Source: Hyphomicrobiales bacterium
GTDB taxonomy: Bacteria > Pseudomonadota > Alphaproteobacteria > Rhizobiales > Rhizobiaceae
Reading direction: 5' to 3'
NCBI GenBank assembly: GCA_900469345.1
Contig: UBWZ01000002.1
Location: forward strand, 673,579 to 737,578
DNA length: 64,000 nt
Part shown: piece after piece, positions 1 to 64,000 of the stretch
Layout: each line of letters begins with the position of its first letter
Numbering within the stretch: position 1 is the stretch's first letter
Program-made: the position numbers and the translations under genes
The notes under the pieces: model-generated
Told to the model about the DNA's origin: nothing
Database searches by the model: none
What the model saw: only the letters and a program-made list of their open reading frames with translations

Positions 1-122
1 CTGCCGCAACTGACGCCAGGCTGGCGTTTGCATCCGCAATCAAGCAATTGCGGATAAAGACGCATCTCAAGAGGCTTAAGCGCCCGCTTTGCGTCCATTC
101 GGAGGCAGTCGGTCGCCCGCTC

Positions 123-1445
123 TCACCCAGTGATCCGATTGAGCGCGGCTTCCACCGTCATGGTCTCGCGCGCGCCGGTCTTGCGGTCCTTGATCTCCAC
201 TTCGCCGCCTGCGGCAGAGCGTGGACCGATGATCACCTGCATCGGCACGCCGATCAGGTCGGCCGTTGCGAACTTGGTGCCGGCCCGCTCGTCCGTGTCG
301 TCGTAGAGCACGTCCTTGCCGGCATTGCCGAGGCTTGCATAGAGGTTTTCCGAAATACGGTCGCAGGCCTCGTCGCCCGGCTTCATGTTGATGATCACCA
401 CATCGAACGGCGCAACCGATTCCGGCCAGATGATGCCGTTCTCGTCATGCGATGCCTCGATGATGGCAGGCACGAGCCGGGTCGGACCGATGCCGTAGGA
501 GCCCATGTGGACCATGTGCTCCTTGCCGTCCGGTCCCTGGACCTTGGCGCCCATCGGCTCGGAATATTTCGTGCCGAAATAGAAGATGTGTCCTACCTCG
601 ATGCCGCGCGCCGAAAGCCGGTCGCTCTCGGGAATGGCGTCGAAGGCAGCTTCATCGTGCATTTCCGACGTGGCGGCATAGACCGACGTCCACTTGTCGA
701 AGATCGCCTGCAGGCCGGCAACGTCGTCGAAATCCGTGCTTTCGCTGGGCGTCTCGAACTCGATAAAGCTCTTGTGGGAAAACACTTCCGATTCGCCGGT
801 ATCGGCGAGGATGATGAATTCGTGGCTGTGATTGCCGCCGATCGGACCGGTGTCGGCGCGCATCGGGATTGCCCGCACGCCCAGCCGCGCGAAGGTGCGC
901 AGATAGGCCACGAACATCTTGTTGTAGGAATGGATCGCGGCGTCCTGCGTAAGATCGAAGGAATAGGCGTCCTTCATCAGGAATTCGCGCGAGCGCATGG
1001 TGCCGAAGCGCGGACGGATCTCGTCGCGGAACTTCAACTGAATGTGGTAGAGGTTCAGGGGCAGGTTCTTGTAGGACTTGATGTAGGACCGGAAGATGTC
1101 GGTGATCATTTCCTCGTTGGTCGGTCCGTAGAGCATGGGCCGCTCCTGGCGGTCCTTGATGCGCAGCATCTCCTTGCCATAGGCCTCGTAGCGACCGCTT
1201 TCCTGCCACAGCTCCGCCGACTGCAGCGTCGGCATCAAAAGCTCGACGGCGCCGGCGCGGTTCTGCTCTTCCCGGACGATCTTGCAGACCTTGTCGAGCA
1301 CCCGCTTGCCGAGCGGCAGCCAGGAATAGATCCCCTGGCTCTGCTGGCGGATCATCCCCGCGCGCAACATCAGCCGGTGCGAGACGATTTCCGCCTCCTT
1401 GGGGTTCTCCTTGAGGATGGGCATGAAATAGCGGGAAAGGCGCAT
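123..1445 (-). CDS. proS: Prolyl-tRNA synthetase, short alphaproteobacterial form
   Basis: Class II aminoacyl-tRNA synthetase that charges tRNA-Pro in the cytosol. The 440-residue product has the TNEE segment at 109-112, motif 2 ([10 protein letters not shown]) at 139-148, a motif-3-like GSYGIGPTR segment near residue 340, and a C-terminal anticodon-binding domain. It is about 130 residues shorter than E. coli-type ProRS because it lacks the inserted editing domain, as is usual in Alphaproteobacteria. The reading frame is open 25 codons further upstream, but family members begin at MRLSRYF, so the ATG at 1445 was chosen. It lies downstream of a terminator and therefore probably has its own promoter, although its position after mce and the DUF1467 gene is the conserved rhizobial order. 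Confidence 0.96.
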
Positions 1446-1626
1446 TCTTGTCTTCCGAAGTTGCCGACGATTCGCGTGCGGGAATCGGCCGTGCAGGAGG
1501 TCAGGTTTGGGAGCGTTCATAGCTGTTCCCGACCGCCATGGGAACCCGCAACCGTGCTTTGCGCCGGTTCCGCACAGGCCCTTCGGCGTCGCGGGCTGAT
1601 ATCGCGCAAACGTCCATAAAGAACGA

Positions 1627-1656
1627 TTTGTGGCAAGTTCGCCTAAATTCTGTCAA
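1627..1656 (-). promoter_or_regulatory. Candidate proS promoter
   Basis: On the minus strand a perfect TTGACA (-35) is read at 1656-1651, preceded by an A/T-rich stretch. The -10 partner, 17-18 bases further on, is poor (CCACAA or CACAAA). It lies about 180 bases upstream of the proS start. The -35 box is seen directly; its use as the proS promoter is inference. Confidence 0.3.
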
Positions 1657-1850
1657 CCGGAAAATTTTTCGCAAGTGTAGCAAAAATACAAAAAAATCGC
1701 ATGACAACGCTCAACCTTTGGGCTAGGTTTGGCTCACAAAAGAGGCAAGGAGATCAAATTCTTGCCAATTCGCGGTAAAGTCTTGGGAGGATCAGATCTT
1801 AGGCGCGCATCTGTCGCAGCCCCGGCAACGGTTAAGGATCACGCGAAACT

Positions 1851-1884
1851 AAAAAAACAAGGCTTAACCGCCTTGTTTTTTTTT
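1851..1884. terminator. Bidirectional intrinsic terminator ending the nuo-birA-rnj-mce-DUF1467 run
   Basis: The arms ACAAGGC and GCCTTGT are separated by six bases and flanked by a run of A on one side and a run of nine T on the other, so a U-tract follows the hairpin on both strands. It sits about 75 bases past the stop of the DUF1467 gene and upstream of proS. Confidence 0.85.
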
Positions 1885-1958
1885 GCCTTGTCGAAGCTGC
1901 CCCTGCCACGGCCTTCGCCGGCTGGTCGCCGGATCAAATGGCTTCGATCGATTCCTGC

Positions 1959-2228
1959 CTATTCAAAGCTCGGGACGATGTTCGGCAGGTTGGCGATCCC
2001 TACGCCGAAATAGCTCGAGGCCAAGTAGTATGCGACGTAGAGGATGATCGAGATCACGGTCGTCAGCATCAGGACCCTGCCTCCCCTGAAGCGCGCAGGC
2101 GCGCTTTCCACCGTTCCAAGTGTTATCTCGCCGTCCTCCGCCTGGCTGCGATAGCCGAGCGGCAGGACGATGAACAACACCGTCCACCAGAGGATGAAGA
2201 AGATCGCAACGACGGTCAGCAGTGGCAT
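1959..2228 (-). CDS. DUF1467 family small membrane protein
   Basis: An 89-residue protein with two hydrophobic segments, about 2-25 and 52-75, joined by a polar stretch containing the LPLGYRSQAE sequence typical of DUF1467. It is an inner-membrane protein of unknown function. In rhizobia it is regularly found between mce and proS, as here. It lies 96 bases after mce and before the strong hairpin at 1851-1884, so it is probably the last gene of the long nuo transcript or of a shorter internal one. Nothing in the sequence gives a mechanism. Confidence 0.85.
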   Translation of the reverse strand: MPLLTVVAIFFILWWTVLFIVLPLGYRSQAEDGEITLGTVESAPARFRGGRVLMLTTVISIILYVAYYLASSYFGVGIANLPNIVPSFE

Positions 2229-2324
2229 GAGGCGGATCCTGTTGGGTGAGTGCCGTTATAGGCCGACCGCGGCAGAAGCTCAAACATTGGCAGAGGACGG
2301 AATGCCGCAGGGTTGTGGCCGGTC

Positions 2325-2729
2325 TCAGACCTGTTCGAGTTCGATGAGCGTGCCGCTGAAATCCTTGGGGTGCAGGAACAGCACCGGCTTGCCGTGCGCG
2401 CCGGTCTTCGGTTCCCCGTCGCCGAGCACCCGTGCGCCCGACGCGGTGAGGTCGTCGCGAGCCGCGAGAATGTCGTCCACCTCGAAGCAGAGATGATGCA
2501 TTCCGCCCGACGGGTTCTTGGCAAGAAAGGCGGCAAGAGGCGAGGCCTCGCCCAATGGTTCGAGCAGTTCCATCTTGGTGTTGGGAAGCTCGACGAACAC
2601 CACCGTTACGCCGTGATCGGGCAGCGCCTGCGGCTGCGATACCCGCGCGCCGAGCACGTCGCGGTAGGTGGCGGCGGCCACGCCAAGGTCCGGCACGGCG
2701 ATGGCGATATGGTTGACGCGTCCGAGCAT
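2325..2729 (-). CDS. mce: Methylmalonyl-CoA epimerase
   Basis: A vicinal-oxygen-chelate (glyoxalase fold) enzyme that interconverts (R)- and (S)-methylmalonyl-CoA in propionyl-CoA metabolism. The 134 residues form two beta-alpha-beta modules, with candidate metal ligands in NHIAIAV near the N-terminus, in GGMHHLCFEV about two thirds along, and in the LIELEQV end. Length and motifs fit the family. The ATG at 2729 is preceded by a strong GGAGG-type ribosome binding site eight bases away. It follows rnj by 97 bases in the conserved rhizobial order rnj-mce-DUF1467-proS. Confidence 0.93.
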   Translation of the reverse strand: MLGRVNHIAIAVPDLGVAAATYRDVLGARVSQPQALPDHGVTVVFVELPNTKMELLEPLGEASPLAAFLAKNPSGGMHHLCFEVDDILAARDDLTASGARVLGDGEPKTGAHGKPVLFLHPKDFSGTLIELEQV

Positions 2730-2826
2730 AATCCCCTCCTCCCGATCCTGGGCGTTAAAGCCGCGCCCAGACGATAGACAGCGACACCGGTCGACCCGCA
2801 GGCTGACCGGTGGCGCAAGCGTGCGC

Positions 2827-4494
2827 CTAGACGCGGGTCACGAAAACCGTGACGATCGGCTTCTTGCCCCAGGCCTCGTTTGCCGTCGAACGCACCGCGC
2901 GACGGATAGCCTCGCGAAGCGTGTCGAGATCCTTGCGGCGCGCCCGCGGAATGCTTTCCACCGCGCTCAGCACTGCGTCGTAGAGCGCGTCCTCCATGTC
3001 TTCGCCCTCGTCGTCGAACTGCGGCAGACCGAAGGATTCCACATCCGGATCGCCGAGGAAGTCGAAGCGGCTGTCAAGCAGCACGTTGACGGCGACGTGA
3101 CCGACATAGGAGAGCTTCCGGCGATCGTTGATCCCCATCTCTTCCATGTCGCCGATCAGCTTGCCGTCCTTGAAGATGCGGCCGTGCGGCGCGTCGTCGA
3201 TCACTTCGGCGGGGCCTGGCGCAAGCCGGAGGATATTGCCGTTGCGGACCCGCGGAATAGACTGGATGCCGGCAGACGCGCCGAGCTCCGCCTGCGCCGT
3301 CAGATGCGCGGCCTCGCCATGCACGGGCACGAGGATCTGCGGCCGCGTCCACTCATACATCTGCAGAAGCTCGTTGCGACGCGGATGGCCGGACACATGG
3401 ACGAGCGCATCGGTATCGGTGACGATCTTGACGCCGCGCTCGATAAGCGCGTTCTTGATCTCGATAATGCCCTTCTCGTTGCCCGGGATCGTGCGCGACG
3501 AGAACACCACCGTGTCACCCGCCGAAAACGCCACGTGCCGCATCTCGTCGCGCGAGATCTTGGCAAGCGCTGCGCGCGATTCGCCCTGGCTGCCGGTCAG
3601 GATCACGACGATCTTGTCGCGCGGGATGTAGCCGTACTCGTCCTCAGCGATGAAGGGCTTGAGGCCTTCCATGATGCCGAGGTCGCGCGCCACGGCCACG
3701 ACCCGCTTCAGCGAACTTCCCAGGAGCAGCACTTCGCGTCCGGCGGCCTGCGCCGCTTCAGCGATCGAGCGGATACGCCCGACATTCGACGAGAAGGTGG
3801 TGACGGCGACGCGGCCCTCGGCCGCCTCGATCACTTGCCGCAGCCCTTCCGAGACCGATTCCTCGGAGGGTGACACGCCCTCGCGCATGGCGTTGGTCGA
3901 ATCGCACATCAGCGCGAGCACGCCCTCGTCGCCGATCTTGCGGAAGCGCTGCTCGTCCGTCAGCGGCCCGAGCGATGGCGCGTGGTCGATCTTCCAGTCT
4001 CCCGTATGCACCACATTGCCGAGCGGTGTGCGGATGACCAGCGACATCGGCTCCGGGATCGAATGGTTGACGCCGACCGCCTCTATCTCGAACGGCCCCA
4101 CCGTGATGCGGTCGCCCGCCTTGAAGATGGTAACGGGAATATCCGCACGGCTGCCTTCGTAATTGCGCTTGGCCTCCAGCATGCCGGCCGTAAACGGCGA
4201 GGCATAGACCGGAACGTTCAGCCCGGGCCACAGGTCGTTCAGCGCCCCGTAATGGTCTTCGTGGGCATGCGTGATGATCATGCCCTTCAGGTTCTTCCGT
4301 TCCGCCGCCAGAAAGCGGATATCGGGGAGAACGAGATCGACGCCCGGCAGGTCCGGACCGGGAAAGGTCACGCCGCAATCGACCATGATCCACTGGCGCT
4401 TACCCGGCGTGCCATAACCATAAAGGGCGAGGTTCATGCCGATCTCGCCCACGCCGCCGAGGGGAAGAAACACCAGTTCTTCTTGGTTTGCCAT
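2827..4494 (-). CDS. rnj: Ribonuclease J
   Basis: Metallo-beta-lactamase/beta-CASP nuclease with 5'-3' exo- and endonuclease activity, acting in rRNA 5' maturation and mRNA decay. The 555-residue protein has the zinc motif H76-x-H78-x-D80-H81 in THAHEDHYGAL, followed by the beta-CASP region (SGHPRRNELLQM near residue 370, PVHGEAAHL near 393) and a C-terminal domain. The start lies eight bases after the birA stop, which suggests cotranscription. In S. meliloti and Agrobacterium, RNase J is the enzyme that processes 16S and 23S rRNA 5' ends (family knowledge). Confidence 0.96.
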   Translation of the reverse strand: MANQEELVFLPLGGVGEIGMNLALYGYGTPGKRQWIMVDCGVTFPGPDLPGVDLVLPDIRFLAAERKNLKGMIITHAHEDHYGALNDLWPGLNVPVYASPFTAGMLEAKRNYEGSRADIPVTIFKAGDRITVGPFEIEAVGVNHSIPEPMSLVIRTPLGNVVHTGDWKIDHAPSLGPLTDEQRFRKIGDEGVLALMCDSTNAMREGVSPSEESVSEGLRQVIEAAEGRVAVTTFSSNVGRIRSIAEAAQAAGREVLLLGSSLKRVVAVARDLGIMEGLKPFIAEDEYGYIPRDKIVVILTGSQGESRAALAKISRDEMRHVAFSAGDTVVFSSRTIPGNEKGIIEIKNALIERGVKIVTDTDALVHVSGHPRRNELLQMYEWTRPQILVPVHGEAAHLTAQAELGASAGIQSIPRVRNGNILRLAPGPAEVIDDAPHGRIFKDGKLIGDMEEMGINDRRKLSYVGHVAVNVLLDSRFDFLGDPDVESFGLPQFDDEGEDMEDALYDAVLSAVESIPRARRKDLDTLREAIRRAVRSTANEAWGKKPIVTVFVTRV

Positions 4495-4502
4495 TTCGTT
4501 CT

Positions 4503-5273
4503 TTATTCCGTTCCGTGAAAGAATACGTCGCCCGCCGCAATCGGCAACACAACACCGCCTGTCGTCTCAAGCTGCAAAAAGCCATCGTCAGTGATACCGG
4601 CAAATCGCCCTGTAAGCGACCTGTCCGGCAGGTTGACCGTAATGTTTTCCCCAATGCCGCAGGCGACCCTGCGCCACAGCCGGGTAACCTCGCGCGTTCC
4701 GCGGCCCTCGTCCCAGACCTCCAGAACTTGCGCCATCTCCCTGTAAAGGTAAGCAAATACGTCTTCGGGCGTGATACCTGCGCGGTGATCTGCCAGCCGG
4801 GTCACGCCATAGGGCGCCGTCTCCGGCTTATGCTGGATATTGATGCCGATACCGATCACCAGCGCGTGCCGGCCACCCGGCAGCATCTCGCCTTCGATCA
4901 GGATGCCACAGGTCTTGGCGCGCCCGATCAGAATATCGTTTGGCCACTTGACCTCGATTGCCGGAGAGCCCGCCGGTAGCACCGATCTGATCGCACCATG
5001 GACCGCGATTGCGACCGCCAATGGAAGCGAACCGACGAGGTGCGCCGGCGCGGCGTCGATCAAAAGCAGCGAGGCGTAGAGATTGCCGGGCTCGGACATC
5101 CAGGCACGCCCCCGGCGGCCGCGGCCTGCCGTCTGTCGATCCGCCGTAAGCCACAATAAACCGGAATCGCCCGCGCGAGCGCGGGCGAGACATTCGCTGT
5201 TGGTGGAGCCCACCTCGGGGAGGGACTCGTGACGGAACGCCTCAAGCGAGAACCGTCCGCCTTGCCTTGCCAT
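4503..5273 (-). CDS. birA: Biotin--[acetyl-CoA-carboxylase] ligase, class I
   Basis: Biotin protein ligase that adenylates biotin and transfers it to biotin-dependent carboxylases. The 256-residue product has the ATP/biotin loop GRGRRGRAW at 50-58, the KWPND motif at 108-112, and a C-terminal SH3-like domain. It lacks an N-terminal winged helix, so it is a catalytic-only (class I) enzyme and not a repressor. The frame extends upstream to 5426, but that part lies inside nuoN and has no family similarity. The ATG at 5273 is two bases beyond the nuoN stop. Its place at the 3' end of nuo is standard in rhizobia. Confidence 0.93.
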   Translation of the reverse strand: MARQGGRFSLEAFRHESLPEVGSTNSECLARARAGDSGLLWLTADRQTAGRGRRGRAWMSEPGNLYASLLLIDAAPAHLVGSLPLAVAIAVHGAIRSVLPAGSPAIEVKWPNDILIGRAKTCGILIEGEMLPGGRHALVIGIGINIQHKPETAPYGVTRLADHRAGITPEDVFAYLYREMAQVLEVWDEGRGTREVTRLWRRVACGIGENITVNLPDRSLTGRFAGITDDGFLQLETTGGVVLPIAAGDVFFHGTE

Positions 5274-5275
5274 TC

Positions 5276-6718
5276 TCAGAAGAAGGACTTCGCAGCAGCG
5301 TTGGCAGCCGAACCGATGGGCCCGCCGATCACGACGTAGCCGATGACGAACAGGCCGGACAGACCGAACACCAGGCGCAGGATCCCGCCGGTCCGGGCAA
5401 AATCGCCGGTCGGCTGGTCGAACCACATCACCTTGACGATACGCAGGTAGTAGTAGGCGCCAACGACCGACGACAGGACGCCGATCACCGACAGCGCATA
5501 GAGGTGGGCCTGGATCGCTGCAACGAAGACGAAGTACTTGGCAAAGAAGCCCGCGAGCGGCGGAATGCCCGCCATCGAGAACATCAGCGCCGTCAGCACG
5601 ACGGCCATGAACGGCTTGGTCGTCGAAAGGCCTGCAAGGTCGTCCACGCTCTCCAGATAGACACCGTCGGGTCGACGCATGGCGAGGATGCAGGCAAAGG
5701 TGCCGAGCGTCATGATCATGTAGATGGTCATGTAGAGAACGACGCCCGAGACGCCCGTTTCCGAGCCGGCGGCAAGCCCCACCAGCGCATAGCCCATGTG
5801 GCCGATCGAGGAGTAGGCCATCAGGCGCTTGATGTTGCGCTGGCCGATGGCGGCGAACGAGCCGAGCAGCATTGAAGCGATCGACACGAAGACGATGATC
5901 TGGCGCCAGTCGGCAACGATCGGCGAGAAGGCCTCCGAGACCACACGCACCAGGATCGCCATGGCGGCAACCTTGGGGCCGGCGGCGAAGAAGGCGGTAA
6001 CCGGGGTCGGCGCGCCTTCATAGACGTCCGGCGTCCACATGTGGAAGGGCACGGCCGAGATCTTGAAGCAGGCGCCGGCAAGCACGAAGACCATGCCGAA
6101 GATCAGGCCAAGACCGCGGGTTTCCGTCGACAGCACCTTGGCAATATCGTCGAAGCCGGTGTTGCCGGTAAATCCGTAGACCAGCGACATGCCGTACAGC
6201 ATCATGCCGGACGACAGCGCGCCGAGCACGAAATACTTGAGGCCCGCTTCGGTCGAACGCAGACTGTCGCGGTTGAAGGCGGCAACCACGTAGAGCGACA
6301 GCGACATCAGTTCGAGGCCGAGATAGAAGGCGATCAGGTCGTTGGCCGAGATCAGCACGAGCATGCCGAGCGTCGACAGCACCAGTACCACCGGGAACTC
6401 GAACTTGTCGAGTTCGAGGAAGCGGGCCTGACCGAAGGAGAGGCCGATGGCGACGATCGAGCCGAGCAGCGCGATCACCTTCATGAAGCGCGCAAACGGG
6501 TCGAGCACGAACGCACCGCCCCAGGCTTCGCCGCTTTGCGTGCCAAACACGAGCCAAAGCCCGGCGACGGCCAGCAGCACCACCGCAAGACCGGTGACGA
6601 CGGGTGCCGACTTCTCGCCGGCAAACACGCCGATCATCAGGAGAGCGAGCGCACCCACCGCCAGAATGACCTCCGGCATGGAGAGTTGCAGGCTGAGAGA
6701 GAGGAGTTCAGCGGTCAT
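5276..6718 (-). CDS. nuoN: NADH-quinone oxidoreductase subunit N
   Basis: Antiporter-like proton-pumping subunit of the complex I membrane arm. The 480 residues contain about 14 transmembrane helices, the conserved helix with [10 protein letters not shown]-type spacing (here [12 protein letters not shown] near 130), and the discontinuous-helix region with [19 protein letters not shown] near 230. Residue length fits NuoN. It is the last nuo subunit, 18 bases after nuoM, and is followed by birA two bases later. Confidence 0.97.
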
Positions 6719-6736
6719 GTCTAATCTTGTCCCGTC

Positions 6737-8248
6737 TCACTGCACGTTGAGTGCAAGGTTCTTCGCCGCCTGCAGGGCTGCGGTATAGTTGTTCACCACG
6801 AGGTCCACCGAAGCCGCGGTCGCATCGAACACGGGAGCCGGATAGACCCCGAAGAAGATGGTCAGCACGACCAGCGGGTAGAGAATGAGCTTCTCGCGGC
6901 CGGAGAGATCCAGAAGAACCTTGAGGCTCTCCTTTTCCAGCGCGCCGAAGATGACCCGGCGGTAGAGCCACAGGGCGTAGGATGCCGAAAGGATGACGCC
7001 CGTTGCCGCAAATAGCGCGACCCAAGTGTTGACCCGGAAGACGCCGATGATCGTCAGGAATTCGCCGACGAAGCCGGACGTCCCCGGCAGACCGACGTTT
7101 GCCATGGTGAAGATCATCATGGCGACCGCATACTTCGGCATGTTGTTGACGAGACCGCCATAGGCCGAGATCTCGCGGGTATGGAGGCGGTCGTAGACCA
7201 CGCCGACGCAGAGGAAGAGCGCGCCCGAGACGATGCCGTGCGACAGCATCTGGAAGATCGCACCCTGGAGGCCCTGGGTGTTGGCGGCGAAGATGCCCAT
7301 GGTCACGTAGCCCATGTGCGCGACCGACGAATAGGCGATCAGCTTCTTGATGTCGTCCTGCATCAGCGCCACCAGCGACGTGTAGATGATCGCAAGCACG
7401 GACAGCGTGAAGACGAAGGGCGCGAAATGCTCCGACGCCAGGGGCAGCATGGAGAGCGAGAAGCGCACGAAACCGTAACCGCCGAGCTTCAGCATCACAC
7501 CCGCAAGGATCACCGAGCCTGCGGTCGGAGCCTGGACGTGCGCGTCGGGAAGCCAGGTATGCACCGGCCACATCGGCATCTTCACCGAGAAGGCCGCAAA
7601 GAAGGCGAGCCACAGCCAGGTTTGCATGCCGGCCGGGAAACCGAACTTCAGGAGCTCGGTCATGTCCGTCGTACCGGCCTGCCAGTACATCGCCATGATC
7701 GCAAGCATGGTCAGAACCGAGCCGGCAAGCGTGTAGAGGAAGAACTTGTAGGACGCGTAGACCCGGTCCTTGCCGCCCCAGACGCCGATGATCACGAACA
7801 TCGGGATCAGCGTCGCCTCGAAGAAGACGTAGAACAGCACGATATCGAGCGCCACGAAGACGCCGACCATGACGACTTCCAGGAGCAGGAAGGCGATCAT
7901 GTATTCCTTGATGCGCTTCTCGACCGACACCCAGCTCGCCAGCACGCAGAAGGGCATGAGGAAGGTGGTGAGGATGACGAACAGCATGGAGATGCCGTCG
8001 ACGCCGAGGTGATAGGAGATGCCGGTGGTCAGCCACTCGTGCTTTTCCACCATCTGGAAGCCGGCATTCGAGTTGTCGAAGCCGATCCAGACAAACAGCG
8101 ACACGACGAAAGTGGCGACCGTCGTCAGCAGCGCGATGTTAAGGACGTTGCGCCGACCGTTCGCCCCTTCCCCGTTCATGAACAGGAGAAGGAGGACGCC
8201 GACCAGCGGCAGGAAGGTGACCGTCGAGAGAATGGGCCAGTCGGTCAT
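6737..8248 (-). CDS. nuoM: NADH-quinone oxidoreductase subunit M
   Basis: Second antiporter-like proton-translocating subunit of complex I. The 503-residue product has about 14 transmembrane helices, the [20 protein letters not shown] signature near residue 240, and the [16 protein letters not shown] segment near 295. The open frame runs further upstream inside nuoL, but the family start MTDWPIL is the ATG at 8248. This ATG shares one base with the nuoL stop (TAATG), so translation is probably coupled. Confidence 0.97.
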
Positions 8249-10248
8249 TACATGGAGCTCCCGAGCATCATCCAGGTGACCAGGGCTGCGATGCCGATCA
8301 TCATGGCGAAGGCATAGTGATAAAGGTAGCCGGACTGCAGTCTCACAACCCGGTTGGTAACGTCGACCACGCGGGCGGCAACGCCGTTGGGTCCGTAGGC
8401 ATCGATGACGCCGATGTCGCCCTTCTTCCACAGGAACCGGCCAAGCGCCTTGGCGGACCGTACGAAGAGGAAATCGTAGAGCTCGTCGAAGTACCACTTG
8501 TTGAGCAGGAACTTGTAGAGCCCCTGCTGCGAAGCGGCGAGCCGCTTCGGCGTCTCGGGCGACTTGATGTAGAAGTACCAGGCCGTGACGAAGCCGATGA
8601 CCATGGCGATGAAGGGGCTGAGCGCCACCAGCGCAGGCACGTGATGGAATTCTTCCAGGAGTTCGTTGTGTTGCGCGGTAAACAGCGCACCCTTCCAGAA
8701 TTCCGCATATTCCTCGCCGTAGAACATGCCTTCGAAGACGACACCGGCAAGCACCGCGCCAACCGCCAGGACGTAGAGCGGCACCAGCATGACGTTCGGC
8801 GATTCATGCACGTGATGCATCACCTCGTGGCTCGCCCGCGGCTTGCCAAAGAAGGTGAGGAACATCAAGCGCCACGAGTAGAAGCTTGTAAACATTGCAG
8901 CAATGACAAGCAGCGTGAAGGCGAAGCCCGAGGCCGGCGAATGCGAGGCATAGGCTGCCTCGATGATGACGTCCTTGGAGAAGAAACCGGCAAAACCGAT
9001 CGGCGTGAAGGGAATGCCGACGCCGGTGATTGCCAGCGTGCCGATCAGCATCATCGCGAAGGTAATCTTGATGTGCGGCCGCAGGCCCCCCATGTGGCGC
9101 ATGTCCTGTTCGCCATCGACGGCGTGGATGACCGAGCCGGCGCAAAGGAACAGCAGCGCCTTGAAGAAGGCGTGCGTGAACAGGTGGAAGATGGCCGAGC
9201 CATAGGCACCGACGCCGAGCGCCACGAACATGTAGCCGAGCTGCGAGCAGGTCGAATAGGCGATGACGCGCTTGATGTCGTTCTGCACGAGGCCGACCGT
9301 CGCCGCGAAGAAGGCGGTGATGGCACCGATGATCGTCACGACCAGCAGGGCGTTCGGCGAAAGCTCGAACACTGGCGACATGCGGGCGACGAGGAAGACG
9401 CCGGCAGTCACCATGGTTGCCGCGTGGATGAGCGCCGACACCGGCGTCGGGCCTTCCATCGCGTCCGGAAGCCAGGTGTGCAGCAGGAACTGGGCCGACT
9501 TGCCCATGGCGCCCATGAACAGCAGCAGGCAGACAACCGTGATCGCATTTGCCTTGTCGAGCGACATGCCGAAGATGTTGACCACCGCCTGCGTCGCGTC
9601 GGTTGCGCCTTCCGCCGGCAGGTAGGTCGATGCAGCAGCAAAGATGTTTTCGAAGTTGACCGAGCCGAACAGCACGAACAGGCCGGCAATGCCGAGGATG
9701 AAGCCGAAGTCGCCGACGCGGTTGACGATGAAGGCCTTCATCGCCGCAGCCGAGGCCGACGGCTTCTTGAACCAGAAGCCGATCAGCAGGTACGAGGCGA
9801 GACCGACGCCTTCCCAGCCGAAGAACATCTGCGCCAGGTTGTCGGACGTCACCAGCATCAGCATGGCGAAGGTGAACAGCGACAGGTAGGCGAAGAAGCG
9901 CGGCCGATGCGGATCGTGGTGCATGTAGCCGATCGAATAGATGTGCACGAGCGTCGAGACGGTGTTGACGACGACGAACATGATCGCTGTCAGCGTGTCG
10001 ATCCGAAATGCCCACTCGACATCGATGCCGCCGGACTGGATCCAGCGTAGCACCGGCACCTTGATCACCTCGCCGGCTTCGCCGTGCGCGAGCGCCACGT
10101 TGAAGAAGACGATCCAGGACAGCACCGCGACGATGATCATCAGCCCGCTGGTGACATATTCCGAAGCCTTGGAACCGATCGAACGGCCGAACAGGCCGGC
10201 GATCAGGAAGCCGATCAGGGGAAGGAAGACGATTGCCTTGTAGATCAT
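8248..10248 (-). CDS. nuoL: NADH-quinone oxidoreductase subunit L
   Basis: Distal antiporter-like subunit of complex I, carrying the long lateral helix that couples the proton channels. It has 666 residues and about 16 transmembrane helices, with [20 protein letters not shown] near 257 and the [20 protein letters not shown] segment near 320. The amphipathic C-terminal part is intact. The start is seven bases after the nuoK stop. Confidence 0.97.
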
Positions 10249-10255
10249 GACCCGA

Positions 10256-10564
10256 TCAGCCCTTCATCATATTGACGTCTTCAACCGCGATCGAGCCACG
10301 GTTGCGGTAGAAGACGACGAGAATTGCAAGACCGATGGCGGCTTCGGCGGCGGCAACGGTCAGAATGAACAATGCGAACACCTGACCGACGATGTCGTTC
10401 AGGAAGGATGAGAAGGCCACCATGTTGATGTTGACGGCAAGCAGGATGAGCTCGACCGACATCAGGATGATGATGACGTTCTTGCGGTTCAGGAAGATGC
10501 CGAACACGCCGAGCGTGAAGAGGATGGCGCTGACCGTGAGGTAATGGGAAAGACCGATTTCCAT
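10256..10564 (-). CDS. nuoK: NADH-quinone oxidoreductase subunit K
   Basis: Small membrane subunit (102 residues, three transmembrane helices) at the hinge between the quinone-reducing and pumping modules. The two membrane glutamates needed for proton coupling are present: one in [11 protein letters not shown] near residue 36 and one in [11 protein letters not shown] near 72. The frame extends 19 codons upstream into nuoJ, but the family start MEIGLSHYL is the ATG at 10564. Confidence 0.97.
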
Positions 10565-10586
10565 GTTCTTGTTTCCTTGTGCCGCC

Positions 10587-11201
10587 TCAGAGGCCCTGGC
10601 CTGATTTGACCTTGACCACATCGACAGCCGTTGCCGGCGTGCGGGCCACCTGACGCGAAATATCCTGGCGCTTGATGTGCTGGCGATGACGAAGCGTCAG
10701 GACGATCGCGCCGATCATGGCCACCAGCAGGATCATGCCGGCGATCTGGAAGAAATAGACGTAGTGGGTGTAGAGCACGTCCCCCAGCGCCGCCGTGTTG
10801 GTCCGCTGCGCAGGGTTCGGGATCGGCATCGTGATCGCCTGCGAAGCCTCGGGGCTGAGCACGCTGCCGCCGATCACCACTACCAGCTCGGCTGCAACGA
10901 TCAGGCCGACCAGGATGCCGATCGGCGCATATTGCAGCACGCCCGAGCGCAGTTCGGCAAAGTCGATGTCGAGCATCATGACGACGAACAGGAAGAGAAC
11001 CGCAACGGCGCCGATGTAGACGACCAGGAGGATCATCGCCAGGAACTCGGCTCCCGTCAAAAGGAACAGGCCAGCGGCATTGAAGAACACCAGAATGAGG
11101 AAAAGCACCGAGTGAACCGGGTTCTTGGCCGAGATGACCATGAATGCCGATGCGATCGCGACAAACGCAAAGATGTAAAAGAATATAGCCTGCAGACCCA
11201 T
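10587..11201 (-). CDS. nuoJ: NADH-quinone oxidoreductase subunit J
   Basis: Membrane subunit (204 residues, five transmembrane helices, ND6 homologue). It carries the [22 protein letters not shown] region near residues 52-75 that contains the pi-bulge helix of complex I. The C-terminus is a soluble basic tail ending in KVKSGQGL. The ATG at 11201 starts MGLQAIFF; the longer frame upstream overlaps nuoI and was not used. The gap to nuoI is 128 bases, the widest gap in the nuoG to nuoN half. Confidence 0.96.
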
Positions 11202-11329
11202 CGTGGTGCCTTTTCGTGCCTCTCGGAACCGGAGCGCCCGCCCCTTTCCGTCAGAATCCGGCGCATGGACATGCACCGGAGAATTCAGTCCCTGGTCGGA
11301 CGGTGCCGAAGCACCGTTTGCAACACCCC

Positions 11330-11821
11330 TTAACGGTAGGGTGCATCCATGGTCATGTTGCGGGCGATTTCCCGCTCCCAGCGATCGCCGTTTTCCAGCA
11401 GCCGCTCCTTGTCGTAGTAGAGCTCTTCGCGGGTCTCCGTCGAGAACTCGAAGTTCGGCCCTTCGACGATGGCATCGACCGGGCAGGCTTCCTGGCAAAA
11501 GCCGCAATAGATGCACTTCACCATGTCGATGTCGTAGCGCACCGTGCGCCGCGTCCCGTCATTACGGCGCGGGCCGGCTTCGATGGTGATGGCCTGGGCG
11601 GGACAGACGGCCTCGCACAGCTTGCAGGCGATGCAGCGCTCTTCGCCGTTGGGATATCGGCGCAGGGCATGCTCGCCACGGAAGCGCGGCGAAACCGGTC
11701 CCTTTTCGAACGGATAGTTGATCGTCGCCTTCTGCTTGAAGAAGTAGCGCATCGACAGAAAGAAGGCGCTGACGAACTCCTTCAGGAACAGAGAGTTCAC
11801 GCTCTGGGAAAGACTTGCCAT
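11330..11821 (-). CDS. nuoI: NADH-quinone oxidoreductase subunit I
   Basis: The 163-residue ferredoxin-like subunit (TYKY homologue) carries the two [4Fe-4S] clusters N6a and N6b that pass electrons from NuoG to cluster N2 in NuoB. The ligands are visible as two CxxCxxCxxxCP motifs, C63-C66-C69-C73 and C103-C106-C109-C113. An N-terminal amphipathic segment would dock on the membrane arm. The start is 40 bases after nuoH. Confidence 0.97.
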
Positions 11822-11861
11822 CTTTATTCTCCAGTATGGCTGCAGCCGAGGAAGGCCATGG

Positions 11862-12911
11862 TCAGGCCCAACCCATCAGCTTCAGCACGAATGCGGTGAT
11901 CACGACCATGGCGAGCGACAGGGGAAGGAAGACCTTCCAGCCCAGCCGCATCAGCTGGTCGTAGCGGTAGCGCGGAACGAAGGCCTTGACCATCGCGTAG
12001 CCGAAGAAGATCAGCCCGACCTTGAGAATGAACCAGATGATGCCCGGTACCCAGTTGATCAGCCAGAAGTCGACCGGCGGCAGCCAGCCCCCGAGGAACA
12101 GGATCGACGTCAGCGAGCAGATCAGCAGGATGGCGGCATATTCGCCGAGCATCAGCATCATGTACGGCGCCGAGGAATATTCCACCATGTAGCCGGCGAC
12201 CAGCTCGGACTCCGCTTCGGGAAGGTCGAACGGAGGACGGTTGGTTTCGGCAAGGCCGGAGATGAAGAACACCACGAACATCGGGAAGAGCGGGATGAAG
12301 TGCCAGTCGAGGAAGGAGCTTGGCAGCCCCATCATCGTGCCAAGGCCGGTATGCTGGGCGTTGACGATGTCCGTCAGGTTCAGCGAGCCGACGCACAGCA
12401 GCACGCTGACGATCACGAAGCCGATCGAGACTTCGTAGGACACCATCTGCGCCGCCGAACGAAGCGCACCGAGAAACGCGTACTTCGAGTTCGACGCCCA
12501 GCCGCTCATGATGATGCCGTAGACTTCGAGCGACGAAATCGCGAACACGTAGAGCAGGCCGACATTGATGTTGGCGATCACCCAGTTGGTGTTGAACGGG
12601 ATCACCGCCCAGGTCGCCAGCGCCAGCGTCACGGAAACCAGCGGCGCGAGCAGGAAGACGCCCTTGTTGGCGCCAGCCGGAATGATCGGCTCCTTGAAGA
12701 CGAACTTCAGAAGGTCGGCAAAGGACTGGAACAGGCCGAAGGGACCGACGACGTTCGGGCCGCGGCGCAACTGCACGGCAGCCCAGATCTTGCGGTCGGC
12801 CAGCAGGATGTAGGCGATGAACACCAACAGACAGACCAGCAGCAGCAGCGACTGCCCGATCATGACGATTGCCGGCCAGGCATAGGTCGAAAAGAACGAA
12901 TCCATGTTCAT
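11862..12911 (-). CDS. nuoH: NADH-quinone oxidoreductase subunit H
   Basis: ND1 homologue that forms the quinone entry site together with NuoB and NuoD. It has 349 residues, about eight transmembrane helices, the [20 protein letters not shown] signature at 41-60, and the acidic loop [20 protein letters not shown] near residue 215 that is thought to carry the E-channel. The start is the ATG at 12911, with an alternative two codons in, separated by one base from the nuoG stop. Confidence 0.97.
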
Positions 12912-12912
12912 A

Positions 12913-14994
12913 TTACTCCGCCGCAGCCTGGAAATTGTTGCGGGCCAAGGACGAGCATTCGGCCATCACTGCCGAAGCGCGTGCGATCGGGTTCGTCAAA
13001 TAGAAGTCTTTGATCGGCGACGCAAACCCGGACTTCGAGATCTCACCGCCTTTTTGCCCAAGTGTCGCAATTTGGTCTATCGAACCGACGGCAATCTCGT
13101 CGATCGCGGCAAAATGCGGGTATTCGGCATAGAGACGGGCGCGAAGCGCGGTCAGCGAATCGAACGGCAGGCGCTTGCCGAGCACGTCGGAGAGAGCACG
13201 CAGGATCGCCCAGTCCTCGCGGGCGTCGCCCGGTGCAAAGCCGGCACGGCTGCCCATCTGGACGCGGCCTTCCGTGTTCACCCAGGTCCCGGACTTTTCG
13301 GTGTAGGTTGCACCCGGCAGGATGACGTCTGCATTGTGCGCGCCGGCATCGCCATGGCTGCCGATATAGACGGTGAACCCGGCAGTCTTCTGGGTGAAGT
13401 CCAGTTCGTCCGCACCGAGCAGGAAGAGCACGTCCATCGCCGTCAGCATGTCGGCCGTATTGGCGCCGCTGGCACCCGGAACGAACCCGAGGTCGAGGCC
13501 GCCGACGCGTGAGGCTGCTGTATGGAGAACGCCAAACCCGTTCCATTCGCCCGTCAGCGCGCCGACCGAACCGGCAAGCTTTGCAGCCGCGGCGAGGATG
13601 GCTGCCCCGTCGGGACGGGCAAGCGCGCCCTGGCCGACGATGATCATCGGGTTCTTGGCGCCGCGCAACGTATCGGCAAAGCCGAGACGACCGGCAGCAA
13701 GTTCCGACAGCGTATCGGCGCCGGTGCCAAGGTATTCAAAGGGATAGCGCAGGTCGCTCATCTCGCCTATCACCGCGATCGGGAAATTGCCGCGACGAAA
13801 GCGCTTGCGGATGCGGGCGTTGAGCACGGCCGCTTCCAGGCGCGGGTTGGCACCGATGATGAGAAGCGCACCGGCGTCTTCGATGCCTTCGATCGTCGGA
13901 TTGAAAAGGTAGCTTGCGCGACCCTGCGAAGGATCGAGCGCCGTTCCGTCCTGGCGACAATCGAGGTTGTCGGATCCGAGCGAACGGATCAGTTCCTTGA
14001 GCGCATACATTTCCTCGACGGAAGCGAGGTCGCCGGCGATCGCGCCGATCTTTTCAGCCGAGGTGGCCGATACGGCGGCCTTGATCGCGGCGAAGGCTTC
14101 GCCCCAGCTGGCAGCCGTCAGGCGGCCGTCACGGCGCACATAGGGCCGGTCCAGGCGCTGCGTCTTCAGTCCGTCCCAGATGAAGCGGGTCTTGTCGGAG
14201 ATCCACTCTTCGTTCACCTGCTCGTTGACCCGAGGCATGATGCGCATCACTTCGCGACCACGGGTATCGACGCGGATGGCGGATCCGACGGCGTCCATGA
14301 CGTCGATCGATTCTGTCTTGCCGAGCTCCCACGGGCGGGCGGTAAAGGCAAAAGGCTTGGAGGTCAGCGCGCCGACCGGGCAGAGGTCGACGACGTTGCC
14401 CTGCAGCTCCGACGTCATCGCATGCTCGAGATAGGTGGTGATCTCCGCATCCTCGCCGCGGCCGATCAGGCCAAGTTCGGAAATGCCAGCAACTTCAGTA
14501 GTAAAGCGGACGCAGCGCGTGCAGTGGATGCAGCGGTTCATCACCGTCTTGACGAGCGGGCCGATGTACTTGTCCTCGACCGCGCGCTTGTTTTCCGTGT
14601 AGCGCGAGCTATCGATGCCGAAGGCCATGGCCTGGTCCTGCAGGTCGCATTCACCGCCCTGGTCGCAGATCGGGCAATCCAGCGGATGGTTGATCAGCAG
14701 GAATTCCATCACGCCTTCGCGGGCCTTCTTGACCATCGGCGTGTTGGTGAAGACTTCCGGCAGTTCGCCGTTCGGGCCACCGCGGACGTCGCGCACGCCC
14801 ATGGCGCAGGAGGCTGCCGGCTTCGGCGGGCCACCCTTTACCTCGATCAGGCACATGCGGCAGTTGCCCGCCACCGACAGACGCTCGTGAAAACAAAAGC
14901 GCGGGATTTCGACGCCGGCTTCCTCGCATGCTTGGAGCAGCGTGAAATGATCCGGAACGTCTACCTCTTTGCCGTCTACCTTCAGCTTAACCAT
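12913..14994 (-). CDS. nuoG: NADH-quinone oxidoreductase subunit G
   Basis: Largest peripheral-arm subunit (693 residues), relaying electrons from NADH dehydrogenase to NuoI. N-terminal cluster ligands are all visible: [2Fe-2S] N1b at C34, C45, C48, C63; the His-ligated [4Fe-4S] at H103, C107, C110, C116; and a second [4Fe-4S] at C155, C158, C161, C205. The rest is a degenerate molybdopterin-oxidoreductase domain without the extra N7 cysteine set of the E. coli type. The start lies 21 bases after the helix-hairpin-helix gene. Confidence 0.97.
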
Positions 14995-15015
14995 CGTCTC
15001 ACTTACGTCCTTCGT

Positions 15016-15561
15016 TCATCTCGCAGTCGCCGACCCGAGATCAGTCTTGTCCTTCAAGAGCGTCTTCGCCTGCCCGACCCAGTCCTCTCGCAGGATACGT
15101 CCCTGCAGGCCCAGTTCCGCATCGGTGCGGGTGATGTCGCTATCGGTCCACGCGGCCAGCTGCACGAGGCTGACGACGCCGAAATCCTTCAGTGCCTTCT
15201 CGAGCTTCACCCCGATCCCGGAGATCTGCCGCAATTCCTTCGTCTCTGCTGCACCCGCCTTTGCGGGCGCGGGCGAGACGGTCGCAGCCTCGGCCGCCCT
15301 CCCCTGCACGGGCCGGCTCGCCACCGGCTGCGGCCATGCGCGGTTGGTGGCTTCCAGAGCCCCTTGCACCGCACCGAAGCAGGCGTCCGACAGACGCTTT
15401 GCAGCCCCTTCGCCGAGCATGCCGACGGCAGCCATGGCGGCCACCGGAGGCGCAAGCAGCGGCGGCAGAAACAGCGAACTCACCAGAGAGGGCAGACGCA
15501 CCGGACGGGAGCCGGGCATGCCCCGGTCCTGCCTGCCCCGTGCTGTTTCCGCCCCCGTCAC
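15016..15561 (-). CDS. Small protein with C-terminal helix-hairpin-helix domain, inserted between nuoF and nuoG
   Basis: A 181-residue protein if started at the GTG at 15561, five bases past the nuoF stop, with GGAG eight bases upstream. An ATG at 15519 with AGGA seven bases upstream is a possible alternative. The N-terminal half has a short hydrophobic segment and an Ala/Pro-rich linker. The last 70 residues (ELRQISGIGVKLEKALKDFG, then a W..QA..LL end) match the helix-hairpin-helix-like domain that is often fused to NuoE or encoded near nuo genes in Alphaproteobacteria. It is not one of the 14 core subunits; an assembly or accessory role is only inference. Codon usage matches its neighbours. 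Confidence 0.75.
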   Translation of the reverse strand: MTGAETARGRQDRGMPGSRPVRLPSLVSSLFLPPLLAPPVAAMAAVGMLGEGAAKRLSDACFGAVQGALEATNRAWPQPVASRPVQGRAAEAATVSPAPAKAGAAETKELRQISGIGVKLEKALKDFGVVSLVQLAAWTDSDITRTDAELGLQGRILREDWVGQAKTLLKDKTDLGSATAR

Positions 15562-15566
15562 CCGGC

Positions 15567-16871
15567 TTACTCCGCCGCTTCGAGCACGGCGCCCTGGGAC
15601 GTCGAATTGTAGGTGTACTGGTCGATCCGCTTTTCGATCTCGTCGCGGAAATTGCGAATGAGACCCTGGACCGGCCAGGCCGCAGCGTCGCCGAGCGCAC
15701 AGATAGTGTGCCCTTCGATCTGCTTGGAAACCTGCAGCAGCATGTCGATTTCGCGCTTCTGGGCATTGCCCTTGACCATGCGCTCCATCACCCGCCACAT
15801 CCAGCCGGTACCTTCGCGGCACGGCGTACACTGGCCGCAGCTCTCATGCTTGAAGAAGGCCGAGAGACGGGCAATCGCCTTGATCACGTCGGTCGACTTG
15901 TCCATCACGATGATCGCGGCCGTGCCGAACGACGACTTCTTGTCGCGCATGCCGTCGAAATCCATGATCGCGTCGTCCATGTCCTCGCCGCGGATGATCG
16001 GGCAGGACGCACCGCCGGGAATGACACCGAGCAGGTTGTCCCAGCCGCCGCGGATGCCGCCGGCATGCTTTTCGACCAGTTCGCGGAAGGGAATGCTCAT
16101 GGCTTCCTCGACCGTGCAGGGCTTGTTCACATGACCGGAGATCATGAACAGCTTCGTGCCGACGTTGTTCGGGCGGCCGATGCCGGCAAACCAGGCGCCG
16201 CCACGGCGCAGGATGGTCGGTGCAACGGCGATCGATTCGACGTTGTTGACCGTCGTCGGGCAACCGTAGAGACCCATGTTCGCCGGGAACGGCGGCTTCA
16301 GGCGCGGCTGGCCCTTCTTGCCTTCCAGGCTTTCCAGAAGGGCCGTCTCTTCGCCGCAGATATAGGCGCCCGCCCCGTGATGGACGTAGATATCGAAATC
16401 CCAGCCGTTCTTGTTGTTGCCGCCGAGAAGACCGGCGTCATAGCACTCGTCGATCGCCGCCTGCAGGGCTTCGCGCTCGCGCATGTATTCGCCGCGGACG
16501 TAAATGTAGGCGGTATGGGCACCCATCGCAAAACCGGCGATCACGCAGCCCTCGATCAGCGTGTGCGGATCGTGGCGCATGATCTCGCGATCCTTGCAGG
16601 TGCCCGGCTCGGACTCGTCCGCGTTGACGACGAGGTAATGCGGACGACCGTCCGATTCCTTCGGCATGAACGACCACTTGAGGCCGGTCGGGAAGCCTGC
16701 ACCACCACGACCACGAAGACCGGACGCCTTCATCTCGTTGATGATCCAGTCCCTGCCCTTCTCGATGATCTGTTTGGTACCGTCCCAATGGCCACGGCTC
16801 ATGGCGCCCTTCAGGGACTTGTCCTTGAGGCCGTAGATGTTGGTGAAGATGCGATCCTGGTCTTTAAGCAT
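15567..16871 (-). CDS. nuoF: NADH-quinone oxidoreductase subunit F
   Basis: NADH- and FMN-binding subunit (434 residues), the electron entry point of complex I. It has the glycine-rich [20 protein letters not shown] loop near residues 52-67, the FMN-binding [19 protein letters not shown] region near 170, and the N3 [4Fe-4S] ligands in [12 protein letters not shown] near 343-354 plus a later Cys near 394. Its start lies three bases after the stop of a 40-codon ORF, and its ribosome binding site (GGCGGA) falls inside the end of that ORF. Confidence 0.97.
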
Positions 16872-16874
16872 GGC

Positions 16875-16997
16875 TTATTCCGCCGGTTCTTCAATGATGT
16901 CGAAGTTCGCTCCGGTCCACGCCACGCGCGGGCCCAAACGATCCGAAGTTTGGTAGGTGCCGACTTCACAAATCCTGTCGCTCGTGATGCCGGTCAT
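16875..16997 (-). CDS. Small ORF of 40 codons between nuoE and nuoF
   Basis: An ATG at 16997 is preceded by AGGGG six bases upstream and opens 40 codons that end three bases before the nuoF ATG. The product begins MTGITSDRICEVGTY and ends NFDIIEEPAE. It is soluble and rather acidic at the C-terminus, with one Cys and no membrane segment. Most codons end in G or C, like the neighbouring genes, and the nuoF ribosome binding site lies inside its last codons, so translation of this ORF would be coupled to nuoF. I do not recognise a family. Reality as a protein is moderately supported by the ribosome binding site, position and codon use. Confidence 0.6.
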   Translation of the reverse strand: MTGITSDRICEVGTYQTSDRLGPRVAWTGANFDIIEEPAE

Positions 16998-17036
16998 TGC
17001 CTACCCCTAAACGCTGCGCCCCTGCCCGGCACCATA

Positions 17037-17065
17037 GCTTGCATTGCAAGCCGTGACGAGCGGAG
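17037..17065. repeat. Palindrome and copy of a motif also present upstream of nuoA
   Basis: The perfect inverted repeat GCTTGCATTGCAAGC at 17037-17051 runs into AGCCGTGACGAGCGGAG. A near copy, TGCATTGCAACAAGCCGTGA followed by CTAGCGCAG, occurs at 21198-21226 in the nuoA leader: 24 of 26 bases agree, with one 3-base insertion. Both copies sit in nuo untranslated DNA. Function unknown. Confidence 0.5.
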
Positions 17066-17080
17066 ACATGCACCCGATCC

Positions 17081-18028
17081 TCAGGAAGCCTCTCCCTCGG
17101 ACGTCGTTTTCTTGCGGGTCCGCTTCGGCTTCAGGTCGCCCGAAACGGTACCCGGTTCGGCTGGCGCCCCTTCGCCGGCACCGCCGGCTGCCTTCGGATC
17201 CGGCACGCTTTTGGTCGTTGCGGACAGCGGCCCGGTCTCGGCCGCCTTGGCCTGGTCCTTGGCGCCTTGCTTGTCGGTCACCGGCGTCTTCACCGAGGCG
17301 TCCGTCTCAGGGGCATTGTCCTTGGCGCGTGCGGCATTGCCGGGTGCGCCGGCAGCCGAAGCCGCGTCGCCCGCGTCCGCAGCGGGCTGCGGCTCCAGAT
17401 TGGTGCGAACCGGGCGAACCTCTTCGAGAAGAGTCAGAGCACCGCCTTCGGGCGCGGAAAACACGCGGTCGATCTGCGGTCCCGGAGTAATGTCATTTCC
17501 ACGCCCCGCCTCGAAGGCATCGATGATCTCTTCCAGCCGTGCCGGCGTCAGATCCTCATAGGCATCCTTGAAGATGATGACCATCGGCGCGTTGACGCAG
17601 GCGCCCTGGCACTCCACCTCTTCCCAGGACAGCGTGCCCGCAGCATTGGGCACCAGCGGGTCGTGATGGATCTTGTGGCGACAGACGTCCATCAGCTCTT
17701 CGGCGCCGCGCAGCATGCACGGCGTCGTGCCGCAGACCTGCACGTGCGCGCGGGTGCCGACGGGCTTCAGCTGGAACTGCGTGTAGAAGGTCGCCACCTC
17801 GAGAACGCGGATCAGCGGCATGTCGAGCTTGTTCGCCACATGCTCGATCGCCGCCTTCGTGACCCAGCCATCCTGCTCCTGCGCACGCATCAGCAGCGGG
17901 ATGACGGCGGATTGCTGCCGACCCTCAGGATATTTGCGGATGGTTGCCTCGGCCCAGACCGCGTTCTCCTCGTTGAAGGAGAATGCGGGAGGCTGGAACT
18001 GCTCTTCGGCTAGTCGACGGACAGACAT
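17081..18028 (-). CDS. nuoE: NADH-quinone oxidoreductase subunit E with long disordered C-terminal extension
   Basis: Thioredoxin-like [2Fe-2S] subunit (cluster N1a) of the NADH dehydrogenase module, paired with NuoF. Ligands C99, C104, C140 and C144 are present. The catalytic core ends near residue 190. Residues 215-315 are an Ala/Pro/Lys/Glu-rich, probably disordered tail ending in a basic KPKRTRKKTTSEGEAS. The total of 315 residues is much longer than the 160-240 common in bacteria, but C-terminal extensions of NuoE are known in Rhizobiales. The start is 16 bases after the upstream secreted-protein gene. Confidence 0.94.
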   Translation of the reverse strand: MSVRRLAEEQFQPPAFSFNEENAVWAEATIRKYPEGRQQSAVIPLLMRAQEQDGWVTKAAIEHVANKLDMPLIRVLEVATFYTQFQLKPVGTRAHVQVCGTTPCMLRGAEELMDVCRHKIHHDPLVPNAAGTLSWEEVECQGACVNAPMVIIFKDAYEDLTPARLEEIIDAFEAGRGNDITPGPQIDRVFSAPEGGALTLLEEVRPVRTNLEPQPAADAGDAASAAGAPGNAARAKDNAPETDASVKTPVTDKQGAKDQAKAAETGPLSATTKSVPDPKAAGGAGEGAPAEPGTVSGDLKPKRTRKKTTSEGEAS

Positions 18029-18044
18029 ACTTTCCCACGTCCTA

Positions 18045-18305
18045 TCAGTTTATCGCACCACACCGCGATTTCGTCAGGGACACGAAATCGCAGGCATAGG
18101 CTGACTTGTCTTTCTGCATGAATACGATGAACTTTGTACCATTGGCGACGGATGACTTGATCTCGTAGCCAAGCGACAGAAGATCGCCCATCGATGTGGT
18201 TCCGCCCGAGCTCGTCGTGCCGCCCGCCACAGGCGCCTCTGCCGTCTGCGCAAGCGCAGCCGAGGCGGAGGTCAGCAATGCAGCAGTGACGGCGGCACGG
18301 ATCAT
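18045..18305 (-). CDS. Small secreted protein inside the nuo operon
   Basis: An 86-residue protein with a clear signal peptide ([19 protein letters not shown], cleavage near AQT), a short Ser/Gly/Thr linker and a compact C-terminal domain of about 50 residues with two cysteines (ACDF and SRCGAIN) that could form a disulfide in the periplasm. The ATG at 18305 overlaps the nuoD stop by one base (TGATG), so it is translationally coupled to nuoD. I recognise no family function. Complex I has no periplasmic arm in bacteria, so the reason for its position is unclear. Confidence 0.75.
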   Translation of the reverse strand: MIRAAVTAALLTSASAALAQTAEAPVAGGTTSSGGTTSMGDLLSLGYEIKSSVANGTKFIVFMQKDKSAYACDFVSLTKSRCGAIN

Positions 18306-19495
18306 CAGCGGTCTACCTCGCCGAACACGATGTCGAGCGAGCCGAGAATGGCCGATACGTCGGCGAGCTGGTGGCCGCGGCACATGAAATCCATTGCCTG
18401 GAGATGCGCGTAGCCCGGAGCCCGGATCTTGCAGCGATACGGCTTGTTAGTGCCATCGGCAACGAGGAACACGCCGAACTCGCCCTTCGGCGCCTCGACG
18501 GCGGCGTAAACCTCGCCGGCCGGCACGTGGTAGCCTTCGGTGTAGAGCTTGAAGTGATGAATCAGCGCTTCCATCGACCGCTTCATCTCGCCGCGCTTCG
18601 GCGGCACGACCTTGCCGTCGGACGACGAAACCGGTCCCGTCTTGGCATCGCCGAGCAGACGGTTGACGCACTGCTTCATGATCTTCACGGACTCATGCAT
18701 CTCGATCATGCGGATCACGTAGCGATCGTAGCAGTCGCCGTTCTTGCCGATCGGAATGTCGAAATCCATGTCGGCGTAGCATTCGTAGGGCTGCGACTTG
18801 CGCAGGTCCCAGGCAGCGCCCGAACCGCGCACCATGACGCCGGAGAAGCCCCATGCCCAGGCCTCTTCGAGGCTGATCACGCCGATATCGACGTTACGCT
18901 GCTTGAAGATGCGGTTATCGCTGATCAGGCCGGCGATATCGTCGATCTTGGAAGGGAATTCGTCGCACCAGCGGCCGATATCCTCGACCAGTTCGGTCGG
19001 CAGGTCCTGGTGGACGCCGCCCGGCCGGAAGTAGGCGGCGTGCATACGCGAGCCGGAGGCGCGCTCGTAGAACACCATCAGCTTCTCGCGCTCCTCGAAG
19101 CCCCAGAGCGGCGGCGTCAAGGCGCCCACGTCCATGGCCTGCGTGGTGACGTTGAGAAGATGCGACAGGATGCGGCCGATTTCCGAATAGAGGACACGGA
19201 TCAGCTGGCCGCGGATCGGCACGGTGATGCCGAGCAACTTTTCCACTGCCAGGCAGTAGGCGTGCTCCTGGTTCATCGGCGCGACATAGTCGAGCCGGTC
19301 GAAGTAAGGCAGGGCCTGCAGATAGGTCTTGGCTTCGATCAGCTTTTCGGTGCCGCGGTGAAGCAGGCCGATATGCGGATCGACGCGTTCGACGATCTCG
19401 CCGTCGAGCTCCAGCACAAGCCGCAGGACGCCGTGGGCCGCAGGGTGCTGCGGTCCGAAATTGATGTTGAAGTTGCGGACGTTGTGTTCAGTCAT
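18305..19495 (-). CDS. nuoD: NADH-quinone oxidoreductase subunit D
   Basis: 49-kDa subunit (396 residues) forming the quinone pocket with NuoB. It contains the [14 protein letters not shown] beta-hairpin loop near residues 12-26 whose His is close to the quinone head group, [12 protein letters not shown] near 41, and the conserved C-terminal DIVFGEVDR. The chosen start [10 protein letters not shown] is the ATG at 19495; the 11 extra upstream codons are not conserved in the family. It lies 78 bases after nuoC. Confidence 0.97.
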
Positions 19496-19573
19496 ACGGC
19501 CTGCTCCATTCCAGGTGCGCGGCGACACCGGGCGGGAAAGAAGTGTAAGTGGGCCGGCGCCGATGCGCCGGTC

Positions 19574-20176
19574 TTATGCTTTCGCCTTCTCGTCACCGGG
19601 CAGGACGTAGTCCGTCCCCTCCCAGGGCGAAAGAAAATCGAAATTGCGGAACTCCTGGCGCAGCTCGACGGGTTCGTAGACGACCCGCTTGGCGGAATCG
19701 TCGTAGCGCACCTCGACAAAGCCCGTCAGCGGAAAATCCTTCCGCAGCGGATGGCCTTCGAAACCGTAGTCGGTCAGGATCCGACGCAGGTCCGGGTGCC
19801 CGTCGAAGATGATCCCGTACATGTCCCAGGCTTCACGCTCGAACCAGTCCGCGCCGGGATAGACGCCGCACACCGACGGCACCGCCTCGTCCTCGGCCGC
19901 CATCATCTTTACCCGCACGCGGGCGTTCAGACGCGGCGACAACAGGTGATAGACGACGTCGAAACGCTTCTCGCGCGCCGGATAGTCGACGCCGCAGATG
20001 TCGATGAAGCTGATGAACCCGCAACGCGGGTCGTCCCGCAGCAGGGTCAGCACCTCGATGATCGACGACGGCTCGACCGTCAGCGTCAGTTCGCCAAAGG
20101 CAATCTCCGCGTCCGCGATCAGGTTCGGTCGCGTTTCGCGCAGGTAGGTCGAGAGCTCGTTCAGGGCTTCAGTCAT
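19574..20176 (-). CDS. nuoC: NADH-quinone oxidoreductase subunit C
   Basis: 30-kDa subunit (200 residues) of the connecting module. It has the [12 protein letters not shown] segment near residues 55-66, and the signature [20 protein letters not shown] near 109-128 followed by the [20 protein letters not shown] motif near 131-150. It is separate from nuoD here, unlike the fused nuoCD of E. coli. It follows nuoB by 17 bases. Confidence 0.97.
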
Positions 20177-20193
20177 GCTATGTCCTCGACCCC

Positions 20194-20775
20194 TCAGCGC
20201 TCGATCGTGCCGGTGCGACGGATTTTCTTCTGCAGCAGAAGCACGCCATAGAGCAAGGCTTCCGCTGTGGGGGGACAGCCCGGCACGTAAATATCAACAG
20301 GCACAACGCGGTCGCAGCCACGCACCACCGAATAGGAATAGTGGTAGTAGCCGCCACCATTGGCGCAGGAACCCATCGAAATGACGTAGCGCGGCTCCGG
20401 CATCTGGTCGTAGACCTTGCGTAGGGCCGGTGCCATCTTGTTCGTCAGCGTGCCCGCGACGATCATCACGTCCGATTGGCGCGGAGAGGCGCGCGGCGCA
20501 AAGCCGAAACGCTCGACGTCGTAGCGCGGCATCGACAGCTGCATCATTTCGACCGCGCAGCAGGCGAGACCGAACGTCATCCACATCAGCGAGCCCGTCC
20601 GGGCCCAGTTGATGAGTTCGTCGGTGGAGGTGACCAGAAAACCCTTGTCGGCGAGCTCGTTGTTGATCTCGCCGAAGAAACGGTCATCGCTGCCGACCGG
20701 CTTGCCGGTGGATGGATCTACAATGCCCTTGGGCTGCGGCGCAACGAGGGTGTTGCCGTGATCGACTACTCCCAT
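20194..20775 (-). CDS. nuoB: NADH-quinone oxidoreductase subunit B
   Basis: PSST homologue (193 residues) that binds [4Fe-4S] cluster N2, the final electron donor to quinone. Ligands are the tandem C72-C73, C137 and C167; the surrounding motifs ([38 protein letters not shown]) are intact. The ATG at 20775 begins [17 protein letters not shown] as in other rhizobia and overlaps the end of nuoA by ten bases. An upstream in-frame start at 20796 is possible but not conserved. Confidence 0.97.
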
Positions 20776-21131
20776 TCCAGCGCTCCTTTCTTCCATTCAT
20801 AGATGAAACCGATGGTCAGAACCCCGAGGAACACCATCATGGACCAGAAGCCGAACCATCCGATCTGCCCGAAGGAAACCGCCCACGGAAACAGGAAGGC
20901 GACTTCCAGGTCGAAGATGATGAACAGGATCGAGACCAGGTAGAAGCGGATGTCGAACTTCATGCGCGCATCGTCGAACGCATTGAAGCCGCATTCGTAG
21001 GCGGACAGCTTTTCCGAGTCAGGCGCCTTGTAGGCCACGGCAAACGGCGCAATCAGGAGCGCCAGGCCGATGACCAGGGAAATACCCATAAAGATCGCGA
21101 TCGGGACATAGGAAGTGAGGAGTTCACTCAT
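20766..21131 (-). CDS. nuoA: NADH-quinone oxidoreductase subunit A
   Basis: ND3 homologue (121 residues, three transmembrane helices), first gene of the complex I operon. It contains the loop [26 protein letters not shown] at about 39-64, whose Cys is the conserved residue exposed in the deactive state of mitochondrial complex I, and the membrane acidic pair in [14 protein letters not shown]. The order nuoABCD-E-F-G-HIJKLMN with non-nuo insertions is followed through to 5276. Confidence 0.97.
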
Positions 21132-21463
21132 AATATTCGATCCCTGCTTGCCAAAAGCGCCGGGAAGCGCTCGGACTCAATGCGCGGCAAGCGAACGTGC
21201 ATTGCAACAAGCCGTGACTAGCGCAGCCGACGCAGCCACGCAAGCGTTTTGAATGTGCGATCCTGTACCAAAATGGCGCAGCTCCAACTGTGGAATCCCC
21301 TCGCCTCGCCCGCGCCCTTGTCATCGATCGGGATGCGTGCGCGGCTCGCAACCCGCCGTGCAGCGACCGGCAAACGAGCCAGGCATTCGCCGCAAAGCCT
21401 GCCAGGCGGGCATTTGGCGTAAGTGACAACAAAAAAAGGGAGGTGCCTGAGCGGCGAAAAGAA
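21132..21463. other. nuoA upstream region
   Basis: There are 332 bases without a convincing gene between nuoA and the tRNA-Asp pair. The region should hold the nuo promoter. On the minus strand TTGCGT (21245-21240) and TAGTCA (21222-21217) are 17 bases apart and are a weak candidate. A near copy of a motif found between nuoE and nuoF lies at 21198-21226. A run of seven A at 21431-21437 may serve as the U-tract of the tRNA transcript, but no strong hairpin precedes it. Confidence 0.4.
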
Positions 21464-21540
21464 TGGCGCGAGTGACGGGGCTCGAACCCGCGACCTCCGG
21501 CGTGACAGGCCGGCACTCTAACCGACTGAGCTACACCCGC
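21464..21540 (-). tRNA. tRNA-Asp (anticodon GTC), copy 1
   Basis: A 77-base cloverleaf on the minus strand with encoded CCA. The acceptor stem pairs GCGGGTG with CACTCGC (one G-T pair). The anticodon arm CCGGC-CTGTCAC-GCCGG gives anticodon GTC. The T arm contains GGTTCGAGCC. It is almost identical to the second copy at 21603-21679; the visible difference is one base in the D loop. Confidence 0.95.
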
Positions 21541-21602
21541 GCATTGTGCCGCATGGCGGCTGGACCACCACCGAAGCGGCAATCCGAAGTCCGAGGAGAG
21601 AA

Positions 21603-21679
21603 TGGCGCGAGTGACGGGGCTCGAACCCGCGACCTCCGGCGTGACAGGCCGGCACTCTAACCAACTGAGCTACACCCGC
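21603..21679 (-). tRNA. tRNA-Asp (anticodon GTC), copy 2
   Basis: A second 77-base tRNA-Asp with encoded CCA, 62 bases upstream of copy 1 on the minus strand. Acceptor, anticodon (GTC) and T arms are the same. It lies about 55 bases downstream of the predicted start from the promoter at 21741-21769, so both copies are probably made from one transcript. Confidence 0.95.
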
Positions 21680-21740
21680 GCATTTCTCTGAAAGGCCGAA
21701 GCCTTCGTGCCGGGCGACCTCGATCGCTCGGTTGAGCGGG

Positions 21741-21769
21741 TTCCTAAGAGGTTCGTTACCGGGTGTCAA
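21741..21769 (-). promoter_or_regulatory. Promoter of the tRNA-Asp pair
   Basis: On the minus strand TTGACA (21769-21764) is followed after 17 bases by TAGGAA (21746-21741). The -35 element is perfect and the -10 moderate. Its position upstream of the first tRNA-Asp supports the call. Confidence 0.6.
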
Positions 21770-21870
21770 GCAGGTTTGAAGACAAAAGGATGACGTAAAC
21801 ATCTTATCAGTCGCGATCCCCCTGCCCGTCGGCCCTTCCCCAAAATTTTCAAAAAAACATCGCGGGGGTC

Positions 21871-21899
21871 TTGCGGTTTCGTCACGATCCGAATAGATC
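21871..21899 (+). promoter_or_regulatory. Candidate promoter of tRNA-Val
   Basis: TTGCGG (21871-21876) and TAGATC (21894-21899) are separated by exactly 17 bases, about 40 bases before the tRNA-Val 5' end. Both elements fit the loose alphaproteobacterial sigma-70 consensus. Confidence 0.45.
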
Positions 21900-21939
21900 A
21901 CGGCCACCGACGCGGCGGGCACTGTCCCGGCTTCGCGAA

Positions 21940-22015
21940 GGGCGATTAGCTCAGTTGGTAGAGCGCCTCGTTTACACCGAGGATGTCGGGAGTTCGAGTC
22001 TCTCATCGCCCACCA
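21940..22015 (+). tRNA. tRNA-Val (anticodon TAC)
   Basis: A 76-base cloverleaf with encoded CCA. The acceptor GGGCGAT pairs with ATCGCCC, the D arm contains AGCTCAGTTGGTAGAGC, the anticodon arm CCTCG-TTTACAC-CGAGG gives TAC, and the T arm contains AGTTCGAGTCT. It is divergent from the tRNA-Asp pair. Confidence 0.96.
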
Positions 22016-22170
22016 TTCAGCTCCCCTCTTTCTCCATGACTTTTACGGCGCCACTGGTCTTTGCCGGAGGTCTGCTTCGCTGTATTGAGGTCGGCGCCGG
22101 CAGGTCCGGCAGCGGGCGGGTTTCCCAATGCGCCCCGCGGCTGATGGCAGCGCCAGGAACAGAGGTCGGA

Positions 22171-23481
22171 ATGCAGCAATCGGAGCCCGCGCGCGCCGCA
22201 AGCGACAGCAGCTTTGAGGGGAGATCCGTCTTCGCATTCGGCTTCAGCCCCTGGAAGCGGCGTTTTCTTACCTCCTATTTCCCGGGCGCCTCCCTCGTCT
22301 TCGCCCCCCAGTATCTTGACGACCGCCGATTTTCCCGCGACTGGGCGCCGCTGATGGCGAGCACGCCCGACCCCGTGCTTCTCGCCTGGAGCTTCAAGCT
22401 CCCCCTCGCGGCCAGGCAACATGCCCGCGACAACGGCCTTCCGGTTTTCCACATGGAGGACGGCTTCCTGCGCTCGCTGGTCCCCTCGGCAAGCAAGACC
22501 CGTCCCGTATCGCTGACGCTCGATGCCCAGCGTCCCTACTTCGATGCACGCGGTGCCTCGGATCTGGAGGACATCCTCAACACTTGCGACTTCGACCAGC
22601 CGCTGCTTGCCCGGGCTCGCGCCGGCATCGATCTTCTGATCTCGAGCGGGCTGAGCAAATACAATGCTGAGGATGCGCCCGCCGGCGACGACTCACAAAT
22701 AAGGACGGGCCGCACCATTCTCGTCATTGGCCAGGTTGAAGACGATGCCTCCATTCGATTCGGGCATTTGGGACCGGTCACCAACAACGACCTCGTGCGC
22801 CTGGCGGCCGCGGAAAACCCGGACTGCCGCATCCTTTACAAGCCTCATCCGGATGTCCTGCGAAACCTGCGCCGGAAGCGCTCCGACCCGCAGGAGGTCG
22901 CCCATCTCTGCGACCTGCTGACGGAGCCGGTGCCGCTTTCGACGGTGCTCCGGACGGTAGACCACGTCTACACGATCACCTCGCTTGCCGGCTTCGAAGC
23001 GCTCCTGCGCGGCCTGCCGGTCACCGTGATCGGCCTGCCCTTCTATGCCGGATGGGGCCTGACCGACGATCGTCAGCCGAGCGCGAGGCGGCAGCGCAGC
23101 CTGACCGTAGAGGCGGTCTTTGCCGCCGCCTACCTCCTCTACCCCCGCTATTTCGACCCGCTGACCGGCCAATCGGTCAGCTTCGAGGCGTGCCTGCAGC
23201 AGATGATCGCCTGGAGAGCGGACGGCGTCCCAGCAGCCATGCGGGAGCCCCTGCCCGATTACGAGGAGCCCGGCCCGGATTTCCGCGAACGGCGTCTTCT
23301 CGGACCCTACGGCGTGCTCGGCTGGCGGCATGCAATGACGACACCGCTGTCTGCTGCGATCGCGGCCGCCGGCAGCCCCGAGGACGCACAGGTGTTCCGA
23401 AAGAACCCGATCGGCTTTTTCCGCAACCTCTCCAATCCGCGCCTGCGCCGCCTCGGCCGTCTCCTCTATCCCTGGGACTGA
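22171..23481 (+). CDS. KpsC/KpsS-type capsular polysaccharide Kdo transferase-like protein
   Basis: A 436-residue protein with the Capsule_synth pattern: PVFHMEDGFLRSL near residues 92-104 (the HMEDGFLRS hallmark of KpsC), a Rossmann-like VIGQVEDDASI segment near 189, YKPHPDVLRNLRR near 225, and TSLAGFEALLRGLPVTVIGLPFYAGWGLT near 270-300. In KpsC this fold is a beta-Kdo transferase that builds the capsule linker on phosphatidylglycerol. This is a single-domain version, whereas E. coli KpsC has two. The ATG at 22171 was chosen because GAGG precedes it by five bases; the frame is open far upstream through the tRNA. No other capsule gene is nearby. Confidence 0.8.
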   Translation: MQQSEPARAASDSSFEGRSVFAFGFSPWKRRFLTSYFPGASLVFAPQYLDDRRFSRDWAPLMASTPDPVLLAWSFKLPLAARQHARDNGLPVFHMEDGFLRSLVPSASKTRPVSLTLDAQRPYFDARGASDLEDILNTCDFDQPLLARARAGIDLLISSGLSKYNAEDAPAGDDSQIRTGRTILVIGQVEDDASIRFGHLGPVTNNDLVRLAAAENPDCRILYKPHPDVLRNLRRKRSDPQEVAHLCDLLTEPVPLSTVLRTVDHVYTITSLAGFEALLRGLPVTVIGLPFYAGWGLTDDRQPSARRQRSLTVEAVFAAAYLLYPRYFDPLTGQSVSFEACLQQMIAWRADGVPAAMREPLPDYEEPGPDFRERRLLGPYGVLGWRHAMTTPLSAAIAAAGSPEDAQVFRKNPIGFFRNLSNPRLRRLGRLLYPWD

Positions 23482-23522
23482 TGCAAGCGGCAGCGGCGTC
23501 TGGCCCGTCTGGCCCGTGATCG

Positions 23523-25124
23523 TCAGAACACGTTGCGCAGAAGCACATAGAGGGTGAACGACAGGGCGATTGAGACCGGCAGGGTCAGCACCCAGGCCAG
23601 CATCATGTTGCGAACGGTCGACCACTGCAGGCCCGAGCCGTTGGCCGCCATGGTTCCCGCCACGCCGGACGACAGCACATGGGTTGTCGACACCGGCAGA
23701 CCAAGGTGGTCTGCAGCGCCGATCGTCAGCATGGCGATCACCTCCGCCGACGCGCCCTGACCATAGGTCAGATGCGTCTTGCCGATCTTTTCCCCGACCG
23801 TCACGACGATGCGCCGCCAGCCGACCATGGTGCCGAGGCCGAGCGCCAGCGCCACGGCGACCTTGACCCAGAGTGGAATGTACTTGGTCGCGTTGTCGAC
23901 CGCCCCGTGATAGGCCTTCACCGCGTTGAGATCGCCCTCTTGCATGGGCAGCAGCTTCTTCTTGTCGATCAGCTTCAGCGCCTCGCCGATCATATAGACG
24001 TCGTTGCGGATGTTGTTGACGAGCGAGGTCGGCACGGATTCGAGCGTCGGAAATTTTGAGATCTGCTCGGTCGAGGCATGCACCAGCTGCTGCAGGGCGA
24101 GCGTCGTGCCGTCGTCCCATGTCTTGCCGCGCACGGCGTCGGCTACTTTGGCGCGGGCATCGGCAACCGGCGCGCCGGGCTTCACATATTTCTGCAGCAC
24201 GCTCTCGACCTGGCCGGAGGCGCGCTTGTAGGCGTCGAGATATTGGACATCCGGCGTGCGGTTGAGGGCAAAGGCGGTGGGCACCAGGCCGATCAGGATC
24301 AGCATGATCAACCCCATGCCCTTCTGGCCGTCATTGGAACCGTGGGCGAAGCTGACGCCCGTGCAGGTAAAGATCAGCAGGCCGCGGATCCATAACGGCG
24401 GCGGCTGGTTTCCCTTCGGTTCCTCGTAGAGCGCCTTGTTGCGCACCAGCCTCTTCATCACCAGAAGCATCAGCGCCGAAAGGGTAAACCCGATCAGCGG
24501 CGAGATCAGCAGGCTGAGCCCGATGCTTGTCGCCTGCGACCAGTCGACGCCGCTGGTCGCGGTGCCTTCCGGTGCCAGAAACTGGTTGGCGAGGCCGACG
24601 CCGATGATCGAACCGATCAGCGTGTGCGAACTGGACGACGGCAGGCCGAGATACCAGGTGCCGAGGTTCCAGATGATGGCAGCGGCCAGCAGCGCAAACA
24701 CCATGGCAAGGCCGGCGCCGGAGCTGACCTGGAGGATGAGCTCGACCGGCAACAGCGACACGATGCCGAAGGCGACCGCCCCGGACGACAGGACGACGCC
24801 GAGAAAGTTGAAGAAGCCCGACCAGACCACCGCGACCTCGGCGGGCAGCGAGCGGGTATAGATGACGGTCGCCACGGCGTTCGCCGTGTCGTGGAAGCCG
24901 TTGACGAACTCGAAGCCGAGCGCGATCAGGAGAGCAAGACCAAGCAGCGCCCAGGGCACGTAGTTTGCCATCTTCAGATCCTGGGACAGCGCATATCCTA
25001 CATAGCTAAGGCCGGCGATCAGGATCACCAGGAAGATCGGCATGAACCATTTGCCGATCTTCGACGGGTGTTCGAGCGGATGATAATTGGAAGAATCATG
25101 CCCGGAGGCGGTCGCATCAGTCAC
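23523..25124 (-). CDS. PiT-family inorganic phosphate transporter
   Basis: A 533-residue membrane symporter for phosphate or metal-phosphate. The two PiT signature repeats are present, EFVNGFHDTANAVATVIYTR near residue 72 and a C-terminal counterpart with ASAEVIAMLTIGAADHLGLPVSTTHVLSSG near 465-495. They flank a central soluble region containing HGSNDGQKGMG near 262. The frame starts at a GTG (25124) preceded by GAGGA nine bases upstream. A perfect inverted repeat TTGAC-AAAA-GTCAA lies 27 bases upstream and could be an operator. It is convergent with the Kdo transferase gene. Confidence 0.93.
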   Translation of the reverse strand: MTDATASGHDSSNYHPLEHPSKIGKWFMPIFLVILIAGLSYVGYALSQDLKMANYVPWALLGLALLIALGFEFVNGFHDTANAVATVIYTRSLPAEVAVVWSGFFNFLGVVLSSGAVAFGIVSLLPVELILQVSSGAGLAMVFALLAAAIIWNLGTWYLGLPSSSSHTLIGSIIGVGLANQFLAPEGTATSGVDWSQATSIGLSLLISPLIGFTLSALMLLVMKRLVRNKALYEEPKGNQPPPLWIRGLLIFTCTGVSFAHGSNDGQKGMGLIMLILIGLVPTAFALNRTPDVQYLDAYKRASGQVESVLQKYVKPGAPVADARAKVADAVRGKTWDDGTTLALQQLVHASTEQISKFPTLESVPTSLVNNIRNDVYMIGEALKLIDKKKLLPMQEGDLNAVKAYHGAVDNATKYIPLWVKVAVALALGLGTMVGWRRIVVTVGEKIGKTHLTYGQGASAEVIAMLTIGAADHLGLPVSTTHVLSSGVAGTMAANGSGLQWSTVRNMMLAWVLTLPVSIALSFTLYVLLRNVF

Positions 25125-25151
25125 GGGAAGTAGTCCTCGCCTTTGCCGTTA

Positions 25152-25165
25152 TTGACAAAAGTCAA
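25152..25165. promoter_or_regulatory. Perfect palindrome upstream of the phosphate transporter gene
   Basis: TTGACAAAAGTCAA is a 5-4-5 perfect inverted repeat. The spacing matches the half-sites of FNR/FixK/Nnr-type operators (TTGAT-N4-ATCAA). It lies 27 bases before the GTG start of the PiT gene, where a bound protein would block transcription. The regulator is not known; a degenerate Pho box is the other option. Confidence 0.4.
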
Positions 25166-25620
25166 ACACTTCCCCGTGAACCCATTGTGACAACGGGTGA
25201 AATAGCTGGCGCAAACACACGTTTCCCGCGCCGACGGGCGATGTAACGAGGAGCGAGAAGCACAGCTGGGCCCGCCGAAACTGAAGCGCGAGCCGGAATA
25301 TCCTGCCTCGCGTCGGGAGAAGCTCGCGGCTTCGCGTCTACATATGCGTCTGACGCCGTCGTCGATACGGGCAACGATGATGTCGGGATGGCTTTGCCTT
25401 GAGCCTCAAGGGCACAGCGAGCGCGGGACAGAGCGACGCAAATAGAGGGCCACGCCTCAGGCAGCGTCAAAAACGCGCTGAAGAACTTTTGGCGGATGAC
25501 AGTCAGGCCAGAATGCTGCCTGGCCTGTCCACACCTGATGCAGCCGGCCGGGCAATGTACCCTTACCTGCCGCATACAATTCCGCTACCAGAGGTTTTGA
25601 TACCCTTTGCGGAGAGACCG
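25166..25620. other. Divergent intergenic region between the PiT gene and the Na+/H+ antiporter gene
   Basis: With the PiT leader this makes 496 bases without a convincing gene. An open frame on the minus strand (25162-25575) has no recognisable family, no ribosome binding site and an odd composition, and is not called. An 8-base inverted repeat CAGGCCAG ... CTGGCCTG lies at 25504-25527 without a T-run. Confidence 0.5.
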
Positions 25621-27204
25621 ATGCATCCGGCCGAGACTTTCGAACTGGTCTTCACCCTGCTTCTCGCGATTCTCGCCCTGCACTGGTTCGCCGAGCGCGC
25701 CAAGCTTCCGCCGTCTGTCGCGCTTCTCGTCGGCGGCGGCGCCCTCGCCTTCCTTCCCGGTCTGCCGGTGATCGAACTCGATCCCGAGCTGGTTCTCGTC
25801 CTCTTCCTGCCTCCGCTTCTGATGGACGGCGCCTACTACACCGCACTCGCCGCCTTCCGCCGCCACAGCGCCGGCATCCTGTCGCTGGCGATCGGGGCCG
25901 TGGTCTTCACCACCCTGGTGGTCGGCATTGTCGTGCACTGGCTGGTTCCGGCGCTCCCCTGGGCCGCCTGTTTCGCCCTCGGCGCCATCGTCTCGCCACC
26001 GGATGCGGTGTCGGCACGGGCGGTCCTGCAGCGCGTCAAACTCCCGCGACGGCTGACGACGCTGCTCGAGGGTGAAAGCCTGCTCAATGATGCGAGCGGC
26101 CTCGTGCTCTTCCGCTTCGCTGTCGCGGCAGCGCTGACCGGAAGCTTCGATGCCGTCGATGCAAGCCTCGAATTCGGGTTTCTGGCGATCGGCGGCGTCG
26201 TGGTCGGCGCCGTCGTGGGCGGGGCCTGGACCCTCCTCCTCAGACGCCTGGGCGACGAGACCCTGATGATCCTCGCCTCCCTGATCCTTGGCTGGGCCGC
26301 CTATCTGGCGGGCGAAGCGGTGCACGTGTCCGGCGTGATCTCCACCGTCACCGCGGGCCTCGTCTTCGGCTGGTACCAGCACGTGGTCTTCACCGCGAGC
26401 GTCCGTATCCGCGCCGGCGCCTTCTGGCACGTCATGGTGTTCCTGATGGAGGCGATGATCTTTATCCTCATCGGTCTATCGCTGCGCGGCGTGCTGGAGC
26501 GTGTCGGCGGCTTCGAGACCGTTCTGTCGACCATGACGGTTCCGGTCGTCGGCGTCATCGTCGCGATGACGGCTGCACGCTTCGTCTGGATCTTCGGCTG
26601 CGACGCCGTTCTCGCAGTGCTCGACCGGGTCGGATTTTCGATCGACGATCCGCTCGGGCCAAGGGCCGCGACGGTGATGAGCTGGGCGGGGATGCGTGGC
26701 GTGGTGACTCTCGCCGTTGCCCTGACCGTCCCCGAAACCATGCCGGGTCGCGACCTGATGCTGGTCGCGGCCTTCGCCGCCATTCTGGTGACCGTTCTCC
26801 TGCAGGGGACGACGCTGGGACTGGTGATCCGCGCCGCCAGACTGTCTGATCGGGGCCCGCGCCCAGCCTTGACCCTGGCCCAGGCGGAAGCGGCGGTCGC
26901 GGCAGCCCAGCTCGTCGCCATCCGGTCGCGGGCCTATGCCGAGGACGGAACGCTTGCCCATCCGCGACTGCTCGAGGGGTTCCAGCGACGCGCCGACCAG
27001 GCATCCCAGAACGCGGACGACGAAGAGACCTTCGTGGACGAGATCGTCGCCCATTACGACCTCGTCCTCGAGGCGGTCAGGGCCGGCCGGGCCGAACTCG
27101 TCCGCCTCCACCGCGCCCACCAGATTAGCGACGAGACGTTGCATGACCTCGAACGGGACCTCGATCTGGAAGAACTGTCGGCAGCAGCCGCCAAAGCGAT
27201 CTGA
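25621..27204 (+). CDS. Na+/H+ antiporter, CPA1 family
   Basis: A 527-residue cation/proton antiporter in the inner membrane. There are about 12 transmembrane segments to residue 420, including the ion-binding unwound-helix motifs FALGAIVSPPDAVSA near 120 and LLEGESLLNDASGLVLFR near 150 (the ND pair of CPA1 exchangers), and SWAGMRGVVTLAVAL near 355. A cytoplasmic helical tail follows. The ATG at 25621 is preceded by GGAGAGACC; the frame extends upstream, but that part lacks family similarity. It would act in pH and sodium homeostasis. Confidence 0.93.
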   Translation: MHPAETFELVFTLLLAILALHWFAERAKLPPSVALLVGGGALAFLPGLPVIELDPELVLVLFLPPLLMDGAYYTALAAFRRHSAGILSLAIGAVVFTTLVVGIVVHWLVPALPWAACFALGAIVSPPDAVSARAVLQRVKLPRRLTTLLEGESLLNDASGLVLFRFAVAAALTGSFDAVDASLEFGFLAIGGVVVGAVVGGAWTLLLRRLGDETLMILASLILGWAAYLAGEAVHVSGVISTVTAGLVFGWYQHVVFTASVRIRAGAFWHVMVFLMEAMIFILIGLSLRGVLERVGGFETVLSTMTVPVVGVIVAMTAARFVWIFGCDAVLAVLDRVGFSIDDPLGPRAATVMSWAGMRGVVTLAVALTVPETMPGRDLMLVAAFAAILVTVLLQGTTLGLVIRAARLSDRGPRPALTLAQAEAAVAAAQLVAIRSRAYAEDGTLAHPRLLEGFQRRADQASQNADDEETFVDEIVAHYDLVLEAVRAGRAELVRLHRAHQISDETLHDLERDLDLEELSAAAAKAI

Positions 27205-27277
27205 AGCGCGAGCGAGACCGCCCGGGTTGCTTCTGCGAGCATCAGCTTCGAAAGGCAGTGTGGAAGAAAACGTGTAA

Positions 27278-27352
27278 TGGCTGGGGCGCCAGGATTCGAA
27301 CCTGGGAATGCCGGTACCAAAAACCGGTGCCTTACCGCTTGGCGACGCCCCA
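27278..27352 (-). tRNA. tRNA-Gln (anticodon TTG)
   Basis: A 75-base cloverleaf on the minus strand with encoded CCA. The acceptor TGGGGCG pairs with CGCCCCA, the anticodon stem CCGGT/ACCGG encloses loop TTTTGGT giving anticodon TTG, and the T arm contains GGTTCGAATCC. Confidence 0.96.
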
Positions 27353-27357
27353 ACATC

Positions 27358-27411
27358 GGCCCGAGCAATCGGGCCGTGCCGTGCTCTAGCAAAGCGCATC
27401 GGGCCCGGCAA
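27358..27411 (-). promoter_or_regulatory. tRNA-Gln promoter with a hairpin at the transcript start
   Basis: On the minus strand TTGCCG (27411-27406) and TAGAGC (27388-27383) are 17 bases apart. Immediately downstream, GGCCCGA-GCAA-TCGGGCC (27375-27358) forms a perfect 7-bp GNRA-like hairpin that would fold at the very 5' end of the precursor, just before the tRNA. Confidence 0.6.
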
Positions 27412-27536
27412 TCAGGCGTTCGGCTTTTTTTATGCCACGCCATCGAAATTCGGAGACAGCGGCGGCATGGCATGTCCCGGAACTTCGCCTCAAGCAGGAC
27501 GTTCGCCGAAAGACGATCAAACAGGGAGTGTCATCC

Positions 27537-27716
27537 ATGGCCGACGATAAAACCGCGCAGGAAGCGATCGAGAATGTCGATACGACGGCAAAAGCCAAGG
27601 ACAGCCCCGCCGCCGGTCCGCATGCAAAGAAGGAGCTGACCGATATGGACAAGACTCCCGGCACCGGCTCCCTCCCCGACCCTGACACCAAGGAGACCGA
27701 CGCCAGCTCCGGCTGA
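27537..27716 (+). CDS. Small acidic hydrophilic protein of unknown function
   Basis: A 59-residue product with no hydrophobic segment, rich in Asp, Glu, Lys, Ala and Pro, and probably disordered. The ATG at 27537 has GGGAG eight bases upstream, which favours it over the longer frame starting at 27432. I do not recognise a family. It stands alone between the tRNA-Gln and the truncated hemoglobin gene on the same strand, with about 95 bases to the latter. Confidence 0.6.
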   Translation: MADDKTAQEAIENVDTTAKAKDSPAAGPHAKKELTDMDKTPGTGSLPDPDTKETDASSG

Positions 27717-27812
27717 ATGCTGCCAGGCGAAAGTCCTTGCGACGCCATGACGCTTGCCCGATCGGACGGCGCGCTCTAACACCATCTGATCGGCATCGGC
27801 AAAGCGGCAGCG

Positions 27813-28202
27813 ATGACAGGCAAGACCATCACTCTTTATGACGCGATCGGCGGCGAGGCGACCGTCCGTGCTCTGGTTTCCCGGTTTTACCACTACATGG
27901 ACACGCTGCCGGAAGCGGCTCGCTGCCGCGCCGTCCACCCGCCGAGCCTGTCCGGCAGCGAGGCAAAGCTCTACGATTACCTGCTCGGCTATCTCGGCGG
28001 GCCGCCGGTCTATGTCGAGAAGCACGGCCATCCGAGGCTGCGGTCACGCCATTTCGGCGCCGCTATCGGACCGCAGGAGCGCGATGAATGGATGCTCTGC
28101 TTCCGGCGCGCGATGGACGAAACGGTCGAAAACCCCAAGCTGCGCGAGATCATCTGGCCGCCCATCGAGCGGCTCGCCTTTCATATGCAGAACCGGGAGT
28201 AG
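27813..28202 (+). CDS. Group II truncated hemoglobin
   Basis: A 129-residue 2-on-2 globin that binds heme and small ligands (O2, NO). It fits group II: YDAIGGEATVRALVSRFYHYMD at the N-terminus (A-B helices with the B10 Tyr region), a proximal-His segment in EKHGHPRLRSRHFGAAI near residues 70-85, and the group II Trp at G8 in RDEWMLCFRRAMDE near 90-103. The role is often NO detoxification or oxygen handling; the exact role cannot be read here. Its stop lies four bases before the TTG start of the next gene. Confidence 0.92.
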   Translation: MTGKTITLYDAIGGEATVRALVSRFYHYMDTLPEAARCRAVHPPSLSGSEAKLYDYLLGYLGGPPVYVEKHGHPRLRSRHFGAAIGPQERDEWMLCFRRAMDETVENPKLREIIWPPIERLAFHMQNRE

Positions 28203-28206
28203 CACG

Positions 28207-28581
28207 TTGGAACGACTCTCTTTTCTGCGACCGTTGATTCTGCTTGTGAGCGGCCTGATGGGCGCTTCCGGCGTCGCATTGGCTGCGGCAGCGAGCCATG
28301 ACGGCGACACCCATCTTCTCGGAGCGGCGTCGACCATGTGCCTCGCCCATGCCCCGGTGCTGCTTGGACTTTATCTCGCCGACCGCCATTTTCGCACTGC
28401 GACCCCGGCAGCCCTCGTGCTCGGTGTCGGCACCATCCTGTTTGCCGCCGATCTCCTGTCGCGCCATTATCTGGGCGACAGGGCCTTTCCGTTTGCCGCA
28501 CCGGCCGGCGGCATGCTGATGATCCTGGGCTGGGTGCTCGTGGCAGCGGGCGCCATTCTGCCGCAGCGTCTGGGCGGCTAG
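28207..28581 (+). CDS. DUF423-like membrane protein
   Basis: A 124-residue protein with four predicted transmembrane helices. The first helix reads RPLILLVSGLMGASGVALAAAASH, the usual N-terminus of DUF423 proteins. The best start is the TTG at 28207, with GGGAG from the end of the globin gene seven bases upstream; no ATG is suitably placed. The tight spacing suggests an operon with the truncated hemoglobin. Function unknown. Confidence 0.75.
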   Translation: MERLSFLRPLILLVSGLMGASGVALAAAASHDGDTHLLGAASTMCLAHAPVLLGLYLADRHFRTATPAALVLGVGTILFAADLLSRHYLGDRAFPFAAPAGGMLMILGWVLVAAGAILPQRLGG

Positions 28582-28620
28582 CCGGCTGGTCGAAACCACT
28601 GGCACCTTTACCAAGGAAGC

Positions 28621-28860
28621 TCAGGACCGGCGAAGCGGCAGGATCATACCGGTGGTCGGATTGCCTTCACCCGCACTCCGGGTCCTGTTGGCCGCATTGC
28701 CGGCCGGCGCCGGAAACAGGATGAGGTTATCCTCCGGCGCTCTCCCCTCGTCCCGTGACAGAAGGGCGTAAAGCTCGGGCACGAGGCCGTCGCCGTTTTG
28801 CTGCGCCAGCTTGTGCAGGCCGATCAAAAAGCCCGGATCACGCGTTTCTCTGCTCATCAT
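28621..28860 (-). CDS. Small hypothetical protein downstream of the DUF2325 gene
   Basis: A 79-residue soluble protein (N-terminus MMSRETRDPGFLIGLHKLAQ), with an N-terminal helical part and a Pro/Ala/Asn-rich end. Its start overlaps the 3' end of the DUF2325 gene by 23 bases on the same strand, consistent with translational coupling. No family recognised. GC3 and lack of a better reading on the other strand support it only moderately. Confidence 0.5.
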   Translation of the reverse strand: MMSRETRDPGFLIGLHKLAQQNGDGLVPELYALLSRDEGRAPEDNLILFPAPAGNAANRTRSAGEGNPTTGMILPLRRS

Positions 28861-29272
28861 TGCGGTCCTTTATGGTCTGAAGCGCCCGTTCGAGGCTGGA
28901 CTTCGAGCCGTTGCGCAAGGGCACGAAGGCGACACCGAACTTCTTGCAGCCGGTCTTCACCCTCAGGCACGCATCGTGGCTGATACAGTCGATCGGGCAG
29001 AACACGCAGTCGACGGATGGCAGCACGGTGTCGATCCGGGAGACGGCTTCCCGTAAACCGCCATCATGGTGGATGAGTTCCGCCCCGTGCTTGCTGGCGA
29101 TCAGGCGCAGATGCGCCACCTGGCAATCGCGCCCGCCGACATAAAGGAAGCTCTTGACCTCACCCAGTCCGCTGACGCGGGAACCCGCCTTCGCACCGCC
29201 CTGCTCCGCTGCAGCGACCGTTCCCTTGGCAACCTGCGTACGGTGCCCGCTACCCTTTTGTTTCTTCGCCAT
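28838..29272 (-). CDS. DUF2325 domain protein
   Basis: A 144-residue protein: a basic Lys/Gly/Gln-rich N-terminus (residues 1-40), then a DUF2325 domain that starts VKSFLYVGGRDCQVAHLR near 41. It has regularly placed cysteines (VDCVFCPIDCISHDAC near 88-103, then KTGCKKFG), which suggest metal or redox binding. The fold resembles a Rossmann half (GGR motif, strand after VFCP). Function unknown. The ATG at 29272 begins MAKKQKG; the frame continues upstream without similarity. Confidence 0.8.
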   Translation of the reverse strand: MAKKQKGSGHRTQVAKGTVAAAEQGGAKAGSRVSGLGEVKSFLYVGGRDCQVAHLRLIASKHGAELIHHDGGLREAVSRIDTVLPSVDCVFCPIDCISHDACLRVKTGCKKFGVAFVPLRNGSKSSLERALQTIKDRNDEQRNA

Positions 29273-29405
29273 GTCGCTCCTCGCTGGCAGGCGGGCCCCG
29301 CCTTCGGCACCCTTGAACAGCCAGCACCCTAGTAAACATGACAATGAGAGACAAGATTAAACTTGATGGCATGGATCATGAATTTTCGGAGCGCAAAACT
29401 CCAAT

Positions 29406-29446
29406 CTTTTACCGTTTGATAAATTTTTCGGCTGTGTTACCGTTTG
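29406..29446 (+). promoter_or_regulatory. RutR-like operator and tandem half-copy upstream of preT
   Basis: A 26-base segment at 29406-29431 agrees in 19 positions with one at 41039-41064 in the rutR/amidohydrolase intergenic region. Its core TTTACCGTTTGATAAA (29408-29423) fits 10 of 14 defined bases of the E. coli RutR consensus TTGACCANNTGGTCAA. TTACCGTTTG recurs 28 bases later at 29437-29446. The site lies 40-80 bases before preT. The match is seen; the regulator is inference from the nearby RutR-family gene. Confidence 0.55.
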
Positions 29447-29485
29447 CCCAATAGTTGTCCATGAATCCAAAAAGAGGGAACAGGG

Positions 29486-30847
29486 ATGGATCGACTGGGA
29501 AATGGCATTGCGGCAGGACGTCTGACGCCTGCTGACTACGAAACCAACTTTGCGGATCTGCATCCGCGCCTCGACAAGCACGAGGCGCTGGTGGCCGCGG
29601 ATCGCTGTTACTTCTGTTACGACGCGCCGTGTATGACGGCCTGTCCCACCGCCATCGATATTCCGCTGTTCATCCGGCAGATATCGACTGGCAACCCGCT
29701 CGGCTCCGCCAAGACCATCTTCGACCAGAACATTCTGGGAGGCATGTGCGCCCGCGTCTGTCCCACCGAAACGCTGTGTGAACAGGCCTGCGTGCGCAAC
29801 ACCGCGGAGGACCGGCCGGTCGAGATCGGCAAGCTCCAGCGCTATGCGACCGACATTGCCATGGAAACCAACCGCCAGTTCTACGAGCGTGCGGCCTCCA
29901 CCGGCAAAACCATCGCCGTGGTCGGAGCAGGTCCGGCCGGTCTTGCCGCAGCCCACCGGCTGGCGCGCCACGGCCATGGAGTGGTGATCTTCGACGCGCG
30001 GGAAAAGTCCGGCGGCCTCAACGAATACGGCATCGCCACCTACAAGGCGGTGGACGAGTTTGCCCAGCGCGAGGTGGATTACGTCACCGCCATCGGCGGC
30101 ATCGAGATCCGCAATGGCCAGGCGCTCGGTCGCCATTTCTCACTGTCTGACCTGGGCGGGCAATATGATGCCATCTTCCTCGGCATGGGGCTTTCCGGCG
30201 TCAACGGTCTCGGCGTCGAGGGCGAGGATCTCCAGGGCGTCGACGACGCCGTGGATTTCATCGCGGCCCTGCGCCAGACCCCGGACCGGAGCGTCCTGCC
30301 GATCGGCCGGCGGGTCGTCGTCATCGGCGGCGGCATGACGGCGATCGACGCCGCCATCCAGGCGAAGCTGCTCGGCGCCGAGGAGGTGACGATCTGCTAC
30401 CGCCGCGGCAAGGACAACATGAATGCCTCTGGTTACGAGCAGGATCTGGCCACCGCCAACGGCGTCATCATCCGCCACTGGCTCGCCCCGAAGCGCATCA
30501 TTGCCGATGACGGCCATGTCGCGGGCATCGAGGTCGAATACACCGCCATGCGCGACGGCCGTCTGGTCGGCACGGGCGAGACGGGCGTGATTGCCGCCGA
30601 CCAGGTGATGAAGGCGATCGGCCAGAATTTCGCGGCATCCGGGCTCGGAAGCCTCCAGTTCGACGGTGGCCGGATCCTGGTCGACCTTGAAGGCCGGACC
30701 TCCTTGGAAGGCGTCTGGGCAGGTGGCGACTGTGTCGGCATCGGCGAAGACCTGACCGTGACAGCCGTCGCCCAGGGCAGAGACGCGGCGGAAAGCATCA
30801 ACCGGGCTTTGATGGCGGCAGCACAGCCGGCCATGGCCGTGGCCTGA
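29486..30847 (+). CDS. preT: NAD-dependent dihydropyrimidine dehydrogenase, FAD/Fe-S subunit PreT
   Basis: With PreA it reduces uracil and thymine to dihydropyrimidines, the first step of the reductive pathway. The 453-residue protein has an N-terminal Fe-S domain with CYFCYDAPCMTACPTAIDIP near residues 39-58 and GGMCARVCPTETLCEQAC near 88-105, an FAD-binding GAGPAGLAAAHRLARHG near 148-164, and an NAD(P)-binding GGGMTAIDAAIQAKLLGAEE near 285. GAGGGAACAGGG precedes the ATG at 29486. It is 12 bases from preA. Confidence 0.95.
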   Translation: MDRLGNGIAAGRLTPADYETNFADLHPRLDKHEALVAADRCYFCYDAPCMTACPTAIDIPLFIRQISTGNPLGSAKTIFDQNILGGMCARVCPTETLCEQACVRNTAEDRPVEIGKLQRYATDIAMETNRQFYERAASTGKTIAVVGAGPAGLAAAHRLARHGHGVVIFDAREKSGGLNEYGIATYKAVDEFAQREVDYVTAIGGIEIRNGQALGRHFSLSDLGGQYDAIFLGMGLSGVNGLGVEGEDLQGVDDAVDFIAALRQTPDRSVLPIGRRVVVIGGGMTAIDAAIQAKLLGAEEVTICYRRGKDNMNASGYEQDLATANGVIIRHWLAPKRIIADDGHVAGIEVEYTAMRDGRLVGTGETGVIAADQVMKAIGQNFAASGLGSLQFDGGRILVDLEGRTSLEGVWAGGDCVGIGEDLTVTAVAQGRDAAESINRALMAAAQPAMAVA

Positions 30848-30859
30848 GGGGGAAGAGAC

Positions 30860-32173
30860 ATGGCTGATATTCGCAACACCTTCGTCGGCATCAAATCCCC
30901 CAACCCGTTCTGGCTCGCCTCCGCGCCGCCCACCGACAAGGCCTACAATGTCGAGCGCGCCTTCAAGGCCGGCTGGGGTGGTGTGGTCTGGAAGACGCTC
31001 GGCGAGGAAGGCCCGCCGGTGGTCAACGTCAATGGCCCGCGCTACGGCGCGATCTGGGGCGCCGACCGCCGTCTTTTGGGCTTGAACAACATCGAGCTGA
31101 TTACCGACCGCGACCTCTACACAAACCTCACCGAAATGAAGCAGGTGAAGAAGAACTGGCCCGACCGCGCGGTCGTCGCCTCGATCATGGTCCCTTGCGA
31201 GGAGGCCGCCTGGAAAGCCATCCTGCCTCTGGTCGAGGAAACCGAAGTGGACGGCATCGAGCTCAACTTCGGCTGTCCGCACGGCATGTCTGAGCGTGGC
31301 ATGGGCTCGGCCGTCGGCCAGGTGCCGGAATACATCGAGATGGTGGTGCGCTGGTGCAAGCAATATACCCGCATGCCGGTCATCACCAAGCTGACGCCCA
31401 ATATCAGCGACATCCGCCACCCGGCCCGCGCCGCCAAGCGCGGCGGCACCGACGCGGTCTCGCTGATCAACACCATCTCGTCGATCGTTTCCGTCGATCT
31501 CGACAGCTTCTCCCCCAACCCCTCGATCGGCGGCAAGGGCAGCCACGGCGGCTATTGCGGACCGGCGGTCAAGCCGATCGCCCTCAACATGGTGGCCGAG
31601 ATCGCCCGCGATCCGGAAACCTACGGTCTGCCGATCTCCGGCATCGGCGGCGTCACCACCTGGCGTGATGCGGCCGAATTCCTGGCGCTCGGGGCCGGCA
31701 ATGTGCAGGTCTGCACCGCCGCCATGACCTACGGCTTCAAGATCGTCGAGGAGATGATCACCGGCCTCTGCGACTGGATGGACGCCAAGGGTCACCAGAG
31801 CCTCGACGACATCACCGGCCGTGCGGTGCAGAATGTCACCGACTGGCAGTACCTCAACCTCAACTACATCGCCAAGGCGAAGATCGACCAGGATCTGTGC
31901 ATCAAGTGCGGCCGCTGCCACATCGCCTGCGAGGACACCTCGCACCAGGCGATCACTAACCAGGTCAACGGCATCAGGCACTTCGAGGTGATGGAAGACG
32001 AGTGCGTCGGCTGCAACCTGTGCGTCAACGTCTGTCCGGTCGAAAACTGCATCACGTTGGATGCCCTGCCCGCAGGTGCACTCGATGAGCGCACTGGCAA
32101 GGTCGTCGACCCGACCTACGCCAACTGGACGCAACATCCGAACAATCCGATGACGCGCCAGGCCGCGGAATAG
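30860..32173 (+). CDS. preA: NAD-dependent dihydropyrimidine dehydrogenase, FMN subunit PreA
   Basis: Catalytic subunit with a dihydroorotate-dehydrogenase-like FMN barrel (residues 1-330; NFGCPHGMSERGMGSAVGQ near 138 contains the catalytic Cys region) and a C-terminal ferredoxin domain with two [4Fe-4S] motifs, CIKCGRCHIACED near 346 and CVGCNLCVNVCPVENC near 381-396. The 437 residues match the family. A GGGGGAAGAGAC ribosome binding site precedes the ATG. The gene ends in an inverted repeat shared with the convergent receiver-like gene. Confidence 0.95.
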   Translation: MADIRNTFVGIKSPNPFWLASAPPTDKAYNVERAFKAGWGGVVWKTLGEEGPPVVNVNGPRYGAIWGADRRLLGLNNIELITDRDLYTNLTEMKQVKKNWPDRAVVASIMVPCEEAAWKAILPLVEETEVDGIELNFGCPHGMSERGMGSAVGQVPEYIEMVVRWCKQYTRMPVITKLTPNISDIRHPARAAKRGGTDAVSLINTISSIVSVDLDSFSPNPSIGGKGSHGGYCGPAVKPIALNMVAEIARDPETYGLPISGIGGVTTWRDAAEFLALGAGNVQVCTAAMTYGFKIVEEMITGLCDWMDAKGHQSLDDITGRAVQNVTDWQYLNLNYIAKAKIDQDLCIKCGRCHIACEDTSHQAITNQVNGIRHFEVMEDECVGCNLCVNVCPVENCITLDALPAGALDERTGKVVDPTYANWTQHPNNPMTRQAAE

Positions 32174-32181
32174 CAAACGCG

Positions 32182-32215
32182 GAGCGCCAGGCCCGACGGG
32201 TCAGACCTGGCGCTC
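32182..32215. terminator. Inverted repeat between convergent preA and the receiver-like gene
   Basis: GAGCGCCAGG (32182-32191) and CCTGGCGCTC (32206-32215) form a perfect 10-bp stem with a 14-base loop. There is no T-run on either side. The right arm encodes the last residues of the receiver-like protein. It could act as a shared transcriptional end or mRNA 3' stabiliser. Confidence 0.5.
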
Positions 32216-33034
32216 GCGCACGTCGAAAACCAGCTGCAGCAATTCGTCCGGGCGGTTGGTGATCCCGAACAGCCCGGCGGGACGGTCGCGGCCCTGCTGG
32301 TCCGTGGCGCAGTAGATGACGATCGGAATGTCGCGGTCGACCGCCCGCACCGCCGCAAGCAGTCCAAGACCCTGGTCCGGATCGCCGGGGCGTGCCATGT
32401 CGGCAATGAGGAGCCTGTAGTCGTCTCTGGCCGACAGACTGGCGGCCGCCTCGGCACTCGTCCTGGCCCACTCGATGCGCGCACCAAGCCGCTTCAGGAA
32501 CGCTTCCTCGTTGATGTTGTTGGACGGAACATCGTCGACCCAGAGGATCCTCATCCGCTTCAGAAGTCCGCCGCTGCGATCAACCCGAGCGATCAGTGCC
32601 GCCCGCTGGCCATGGCTGATCGGCATGCCGTGGGCTGCCGCGGCATCCTCCAGTCTGTCTTCTAGAAATTCGAGTTCGACCCCGAACCCCTTGAAGACCT
32701 TCAGGCGGCCAAGAAGAACCACGACCTGCGGAAAGAAAGCCTTGAGCGCCCAGCCGGCGAAAACGACCCAGATCAGCGTCGGCAGCGCGCCGATCAGCAC
32801 CGCGCCACCGCCATCCCAGAACCCGGCGGCCTTATCGTCCGCGGGCGGCTCCCTGGTCGGCGCTGCAGCTGCAACTGCCGCAGTTGCTGGTGCCGGCAGA
32901 GGGACCGGTTGGGTGGCTGGCGGGGCGGCCGCCGACCGGGCAGTGGTTCCGGTCTGGCCCCACCCCGGACTGCCGGTGGCGACAGGCCCGGCGAGCGCGA
33001 TGAGGACGAAAGCGATGATGCGGTTTCTGGTCAT
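32201..33034 (-). CDS. Membrane-tethered protein with a degenerate response-regulator receiver domain
   Basis: A 277-residue protein: signal-like N-terminus (MTRNRIIAFVLIALAGP), a Pro/Ala-rich linker to about residue 70, one transmembrane helix near 80-105 (VLIGALPTLIWVVFAGWALK), a short amphipathic region with VFKGFGVELEFLEDRLEDA, and a receiver-like domain from about 165. The receiver part keeps the acidic pair (ILWVDD) and a candidate phosphoacceptor (LLIADMARPGD), but the usual Lys-Pro near the end reads TNRPDELL, with Arg-Pro. There is no DNA-binding output domain. The ATG at 33034 overlaps the upstream stop by four bases (ATGA). Third gene of a coupled cassette; role unknown. Confidence 0.7.
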   Translation of the reverse strand: MTRNRIIAFVLIALAGPVATGSPGWGQTGTTARSAAAPPATQPVPLPAPATAAVAAAAPTREPPADDKAAGFWDGGGAVLIGALPTLIWVVFAGWALKAFFPQVVVLLGRLKVFKGFGVELEFLEDRLEDAAAAHGMPISHGQRAALIARVDRSGGLLKRMRILWVDDVPSNNINEEAFLKRLGARIEWARTSAEAAASLSARDDYRLLIADMARPGDPDQGLGLLAAVRAVDRDIPIVIYCATDQQGRDRPAGLFGITNRPDELLQLVFDVRERQV

Positions 33035-33936
33035 GCCGCGCGGCCCTCTTTCGGAGCCCATCCTTTTGCCAGACCCCGCATGAAGGCCACCGCCCCCATC
33101 TCGTCAAGCGTCTCCGGCAGGTCGAGGCGCAACCTGGCCCGCGCGAGGGCAATATGGCTTGCCAGCAGCCGCCAGTCGATCAGCTCGGCCCGAAGATAAG
33201 GGACGCGCCGCTCAAGGCCGGCATCGGCTTGCGCGCGACCCCGCCAGTCCTGCGCGATCATGGCGATCCGGACGGCATAGTTGCGCTCCATCGCGAGGAT
33301 GGCGCTGACGGCAGCCGCGTCGTCGTGCCTAAACGGCACGGGCGAAAAGGCATATTCGAAGCGTTGCTGATCGATGCGTTCGATGATGGCAGCTTCCAGC
33401 GCCGCCGAGGCCAGCGAGAAATACGGCGTCTCGCCGGCAAAGCTGTAACCCGTCACAGGAGTGCCGCCTGCGGCCAGAAGCCTCGCCAGCCGCCGCATCG
33501 GCAGCGCCTCGAATTGACGCTTCAGGGGCCAAGGGCTCGCCGTCCCATCTGCAGGATCGCGATTTTGCCCTTCAGCGATCGCCGACAGCAGCGATACGCG
33601 CGCGATTTCGAGCGGATCCGCGTCGGCTGTCAGCGGCGGAACGATCTGCATGGCGCTCGCCAGCGTGTCGATGCCGTCCCGCGTTTCACCGAGAGAGAAC
33701 AGCCATTGCGCCGCCTCGACAAGTGCCTCGCTTCTCACGGCAAGATCAGCGTCTTTACTCGGACGCAGTGCGACTGCCTCTTCCCCGTCCCGGCGCCTGC
33801 GGAAGATCGCGCTGATGTCGCTGGCTCTCTCGGCACAGGTGCGCAGGAAGGAAATGCGGCTGCGGATCAGCGCCGTGACCTCGTCACGCCCGACGCCATC
33901 AGGCGCGATCGAGTCCAGTGCGGCGAGGTAAGGCAT
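33031..33936 (-). CDS. All-helical hypothetical protein, middle gene of the three-gene cassette
   Basis: A 301-residue soluble protein, predicted almost entirely helical and rich in Ala, Arg and Leu, with TPR-like spacing in places (ALVEAAQWLFSLGETRDGID near 96-115). No signal peptide, membrane segment or catalytic motif is visible, and I recognise no family. The ATG at 33936 shares one base with the stop of the preceding gene (TGATG), and its own stop overlaps the next start (ATGA), so the three proteins are likely made in fixed proportion. Confidence 0.65.
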   Translation of the reverse strand: MPYLAALDSIAPDGVGRDEVTALIRSRISFLRTCAERASDISAIFRRRRDGEEAVALRPSKDADLAVRSEALVEAAQWLFSLGETRDGIDTLASAMQIVPPLTADADPLEIARVSLLSAIAEGQNRDPADGTASPWPLKRQFEALPMRRLARLLAAGGTPVTGYSFAGETPYFSLASAALEAAIIERIDQQRFEYAFSPVPFRHDDAAAVSAILAMERNYAVRIAMIAQDWRGRAQADAGLERRVPYLRAELIDWRLLASHIALARARLRLDLPETLDEMGAVAFMRGLAKGWAPKEGRAA

Positions 33937-34547
33937 CAGATCACCTCCACCACATTGCTGATCGCATCCGGACCGACGAACTGCGCATTGTCTTTGTAAC
34001 CGTCTGTGCCAAAACGCGTGTCCAGCGTCAGATCGACCCTGATTTTCGCGACCCATTCGATCTGCCGCGCAGGCACGATCAACGGCACGGCGATTTCGCC
34101 CTCCTGGTGGAAGATCCAGAACGGCCGGAAGATATTGAGGTCCCGAACCTCGTCGGAGATCGCACACAGGCCGGCATTGCGCTTCGGCGAGACGATCGCC
34201 CAGCAGCGGAACACATAGCCCGGCGTCCGCCCGCCGCGGGTGGCGAAATCCACCGCGGTCTTCCAGGCCGGATGGATAGTGACCCCGCCCCCCGGCTTTG
34301 GCGTGACGATGCCGGCAGACAGGGAGATGTAGGGCGTGTCCGGCACCAGCCCGTAATGGTTGACGTGATCGTCGAGGGCCTTTGCGCCGAGCGCTGCTTG
34401 GCCGCCGGCAAGCCCGGCATCCAGGGGGCCGCCGCTATGCTTCCAGACCCACTTGCTCGGCAGACCGTCCTGGAAGACCTGGACGGCGCTCGTGTCGTCG
34501 AAGGTGGAACTCTGCGCAATTCCCTTGAGGCACCAGTGAACGATCAT
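33936..34547 (-). CDS. Protein with ADP-ribosyltransferase-like pattern, first gene of the three-gene cassette
   Basis: A 203-residue protein from the ATG at 34547 (GGTGAG upstream); the frame is open to 34613. Four features in order resemble the fold of pertussis-type ADP-ribosyltransferases, as I remember the family: VFQDGL near residue 25, TPYISLSAG (STS-like strand) near 72, PGYVFRCWAIV near 109, and HQEGEIAVPLIVPARQIEWV (E-x-E followed by a VPARQI-type strand) near 148-167. The Arg expected in the first strand appears as Thr (STFDDT), so activity is doubtful or the match is only structural. No signal peptide. Function not known. Confidence 0.6.
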   Translation of the reverse strand: MIVHWCLKGIAQSSTFDDTSAVQVFQDGLPSKWVWKHSGGPLDAGLAGGQAALGAKALDDHVNHYGLVPDTPYISLSAGIVTPKPGGGVTIHPAWKTAVDFATRGGRTPGYVFRCWAIVSPKRNAGLCAISDEVRDLNIFRPFWIFHQEGEIAVPLIVPARQIEWVAKIRVDLTLDTRFGTDGYKDNAQFVGPDAISNVVEVI

Positions 34548-34855
34548 CGAACTCACCGCAATCGAGAGAACGTGGTGGCGAAAGGTATGACTGGAGATGA
34601 TGGAGCTTATCACGCCCGTATCGCAACGTCATCAGACCGGGAAACCCTGACCGGTACAGTCCGCAGCAACCGAACGCCGGAGGCACCATTTGGAACATCC
34701 GAACACCGCCAGTCTATCCAAAGTTCTACCACACGGTTTTAACCCGGAATTAGTCGAAAGCTGACAACATCTTACGAGGATCTCTTGAGGCGACTGTACA
34801 GCACTCTGCTCGGGAGATGGGTTTTGTTTTGCTCAAGCGCTCATTGGTGTTGGCT
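34548..34855. other. Divergent region between the three-gene cassette and the chemoreceptor gene
   Basis: About 308 bases. It should hold promoters for both directions, but I cannot pick out a convincing -35/-10 pair for either. An alternative chemoreceptor start at 34817 lies inside it. No other gene seen. Confidence 0.4.
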
Positions 34856-36769
34856 ATGGTATTCAAAGATATATCGATTTCCAAGAAGATCGGGTTGGTT
34901 GTCGTGGTCATGGGCTTGTCCTCGCTGATCATCGCCGGCATTTCGGGCTCTGGTCTCTATGGCCTGCAGACAGCGATGACGTCGGTTGGCGCTGAAGAAG
35001 AAGTGGCCCGCGAAGCCATGGACCTGCGCGTCGACATCATTGCCGTCAGCCGTATGACCTATCAGCTCGCCGCCGAACCGGCCCGCGCCAAGGACTTCCG
35101 GGCCGAGACGGACAAGCGCAGCACGGAAATGCTGGCCCGCCTGCCGAAGATCGCGTCCACCGCAGACGCCACGGAACAGCAGCAGCTGGCGACCATCCGC
35201 ACGGCGCTCGACAGCTATTTCACCGTCATTCGCGCCATGGTCGACACGGCCGAAAAGAACGCGACCGACCCGGCGGTCATCGGCGCCGCCCTCAAAAAGG
35301 CCCTCGACGCCCAAAAGGTCGTCACCGACACGGTCAAGGTCTACAGCACCTATTCCGGCAACGCCCTCGCCGCTGCCCGTGCCAACGCCCTCGCCTCCTC
35401 CTCGATGGCAATGCTGGTTGCTGCGATCTCGGCGATCGCCTTCATCGTCATCGGCGGCGCCATCAGCACGATCGTTGCCCGCCGCGGCATCGTCGGCCCG
35501 ATCCGCTCGCTCACCCAGGCGATGAGCCGCCTCGCCCAGGGCGAGATGGATGCCATCTCCGTCGACACCACCCGTAAGGACGAAATCGGCGAAATGGCCG
35601 GCGCCGTGGAAGTCTTCCGCAACAACGCCCTGGCCATGCGCGAACTGAAGGCGCAGGAAGCCGTTCTCCACGAACGCAGCAGCGATCTCCAGAGCAGCAT
35701 CTCGACTGTTGTCGCCGCCGCCGTCGCCGGCAATTTCTCGAGCCGCATCAACAAGGATTACCAGAACCAGGACCTCAACCGGTTTGCGGCGGGCGTCAAC
35801 GAGCTGGTCTCCAGCGTCGACAAGGCGATCACCGAGATGCGCCGCGTCATTGCAGCACTTGCCGATTGCGACCTGACGCAGAGCATGAGCGGCCAGTTCC
35901 AGGGCGCCTTTGCCGAACTGCAGGCCAACGTCAACCAGACCATGGTCCAGCTCCGCGGCACCATGAACAACATCCGCGGATCGGCCGGAACGATCAACAA
36001 CAACTCCGCCGAACTGAGCTCAGCCGCCAACGACCTGTCGAAGCGCACCGAGCAGCAGGCTGCAGCGCTTGAGGAAACCGCGGCGGCACTTGACGAGATC
36101 ACCGCAACCGTTCGCGCCGCCTCCGCCCGCGCCACCGAAGCCCGCGACATGGTGCATGAGACGAAGCAAAGTGCAGCCAAGTCCGGTCAGATCGTCCGCA
36201 GTGCCGTCACCGCCATGAGCCGGATCGAGGATAGCTCGACCAAGATCAGCCAGATCATCGGCGTCATCGACGAGATTGCCTTCCAGACCAACCTTCTGGC
36301 GCTCAACGCCGGCGTCGAGGCTGCCCGTGCCGGCGAAGCCGGCCGCGGCTTCGCGGTCGTCGCCCAGGAAGTGCGTGAACTGGCCCAGCGCTCGGCAAAT
36401 GCCGCCAAGGAGATCAAGACCCTGATCAGCGCCTCCGCATCGGAAGTCGAAGGCGGCGTTTCGTTGGTCCGCTCCACAGGCGACGCCCTTCTCGAGATCG
36501 AAGGCCTCGTCAACCGCGTCAACGAGCACGTGGAATCGATCGCCACGGCAGCCCGCGAGCAGGCAACCGCGCTGGCCGAGATCAACTCCTCGGTCAACCA
36601 CATGGACCAGATGACCCAGCAGAACGCGGCCATGGTCGAAGAGACCACCGCTGCCAGCGAAAACCTGGCCGAGGAAAGCCGCCAGCTGGAATCGGTCCTG
36701 CAGGCCTTCAAGCTCGGCTCCGGCAACGAGCTTTCCGGCATGGCGAGCCGCATGCGCAACGCTGCCTGA
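34856..36769 (+). CDS. Methyl-accepting chemotaxis protein
   Basis: A transmembrane chemoreceptor of 637 residues from the ATG at 34856 ([13 protein letters not shown]); an in-frame ATG at 34817 adds 13 residues and has a GGGAG directly against it. Layout: a transmembrane helix near 10-30, a helical periplasmic sensor to about 185, a second transmembrane helix near 187-212, a HAMP domain and a second HAMP-like segment ([20 protein letters not shown] near 308), then the signalling domain with the hairpin tip [20 protein letters not shown] near 475. It lacks a C-terminal CheR-tethering pentapeptide (ends RMRNAA). Ligand unknown. Confidence 0.93.
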
Positions 36770-36801
36770 GCCGCTCCGGCAAGTCGTCGTCCGACCAACA
36801 G

Positions 36802-36832
36802 AAAGCCCGGGTCCGCAAGGCCCGGGCTTTTT
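36802..36832. terminator. Bidirectional terminator between the chemoreceptor and lysE-like genes
   Basis: AAAGCCCGGG (36802-36811) and CCCGGGCTTT (36821-36830) form a perfect 10-bp stem with a 9-base loop, followed by T on the plus strand and carrying the A-rich side for the minus strand. It serves the convergent chemoreceptor and LysE-type genes. Confidence 0.85.
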
Positions 36833-36854
36833 CGTACCGGCTGCTTCACGCCTG

Positions 36855-37466
36855 TCAGCGCTCGGTGGCAATCAGCTTTAGCCCGAGCAGCACGAAGGCG
36901 GCAGCAAAGCTGCGTCGGAGGAGCAGCATGACCCTCGGTCGCGCAATGACGCGGTCGCGCATCGTCGCCGCAAGCAGGCCGTAGACCGAAAACACGACGA
37001 AGGTCAGCGCCATGAAGACCGCGCTCAATTCCAGCATATGGGCAAGCGGCGCTGGGTCACTGGGTCGTACGAACTGCGGCAGGAAGGCGAGAAAGAATAC
37101 CGGCAGCTTCGGATTGAGCAGGTTGAGAAGGATCGCCTTGGCGATGATCGTCCGCCGGGATTGCGGAGCGAGCTTCGCATCCACCTGAAGCGTGCCGTCC
37201 TCCCGCAGCGACATCCACGCCATGAGGAGCAGATAGGCGACACCGGCGTAGCGAAACACGTCGAACGCGACGGCGCTGGCATTAAGGACCGCGGCAAGGC
37301 CGAACAGCGCTGCGAGAAGATGCGGCACGATCCCGAGCGTGCAGCCCAATGCCGCGATGACGCTGGCGCCTGCCCCGCGCGAAAACGCAGTTGAAAGCGT
37401 ATAGACGACGCCGGTTCCGGGCGACGCGACGATGACTAGGCTGGTCAGCAGGAATTCCGGGCTCAT
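36855..37466 (-). CDS. LysE-family amino acid/metabolite exporter
   Basis: A 203-residue inner-membrane exporter with about six transmembrane helices and the LysE/RhtB start region, SPGTGVVYTLSTAFSRGAGAS near residues 15-34, a frequent variant of the SPGP motif. The middle KAILLNLLNPKLPVFFLAFLPQFV near 108-131 is typical. Substrate not determinable. The next gene upstream on the same strand is an AraC regulator 84 bases away, a common control arrangement for LysE exporters. Confidence 0.88.
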   Translation of the reverse strand: MSPEFLLTSLVIVASPGTGVVYTLSTAFSRGAGASVIAALGCTLGIVPHLLAALFGLAAVLNASAVAFDVFRYAGVAYLLLMAWMSLREDGTLQVDAKLAPQSRRTIIAKAILLNLLNPKLPVFFLAFLPQFVRPSDPAPLAHMLELSAVFMALTFVVFSVYGLLAATMRDRVIARPRVMLLLRRSFAAAFVLLGLKLIATER

Positions 37467-37550
37467 GAACGCTCCCCTTGAGGTTTCTGGGTGCGACCAT
37501 TCTGGCCAGAGCCGGGAAGGACATCTTGAACGGAATTGCAGATCTGCGGT

Positions 37551-38357
37551 CTAGCGACAGGCGGCAGCATAGGCTCCGGGGGAATAGCCGAAGCGAGAGG
37601 CAAAGGCGCGCGTCATATGGCTCTGGTCGGCAAACCCGGCCGCAAGCGCCGCCTCGGCCAGCGGCACCGCCTGCCCGATCAGCCGGCGCGCGAGATCGAC
37701 ACGCTTCTGCATCAGGTAGGCATGCGGCGTCAGCCCGGTCAGGGCGGCGAAACCACGCAGCAGCTGGAAAGTGCTAAGCCCGCAGGTCCGCGCAAGATCC
37801 TGAAGCGTCACGGCCGAGGCCGGAGCGTCGTCGATCATCTCCCGCGCTGGCATGATCCGTCTGTGAAGGCCGGCAGGATTGGCGACATGGGCGCCTGCCG
37901 CACCAGCCAGGATCGACAGCAAGCGCTCCTCGACCGACCCGGACGCATCGCCAGCGCTGTCTGAAAGCTCGGTAAACAGTCGGTGCAGGAGTGGAACGAG
38001 GGGGCTGCCCCGAACAACCGGAGCGAAGAACTCGAAATCCTTCTCTCCGCCCTCCCTCAGCTGATCCGACAGCGCCGCGACCAGCGCCGGATCGAGGTAA
38101 AGCATGCGCCAGAAACGCCCGCCCTTGCCGATCGGCGACCCGTCATGCACCTCGCCGGGATTGACCGTGATGACGTCGCCGGGGCCCGCATCCACCGGAC
38201 CGCATCCGCTGGCCGACCTTTGGGCGCCGTCAAGGATGACGCCTATACCGAACTCATCATGGCTATGGCGACGGAAACTGCGGGCCGAACGCGCCTCGAC
38301 AACCCGCATGCCGTTCAATGGGGATCGAAGAAGTCGAACATGATGCATCTGCGCCAT
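37551..38357 (-). CDS. AraC-family transcriptional regulator
   Basis: A 268-residue regulator: an N-terminal cupin-like sensing domain (FRRHSHDEFGIGVILDGAQ, GDVITVNPGEVHDG) and a C-terminal double helix-turn-helix (VTLQDLARTCGLSTFQLLRGFAALTG, then LAEAALAAGFADQSHMTRAFASRFGYSPGAY). The ATG at 38357 was chosen; a TTG at 38399 would add 14 residues. It is transcribed towards the LysE gene, which it may control. Confidence 0.9.
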   Translation of the reverse strand: MAQMHHVRLLRSPLNGMRVVEARSARSFRRHSHDEFGIGVILDGAQRSASGCGPVDAGPGDVITVNPGEVHDGSPIGKGGRFWRMLYLDPALVAALSDQLREGGEKDFEFFAPVVRGSPLVPLLHRLFTELSDSAGDASGSVEERLLSILAGAAGAHVANPAGLHRRIMPAREMIDDAPASAVTLQDLARTCGLSTFQLLRGFAALTGLTPHAYLMQKRVDLARRLIGQAVPLAEAALAAGFADQSHMTRAFASRFGYSPGAYAAACR

Positions 38358-38549
38358 CAGAGGCTCGCAATCGGGGGGCCACGCAGATCTGACCAGCAAA
38401 CCGACCTGATTTCAAGGGAGAGCCAGCCACCGTGAAGACAGGCGCAGCGGGGAATAGCCAACCTCAGTTTTGCTAGCCCTGATAACGAAGCGGCAAAATT
38501 CCCTATGGCGAGATCAATGTCACGAAATCAGGCGCTGGCGGTGAGAGAG

Positions 38550-38744
38550 TCAGCAGCTCTTCGGCCACTCGGGCGTCGTCGGAACGATCCGCACGGCCTC
38601 GTCGTGATACCAGCACTGGTCGACGACATTGGCAGACATCACCGGGGCCGCAACGGGCACGGTCCGGCCGTCGTCCAGGCGCCGGCGCGGCGTCAAAGGG
38701 AATTCGAAGATCTGTGCGCTTTCAGTCTGAATGTTGAATGCCAT
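38550..38744 (-). CDS. gstI: Glutamine synthetase translational inhibitor GstI (DUF2735 family)
   Basis: A 64-residue protein with the two short conserved blocks of DUF2735: IFEFPLTPRRRL near residues 12-23 and CWYHDEAVR near 44-52. In Rhizobium leguminosarum the small divergent gene next to glnII, gstI, encodes a protein that inhibits glnII translation (established). Size, orientation and neighbour match. The ATG at 38744 has GGAGGA eight bases upstream. The gene is transcribed away from glnII across a 426-base shared regulatory region. Confidence 0.82.
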   Translation of the reverse strand: MAFNIQTESAQIFEFPLTPRRRLDDGRTVPVAAPVMSANVVDQCWYHDEAVRIVPTTPEWPKSC

Positions 38745-38839
38745 AAGCGGTTTCCTCCGAAAATATGCATCACGGAAACCGGATGCACATTTTTTATGCT
38801 TATTGCCGAATTTTACATCATTTTTTGTGCGATAGCTAG

Positions 38840-38859
38840 GCGCATTTTAATGCATGCGC
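38840..38859. promoter_or_regulatory. Possible NtrC enhancer site
   Basis: A perfect inverted repeat GCGCAT-N8-ATGCGC about 225 bases upstream of the sigma-54 promoter, a normal enhancer distance. NtrC control of glnII and gstI is known in rhizobia, but this sequence only loosely resembles the TGCAC-N7-GTGCA type, so the assignment is tentative. Confidence 0.3.
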
Positions 38860-39066
38860 GAGTTCCGGCAGGCGGCTGAGCCACAATGTTGGTGAGCGCG
38901 AGCAGAAACGGGCCGCTGTGCCGATGGTTCCGGGCTTGAAGACGGCGAATGCCCGGTCCGCCTGACCAACAAGGATCGCTAATAGACAGGCGCAGCATCG
39001 CGGCGAGGGTCTCTTTGAGTGGCTCGATGCAAGATTTCGCCCGCTTCTGGGCGCCCGGTTCGAAAC

Positions 39067-39081
39067 TGGCACGGTATATGC
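39067..39081 (+). promoter_or_regulatory. Sigma-54 promoter of glnII
   Basis: TGGCAC-GGTAT-ATGC: the invariant GG (39068-39069) and GC (39080-39081) are separated by ten bases, exactly the -24/-12 rule, in a near-consensus context. The transcript would begin near 39093, leaving a leader of about 78 bases before glnII. Confidence 0.85.
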
Positions 39082-39170
39082 GTTTAGGTACTCAAGCCTG
39101 GTGTGGAGCATCCAAACGGACCTCCAGCGTCAGGATTGCTCAACCATGAACACGGCCTGAGAGATAAAAC

Positions 39171-40211
39171 ATGACAAAATTCAAGCTCGAGTACATCTGG
39201 CTCGATGGCTACAAGCCGGTAGCGAACCTGCGTGGCAAGACGCAGATCAAGGAATTCGACGCCTTCCCGACCCTCGACCAGCTCCCGCTCTGGGGCTTCG
39301 ACGGTTCGTCGACGATGCAGGCCGAGGGCCACTCGTCCGATTGCGTGCTGAAGCCGGTTGCCGTTTACCCGGACCCCGCACGCACCAACGGCGCCCTGGT
39401 CATGTGCGAAGTCATGATGCCGGATGGCGTCACGCCGCATGCATCCAACACCCGCGCCACCATTCTTGACGACGAAGGCGCCTGGTTCGGCTTCGAGCAG
39501 GAATACTTCTTCTACGAAGACGGTCGTCCGCTCGGCTTCCCGGAACAGGGCTACCCTGCGCCGCAGGGCCCCTACTACACCGGCGTCGGCTACAAGAACG
39601 TCGGCTCGATCGCCCGCGAAATCGTCGAGGAACATCTCGACCTGTGCCTCGAAGCCGGCATCAACCACGAAGGCATCAACGCCGAAGTGGCCAAGGGCCA
39701 GTGGGAATTCCAGATTTTCGGCAAGGGCTCGAAGCGCGCCGCCGACCAGATCTGGATCGCCCGCTACCTGCTGCTGCGTCTCTGCGAAAAGTACGGCATC
39801 GACGTCGAATTCCATTGCAAGCCGCTCGGCGATACCGACTGGAACGGCTCGGGCATGCACTGCAACTTCTCCACCAAGTACATGCGCGAAGTGGGCGGCA
39901 AGGACTACTTTGAAGCCCTCATGGCTGCCTTCGCCAAGAACTGGAAGGAGCACATCGACGTCTACGGTCCGGATAACCATCTGCGCCTGACCGGCAAGCA
40001 CGAAACCGCGCCGTGGAACAAGTTCTCCTACGGCATTGCTGACCGCGGCGCCTCGATCCGCGTTCCGCATTCCTTCGCCAACAATGGCTACAAGGGCTAC
40101 CTCGAAGATCGCCGCCCGAACTCCCAGGGCGACCCCTACGCCATCGCCTCGCAGGTTCTGAAGACGATCGCCGAAGTTCCGACCGAAGGCTACGCCTCGG
40201 CCGCCGCCTGA
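39171..40211 (+). CDS. glnII: Glutamine synthetase type II
   Basis: Eukaryote-like glutamine synthetase (346 residues) that makes glutamine from glutamate, ammonia and ATP; in rhizobia it is induced under nitrogen limitation. Visible hallmarks: LPLWGFDGSSTMQAEGHSSD near residues 37-57, FGFEQEYFF near 106-114 (metal-binding Glu), NAEVAKGQWEFQIF near 169-182, and NGSGMHCNFSTKYMR near 226-240. No GSI-type adenylylation tyrosine region is present. It is preceded by a sigma-54 promoter and followed by a hairpin terminator. Confidence 0.97.
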   Translation: MTKFKLEYIWLDGYKPVANLRGKTQIKEFDAFPTLDQLPLWGFDGSSTMQAEGHSSDCVLKPVAVYPDPARTNGALVMCEVMMPDGVTPHASNTRATILDDEGAWFGFEQEYFFYEDGRPLGFPEQGYPAPQGPYYTGVGYKNVGSIAREIVEEHLDLCLEAGINHEGINAEVAKGQWEFQIFGKGSKRAADQIWIARYLLLRLCEKYGIDVEFHCKPLGDTDWNGSGMHCNFSTKYMREVGGKDYFEALMAAFAKNWKEHIDVYGPDNHLRLTGKHETAPWNKFSYGIADRGASIRVPHSFANNGYKGYLEDRRPNSQGDPYAIASQVLKTIAEVPTEGYASAAA

Positions 40212-40239
40212 TCGAACGCCCGTCCTCCCAAGGACTTGA

Positions 40240-40267
40240 GACGCCGGCCCTCGTGGCCGGCGTCTTT
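40240..40267 (+). terminator. Intrinsic terminator after glnII
   Basis: GACGCCGGCC (40240-40249) and GGCCGGCGTC (40255-40264) form a perfect 10-bp stem with a 5-base loop, followed by TTT. It lies 29 bases after the glnII stop and before the convergent rutR-like gene. Confidence 0.85.
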
Positions 40268-40307
40268 GTATGCGCAGTAGCGTGTTTTGGGGCCTGCTGG
40301 CGCTGAC

Positions 40308-40952
40308 CTAGGTCGACTGGATCCTCAGCCCGTCCATGTAGAGCTGCTCGAGAAAGCGCGCCGCATCCTCGAACCGGCCCTCGCCGGCCTGCTCCTGTCC
40401 CAGCACCGCCCGCACCTGGACATCGAAATCCGCATAATGCTGGGTCGTCGACCAGATCGAGAAGATCAGGTGGTACGGATCGCATTTGGCGATCTTGCCA
40501 GCACGCGACCAGGCGCGGATCACCTCTGCCTTTTCGTCCACCAGTTCCTTGAGTGGCCCCTTGAGCTCGTCCTCGATATGCGGCGCGCCCTGCAGCACCT
40601 CGTTGGCAAACAGCCGGCTTTCACGCGGGAAGTCGCGGGCCATTTCCAGCTTGCGACGGATATAGGAGCGGATCTCCGATTCGGGGCTGCCTTCCGCATC
40701 AAAGGCCTGCAGCGGCTCCAGCCAGGTCGACAGCACCCGGTCGATCAGTTGACGGTGGATCGCTTCCTTGGTGCGGAAATAATAGAGGAGGTTCGGCTTT
40801 GACATTCGGGCCGCTTCGGCGATCTGGTCGATGGTCGAGCCGCGGAATCCATGGACGGAAAAGACATCGAGAGCAGCCTCAAGTATGCGCTCCTCCTTCT
40901 CCTCCTGGATGCGTGTGCGCCTTTGTGTTCTCGCCGCTCTTGGCACAGCCAT
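40308..40952 (-). CDS. rutR: TetR-family regulator, RutR type
   Basis: A 214-residue repressor. The N-terminal helix-turn-helix (ALDVFSVHGFRGSTIDQIAE and MSKPNLLYYFRTKEAIHRQLIDRVL, residues about 27-73) and the C-terminal ligand domain (SIWSTTQHYADFDVQV near 166) follow RutR/YcdC, the uracil-sensing regulator of pyrimidine degradation in E. coli. It is divergent from the amidohydrolase gene, and a RutR-box-like sequence lies between them at 41041-41056. It probably represses this cluster and preTA until pyrimidines are present. Symbol by similarity. Confidence 0.8.
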   Translation of the reverse strand: MAVPRAARTQRRTRIQEEKEERILEAALDVFSVHGFRGSTIDQIAEAARMSKPNLLYYFRTKEAIHRQLIDRVLSTWLEPLQAFDAEGSPESEIRSYIRRKLEMARDFPRESRLFANEVLQGAPHIEDELKGPLKELVDEKAEVIRAWSRAGKIAKCDPYHLIFSIWSTTQHYADFDVQVRAVLGQEQAGEGRFEDAARFLEQLYMDGLRIQST

Positions 40953-41038
40953 CCGCTTGTTCGCCCTCGCCTCGACTGCGCCAGAAAATTGTCCGCGTGA
41001 CCGTTTTTAGGCTTGAGTGAAGCCACGGACATTGTAAG

Positions 41039-41064
41039 CTTTTACCAATCGGTCAAATTATCGG
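41039..41064. promoter_or_regulatory. RutR-like operator between rutR and the amidohydrolase gene
   Basis: The core TTTACCAATCGGTCAA (41041-41056) matches 12 of the 14 defined bases of the RutR consensus TTGACCANNTGGTCAA. The flanks are also shared with the segment at 29406-29431 upstream of preT (19 of 26 bases in all). It lies 87 bases from the rutR start and 112 from the amidohydrolase start. Confidence 0.65.
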
Positions 41065-41175
41065 CGACAAGCACAACAAACGCAATGCCGATCTTCCGAC
41101 GCCCACGGCGCGGATGGACCACGGGAACGAAAAACATGCCGCCGAAAAGGTGGCGACAAAGGTGAGGACGAAGCG

Positions 41176-42429
41176 ATGGTGGCAGCGCCAGGCGAGAACT
41201 TGCGTATCAATGGCGACCGCCTCTGGGACATGCTCATGCAGATGGCGAAGATCGGCCCCGGCATCGCCGGCGGCAACAATCGCCAGACTTTGACCGATGC
41301 CGATGCGCAAGGCCGCGACCTGTTCAAAAGCTGGTGCGAGGCGGAAGGCATGTCGCTCGGCGTCGATCGCATGGGCACGATGTTCGCCACCCGCGACGGC
41401 ACGGATCCGGATGCCCTTCCCGTTTACATCGGCTCCCATCTCGATACGCAGCCGACCGGCGGCAAGTTCGACGGCGTGCTCGGCGTTCTGGCGGGTCTCG
41501 AAGTCGTGCGCTCGATGAACGACCTCGGCATCCGCACCAGACATCCGATCGTCGTCACCAACTGGACCAACGAGGAAGGCGCCCGCTTTGCCCCGGCCAT
41601 GCTCGCCTCCGGCGTCTTTGCCGGGGTGCACTCGATGGATTACGCCTATTCCCGCAAGGATCCTGACGGAAAGACCTTTGGCGATGAGCTGCAGCGCATC
41701 GGCTGGGTCGGCGACGAGGAAGTCGGCGCCCGCAAGATGCACGCCTATTTCGAATACCACATCGAACAGGGTCCGATCCTCGAGGCGGAGACCAAGCAGA
41801 TCGGCGTCGTCACCCACTGCCAGGGCCTCTGGTGGCTGGAATTCACGCTGACCGGCCGCGAAGCGCATACGGGCTCGACGCCGATGACCATGCGCGTCAA
41901 TGCCGGGCTTGCGATGAGCCGCATCCTCGAAATGGTTCAGGACGTGGCGATGGCCGAGCAGCCGGGGGCCGTGGGCGGCGTCGGGCAGATGGTCTTTTCG
42001 CCGAACTCGCGCAACGTTCTTCCGGGCAAGGTCGTCTTCACCGTCGATATCCGCACCCCCTCTCAGGACAAGCTGGACAGGATGCGCGCCAAAATCGAGG
42101 CGCAGGCGGCCGAGATCTGCGAAAAGCTCGGCGTTGGCTGTTCCGTCGAGGCGGTTGGACACTTCGATCCCATCACCTTTGATCCGACGCTTGTCGGACG
42201 CGTCCGGGATGCGGCGGAAAGGCTGGGCTACAGCCATATGAACGTCATCTCCGGCGCCGGCCACGATGCCTGCTGGGCTGCCAAGGTTGCGCCGGCAACG
42301 ATGATCATGTGCCCCTGCGTCGGCGGGCTCAGCCACAACGAAGCCGAGGAGATTTCCAGGGAGTGGGCAGCGGCCGGCGCCGACGTGCTCTTCCACGCGG
42401 TGCTGGAGACGGCGGAGATCGTCGAGTGA
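41176..42429 (+). CDS. Zn-dependent N-carbamoyl-beta-alanine amidohydrolase (hydantoinase/carbamoylase family)
   Basis: M20-type metallo-amidohydrolase (417 residues), by context the third step of reductive pyrimidine breakdown: N-carbamoyl-beta-alanine to beta-alanine, CO2 and ammonia. Candidate metal ligands: H88 in YIGSHLDTQ, D99 in GGKFDGVLG, E133/E134 in NWTNEEGARF, His in FEYHIEQGP near 195, and His in LSHNEAEE near 390. The central lid domain includes GREAHTGSTPM near 233. An allantoate or L-carbamoylase specificity cannot be excluded from sequence, but the neighbouring dihydropyrimidinase and preTA favour beta-ureidopropionase. GAGGACGAAGCG precedes the ATG. Confidence 0.9.
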   Translation: MVAAPGENLRINGDRLWDMLMQMAKIGPGIAGGNNRQTLTDADAQGRDLFKSWCEAEGMSLGVDRMGTMFATRDGTDPDALPVYIGSHLDTQPTGGKFDGVLGVLAGLEVVRSMNDLGIRTRHPIVVTNWTNEEGARFAPAMLASGVFAGVHSMDYAYSRKDPDGKTFGDELQRIGWVGDEEVGARKMHAYFEYHIEQGPILEAETKQIGVVTHCQGLWWLEFTLTGREAHTGSTPMTMRVNAGLAMSRILEMVQDVAMAEQPGAVGGVGQMVFSPNSRNVLPGKVVFTVDIRTPSQDKLDRMRAKIEAQAAEICEKLGVGCSVEAVGHFDPITFDPTLVGRVRDAAERLGYSHMNVISGAGHDACWAAKVAPATMIMCPCVGGLSHNEAEEISREWAAAGADVLFHAVLETAEIVE

Positions 42430-42496
42430 TGCCCCGCTAGCGCCACGGTGCTTCGTCCAATCCGCGTCATTCGACATCGACAAGGGACATTCTTTT

Positions 42497-42901
42497 ATGA
42501 GTAGAGTTGGCCGCCTCATCGATCACGTGGGAATCTTCGTCGAGGATATCGCCGCGAGCAGGCGCTTCTATAAAGCGGTGTTCGGCAGCCTCGGGATGGA
42601 GATGGAGGAAAACGGCGACGACTTCTGGTGCGACGAATTCTATGTCTCGCCAAAGCGGAAGAGCCCCGTGTCCTGTCTCCATCTTGCCTTCCAGGCCGCC
42701 GACGAGGCCATGGTGCAGGCCTTTTGGGAAGCCGGACTTGCCGCAGGCGGGCGCGACAACGGCGCCCCCGGCCTTCGCCCCTATCACGACCGATACTACG
42801 GCGCTTTCCTGCTCGATCCCGACGGCAACAATATCGAAGCGGTCTACCATGGTCCGACGACACGCACGGCGGATGTGATCGACATCGAGAGGATTGCCTG
42901 A
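42497..42901 (+). CDS. VOC (glyoxalase/bleomycin resistance) family protein
   Basis: A 134-residue vicinal-oxygen-chelate protein: LIDHVGIFVEDIAASRRFYK at the N-terminus (His metal ligand), LHLAFQAADEAMVQAFWEAG in the middle and YYGAFLLDPDGNNIEAVYHG near 100-119 (Glu ligand in NNIEAVYH). Metal dependence and substrate are not determinable. It lies 67 bases after the amidohydrolase gene and 75 before dihydropyrimidinase on the same strand, so it is probably part of the catabolic operon. Confidence 0.88.
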   Translation: MSRVGRLIDHVGIFVEDIAASRRFYKAVFGSLGMEMEENGDDFWCDEFYVSPKRKSPVSCLHLAFQAADEAMVQAFWEAGLAAGGRDNGAPGLRPYHDRYYGAFLLDPDGNNIEAVYHGPTTRTADVIDIERIA

Positions 42902-42976
42902 CCACGAGCGAATTGCGTGGCCAGCGCAAGGGCTTGGCCGCGGCTGACGGATAAGACGACATCAAGGGAGACAGGC

Positions 42977-44431
42977 ATGACCACAGTCATCAAGAACGGC
43001 ACGATCGTCACCGCCGACCTCACCTACAAGGCCGACATCGCGATCAATGGCGGCAGGATCGTCGAGATCGGCCCGGACCTGAAGGGCGACGAGGTGCTGG
43101 ACGCAACCGGCTGTTACGTCATGCCGGGCGGCATCGATCCGCATGTGCATTTGGAAATGCCCTTCATGGGCACCTATTCCGCCGATGACTTCGAGAGCGG
43201 CACCCGGGCGGCACTTGCGGGCGGCACGACCATGGTTGTCGATTTCTGCCTGCCTGATCCGGGCCAGTCGCTGCTCGATGCCTTGAAGCGCTGGGACAAC
43301 AAGGCGACCCGCGCCAATTGCGACTACTCCTTCCACATGGCCGTCACCTGGTGGGGCGAACAGGTCTTCAACGACATGAAGACCGTGGTCCAGGACAAGG
43401 GCATCAACACCTTCAAGCACTTCATGGCCTACAAGGGCGCGCTGATGGTGAACGACGACGAAATGTTCGCCTCCTTTTCGCGCTGCGCGGAACTGGGCGC
43501 CCTGCCGCTCGTCCATGCCGAGAACGGCGACGTGGTCGCCGCCATGCAGGCAAAGCTGATGGACGAGGGCAATAACGGCCCCGAGGCGCATGCCTATTCC
43601 CGCCCCGCCTCCGTCGAAGGCGAGGCCACCAACCGCGCCATCATCATCGCCGACATGGCGGGCGTGCCCCTCTATGTCGTCCACACCTCCTGCGAACAGG
43701 CGCACGAGGCCATCCGACGCGCGCGCCAGAACGGCATGCGCGTCTACGGCGAGCCGCTGATCCAGCACCTGACGCTCGACGAGACCGAATACGCGAACAA
43801 GGACTGGGACCATGCCGCCCGCCGCGTCATGTCGCCGCCGTTCCGCAACAAGCAGCACCAGGATTCACTCTGGGCCGGTCTTGCCTCCGGCTCGCTGCAG
43901 GTGGTGGCGACCGATCACTGCGCCTTCACCACGGACCAGAAGCGCACCGGCCTCGGCGATTTCCGCAAGATCCCGAACGGCACCGGCGGGCTGGAAGATC
44001 GTCTGCCCATGCTCTGGACCTACGGCGTCGAGACCGGCCGCATCACCATGAACGAATTCGTGGCCGTGACCTCCACCAACATTGCGAAGATCCTCAACGT
44101 CTACCCCCGTAAGGGCGCCATCCTGGTCGGCGCCGATGCCGATATCGTCGTGCTCGATCCGAAAAAGTCGAAGACGATCTCGGCCAAGACGCAGCAGTCG
44201 GCGATCGACTACAACGTCTTTGAGGGCAAGCAGGTCTCCGGCCTGCCCCGCTACACGCTGACGAGAGGCCTCGTCGCGATCGAGGACGGCGCGGTCAAGA
44301 CTCAGCAGGGCCATGGCCAGTTCGTCGCCCGCGAGCCCTATCCGGCGGTCAGCAAGTCGCTCTCCACCTGGAAGGAGCTGACCGCGCCGCGGAAGGTGGA
44401 GCGCACCGGCATCCCGGCGTCAGGCGTGTGA
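42977..44431 (+). CDS. hydA: Dihydropyrimidinase (D-hydantoinase)
   Basis: Cyclic amidohydrolase (484 residues) that opens dihydrouracil/dihydrothymine to the N-carbamoyl-beta-amino acid, the second step of the reductive pathway. Binuclear metal ligands are in place: H56-x-H58 (DPHVHLEM), the carbamylated Lys candidate K153 in FMAYKGAL, H180 in LVHAENGD, a His near 236 and the Asp in ATDHCAF near 313. The ATG at 42977 follows GGGAG; the 20-codon upstream extension has no similarity. Neighbours on both sides belong to the same pathway. Confidence 0.95.
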   Translation: MTTVIKNGTIVTADLTYKADIAINGGRIVEIGPDLKGDEVLDATGCYVMPGGIDPHVHLEMPFMGTYSADDFESGTRAALAGGTTMVVDFCLPDPGQSLLDALKRWDNKATRANCDYSFHMAVTWWGEQVFNDMKTVVQDKGINTFKHFMAYKGALMVNDDEMFASFSRCAELGALPLVHAENGDVVAAMQAKLMDEGNNGPEAHAYSRPASVEGEATNRAIIIADMAGVPLYVVHTSCEQAHEAIRRARQNGMRVYGEPLIQHLTLDETEYANKDWDHAARRVMSPPFRNKQHQDSLWAGLASGSLQVVATDHCAFTTDQKRTGLGDFRKIPNGTGGLEDRLPMLWTYGVETGRITMNEFVAVTSTNIAKILNVYPRKGAILVGADADIVVLDPKKSKTISAKTQQSAIDYNVFEGKQVSGLPRYTLTRGLVAIEDGAVKTQQGHGQFVAREPYPAVSKSLSTWKELTAPRKVERTGIPASGV

Positions 44432-44475
44432 GATCGCCGATGCCGAACTGTTCCCGTCGCCCCAGTCTCGCCGCC

Positions 44476-44886
44476 TCAAGGCACCAGCGCGTCGAGATCC
44501 GGCAGGAGCACGACGCTTTCCTGCTCGCGCGGATCGGTGCGGGCGATGATCGCGGTGCAGGGCGTGTCGGTGCGGTTGGCGGGCAGGTGCGGAACGCCGG
44601 GCGGGATGTACATGAGTTCGCCCGCGTGCAGCACGACATGGTGCTCGAGCCGCTCGCCGTACCAGGTGTCGGCAGAGCCGGAGAGCATGTAGATTGCCGT
44701 TTCGTGGGTGTCGTGCAGGTGCGCCTTGGCACGGGCACCGGGCGGGATTGTCAGAAGATGCATGCAGATGCCGCGCGAACCGACCGTTTCGGCGGAAATA
44801 CCTTGAAAGTAACTGAGCCCCTGCTTGCCGTCATAGGCACTGTCGGGCTTCACAACGCGGCAGGTGGGTTTTGATGCGCTGTCCAT
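44476..44886 (-). CDS. Cupin-domain protein
   Basis: A 136-residue single-cupin protein. The two cupin motifs are visible: AKAHLHDTHETAIYMLSG near residues 51-68 (His-x-His ... Glu) and GELMYIPPGVPHLPANR near 86-103 (second His). The metal-binding set looks complete. The start at 44886 has GAGGA nine bases upstream. It is on the opposite strand to the catabolic operon, overlapping the upstream end of the next frame only if that used a far start. Substrate unknown. Confidence 0.82.
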   Translation of the reverse strand: MDSASKPTCRVVKPDSAYDGKQGLSYFQGISAETVGSRGICMHLLTIPPGARAKAHLHDTHETAIYMLSGSADTWYGERLEHHVVLHAGELMYIPPGVPHLPANRTDTPCTAIIARTDPREQESVVLLPDLDALVP

Positions 44887-44999
44887 GCTTATCTTCCTCT
44901 TCGGGACACAACGTCTCCTCATCCTATCACGGAGATAGGCACACCCGGGAGCCTGTCTCGAACCGTCTGACCCGGCACAATGTATGGACGACCGCTGGC

Positions 45000-45347
45000 A
45001 TGGCCGCGCTGATCGTCGTCGGCCTCGGGACAAGCGCCGACGCGGCCGGCTTTCTCGACGGCGCCTATGGCAGCAAGGATGGCTGCGTCTACGCCAAGAC
45101 CGGCCAGTCATCGGGAGCAGACGATTTTCTCCTTCTCGACGACGAAGGCATCACCACCTCGACCTCGACCTGCGACTTCAGTGGCGAGGCCGTCAAGACA
45201 CCGACGGGCTTTACCATCAAGGCGGAATGCGAGGCGGACGGCGAGCCGGGATCGCTGGATACGGCAACCCTCACCAAGTCTCCAAAAGGCTATACCGTGA
45301 CCTTTCCGGATGGCACGAAGCTGGGGCCGATGCCGAAATGCAAATGA
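45000..45347 (+). CDS. Small secreted cysteine-containing protein, first gene of the ABC transporter operon
   Basis: A 115-residue product from the ATG at 45000, or longer if an upstream non-ATG start is used; the in-frame sequence just upstream (RLTRHNVWTT) would give a better charged n-region for the signal peptide ending GTSADA-AGF. The mature part has four cysteines (DGCVY, STCDF, AECEAD, PKCK), which suggests two periplasmic disulfides, and alternating Asp/Gly/Thr-rich beta strands. No family recognised. Its stop overlaps the ABC ATPase start (ATGA), so it belongs to that operon. Confidence 0.65.
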   Translation: MAALIVVGLGTSADAAGFLDGAYGSKDGCVYAKTGQSSGADDFLLLDDEGITTSTSTCDFSGEAVKTPTGFTIKAECEADGEPGSLDTATLTKSPKGYTVTFPDGTKLGPMPKCK

Positions 45348-46135
45348 ATGAAAACAGTGTTCCGGTCGTCTCGGCAAGAAAGCTCGGACTGACGTTCGAG
45401 ACGAATGACGGCCCCGTTCACGCGCTTTCCAACGTCGATCTCGAGGTCAAGCGCGGCGACTTCGTCTCCTTCATCGGCCCGTCCGGCTGCGGCAAGACCA
45501 CCTTCCTGCGCGTCATCGCCGACCTCGAGCGAGCGACGGCCGGCGAAATCACCGTCAACGGCATGACGCCGGAGGACGCGCGCAAATCGCGTTCCTACGG
45601 TTACGTGTTCCAGGCGCCGGCCCTCTATCCCTGGCGGACGATCGAGAAGAACATCGCCCTCCCCTTGGAAATCATGGGACACAGCAAGGCCGAGCGGCAA
45701 GCTCGCATCGCCCGCACGCTCGATCTCGTCAACCTCTCAGGCTTCGGCAAGAAATATCCCTGGCAACTGTCCGGCGGCATGCAGCAGCGCGCCTCGATCG
45801 CCCGCGCGCTTGCCTTCGATGCCGACCTGCTGCTGATGGACGAGCCGTTCGGGGCACTGGACGAGATCGTCCGCGACCACCTCAACGAGCAGCTTCTGAA
45901 ACTCTGGGCGCGCACCCAGAAGACCATCTGCTTCGTCACCCATTCCATTCCCGAAGCGGTCTATCTCTCGACCCGGATCGTCGTCATGTCGCCCCGCCCG
46001 GGCCGGGTCACCGACATCATCGAATCGACCCTGCCCCGAGAACGGCCGCTGGATATTCGCGAGACGCCGGAATTCCTGGCGATCGCCCACCGGGTCCGCG
46101 AGGGCCTGCGCGCGGGGCACAGCTATGAGGAATGA
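45344..46135 (+). CDS. ABC transporter ATP-binding protein (nitrate/taurine/thiamine-precursor type)
   Basis: A 263-residue ABC ATPase of the NrtD/SsuB/ThiY-associated class. Walker A GPSGCGKTTF near residues 40-49, Q-loop YVFQAPALYPWRT near 86, signature LSGGMQQRASIARA near 141, Walker B LLLMDEPFGALD near 162-173, and the H-loop in FVTHSIPEA near 199. The ATG at 45344 overlaps the upstream stop. It powers the importer built with the two permeases and the NMT1/THI5-like binding protein downstream. Confidence 0.93.
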   Translation: MNENSVPVVSARKLGLTFETNDGPVHALSNVDLEVKRGDFVSFIGPSGCGKTTFLRVIADLERATAGEITVNGMTPEDARKSRSYGYVFQAPALYPWRTIEKNIALPLEIMGHSKAERQARIARTLDLVNLSGFGKKYPWQLSGGMQQRASIARALAFDADLLLMDEPFGALDEIVRDHLNEQLLKLWARTQKTICFVTHSIPEAVYLSTRIVVMSPRPGRVTDIIESTLPRERPLDIRETPEFLAIAHRVREGLRAGHSYEE

Positions 46136-46162
46136 GCTGACGACGGGGGGTGCTGAGCAGAA

Positions 46163-46180
46163 CTCCGGACCCTACCGGAG
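46163..46180 (+). promoter_or_regulatory. Hairpin covering the ribosome binding site of the SMR-like gene
   Basis: CTCCGG (46163-46168) and CCGGAG (46175-46180) form a 6-bp stem. The right arm contains GGAG (46177-46180), the only good ribosome binding site for the ATG at 46190, so translation could be limited when the stem forms. Confidence 0.4.
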
Positions 46181-46189
46181 TGACAAGCC

Positions 46190-46525
46190 ATGAACCCGAC
46201 CTTCCTTCTCTGGCTGGCGGGCGCCATGGTGGCCTTTCTGGCAGCAGCGACCGCGTCGCGCGCCTATGTCGCATCGAACACCATGGTGCTGCTCCTCGTT
46301 TCGCTGGCGCTCTACTGTGTCGGCAACCTGATGATGGTGAAGCTGATGCGCGAGGGCGGACTTGGCCTCGCCATCTCGGTTTCGGCGGTCGCTCAGCTCG
46401 TGCTGATCAACGTCATCGCCTTCACCCTGTTCGGCGAGCGCCCCAGCATGCCGCAACTGGCCGGGGTCGGCCTCGGCGTGGTCGCCATGATATTGATGCT
46501 GGTTCCGTGGGAGGCCAAGGTCTGA
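46190..46525 (+). CDS. Small multidrug-resistance-like (DMT superfamily) membrane protein
   Basis: A 111-residue protein with four hydrophobic helices, including ASNTMVLLLVSLALYCVGNLMMVKLMREGG and a C-terminal FTLFGERPSMPQLAGVGLGVVAMILML half like that of EamA/SMR transporters. It lacks the N-terminal membrane Glu of EmrE (the first helix reads TFLLWLAGAMVAFLAAATAS), so proton-coupled drug export is unlikely. Its stop overlaps the start of the first ABC permease (TGATG), so it is cotranslated with the importer and may assist it. Confidence 0.75.
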   Translation: MNPTFLLWLAGAMVAFLAAATASRAYVASNTMVLLLVSLALYCVGNLMMVKLMREGGLGLAISVSAVAQLVLINVIAFTLFGERPSMPQLAGVGLGVVAMILMLVPWEAKV

Positions 46526-47412
46526 TGCAGAAGGAGCGGCTCATTCTCGACCGGACGCTGCCGGTGCTGGCGATCGTGCTGATCATCCTCGCCGCGTGGT
46601 ATGTCGGCGCCTTCTTTATGAACGCCCCCTTCCAGCGCGACCTCGACCGCCGCGCCAATGTCACCTCGACGCCGATGGAGTTCTTGCAGAAGACGATGGC
46701 GCAGCCCAAGCCCGTCCTGCCGGCGCCGCACCAGGTGATGCAGAACCTGTTCGAGAACACCGTCCTGCGCAGCCTCAGCAGCAATCGCAGCCTGATCTAC
46801 CACAGCTGGGTGACGCTCTCCTCGACGCTGGCCGGGTTTGCGGCGGGAACCTTGCTCGGCATGCTGATCGCCATCGGCATCGTCCACGTAAAGGTGCTGG
46901 ACCGCAGCCTGATGCCTTGGATCATCGCGTCCCAGATGGTTCCGATCCTGGCCGTGGCGCCGATGGTGATCGTCGTGCTGGGCGCCATCAACATCACTGG
47001 CCTCATACCCAAGGCCTTCATCTCCACCTACCTGTCCTTTTTTCCGGTGGCGGTCGGCATGGTCAAGGGCTTGCGCTCGCCGGAACTTCTCCAGCTCGAC
47101 CTGATGCGCACCTATAACGCCACCGCAGCGCAAACCTTCTGGAAGCTGCGACTGCCGGCCTCCATCCCCTTCCTGTTCACATCGATGAAGGTCGCAATCG
47201 CCGCAAGCCTCGTCGGCGCCATCGTCGGCGAACTGCCGACCGGCGCGGTCGCCGGGCTTGGCTCCAAGCTGCTGGCCGGCTCCTACTACAGCCAGACGAT
47301 CGACATGTGGGCTGCCCTGATCGCCGGCTCGCTTCTTGCAGCGGTGCTGGTCACCCTGGTCGACATCCTTGGCCGCATCGTCGGCCGGTCGATGGGCGGG
47401 AGGCCGGCATGA
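46525..47412 (+). CDS. ABC transporter permease 1
   Basis: A 295-residue BPD-type permease: an N-terminal helix, a periplasmic stretch of about 60 residues (30-90), then five to six helices. The EAA-type cytoplasmic loop is visible as RTYNATAAQTFWKLRLPASIPFLF near residues 195-218. The ATG at 46525 shares one base with the SMR-like stop. It is paired with permease 2 as a heterodimer. Confidence 0.92.
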   Translation: MQKERLILDRTLPVLAIVLIILAAWYVGAFFMNAPFQRDLDRRANVTSTPMEFLQKTMAQPKPVLPAPHQVMQNLFENTVLRSLSSNRSLIYHSWVTLSSTLAGFAAGTLLGMLIAIGIVHVKVLDRSLMPWIIASQMVPILAVAPMVIVVLGAINITGLIPKAFISTYLSFFPVAVGMVKGLRSPELLQLDLMRTYNATAAQTFWKLRLPASIPFLFTSMKVAIAASLVGAIVGELPTGAVAGLGSKLLAGSYYSQTIDMWAALIAGSLLAAVLVTLVDILGRIVGRSMGGRPA

Positions 47413-48530
47413 TTCTGTTCCGCCGCTCCTGGCAGGGTCTGGTGGCGCTCGCGCTCTGTTTCGCTGCGCTGCCGTTCCTGCCGCTTTTGGACCCCGCCGC
47501 CCCCGCGCCCTTCAGCACGGTCACGACGGCGCTTGTCCTTCTGCTCTTGGCCGGCTGCGCCCTGCTCTCGCTTGCCGCCCTACCGCAGCGTCTGCTGGCC
47601 GGCATCCTTTTCTTCGGCGTGCACCTGGCGGCCTGGCTGCTGCTGTCCGGCATCTCCGGCAACGAGGGTATGGCATCGGCCAGCTTCTTTCTGCTGATCG
47701 CCGCAAGCTGGCTGCTGGCCTGGCGTTGCGCCGGGGCCCTCTCCGACATCCGCAGCCGCTCGCCGCTTGAAAACAGCTTCATGCGACTGCTCATTCCGGG
47801 GATCTTCGGTCTCTGGATCCTGCTTTTGTGGGAGACGGCCACCCGCGGCGCCGGCATCCCCTTCATTCTCCTGCCGCCGCCATCGGCGATCGGCGTGCGC
47901 ATTGCGGGCTCGCTGTCCATCCTCTGGGCAGACGTGGAGCAGACCATCTTCAAGGCGGTAGTGTTCGGCTACGTGGTCGGCTGCATCTCCGGGCTCGTTA
48001 CCGCCATCCTCGCCGACCGGATCGCCTTCCTGCGCCGCGGCCTGATGCCGATCGGCAATCTGATGTCGGCGCTGCCGATCGTCGGCGTCGCGCCGATCAT
48101 GGTCATGTGGTTCGGCTTCGACTGGCAGTCCAAGGCGGCGGTGGTCATTATCATGACCTTCTTCCCCATGCTGGTGAATACCGTGGCTGGCCTTTCCGCA
48201 TCCGGCGCCATGGAGCGCGACCTGATGCGCTCCTATGCCTCCAGCGACTGGCAGACGCTCCTCAAGCTGCGCCTGCCGGCGGCCATGCCGTTCATCTTCA
48301 ACGCGCTGAAGATCAACTCGACACTGGCGCTGATCGGCGCCATCGTGGCGGAATTCTTCGGCACGCCGATCGTCGGCATGGGCTTTCGCATCTCGACCGA
48401 AATCGGCCGAATGAACGTCGACATGGTCTGGGCGGAAATTGCCGTTGCGGCGCTCGCAGGTTCGGTTTTCTATGGCGTTGTTGCGCTCGCCGAGCGGCTG
48501 ACGACTTTCTGGCATCCCTCCAACCGCTAA
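47409..48530 (+). CDS. ABC transporter permease 2
   Basis: A 373-residue BPD-type permease. Compared with permease 1 it has three to four extra N-terminal transmembrane helices (residues about 10-120). The transport domain ends with the EAA-like loop RSYASSDWQTLLKLRLPAAMPFIFNALK near 278-305. Start and upstream stop overlap by four bases (ATGA). It acts with permease 1 and the ATPase. Confidence 0.92.
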   Translation: MILFRRSWQGLVALALCFAALPFLPLLDPAAPAPFSTVTTALVLLLLAGCALLSLAALPQRLLAGILFFGVHLAAWLLLSGISGNEGMASASFFLLIAASWLLAWRCAGALSDIRSRSPLENSFMRLLIPGIFGLWILLLWETATRGAGIPFILLPPPSAIGVRIAGSLSILWADVEQTIFKAVVFGYVVGCISGLVTAILADRIAFLRRGLMPIGNLMSALPIVGVAPIMVMWFGFDWQSKAAVVIIMTFFPMLVNTVAGLSASGAMERDLMRSYASSDWQTLLKLRLPAAMPFIFNALKINSTLALIGAIVAEFFGTPIVGMGFRISTEIGRMNVDMVWAEIAVAALAGSVFYGVVALAERLTTFWHPSNR

Positions 48531-48600
48531 GGCTGGAGACGCGATCCGCTCCCGACACGGGGCGGCAATGAAAACAGGCTCGAAACAGAGGGAAACGGCA

Positions 48601-49569
48601 ATGAAGAAAATCATGATGGGACTGCTGGCAGGCGCCATGTCCATGGCGGCCACCCAGGCGCTGGCCGCCGACAAGGTGACCCTGCAGCTGAAATGGGTCG
48701 CCCAGAGCCAGTTCGGCGGTTACTACGTCGCCAAGGACAAGGGTTTCTACACGGACGAAGGTCTGGACGTGACGATCAAGCCGGGCGGTCCCGACATCGC
48801 CCCCGAACAGGTTATCGCCGGCGGCGGCGCCGATGTCATCGTCGACTGGATGGGCGGCGCACTGGTCGCCCGAGAAAAGGGCGTGCCGCTCGTCAACATC
48901 GCCCAGCCCTACCAGAAGTCCGGCCTCGAAATGATCTGCCCCAAGGACGGCCCGATCAAGAGCGAAGCCGACTTCAAAGGCCATACCCTCGGCGTCTGGT
49001 TCTTCGGCAACGAATACCCGTTCTTCGCATGGATGAACAAGCTGGGCCTCAAGACCGAAGGCAAGGATGGCGTCACGGTGTTGAAGCAGAGCTTCGACGT
49101 CCAGCCGCTCGTCCAGAAGCAGGCCGACTGCATCTCGGTCATGACCTACAATGAATACTGGCAGGCGATCGACGCCGGCTTCAGGCCCGAGGATCTGCTG
49201 GTCTTCAACTACACGAAACTCGGCAACGACCTGCTGGAAGACGGGCTCTATGCGCTCGACACCAAGCTCAAGGATCCGAAGTTCAAGGAAAACATGGTGA
49301 AGTTCGTCCGTGCCTCGATGAAGGGCTGGAAGTATGCCATCGACAACCCGGAAGAGGCGGCCGGGATCGTCATGGACAATGGCGGCCAGGACGAAAACCA
49401 TCAGAAGCGGATGATGGGCGAAGTGGCCAAGCTGATCGGCGACGCCTCCGGCAAGCTGGACATGACCACCTATGACCGCACGGTCAAGGCGCTGCTCGAC
49501 CAGAAGATCATCTCCAAGAAGCCGGACGGCGCCTACACGGCCGACATCACCAACGCCGCGCTGAAGTAA
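48601..49569 (+). CDS. NMT1/THI5-like ABC transporter substrate-binding protein
   Basis: A 322-residue periplasmic binding protein with a signal peptide (MKKIMMGLLAGAMSMAATQALA, cut before ADKVT). The mature start KVTLQLKWVAQSQFGGYYVAKDKGFY is the hallmark of the NMT1/THI5 family, which binds pyrimidine (thiamine precursor) and related ligands. The placement beside dihydropyrimidinase suggests a pyrimidine or hydantoin-type ligand; this is inference. The ATG at 48601 follows GAGGGAAACGGCA; an in-frame ATG at 48568 is less likely. Confidence 0.92.
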   Translation: MKKIMMGLLAGAMSMAATQALAADKVTLQLKWVAQSQFGGYYVAKDKGFYTDEGLDVTIKPGGPDIAPEQVIAGGGADVIVDWMGGALVAREKGVPLVNIAQPYQKSGLEMICPKDGPIKSEADFKGHTLGVWFFGNEYPFFAWMNKLGLKTEGKDGVTVLKQSFDVQPLVQKQADCISVMTYNEYWQAIDAGFRPEDLLVFNYTKLGNDLLEDGLYALDTKLKDPKFKENMVKFVRASMKGWKYAIDNPEEAAGIVMDNGGQDENHQKRMMGEVAKLIGDASGKLDMTTYDRTVKALLDQKIISKKPDGAYTADITNAALK

Positions 49570-49827
49570 CGCAGAGAGCGCGCCGGGCGGCTTAACCTGC
49601 AGCCCGGCGCCATCGCGCCTGCTCGGGCCGGAAAACCGGCCGGACGCAAATTGATTTGCATTCGTCATCTGCGTAGAGATAAGGGTCTGACAAATCCTTG
49701 CCGGCCGGGCTTGCAACTGGTTTCCGCGGTTGCCACCTTAGCCGGGATTTCGTGCGTGGAGGGCGTGACGAGGTCCGGGACGATCCGCAAGCGAAAATTG
49801 CCCCTCTTCTCATGTGGAAGTCGTTGC

Positions 49828-51063
49828 ATGTTTCGCATTTCGCCCAGACTGGCTTTCTCCGTGGCGCTGATGGCCGCCTTCGCTGCACCCGGATTGTCGG
49901 CGGCGCAGAACGCCGATCAGAAGCCGGGTGAAGCCCAGCCGACCAATACCCAGCCGGCCAGCGCCAGCCCCAAGCTACCCGCGATCGTCATCACCAAGGC
50001 TGTCGAAAAGCAGATGGTTGACCGCGTCATTGCGACCGGGTCGATCCGCCCCGTCGATGAAATCTACGTCCAGCCGCTCCTCGACGGATTGTCGATCCGG
50101 GCCATCAACGTCGATGTCGGCAGCGAGGTTCGCGCCGACAGCGTGCTGGCCACGCTGAATGACGACGACCTGATCCTGCAAAAGAGCCAGTTGCAGGCCA
50201 ACCGCGCCAAATCGGAGGCCAGCCTTGCACAGTACCGGGCGCAGGTGCTCGAAGCGCAGGCCAATCTCGACGACGCGCGCCGCCAGCGGGATCGCACCCA
50301 GCGCCTGAGCCAGAGCGGCACCAGCACGATCTCCCAGCTCGAGCAGGCGAACGCCCAGGTGGACGTCGCAGACGCGCGGCTGAACGCGGCCAACCAGGCC
50401 GTCGTGGTCGGGCAGTCCGACATCGCGGTGGTCGATGCGCAGATCAAGGACATCGATCTCAAGCTTGCGCGCACCGGCGTGAAGACGCCGGTCGACGGCA
50501 TTGTGTCGGCCAAGAACGCCAAGGTCGGCGCCATCGCGAACGGCTCCGGCGACCCTCTATTCACCGTCATCAAGGACGGCGCGATCGAGCTTGTCGCGGA
50601 TCTGTCGGAAACGGACATCCAGAAGGTGAAGGCCGGCCAGCGCGCCAATGTGACGGTCGCCGGCAACCGCAAGCCTGTCGAAGGCCGCGTCCGTCTCGTC
50701 TCGCCGACGGTCGATCCGACGACACGCCTCGGCCTCGTCCATATCATCATCGATGATCACAGCAGCGCGCGCGCCGGCATGTATGGCAGCGCCGAGATCA
50801 TCGTTGCGGAAACCAACGCGCTGACCCTGCCGCTTTCGGCAGTGACGACCGGCCGCTCCGGCTCCACCACACGCAAGGTGGAAGGCGACGTGGTCCGGCA
50901 GGTCAAGATCGAAACCGGCATCCAGGATGGCGGCTTCGTGCAGATCCTCAGCGGCCTTCACACGGATGACGAAGTGGTGGCCAAGGCCGGTGCTTTCGTG
51001 CGCGACGGAGACCGGATCAAGCCGGTCGCGGCCGAGCCTTCGACAGCGGAAAGCGGAGGCTGA
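49828..51063 (+). CDS. RND efflux periplasmic adaptor (membrane fusion protein)
   Basis: A 411-residue HlyD/AcrA-type adaptor linking an inner-membrane RND pump to an outer-membrane channel. Signal peptide at 1-25 (MFRISPRLAFSVALMAAFAA, then PGLSA), a lipoyl half-motif PLLDGLSIRAINVDVGSEVRA near 75-95, a coiled-coil hairpin near 105-210, the second lipoyl half KTPVDGIVSAKNAKVGAIANG near 217-237, then a beta barrel. The ATG at 49828 is chosen for its signal peptide; the open frame upstream is not family-like. It is five bases from the pump gene. No lipobox Cys is visible. Confidence 0.92.
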   Translation: MFRISPRLAFSVALMAAFAAPGLSAAQNADQKPGEAQPTNTQPASASPKLPAIVITKAVEKQMVDRVIATGSIRPVDEIYVQPLLDGLSIRAINVDVGSEVRADSVLATLNDDDLILQKSQLQANRAKSEASLAQYRAQVLEAQANLDDARRQRDRTQRLSQSGTSTISQLEQANAQVDVADARLNAANQAVVVGQSDIAVVDAQIKDIDLKLARTGVKTPVDGIVSAKNAKVGAIANGSGDPLFTVIKDGAIELVADLSETDIQKVKAGQRANVTVAGNRKPVEGRVRLVSPTVDPTTRLGLVHIIIDDHSSARAGMYGSAEIIVAETNALTLPLSAVTTGRSGSTTRKVEGDVVRQVKIETGIQDGGFVQILSGLHTDDEVVAKAGAFVRDGDRIKPVAAEPSTAESGG

Positions 51064-51068
51064 TTGCG

Positions 51069-54000
51069 ATGAACTTCTCCGCCTGGTCCATCCGTAATCC
51101 GATCGCGCCGCTGCTTGCCTTCGCGCTCCTGATGTTCGTCGGCATACAGGCGTTCTACGCCCTGCCGATCACCCGCTTCCCCAATATCGACGTGCCGGTC
51201 GTGGCCATCACCGTCACCCAGAGCGGCGCTTCGCCCGCCGAGCTCGAAATGCAGGTGACGAAGGAAGTCGAGGACGCGGTCGCCTCGATCAGCGGCATCG
51301 ACGAGGTCCAGTCGACCATCACCGACGGAGTGTCGCAGACGGTGGTCGTGTTCCGCATCGAAAAGCCGACCGAAGAGGCCGTGCAGGACTCCAAGGACGC
51401 GATCGACAAGATCCGCGGCGACCTTCCGGCCGGCATCGAGGAACCGATCGTCAGCAAGGTCGACGTCGAAGGCCAGGCGATCCAGACCTTTGCGGTGTCA
51501 TCGCCGAACATGACGCTCGAGGAACTGTCCTGGTTCGTCGATGACACGGTCAAGCGGGCGCTGCAGGGCCAGGCCGGTATCGGCCGTATAGACCGCTACG
51601 GCGGCGCCGACCGGGAAGTCCGCGTCTCGCTCAATCCGGACAAGCTCGATGCCTATGGCATTACCGCTTCCGACGTGAACCAGCAGATGCGCGGCTCGAA
51701 CGTCGATCTCGGCTCCGGCCGCGGCCAGGTGGCGGGCAATGAACAGACCATCCGCACGCTGGGCGATGCGCGCAACGTCGCGCAGCTGGCGAGCACCACG
51801 ATTACCCTTCCCAACGGCCGGTTCGTGAAACTGTCCGAGCTCGGAACGGTGCGCGACACCTACGAGGAGCCAAAGTCCTTTGCGCGCTTCAACGGCACGC
51901 CGGCCGTCACCTTTGCGGTGTTCCGGGCCAAGGGCGCGAGTGAAGTCTCCGTCGCCGAGACGGTCGCCACAAGCCTCGACCAGGTGCGCCAGGCTCATCC
52001 CAACGTCGATATCTCCATGGTCGACGATTCCGTCTACTTCACCTACGGCAACTACGAGGCAGCGCTCCACACCCTGATGGAAGGCTCGATCCTTGCCGTC
52101 ATCGTCGTCTTCCTGTTCCTCAGGAACTGGCGCGCCACGCTGATTGCCGCCGTCGCATTGCCGCTTTCAGCAATCCCGACCTTCTGGATCATGAACCTGA
52201 TGGGGTTCTCGCTGAACCTCGTCAGCTTCCTTGCCCTGACGCTTGCCACCGGCATTCTGGTCGACGACGCGATTGTCGAGATCGAGAACATCGCCCGGCA
52301 CATCAAGATGGGCAAGACGCCTTACCGCGCCTCGCTGGAAGCCGCCGACGAGATCGGCCTGGCCGTCATCGCGACAAGCTTCACCATCATCGCCGTCTTC
52401 GTGCCCGTCTCGTTCATGCCGGGCATCCCGGGTCAGTACTTCATCCAGTTCGGCCTGACGGTCGCTTTCTCCGTGTTCTTCTCGCTTATGGTGGCGCGCC
52501 TGATCACACCGCTGATGGCGGCCTACCTGATGCGCGCCGAAGACGCGATGGACGACCATGTCGACAACGACGGCTGGATCATGAAGGCCTATACGCGCCT
52601 CGTCACCGGCACCACAAGGCGCTGGTACTGGCGCTATTTCACCCTGCTCGCCGCCATCGGCTTCCTTGCCGGCTCGATCGTCCTCCTCAGCCGCGTGCCC
52701 GGCAGCTTCCTGCCGCCGGATGACAGCAGCCGCGTCGTCCTTTCGGTCGAACTGCCGCCCAACGCCACGCTTGACGAGACAAGCGCCACTTCCGACCTGA
52801 TCGACCAGGCGGTGCGCCACATCGATGGCGTCCAGAGCGTCTTCGTGCTCGGCGGCGCCTCGCCGAAGGGCGACCTCGAACTGCGTCGCGCGACTGTCCG
52901 GGTAATCCTCGGCAATATCGACCACTCGCTCGTCAAGGCGCTGGTCAACAAGGGCCTTGGCAACTTGCCGCTGATCGGCCCCTATATTCCGAAGGTCGAG
53001 GAACACGGCCGCGCCCGCCCGCAATGGGATATCGAAAAGGATATTTTCGCAGCCGTCGCCTCTATCCCCGACGCCCGCATCTCCAAGGTCAACGACCGCG
53101 CCGAGCGCGACGTCACCTTCAACTTCCTGTCGACCAACGAGGACGACCTGAACGACGCCATCGGCGTGCTGGAATCGAAACTGCGCGCATCGCCTATTCT
53201 CGCCAATGTCTCGTCGGAGGGCGCCCTGCCCCGGCCGGAACTGCAGATCAGGCCGCGCATGGCCGAAGCGTCGCGACTGGGCATCACGCCGCAGCAGATC
53301 TCGGAAACGGTGCGGGTCGCGACCATCGGCGACATCGACGCCAACCTTGCCAAGATCTCGCTCGACAGCCGCCAGATCCCGATCCGCGTCCAGACGTCTC
53401 TCGACGTGCGCCGCAATCTCGCAAGCATTCGCGGCCTCAAGATCAAGACCCAATCCGGCATGACCGTGCCGCTCTACAGCGTCGCCGACATCGACTATTC
53501 GGAAGGCCCGAGTTCGATCAAGCGCAACAACCGCAACCGTGTCGTGGCGATCGGCTCGGACGTGCCCAACGGCACGGCGCTCGACACGGCCACGGCTGAG
53601 TTCAAGCGCATCGTCGCCGAGGCTGACATCCCGAAGACCGTTCACCTCGCCGAAAGCGGCGACGCCAAGGTCCAGGGCGAGATGGTCCAGAGCTTCGGCA
53701 ACGCGATGCTGATGGGCTTGCTACTGGTGCTGGTCGTGCTGATCCTCCTGTTCAAGGACGTCATCCAGCCCTTCACCATCCTGTTCTCGCTGCCGCTTGC
53801 CATCGGCGGCGTCGCGGTGGCGCTGATCGTGACCCAGAACTCGCTGTCCATGCCCGTGCTGATCGGCATCCTGATGCTGATGGGCATCGTCACCAAGAAC
53901 GCCATCCTGCTCGTCGATTTCGCGATCGAAATGAAGCGGCATGGCCTCGAGCGCGTGCATGCCATGGTCGAAGCCGGCCGAAAGCGCGCCCGGCCCATCA

Positions 54001-54419
54001 TCATGACCTCCATCGCCATGTCGGCCGGCATGCTGCCCTCCGCCATGGGCGTTGGCGAAGGCGGCTCTTTCCGCGCGCCCATGGCAATTGCGGTGATCGG
54101 CGGCATCATCGTCTCGACCGTCCTCTCGCTCGTCGTGGTGCCGTCCTTCTTCCTGATCATGGACGACCTTTCCCGGCTCCTTGGTCGGACCTTCGGCCGG
54201 TTCGTCGGCAAGAAGGAAGAAGAGGAGGTCGAGCTCTCGGCCGAGGAACTGGCGCGCCGTCAGCGCCAGAGTGCCCAGTCGCTTGCGGTCATCGACGAAC
54301 GGCTGTCGCGCGTGGAGCGGCAGACCAACGCAAATGCGAACGCGCAGGCGAGTGACGCTTCATCCGGAGCCTCGGCCGGCGGCAACGTCCTGCGCCTTCC
54401 ACCCATGGCTGCAGAATAA
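51069..54419 (+). CDS. RND-family efflux pump permease (HAE1-like)
   Basis: A 1116-residue inner-membrane proton-driven pump. Standard layout: TM1 near 12-30, a large periplasmic loop beginning PITRFPNIDVPVVAITVTQSGASPAELE near 34-60, TM2-6 at about 335-510 with LATGILVDDAIVEIENIARH near 392-411 (the proton-relay Asp pair), a second periplasmic loop, and TM8-12 near 878-1040 with a GIVTKNAILLVDFAIEMKR segment near 937-955. The C-terminal 70 residues are a charged, Ala-rich tail, longer than usual. No outer-membrane factor gene is adjacent. Confidence 0.95.
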   Translation: MNFSAWSIRNPIAPLLAFALLMFVGIQAFYALPITRFPNIDVPVVAITVTQSGASPAELEMQVTKEVEDAVASISGIDEVQSTITDGVSQTVVVFRIEKPTEEAVQDSKDAIDKIRGDLPAGIEEPIVSKVDVEGQAIQTFAVSSPNMTLEELSWFVDDTVKRALQGQAGIGRIDRYGGADREVRVSLNPDKLDAYGITASDVNQQMRGSNVDLGSGRGQVAGNEQTIRTLGDARNVAQLASTTITLPNGRFVKLSELGTVRDTYEEPKSFARFNGTPAVTFAVFRAKGASEVSVAETVATSLDQVRQAHPNVDISMVDDSVYFTYGNYEAALHTLMEGSILAVIVVFLFLRNWRATLIAAVALPLSAIPTFWIMNLMGFSLNLVSFLALTLATGILVDDAIVEIENIARHIKMGKTPYRASLEAADEIGLAVIATSFTIIAVFVPVSFMPGIPGQYFIQFGLTVAFSVFFSLMVARLITPLMAAYLMRAEDAMDDHVDNDGWIMKAYTRLVTGTTRRWYWRYFTLLAAIGFLAGSIVLLSRVPGSFLPPDDSSRVVLSVELPPNATLDETSATSDLIDQAVRHIDGVQSVFVLGGASPKGDLELRRATVRVILGNIDHSLVKALVNKGLGNLPLIGPYIPKVEEHGRARPQWDIEKDIFAAVASIPDARISKVNDRAERDVTFNFLSTNEDDLNDAIGVLESKLRASPILANVSSEGALPRPELQIRPRMAEASRLGITPQQISETVRVATIGDIDANLAKISLDSRQIPIRVQTSLDVRRNLASIRGLKIKTQSGMTVPLYSVADIDYSEGPSSIKRNNRNRVVAIGSDVPNGTALDTATAEFKRIVAEADIPKTVHLAESGDAKVQGEMVQSFGNAMLMGLLLVLVVLILLFKDVIQPFTILFSLPLAIGGVAVALIVTQNSLSMPVLIGILMLMGIVTKNAILLVDFAIEMKRHGLERVHAMVEAGRKRARPIIMTSIAMSAGMLPSAMGVGEGGSFRAPMAIAVIGGIIVSTVLSLVVVPSFFLIMDDLSRLLGRTFGRFVGKKEEEEVELSAEELARRQRQSAQSLAVIDERLSRVERQTNANANAQASDASSGASAGGNVLRLPPMAAE

Positions 54420-54494
54420 TTTCGTATTTGATTCAAAGTACTTTCCACCCGCTGCGCCTCAATATTTGGAAAAACGCATGAAAAGGTGGAAAAT

Positions 54495-54508
54495 TTGATC
54501 GACGTCAA
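54495..54508. promoter_or_regulatory. FNR/FixK/Nnr-type box upstream of the Crp/Fnr gene
   Basis: TTGAT-CGAC-GTCAA, one base off the TTGAT-N4-ATCAA consensus. With flanking bases it reads TTTGA-N6-TCAAA, a perfect inverted repeat. It lies 80 bases before the Crp/Fnr start and could mediate autoregulation or control by another family member. Confidence 0.55.
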
Positions 54509-54587
54509 ACCCCCTATTCCCAAAACTGGTAATTTAGAATCATTGGAAGTTTGGCGGAACAGGCCAGGGAAGAGACGGCGGGAGACC

Positions 54588-55271
54588 ATGAATAGCAACC
54601 TAAAGCTTAACAATCGTGATCGGGCAGTTTTGATGAAGACGCCCTTTCTTCAGGGACTGAGCGCCAATTCGGTCGTCCGAATGTTGTCGACCATGTCGGT
54701 CCTGAACTTGCCGGTGCGCCATTCCGTGTTCCGTGAAGGGGACCGTGCCGATGCGTTCTACTGCGTCCTCAACGGCTATGTCCGCCTTTACCGGCTGAGC
54801 CACGAGGGCCGTGAAGCCGACATCCGGATCTGCGGCCCGGGCGAGACCTTTGCGGAATGTCTGCTCTATGCGGGCGAGAAATATGGCTACCATGCGCAGA
54901 CGGCGGAGAATACGACGCTCGCCAGCTTTGATATCCAGGCCGTCCGCGACATCGCAGTCGAGGAAAAGGATGTAGCCCAGGCTGTCATGGCATCCCTGTC
55001 GCGGCATCTTCTAAGCACCATGGAATGCGTCGCGAACGACAGGCTCTTCACGGCACCCCAGCGGGTCGCGAACTACATCCTGGCACGCTGTCCCGTCGAT
55101 GGCGGTCCGGCCGCCATTCGGCTGCCGTTCCAGAAAAGTCTGCTCGCCGGCATGCTGGGGCTCGCGCCCGAAGCCCTGTCACGGGCCTTTTCGACGCTGC
55201 GCAAGTTCGGCGTCACGGTACGGGGCCGGGCCATCCAGGTGGTGGACGTCTCAAACCTGCGCAACGTCTGA
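54588..55271 (+). CDS. Crp/Fnr-family transcriptional regulator
   Basis: A 227-residue regulator with a cyclic-nucleotide-like sensor domain (VFREGDRADAFYCVLNGYVRLYR near residues 46-68, GPGETFAECLLY near 82) and a C-terminal helix-turn-helix with the E-xx-SR recognition signature in LGLAPEALSRAFSTLRKFG near 190-208. No N-terminal cysteine cluster is present, so it is not an oxygen-sensing [4Fe-4S] FNR; a heme- or ligand-sensing Nnr/Dnr-like role is possible. The ATG at 54588 follows GGGAGACC. A FNR-type box lies upstream. Confidence 0.88.
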   Translation: MNSNLKLNNRDRAVLMKTPFLQGLSANSVVRMLSTMSVLNLPVRHSVFREGDRADAFYCVLNGYVRLYRLSHEGREADIRICGPGETFAECLLYAGEKYGYHAQTAENTTLASFDIQAVRDIAVEEKDVAQAVMASLSRHLLSTMECVANDRLFTAPQRVANYILARCPVDGGPAAIRLPFQKSLLAGMLGLAPEALSRAFSTLRKFGVTVRGRAIQVVDVSNLRNV

Positions 55272-55342
55272 ACATCAGGCTAGAGATTGCCCGTCGGAGG
55301 CGATCTGTCTTGATGAAGGCACCCGGGCGGGTGTGCGTAATC

Positions 55343-55373
55343 GGCCGGCGGTTTCAAACTGCCGGCCCTTTTT
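55343..55373 (+). terminator. Intrinsic terminator after the Crp/Fnr gene
   Basis: GGCCGGCGGTTT and AAACTGCCGGCC (55343-55367) form a 12-bp stem with one G-T pair around a single-base loop apex, followed by CC and five T. It lies about 70 bases after the stop codon and before the convergent ureG end. Confidence 0.85.
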
Positions 55374-55409
55374 CGTTTGCGGTTGCCAGCCAGCCCTGGC
55401 GACGTGAGG

Positions 55410-56021
55410 CTAGAGCCCGCCCTGCTCCTTGAGAAAGCGGACCACGTGGTCGACCCCCTCGCCGCGCTTGAGGTCGGTAAATACAAACGGTTTTGCCTGC
55501 CGCATCCGGTCGGCATCGCGAGACATGACATCGAGATCCGCCCCGACAAAGGGAGCGAGGTCCTTCTTGTTGATGATCAGAAGATCCGAGCGGGTGATGC
55601 CGGGCCCGCCCTTGCGCGGGATCTCCTCGCCCTGGCAGGTCGAGATCACGTAGATGGTGATGTCCGCAAGGTCTGGCGAGAAGGTCGCAGCCAGGTTGTC
55701 GCCACCCGATTCGATGAAGACGACGTCGAGATCCGGGATCCGCTCGTTGAGGCCGGCGATGGCCTGCAGGTTGATGGTGGCGTCCTCGCGGATGGCTGTG
55801 TGCGGGCAACCGCCGGTTTCCACCCCGACGATACGGTCGGACGACAGAGCCTGCATCCGGACCAGCGCCTCGGCGTCTTCCTTGGTATAGATGTCGTTGG
55901 TGACGACGGCGATCGAATAATCCTCGCGCATCGCCTTGCAGAGCTTTTCCGTCAGCGCCGTCTTGCCCGAGCCCACCGGGCCGCCGATGCCGACCCGCAA
56001 GGGTCCGTTTGCCGATTTCAT
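55410..56021 (-). CDS. ureG: Urease accessory GTPase UreG
   Basis: A 203-residue SIMIBI GTPase that drives nickel delivery into apo-urease together with UreD, UreE and UreF. P-loop GGPVGSGKT at 13-21, the nickel-binding C72-P73-H74 motif in [11 protein letters not shown], and NKKDLAP near 155 for base recognition. The ATG at 56021 is the conserved start; eight more codons are open upstream. Last gene of the urease operon. Confidence 0.96.
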
Positions 56022-56059
56022 GGTCTGTCCTTCTCGTTCCTGCAATCTGTTGTCCCGCC

Positions 56060-56764
56060 TCAGGAGCGGAACAGACGGGAATGTTGCGTTTCATGACGGA
56101 GCGACGCGATATCGGCCTGCACCGCCGCATTGCCGAGATCCTCCAGCGTGAGCTGTCCACCCCGCGCTGCGACCGTTTCGATGGCCGGCTCGAGCAGCGC
56201 AAGAATGCTGAGCCCCTCGGTCTGGCCGCAGATACCGAGACGGATCGATGCCGAGACCATCTGCGACACTGCGGCATGCAGATAGGCTGCGAGCACCGGC
56301 TCGACCGCGATCCCGTGCGCCGCCGCCACGCCGCCGACGGCGACGGGAAATGGCAGGTCGCGGGGCAGGATTTCAAAGACGCCGGCCTGCCAGGTCTTCG
56401 CAGCCTCGACAAACCCTCTTCCGAGCGCCAGTGTCTCCGCATGTCGCTCGGCCGATCCGGCAAGCGCGAGGCCAAGCTCCGCAAGATCGGCCAGCGCCGG
56501 CCGGTCATCGGAAGAGCGCCAGGCCATGCTCAGGAGAACGCTGTCGGTCCACAGGCTGCCATGTCGCAGCAGCGTCTCAAGCCAGCGGCACAGAACCTCG
56601 CCATTGCCGATCAGACGGTCGTGCACCGCCCTTTCCAAACCGCCCGAATAGGCAAAGCCGCCGATCGGGAACGCGGGCGAAAGCCAGGCCATCAGCCGCA
56701 GCAAGGCGCGCGTCGTCTGCGCCGACTGCTGCGTATTGTCCTTGCCGGGTTCGCCCTGCCTCAT
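56060..56764 (-). CDS. ureF: Urease accessory protein UreF
   Basis: All-helical accessory protein (234 residues from the ATG at 56764; a GTG at 56770, directly after the ureE stop, adds two) that bridges UreD and UreG in the activation complex. It has the family segments [19 protein letters not shown] near 29-47, [14 protein letters not shown] near 140, and a C-terminal [11 protein letters not shown], the conserved UreF tail. It lies 38 bases before ureG. Confidence 0.94.
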
Positions 56765-56770
56765 CTGCAC

Positions 56771-57313
56771 TCAATCATGTCCGTGGCCGGCATGGCCGTG
56801 GCCGGCATGCCCATGTCCGGCATGCCCGTGTCCGTCATGCCCGTGTCCGTCATTCCCGTGTCCACCATGCCCGTGTCCGCCATGGGAGTGATAGGCGCCG
56901 CGGGCCGGCTGAAACCCCTCCTCGACTTCGGCGACCTGCGCGCCGAGGCCCTCGAGCATGGCGCGGATCACGTGGTCGCGCAGGATCAGGATGCGCTCGG
57001 CCTCGATCTGCGCCGGCAGATGCCGGTTGCCCAGATGCCAGGCAAGTTCGACCAGATGCAGCGTGTCTCGCCCCTTGATCTCGAACAGCTTTTCCGGCGC
57101 GGCACGCACTTCGACGGTGTCGCCGTTGTCGAGCACCAGGCGGTCACCGTCATGAAAGAGCACGGCCTCCTTGAGGTCGAGCATGACCATGCTGCCGTTC
57201 GAAAGATGCAGCAGCTTGCGGCGCAGGTGGCGCAGGTCGTGGGGCAGCGTCACCACGTCGACCGGCGGATCGATGACATCGCCGGCGGGGCGATAGGAAT
57301 GGATATGGTCCAT
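56771..57313 (-). CDS. ureE: Urease accessory nickel chaperone UreE with long His-rich tail
   Basis: A 180-residue metallochaperone. The N-terminal peptide-binding domain and the C-terminal metal-binding domain ([15 protein letters not shown] near 91-105) are complete. Residues about 142-180 are a repeated Gly-His tail ([12 protein letters not shown] and similar) that can bind several Ni2+ ions; tails of this kind vary in length between species. The DNA of the tail is an imperfect tandem repeat. The stop is next to a GTG/ATG start of ureF. Confidence 0.96.
56775..56890. repeat. Imperfect tandem repeat encoding the UreE His tail
   Basis: Units of 6 and 9 bases such as CATGCCCGTGTCCG and CATGGCCGTGGCCG recur about eight times, in register with the Gly-His-rich protein tail. 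Prone to slippage, so the copy number may differ between strains. Confidence 0.7.
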
Positions 57314-57324
57314 GGATTTCCCGA

Positions 57325-57996
57325 TCAGTTGAAAAGCTTGAGGGACAGAGTAAGGCTCTGTGGCAGCGGATTCCAGAGGCCGGTGCGCTGTCCGGCGACC
57401 CGCAGCGCCGAGGCTGTCCAGGTGTTGCAGCCGATCAGAGCATTGAAATAGCCGTTCGCCTCGAAAAACCGGTCATTGTCGCCATAGGCCGTATTCGGCA
57501 ACTCGATCACCTCGCCCGCCTTGCGCGTAAAGCTGGCCTGGATGAAGTCGGAGAGGCGCTGGAACTGGGCCGGATCGAGATCGATGGCGCTCACGGCCGG
57601 ATGGGTCTCGTCGATGCCGCCTGCGACATCCACATGCAGCACGGCATGGTCCACCGTCAGCGCCCGGAAGGCCGGCAGCGGCTTGAGGTCTGCCCAGGTC
57701 GGCGTTTCCGTATAGAAGGCACGGCCGCCCCAGCCGATCACCAGCCACTCGGCGGCGGGATTGCCGATCGGGACACCGGCCCGCCCGGCAAACGCAAAGG
57801 CAGTCCGGGTTTCCTCGCCGAGCGGTAGAGCGATGTCCGTATGGATCGGGTTGGAGATCACCAGAATGCGCCGCGTCTCTGCGGTGCCGGCGGTCCGGTC
57901 CGGCGCAAACAGCGGCCGCGGAATGAACGTTCCGGCCGCCGCGACAAGAAGCAGCACCGCAAGCACGGCCGAAAGCCGCCGCATGATCTTCCTCAT
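57325..57996 (-). CDS. Conserved urease-region protein (DUF2459/TIGR02117 type)
   Basis: A 223-residue protein with an N-terminal signal or anchor helix ([19 protein letters not shown]) and a periplasmic domain containing [13 protein letters not shown] near 48-60, [19 protein letters not shown] near 83-101, and [18 protein letters not shown] near 186-203. This matches the conserved hypothetical family often found in urease regions of Alphaproteobacteria. The His, Trp and Cys clusters are suggestive of an NlpC-like fold, but activity is unknown. It lies between ureC and ureE. Confidence 0.82.
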
Positions 57997-58023
57997 CCCC
58001 TTGGCTCCGCGCGGTGAACCACG

Positions 58024-59733
58024 TCAGAACAGGAAATAGCGCTGCGCCATCGGCAGCACGGTCGCAGGTTCGCAGGTGAGCAGTTCGCCATCGGCGCGCA
58101 CCTCGTAGGTTTCCGGATCGACCTCCACATGCGGCGTAGCCGAATTGTGGATCATCGATGCCTTGGAAATCCCGCCCCGCACATTCCTGACCGCGAGCAG
58201 CTTCTTTGCGACCCCGAGCCTGCCGACAATGCCCGCATCGAGCGAGGCCTGGCTGACGAAGGTCACCGAGGAATTGGTCCTGAGCTTGCCGTAGGCGGCA
58301 AACATGGGCCGGTAGTGCATGGGCTGCGGCGTCGGGATGGAGGCATTCGGATCGCCCATCGGTGCAGCCGCGATCGAGCCGCCGAGCAGTACCATCTCCG
58401 GCTTGACGCCGAAAAAGGCCGGATTCCACAGCACCAGGTCGGCGCGCTTGCCGACTTCGACCGAGCCGATCTCGTGGCTGACCCCATGCGCGATCGCCGG
58501 GTTGATCGTGTATTTTGCAATGTAGCGTTTAACGCGGAAATTGTCGTTGTCGCCCGTTTCCTGGGGAAGCTGGCCGCGCTGACGCTTCATTTTGTCGGCC
58601 GTCTGCCAGGTGCGGATCGCCACTTCGCCGACCCGGCCCATGGCCTGGCTGTCGGAGGAGATGATCGAAAACGCGCCGATGTCGTGCAGGATGTCCTCCG
58701 CCGCGATTGTCTCCTTGCGGATGCGGCTTTCGGCAAAGGCGATGTCCTCCGGAATGGACGGCGACAGGTGGTGGCAGACCATCAGCATGTCGAGATGCTC
58801 CGCCAGCGTGTTGATCGTATAGGGGCGGGTTGGATTGGTCGACGACGGGATGACGTTGGGATTGCCGCAGATCTTGATGATGTCGGGTGCGTGGCCGCCA
58901 CCTGCCCCTTCCGTGTGGAAGGCGTGAATCGTTCGGCCGCGGATCGCGTTAACCGTATCCTCGACAAAGCCGCTTTCGTTCAGCGTGTCGGTATGGATCA
59001 TCACCTGCACGTCGTATTCGTCGGCAACCGTCAGGCAGTTGTCGATCGCGGCCGGCGTCGTTCCCCAGTCCTCGTGCAGCTTCAGCGACGAGGCACCTGC
59101 GAGGATCATTTCCTCGAGCGGTGCCGGAAGCGACGCATTGCCCTTGCCCGCGAGCGCGAGGTTCATCGGGAAGGCGTCGAAACTCTCGATCATCCGCTCG
59201 ATGTGCCAGGCGCCGGTGCAGGTGGTGGCAAGCGTGCCGTGCGCCGGGCCGGATCCGCCGCCAAGCATGGTGGTGATCCCCGACATCAGAGCTTCCTCGA
59301 TCTGCTGCGGGCAGATGAAGTGGATATGCGCATCCATGCCGCCGGCAGTCAGGATCTTTCCTTCGCCGGCGATCGCTTCGGTCGAGGGGCCGACGATGAT
59401 CGTCACGCCTGGCTGGGTATCGGGATTGCCGGCCTTGCCGATCGCGTGGATACGGCCATCCTTCAGGCCGACGTCAGCCTTGTAGATGCCGGAATGGTCG
59501 ACGATCAGCGCGTTGGTGATCACCGTGTCGACGGCCCCTTGCGCCCGCGTCGCCTGGCTCTGCCCCATCCCGTCGCGGATGACCTTGCCGCCCCCGAACT
59601 TCACCTCTTCGCCATAGGTGGTGAAATCCTTCTCCACCTCGATGAAGAGCTCGGTGTCGGCGAGCCGCACCTTGTCGCCCGTGGTCGGACCGAACATCGA
59701 GGCATAGGCCGCGCGGGACATCTTGAAGGGCAT
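58024..59733 (-). CDS. ureC: Urease alpha subunit
   Basis: Catalytic subunit (569 residues) hydrolysing urea to ammonia and carbamate. The bi-nickel site is intact: H136-x-H138 in [10 protein letters not shown], the carbamylated Lys K218 in [11 protein letters not shown]247 in [10 protein letters not shown]273 in [12 protein letters not shown], and the metal-ligand Asp in [13 protein letters not shown] near 361. The active-site flap with VCHHLSP near 322 is present. It is separated from ureB by an LprI-like gene. Confidence 0.97.
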
Positions 59734-59790
59734 TGTTCTACCTCTGGACTGGAGCGATGAGAGCGACGGCGTCAGGGTTGGCGTCGGCCG

Positions 59791-60210
59791 CTAGTTTGCC
59801 ATGAACCCTGTCAGTTCCTTGAGTTCGGCGGTGCGCTTGCGCGTCAAGTCGGCCTGGCAGCTATAGATCAGCATCGGCTCCATCGAACCGCCATGCGCCT
59901 GGTAGCCGTAGGACGTGCACTGGGCATCACGATAGGCAACCCAGGCACGCTGCGCCTTGACGAGCGCATCGTTCGCACCCTTCTGGTCAGCCTCCGCATC
60001 GGCATCGCGTTTCTTGGTGGCCTTGCGCGTCGCCTGGTACTGCACGTTGAGCAGCTTGTCGGCAGCGTTCAGGTCCTGCTCCGCGCAATAGGTCAGCTCC
60101 ATCTGCGCCTCGGCCTTCTTGCAGTCCACCTTGGGCTCCTGCGCGTCGACCGGCGCATCCTGCAGCAGCACGCAGCCGCACAGCAGCGGCATCATCAGGT
60201 ACTTCAGCAT
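59791..60210 (-). CDS. LprI-like (DUF1311) secreted protein
   Basis: A 139-residue secreted protein: signal sequence (MLKYLMMPLLCGCVLL), then the DUF1311 pattern with regularly spaced Cys and an AQRAWVAYRDAQCTSYG block near 86-102. Cysteines at VDCKK, TYCAEQ, AQCTS and YSCQAD could pair into two disulfides. The family includes LprI, a lysozyme inhibitor of mycobacteria. DUF1311 genes are often seen between ureB and ureC in rhizobia. Function here unknown. Confidence 0.82.
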   Translation of the reverse strand: MLKYLMMPLLCGCVLLQDAPVDAQEPKVDCKKAEAQMELTYCAEQDLNAADKLLNVQYQATRKATKKRDADAEADQKGANDALVKAQRAWVAYRDAQCTSYGYQAHGGSMEPMLIYSCQADLTRKRTAELKELTGFMAN

Positions 60211-60277
60211 TTCGACGTCTCCTCAACTCGCCCCAGGGAGCTTCAAATCATGCTCGGTCCCGCGCCCCCGCGAGCGA

Positions 60278-60583
60278 TCACAAGGCACCCATGATCTTTT
60301 GCTGGAAGCCATAGACATGGCGTTTGCCCGACAACGGGATCAGCGTCACCGAGCGGGTCTGTCCCGGCTCGAACCGCACCGCCGTGCCCGCCGGGATGTC
60401 GAGGCGCATGCCCCGCGCCTGGTCCCGGTCGAAGATGAGGCCGTTATTGGTCTCGAAGAAATGGTAGTGGCTGCCCACCTGGATCGGCCGGTCGCCGCTG
60501 TTGGAGACCTCCAGCGCGACGGTCTCCGCACCCGAGTTCAGTTCGATTTCGCCTGCAGCGGCAATCACTTCGCCGGGGATCAT
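60278..60583 (-). CDS. ureB: Urease beta subunit
   Basis: A 101-residue structural subunit that packs with UreA and UreC. It begins [18 protein letters not shown], and contains [14 protein letters not shown] near 40-53 and the conserved [24 protein letters not shown] region near 73-96. The ATG at 60583 has GGAGAG upstream and is the family start; an earlier in-frame ATG at 60598 is less likely. Confidence 0.96.
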
Positions 60584-60594
60584 GACTCTCTCCG

Positions 60595-60855
60595 TCATCC
60601 TGTTAAACCAGTTTGCGACCCGCAGCCGCCGGCCTTGACGACCCTCGTGGTCGAGGCCGGATGGCGTGCCAGAGAAGCCGCGGTGCGCACCGGTCGGCGC
60701 ACGAGCTCGCCCGCGCAATTGGGGCATGTGCCGGAGAGGATCCCGGCCGCGCAATCGGCGCAGAAGGTGCATTCGAAGGTGCAGATCATCGCGTCGCGGC
60801 TCTCCGGCGGCAGGTCGCGATCACAGCATTCGCAATTGGGGCGCAGCGCCAGCAT
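60595..60855 (-). CDS. DUF1272 small zinc-ribbon-like protein
   Basis: An 86-residue protein beginning [22 protein letters not shown], with cysteine pairs [15 protein letters not shown] and CPNC, the DUF1272 pattern, suggesting two structural zinc sites. The C-terminal 35 residues are variable. It is commonly encoded between ureA and ureB in rhizobia. Function unknown. It is 8 bases from ureA. Confidence 0.88.
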
Positions 60856-60863
60856 GGCTCACC

Positions 60864-61166
60864 TTACCGTATCGGTTCGTGGACGGTGACAAGCTTGGTG
60901 CCATCCGGGAAGGTCGCCTCCACCTGCACGTCATGGATCATTTCCGCAATGCCGTCCATGACCTGGTCGCGGGTCACCACATGCGCGCCCGCCTCCATGA
61001 GGTCGGCGACGGAGCGGCCGTCGCGCGCGCCCTCCACCACGTAGTCGCTGATCAGCGCGATCGCCTCCGGGTAGTTGAGCTTGACGCCACGGTCGAGCCG
61101 CCGGCGCGCCACCATCGCCGCCATGGAAATCATCAGCTTGTCTTTTTCGCGCGGTGTGAGGTTCAT
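60864..61166 (-). CDS. ureA: Urease gamma subunit
   Basis: A 100-residue structural subunit: [20 protein letters not shown] at the N-terminus, then [21 protein letters not shown] near 30-50 and [21 protein letters not shown] at the C-terminus. All blocks conserved. Length is standard. It lies 18 bases after ureD. Confidence 0.97.
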
Positions 61167-61184
61167 GGGGATCCTGTCATGACT

Positions 61185-62009
61185 TCAGATGTTCCAGACT
61201 TTCGGCACTGGCGCGCCTTTGCGCAATACGGAAATTGCCGGTACCAGGACTTTTCTCAGCTCGTAACCGGTAGACGCCACCAGGCGCGCGACAAGCTTGC
61301 CGTTCCAGCAGCTGACGCCGCCCGACGTCTGCTCAAGACAGCTGCGAAGACGGGGCAGCAGCGCTTCGGTCAGAGGCCCCGTGTAGAAGAGCGTCGCAAA
61401 GGCGACCTGGCCGGAGAGGACGGCTTCGGCTTCGCAGACCCGTGCTACTTCGCCCTCGAACCGCATTTCCTCGGCGTGGACAAGCCGCCCTTCGCGCCGG
61501 ATCCGCCAGCGGTCGCGGAAGAAGCCGTCATGCACCGCCTCACCCATCGCCGTGCGGCCGAGCAGCACCGCTTCCACCGCCAGGAATTCCGAATCTTCGG
61601 CGAGATCGACATCGAGCCATCGCGTCAGCGAGGCGCGGTCGAACAGGATGGTCTCCTGGGGAAGCCAGTGCACGGATGCGCCGGCACCGACCCTGATGCG
61701 CGACGTGACCGACGCCGTGTCGGCAGCCGCCTTGTAGATCTTTTCGTTGGCCTGCGTTGTAACGCACAGGCTCGTAGAAGCCGCGGCGGCGACGGACCAT
61801 TCGATCACGTCGCCGCCCGTCAGTCCCCCTGACGTGTTGATGAGAATCGCCTCCATTTCAGGCGAAAAAGTTTCCGGAAGGCGAATTTTTGCGCAGCCTT
61901 CCTGGAAGAATTCGTCGAGCCGTGTCCGCCCGCCGAACGCCTTTGTTACAAGGCGCCCTGTACCCCTTGCCCGCTGCGGCGCATGTTGATGGGCTGACTG
62001 CTGATGCAC
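61185..62009 (-). CDS. ureD: Urease accessory protein UreD
   Basis: Scaffold protein (274 residues) that binds apo-urease and UreF during nickel insertion. The conserved [10 protein letters not shown] near residue 12, [19 protein letters not shown] near 28-46 and [15 protein letters not shown] near 51-65 show the family start is near 62009, where a GTG follows AGGGAACCTC. No ATG is available before residue 50. The 5' end overlaps the esterase gene by 64 bases in another frame, which is unusual in this compact operon. Confidence 0.92.
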
Positions 62010-63190
62010 GAGGTTCCCTGGGTTTCCGCTTCTGTCGCGCAGTCCAATGCAACGCTCGTGCCAGGCTTGGCGGCGGCATTGGCCTTGGCCGGCGCCGCGG
62101 TGGCGATCAAGTCGGTGCTGTCGGTCTTGCCGAAGAAGTCCCACATCCGGGTCGCCGGATCAACATTGGCGTCGAAAGGCGGCTTGGCTGCGGAGACGCG
62201 GACAACCTCGGCGACATTCGAGCCACCGTCTTTTGCCGCGGCGATCACCGCCTGGGTGGACGGTGCGGGCTTCGGCCAGTCATGCGTGCCGTTTGCAAAC
62301 ACGTAGGTCGCGATCCGCGCGCCGTTCTGGCACGTGCCGAACAGGCTGAAGGTGACGCCGTCGACCGTTTTCGTTTCGCCATTGCCCTTGCAGCCGTCAA
62401 GCTGGGTCCACCGCTGGATGGCGGTCTTGAATCCGTACTGCCAGTAGGCATTGCCACCACCGGCAAAGGGATTCTGGCCATCCTTCACGCCGGCAAAGGC
62501 CATGATGGAGACGGGACGTCCCGGCGTGCAGTTGGCAGGGTCCGGAAGCCACTTGCCTTCAACCTCGACGGGCCTGCCGGCGCGCAGCGAATGCACGAAA
62601 CCGGCAGCGGAAAAATCGTCATGACCGGAGCAGATATAGGCCGAGAGCATGCGACCGCCACCGGAATAGCCCGACGCGTAGACGCGGGCCGGATCGACGC
62701 AGAGCTCCTGCTTCACGGTCTTCACGGCCTGCTGGATGAACGCCATTTCGTCCTGGCCGCCCTGGGCACCGGTCGGGATGATCGTCTGGCTGACCGGTAC
62801 GAAGGGAACGTTCCAGGCGAAGGTGCCGGAGGTCTTGCCCGAAAGGCTGCCCTGCAGCGCCACTACCACGAAGCCGTTCTTTTCCGCTACCTTGTCCCAG
62901 GAACTGCGGTTGAGCTGGCCGTCGGGATTGCTGTTGCTGCCGTGGAAGTCGAATACCACCGGCATCTTTTTCTGGCCGTCATAGGTCGAGGGAATGAAGT
63001 AGACCCCCGAACGGGCGATGCCGTCGACGGTAAAGCCGACCGGATGACGGCCGGGCTGCATCGACTGGCCGCAACCGGCTGCGGACGCAGCATCGACCGA
63101 TGCCATCAATGCGAGAAGCGCAAGGCCCGTCGCGACGACGCGACCAGCAGCGAAACGAGAAAGATGACCAGCTACGCGAGCAAAATCCAT
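61946..63190 (-). CDS. Secreted PHB-depolymerase-family esterase (LpqC type)
   Basis: A 414-residue secreted alpha/beta hydrolase. Signal peptide ([22 protein letters not shown] near 16-37), a strand with [12 protein letters not shown] near 76-87, the nucleophile elbow [10 protein letters not shown] near 172-181 (G-x-S-x-G), a candidate acid Asp in [11 protein letters not shown] near 232, and the His in NGTHDWPK near 302-309. The ATG at 63190 follows GAGGCGCTA. Substrate not known. It sits between urtE and ureD, and its 3' end overlaps ureD. Confidence 0.87.
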
Positions 63191-63333
63191 TAGCGCCTCA
63201 TCATGGGTGCAAACAGCCGTCAACAATATGCAGTTGTTGAGTTAATGCATCGCTTCTAACATGGCCGTCCCGGCATTGAAATGCTTGATCCGGCGCATGG
63301 ACATACAAACATTCGCCCGTGATATTCTTGGGA
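63191..63333. other. Gap between urtE and the esterase gene
   Basis: 143 bases without a gene. It probably holds the promoter of the esterase and urease genes on the minus strand; no clear -35/-10 pair was found. Confidence 0.4.
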
Positions 63334-64000
63334 TCACACCGTCAGGTGACGCCTTGCTTCCGCCGTATCTAGGCTTTCAGCGGCTCCTTGATGCACAATC
63401 TCGCCACGATCCATGATGTAGACCTGGTCTGCGAGTTCGCGGCAGAAATCCAGGTACTGCTCGACGAGCAGGATCGCCATGCCCGTGGTATCCCGCAGAT
63501 AGCGGATGGCCCGGCCGATGTCCTTGATGATCGATGGCTGGATCCCCTCGGTCGGCTCGTCCAGCACCAGGATCCTGGGGCGCGTGACGAGCGCGCGGCC
63601 GATCGCTAGCTGCTGTTGCTGGCCGCCGGAGAGATCGCCGCCGCGCCGGCCGAGCATGGATTTCAGCACAGGAAATAGCGTGAAGATATCGTCGGGAATG
63701 AACTTGTCCTTGCGGGCAAGCGGCGCGTAACCGCTCTGCAGGTTCTCCTGCACCGTCAGCAGCGGAAAGATCTCGCGGCCCTGCGGCACATAGCCGATGC
63801 CGTGCCGGGCGCGCGCATAGGGCGGCATCCCGTTCAACGTTTCGTCCTGGAAGCTGATCGTGCCGGCCGAAATCGCGTGCTGGCCGGTGACCGCGCGCAG
63901 CAGCGAACTCTTGCCGACGCCGTTGCGCCCGAGCACGCAGGTGATCTTGCCCATCTCGGCGGTGATCGACACGCCGCGCAGGGCCTGCGCCGCGCCGTAG
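63334..64000 (-). CDS. urtE: Urea ABC transporter ATP-binding protein UrtE (5' end outside window)
   Basis: A branched-chain-type ABC ATPase whose first residues lie beyond the right window edge; the frame is open to 64000 (YGAAQALRGVSITAEMG is the first visible part). Walker A GRNGVGKSS, signature LSGGQQQQLAIGRAL, Walker B ILVLDEPTEGIQPSIIKDIG and the H-loop region ILLVEQYLDFCRELAD are complete. The GIQPSIIKDIG sequence is typical of UrtE. The position upstream of urease genes supports urea import. Partial gene. Confidence 0.92.
   Translation of the reverse strand, partial: YGAAQALRGVSITAEMGKITCVLGRNGVGKSSLLRAVTGQHAISAGTISFQDETLNGMPPYARARHGIGYVPQGREIFPLLTVQENLQSGYAPLARKDKFIPDDIFTLFPVLKSMLGRRGGDLSGGQQQQLAIGRALVTRPRILVLDEPTEGIQPSIIKDIGRAIRYLRDTTGMAILLVEQYLDFCRELADQVYIMDRGEIVHQGAAESLDTAEARRHLTV

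What the first reader, a model, noticed from the sequence alone, without database searches (positions are those of the whole stretch)
32201..34547. Translationally coupled three-gene cassette of unknown function
Three minus-strand genes overlap stop-to-start (TGATG and ATGA), so their products are likely made in fixed proportion: a 203-residue protein with an ADP-ribosyltransferase-like pattern, a 301-residue all-helical protein with no recognised family, and a 277-residue single-span membrane protein with a receiver-like domain. None fits the pyrimidine or chemotaxis neighbours, and the block sits in an accessory-looking island between preA and a chemoreceptor gene. A modifier/partner/membrane-sensor module would be compatible with a stress, defence or signalling system. 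The function is inference only.
Basis: partly seen in the sequence, partly recalled or inferred. Interest (0 to 1): 0.75.

Follow-up and report, generated by a model that had tools for sequence, protein, structure and literature searches.

The report
Mobile ADP-ribosyltransferase, partner and membrane-receiver cassette
Three overlapping genes, inserted as one small unit in this bacterium and found together in distant bacteria, look like an undescribed self-contained stress or virus-defence module whose active part is an enzyme that tags molecules with ADP-ribose.

Summary
Three minus-strand genes overlap by 1 and 4 bases. They form one ~2.57 kb insertion after preA: in two same-genus genomes only 313 and 142 bp lie between the same flanks. 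I have 10 copies, from Alphaproteobacteria and Actinobacteria. All 10 have gene 1 followed by a helical gene 2; 9 also have the membrane-anchored receiver; the tenth has another membrane protein overlapping gene 1. Of three copies found without using the receiver, two are complete.

Gene 1 has an ADP-ribosyltransferase (ART) fold: the 33 best Foldseek rows all come from ART entries (best 5.5e-5), and the ARTT-loop signature holds in 10 of 10 copies. Caveats: model pLDDT is 50; the first-strand Arg is Lys in 7 of 10, window included. Gene 2 diverges so fast that its homology between groups is only weakly supported. Gene 3's receiver keeps the acceptor Asp but not the usual Thr/Ser and Lys.

Two of nine other copies lie beside known defence genes; enrichment is suggestive only. 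Best reading: a membrane-tethered ART conflict module, probably anti-phage. Function is untested.

The parts
32173..34737 (.). Inserted segment (whole cassette with ~190 bp upstream of gene 1)
   Evidence: blastn of the window against 12 same-genus regions: homology stops at 32157 (L144) or 32172 (L154) and resumes at 34749 or 34738; 313 and 142 bp lie between these flanks in L144 and L154. tblastn at E<=1: no gene 1 match in any of the 12, gene 2 only matches with E>=0.15
33936..34547 (-). Gene 1: 203-aa ADP-ribosyltransferase-fold protein (effector)
   Evidence: Foldseek hits to ARTs; homologues in 9 other copies
34524..34526 (-). Lys8, at the place of the first-strand Arg of R-S-E ARTs (Lys in 7, Arg in 3 of 10 copies)
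   Evidence: alignment; assigned to the Arg position by its place in the conserved first strand, not by a structure superposition
34323..34325 (-). Ser75 of the S-x-[ST] motif (10 of 10 copies)
34095..34118 (-). Residues 144-151, ARTT-loop word X-X-aromatic-X-X-[E/Q]-X-E with Glu149 and Glu151 (word met in 10 of 10 copies)
   Evidence: definition of the word from PMC7827354 section 8
33031..33936 (-). Gene 2: 301-aa helical partner, no known family, fast-diverging
32201..33034 (-). Gene 3: 277-aa membrane protein with C-terminal atypical receiver domain
32741..32800 (-). Transmembrane span of gene 3 (about residues 79-98)
   Evidence: best hydropathy window starts at residue 79, mean 2.11; equivalent spans in the other copies
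32210..32557 (-). Receiver domain (about residues 160-275): Asp167-Asp168, acceptor Asp212, Arg215, no canonical Lys
33936..33938 (-). Gene 1 stop codon, its last base shared with the gene 2 start (TGATG)
33031..33034 (-). ATGA overlap of gene 2 stop and gene 3 start
32133..32144 (+). Left copy of a 12-bp direct repeat, inside the 3' end of preA
   Evidence: 127 of 20000 random pairs of 160-bp stretches of this window share a 12-mer
34694..34705 (+). Right copy of the 12-bp direct repeat

Best explanation
The three genes are one horizontally moving conflict module, most likely an anti-phage (abortive or growth-arrest) system. Shown or well supported here: gene 1 has an ADP-ribosyltransferase fold with the substrate-loop signature of the R-S-E class; a helical gene 2 always follows it; gene 3 (or, in one copy, another membrane protein) gives the module a membrane component; the unit inserts as a block. 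Inferred: gene 2 binds gene 1 and holds it silent (antitoxin/adaptor role); the atypical receiver of gene 3, which keeps the acceptor Asp but lacks the usual switch residues, acts as an unconventional, perhaps kinase-independent, switch that docks the complex at the inner membrane and changes state on membrane disturbance or a bound nucleotide during infection; the freed ART then ADP-ribosylates a host component (arginine, to judge by the Glu at loop position 6), stopping growth. The target, the trigger and the phage specificity are unknown.
For: Foldseek of the gene 1 model: the 33 best rows all come from ART entries by their titles (many are repeated chains of the same proteins); only the first four, Xenorhabdus Rhs ARTs, have E<=0.001, the best 5.5e-5. 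Ser75 and the ARTT word in 10 of 10 copies; among 1338 ORFs of 150-260 aa in the fetched loci 6 hold the motif pair at that spacing, 5 of them family members. Gene order kept: gene 1 then gene 2 in 10 of 10, receiver next in 9 of 10, with gaps from -14 to +24 bases in the 7 copies measured. Search with gene 1 alone in the family of the Lentzea genome: 4 of 287 genomes, one being Lentzea; of the 3 new copies 2 are complete and 1 has genes 1-2 with a different membrane protein overlapping by ATGA. Insertion with near-empty sites in two relatives. Patchy spread: only the window's own genome among 385 genomes of its class and among 60 relatives. Defence neighbours: SIR2 + HerA in L044, methyl-directed restriction enzyme and TmtA within 5 kb in L167. 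Mobile genes: L104 recombinase and relaxase, L044 rve transposase (L050 only a sub-threshold rve_3 match), L166 phage integrase. Receivers without kinases in conflict systems have been predicted to be nucleotide-responsive switches (PMC8195603, passage seen).
Against: No activity is known. The gene 1 model has mean pLDDT 50 and no sequence library recognises the family. The first-strand residue is Lys in 7 of 10 copies, so catalysis is uncertain. Gene 2 of the three copy groups may not even be one family. In seven of the nine other copies I identified no defence gene pair (some hits were not traced to a locus); the window's own neighbours were not scanned for defence genes, and its cassette stands between preA and a chemoreceptor gene. 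The control comparison is small. In 74 of 80 receiver loci no gene 1 was found (4 of these have under 1 kb of upstream DNA), so the receiver family mostly has other roles.
Confidence: 0.5

Rival explanations
1. Regulatory ADP-ribosylation module: the membrane receiver takes phosphate from some histidine kinase and steers the ART, through gene 2, to modify a host enzyme reversibly, as in metabolic control.
For: The acceptor Asp is kept in 90 of 92 receivers; no kinase is in the cassette, so an outside kinase is possible.
Against: No recognisable ADP-ribosyl-hydrolase in the cassette (gene 2 has no significant Pfam match, and no GD/DDT cluster shared by the 10 copies); Thr or Ser in 38 of 92 and the canonical Lys not conserved; very patchy distribution and some mobile or defence surroundings argue against a physiological role.
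Confidence: 0.2
2. Plain toxin-antitoxin or addiction unit: gene 1 toxin, gene 2 antitoxin, gene 3 an accessory membrane anchor; it maintains itself rather than defending the host.
For: Overlapping genes, fast-diverging gene 2, mobile neighbours of some copies.
Against: Single chromosomal insertion in the window; three genes with a membrane component are unusual for addiction units (recalled); no match in 72,556 plasmid records with three gene 1 queries or with the window's gene 2.
Confidence: 0.17
3. Gene 1 is a degenerate ART that binds NAD+ or a macromolecule without catalysis, and the cassette works as a binding sensor.
For: Lys in place of the first-strand Arg in 7 of 10 copies; the review PMC7827354 says that Arg is important for NAD binding (passage).
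Against: Ser75, the loop aromatic and Glu151 are kept in 10 of 10 and loop position 6 is Glu in 9 and Gln in 1, both natural in the class; selection is purifying.
Confidence: 0.1
4. Interbacterial effector with immunity proteins.
For: The closest solved structures are Rhs-type ARTs; the Salmonella one, TreTu, arrests translation by ADP-ribosylating EF-Tu (PMC10469887, passages).
Against: Gene 1 is a stand-alone 203-aa protein without a recognised delivery domain; no signal-like start in its sequence. Secretion genes elsewhere in the genome were not searched.
Confidence: 0.03

Closest known systems
CmdTAC (ART toxin, antitoxin, SecB-like chaperone) anti-phage system
   Same: Three-gene operon with an ART-like effector and two control proteins (PMC9519451, two passages; PMC11618068, seen only in the search listing).
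   Different: Third gene here is a membrane-anchored receiver, not a SecB-like chaperone; no PADLOC model matches the three proteins significantly.
Rhs-type ARTs TreTu and TreX
   Same: Nearest solved fold of gene 1 (Foldseek 5.5e-5 and 2.1e-4).
   Different: No Rhs or delivery part; sequence similarity is not significant (TreX E 1.5).
R-S-E class ADP-ribosyltransferases in general
   Same: Fold, Ser motif and ARTT loop.
   Different: Lys instead of Arg on the first strand in 7 of 10 copies; no Pfam family matches.
Receiver domains of bacterial conflict systems (VMAP/TERNS type)
   Same: Receiver without a kinase; a Rhizobium phaseoli receiver 40% identical to gene 3's lies in a protein annotated SAV_2336-related, after MoxR and trypsin-like genes (PMC8195603 passage).
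   Different: Here the receiver is membrane-anchored and paired with an ART.
DarT-DarG and DarT-NADAR toxin-antitoxin pairs
   Same: ART toxin with a dedicated partner gene (NADAR: start of an abstract in the listing; DarG: recalled).
   Different: Partner here has no macrodomain or NADAR match in Pfam; a third membrane gene is present.

Membership tests
R-S-E class ADP-ribosyltransferase (gene 1) | ART fold | tested here: met
   Foldseek: the 33 best rows are all ART entries by title, 4 of them with E<=0.001; the model's pLDDT is only 50
R-S-E class ADP-ribosyltransferase (gene 1) | Arg on the first strand | tested here: not met
   Lys8 in the window and in 7 of 10 copies; Arg in 3 of 10
R-S-E class ADP-ribosyltransferase (gene 1) | Ser on the second conserved strand | tested here: met
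   Ser75 in 10 of 10, in a predicted strand 73-76
R-S-E class ADP-ribosyltransferase (gene 1) | ARTT loop X-X-aromatic-X-X-E/Q-X-E | tested here: met
   10 of 10 copies
R-S-E class ADP-ribosyltransferase (gene 1) | NAD+-dependent ADP-ribose transfer | not testable with these tools
   needs a biochemical assay
CmdTAC-type (TAC) system | SecB-like chaperone as third gene | tested here: not met
   third gene is a membrane protein with a receiver; no PADLOC match
Canonical response regulator (gene 3) | Acidic pair and acceptor Asp | tested here: met
   Asp167, Asp168, Asp212; Asp212 in 90 of 92 relatives, near-identical rows not removed; the acidic pair was part of the search pattern
Canonical response regulator (gene 3) | Conserved Thr/Ser and Lys switch residues | tested here: not met
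   Cys at 242 in the window (Thr or Ser in 38 of 92); Lys in at most 10 of 92 at any of positions 260-262
Canonical response regulator (gene 3) | Cognate histidine kinase gene beside it | tested here: not met
   window only: the adjoining genes are gene 2, preA and a chemoreceptor gene; not examined systematically in the other copies
Known anti-phage defence system | Match to a described system's proteins | tested here: not met
   PADLOC-DB 2.0.0: only one weak hit, gene 2 E 0.024
Known anti-phage defence system | Recurrent placement in defence islands | tested here: inconclusive
   2 of 9 other copies beside defence genes, a Fic protein near a third; at least 5 of 96 flanking proteins against 2 of 115 control proteins match PADLOC at E<=1e-10
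Known anti-phage defence system | Protection from phage | not testable with these tools
   needs plaque assays

The most novel reading that the evidence does not exclude
A previously undescribed membrane-gated anti-phage system in which an unconventional, kinase-independent receiver domain (or another interchangeable membrane protein) controls an ADP-ribosyltransferase through a fast-evolving helical adaptor, with an ART active site that mostly has Lys where the class has Arg.
Probability: 0.35. Interest if true: 0.78.

Novelty: new variant of a known kind. Interest (0 to 1): 0.62.

Why it matters
It would add another architecture to ART-based bacterial immunity, with a membrane-placed switch instead of a chaperone or hydrolase antitoxin, and give a testable role to a widespread but unexplained family of mostly membrane-anchored receiver proteins (258 relatives confirmed in one scan of one genome collection). 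The module is only three genes, so expression, toxicity, neutralisation and phage tests are short experiments.

Tried and rejected
Single-sequence searches led nowhere: gene 1 found no relative in genome contigs (10 pattern hits, none confirmed), viral contigs (no hit), plasmids or phages; the gene 1 alignment found none in viral contigs either (67 pattern hits, none confirmed). Gene 2 found none in viral contigs or plasmids and, in 394 genomes of the family, besides the window one weak match that I take for chance (31% over 84 residues with 2 stops). The second phylum match of gene 1 (2 of 398 genomes, the other being the window) is a 49-residue match with a stop inside, at a place covered by a long ORF of another kind. 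What worked was the receiver alignment A1.

Considered and rejected: an ordinary two-component response regulator (switch residues missing); gene 2 as an ADP-ribosyl-hydrolase of the all-helical DraG/ARH type (fold recalled; no significant Pfam match; no shared GD or DDT clusters); gene 2 as a TPR protein (best Foldseek E 0.29, not significant); an integrase inside the insertion (none among the ORFs). A juxtamembrane motif seen by eye was dropped (8 of 80). Promoter scan: 0 sites; terminator scan: 1 site against 1.5 expected. Tree congruence was not run. VIA-align was not available.

Homology of gene 2 between the three groups of copies is not proven. Against: hhalign between groups gives probabilities of at most 1.2%, within the range of 59 control proteins. 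For: window and L043 are each other's best non-self hit among 4461 ORFs but at E 0.06 only (the 6e-5 refers to a set of 7 sequences, and tblastn against 94 loci gave 0.022); a profile of window, L043 and the Serinicoccus-type copies finds L112 at 2.7e-4 among 4461 ORFs, but not L104; a profile of five Lentzea-type members ranks the window protein first after its own members at E 0.085; a profile of the first seven finds L165, L166 and L167 at 2e-46, 1e-20 and 3e-9 in a database of those three loci. Several other train/test splits found nothing.

Literature: searches listed no paper that I recognised as describing an ART-helical-membrane-receiver cassette in the held library of open papers; I judged by titles, abstract starts and the passages. 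Subscription papers and preprints are mostly not held.
Full report
1. The observation. Three minus-strand ORFs at 33936-34547 (203 aa), 33031-33936 (301 aa) and 32201-33034 (277 aa) are as described, with TGATG and ATGA junctions. Pfam, NCBIfam, PADLOC and PHROGs recognise only the receiver of gene 3 (Pfam Response_reg E 2.7e-5, below its cut-off; PHROG 5982, of unknown function, E 2.6e-6); genes 1 and 2 have nothing significant.

2. An insertion. Of 57 genomes of the genus 51 have a match to preA, one of them only a 40-base piece. I fetched 12 of these regions. In L144 and L154 only 313 and 142 bp lie between the flanks that in the window are 2591 and 2565 bp apart. In the other ten the stretch after preA holds 1.7 kb or more of other DNA, so this junction varies. 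tblastn found no gene 1 in any of the 12. A 12-bp direct repeat, AACATCCGAACA, lies at 32133 in the end of preA and at 34694; 127 of 20000 random pairs of 160-bp stretches of this window share a 12-mer, so it hints at the insertion event, no more. The cassette's G+C (0.64-0.69) is like its surroundings; the stretch upstream of gene 1 drops to about 0.57. The host is probably a Rhizobiaceae member: the best plasmid-collection match of the surrounding genes is Shinella at 83%; this is an inference.

3. Relatives. The route was the receiver: an alignment of four receivers (window, E. coli L035, R. phaseoli L034, L005) was used to scan genome contigs; 258 places encode a relative and the best 80 were kept. 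In 6 of those 80 loci gene 1 and gene 2 lie directly upstream: L043 Sandaracinobacteroides hominis, L044 and L045 (two copies in one Serinicoccus bin), L050 Actinotalea subterranea, L104 Lentzea, L112 Amycolatopsis kentuckyensis. In the other 74 no gene 1 was found; 4 of them (L062, L064, L084, L092) have less than 1 kb upstream. Because the six were found through gene 3, I also searched with the gene 1 alignment: 385 genomes of the window's class and 60 relatives gave only the window itself; the family of the Lentzea genome gave 4 of 287, one being Lentzea. Of the three new copies L165 and L166 are complete; L167 has genes 1 and 2 but no receiver near by, and instead, directly before gene 1, a membrane protein (186 aa if it starts at 8401; strong hydrophobic stretch at residue 6) whose stop overlaps the gene 1 start by ATGA. 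In the five genomes of the first six other copies gene 1 occurs at six places, all of them the known cassettes. So, by position, genes 1-2 are together in 10 of 10 and gene 3 is there in 9 of 10. Distances between the genes range from -14 to +24 bases in the 7 copies measured. Between the two Serinicoccus copies dN/dS is 0.16-0.18 for all three genes with similar dS.

4. Gene 1. An AlphaFold2 model from 7 sequences has mean pLDDT 50 and pTM 0.58, so it must be read with care. Foldseek against the PDB nevertheless returned in its first 33 rows only entries of ARTs: Xenorhabdus Rhs ARTs TreTu/TreX (E 5.5e-5 to 3.4e-4, the only four at or below 0.001), then PltA, cholera toxin, pertussis S1, pierisin, mosquitocidal toxin and others at E 0.02-0.9; many rows are repeated chains, and from row 34 unrelated folds appear. 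The R-S-E class has Arg on strand 1, Ser on strand 2 and a loop X-X-aromatic-X-X-E/Q-X-E ending in the essential Glu (PMC7827354, passages and section 8). In the 10 copies: Ser75 10 of 10; loop aromatic 10 of 10 (Phe 6, Tyr 2, Trp 2); loop position 6 Glu in 9 and Gln in 1; Glu151 10 of 10; first-strand residue Lys in 7 (window included) and Arg in 3. Of 1338 ORFs of 150-260 aa in the fetched loci 6 hold the Ser and loop words at the right spacing; 5 are family members. Glu at loop position 6 points to arginine as target by the rule in that section, an inference.

5. Gene 2. The model is all helix with pLDDT 51 and no significant structural match. It diverges faster than its neighbours: identity to the window protein is 17-29%, against 26-50% for gene 1 and 24-48% for gene 3. 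Homology across the three groups of copies is not proven; the evidence on both sides is given under Tried and rejected. Position, helical character and a C-terminal pattern around W, A-P and D agree in most copies.

6. Gene 3. Signal-like and Pro/Ala-rich N-terminus in the window, a strong span near residue 79, then a receiver. Among 92 receivers aligned (near-identical rows not removed) Asp212 is kept in 90, Arg215 in 91, Asn173 in 90, Tyr241 in 86; the Thr/Ser position has Thr or Ser in 38, and the Lys position is not conserved. The LWVDDxP part was in the search pattern, so its constancy means little. Of the 80 genome loci 67 have a hydrophobic span before the receiver. The R. phaseoli receiver lies in a protein annotated SAV_2336-related behind MoxR and trypsin-like genes, and receivers without kinases in such conflict systems have been predicted to be nucleotide-responsive switches (PMC8195603, passage).

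7. Surroundings. L044: SIR2 and HerA genes (PADLOC 2e-59 and 3e-164) follow the cassette, with one small gene between. L167: a methyl-directed restriction enzyme (2e-28) lies about 1 kb before and TmtA (3.5e-181) about 5 kb behind it. L050 has a Fic protein 3.6 kb before gene 1. L104 has a serine recombinase and a relaxase, L044 an rve-type transposase, L050 a sub-threshold rve_3 match, L166 a phage integrase. L165 showed nothing clear among the two neighbours tested (one match at 8e-4). Control: 96 flanking proteins of the nine non-window copies match 70 PADLOC models at E<=1e-10, while 115 proteins of nine regions at round coordinates of my choice in five of the genomes match 3 models. But many models hit the same protein and only 25 of the 70 are listed. 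I can name five hit proteins in the flanks (SIR2, HerA, TmtA, mREase_II and, by its Pfam match, the Fic protein as SoFic), with RmrA and PDC-S28 hits not traced; the control has two (one carrying mad3 and mad8, one mad2). This is suggestive only. The window's own neighbours were not scanned.

8. Verdict. The anatomy (mobile three-gene unit with an ART-fold effector, helical companion and membrane component) is well supported. It resembles CmdTAC in logic (ART plus two control genes; in CmdTAC the ART alone was not toxic but the ART with its antitoxin lacking the chaperone was; PMC9519451 passages) but is not a member: no SecB-like chaperone and no PADLOC match.

Noticed in passing
L035:7593-8363 (E. 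coli, beside guaBA): A 256-aa protein with two hydrophobic spans and the same kind of receiver, next to an AAA ATPase and an integrase fragment; 20 of 5426 complete E. coli genomes have a place covering at least 80% of this 5-kb region.
   Followed up: partly
L048:7728-14018 (Desulfobacula MAG): A membrane receiver protein of the same family directly followed by a ThsA-like SIR2 protein (PADLOC 4e-15) and a 1582-aa protein without PADLOC match that looks like a P-loop NTPase: possibly another receiver-linked defence locus.
   Followed up: partly
L034:6279-10808 (R. phaseoli plasmid): The same kind of receiver inside a 1509-aa SAV_2336-related protein behind MoxR and trypsin-like genes.
   Followed up: partly
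L043:6076-6100: The S. hominis gene 1 frame has an early in-frame TGA, so this copy either starts downstream or is broken.
   Followed up: partly
window 32173-34737 and homologous sites L144-L155: The stretch downstream of preA is variable across the genus: 313 and 142 bp in two relatives, two other genes before the chemoreceptor gene in L155, several kb of other genes in the rest of the 12 regions.
   Followed up: partly
L167:8401-8961: A membrane protein without Pfam or PADLOC match stands in place of the membrane receiver beside genes 1 and 2.
   Followed up: partly
window 32210-32557 (receiver): The receiver matches the C-terminal end of PHROG 5982, a 1030-position viral family of unknown function (E 2.6e-6), and nine viral contigs carry relatives of it, so phages or prophages also carry this receiver type.
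   Followed up: partly
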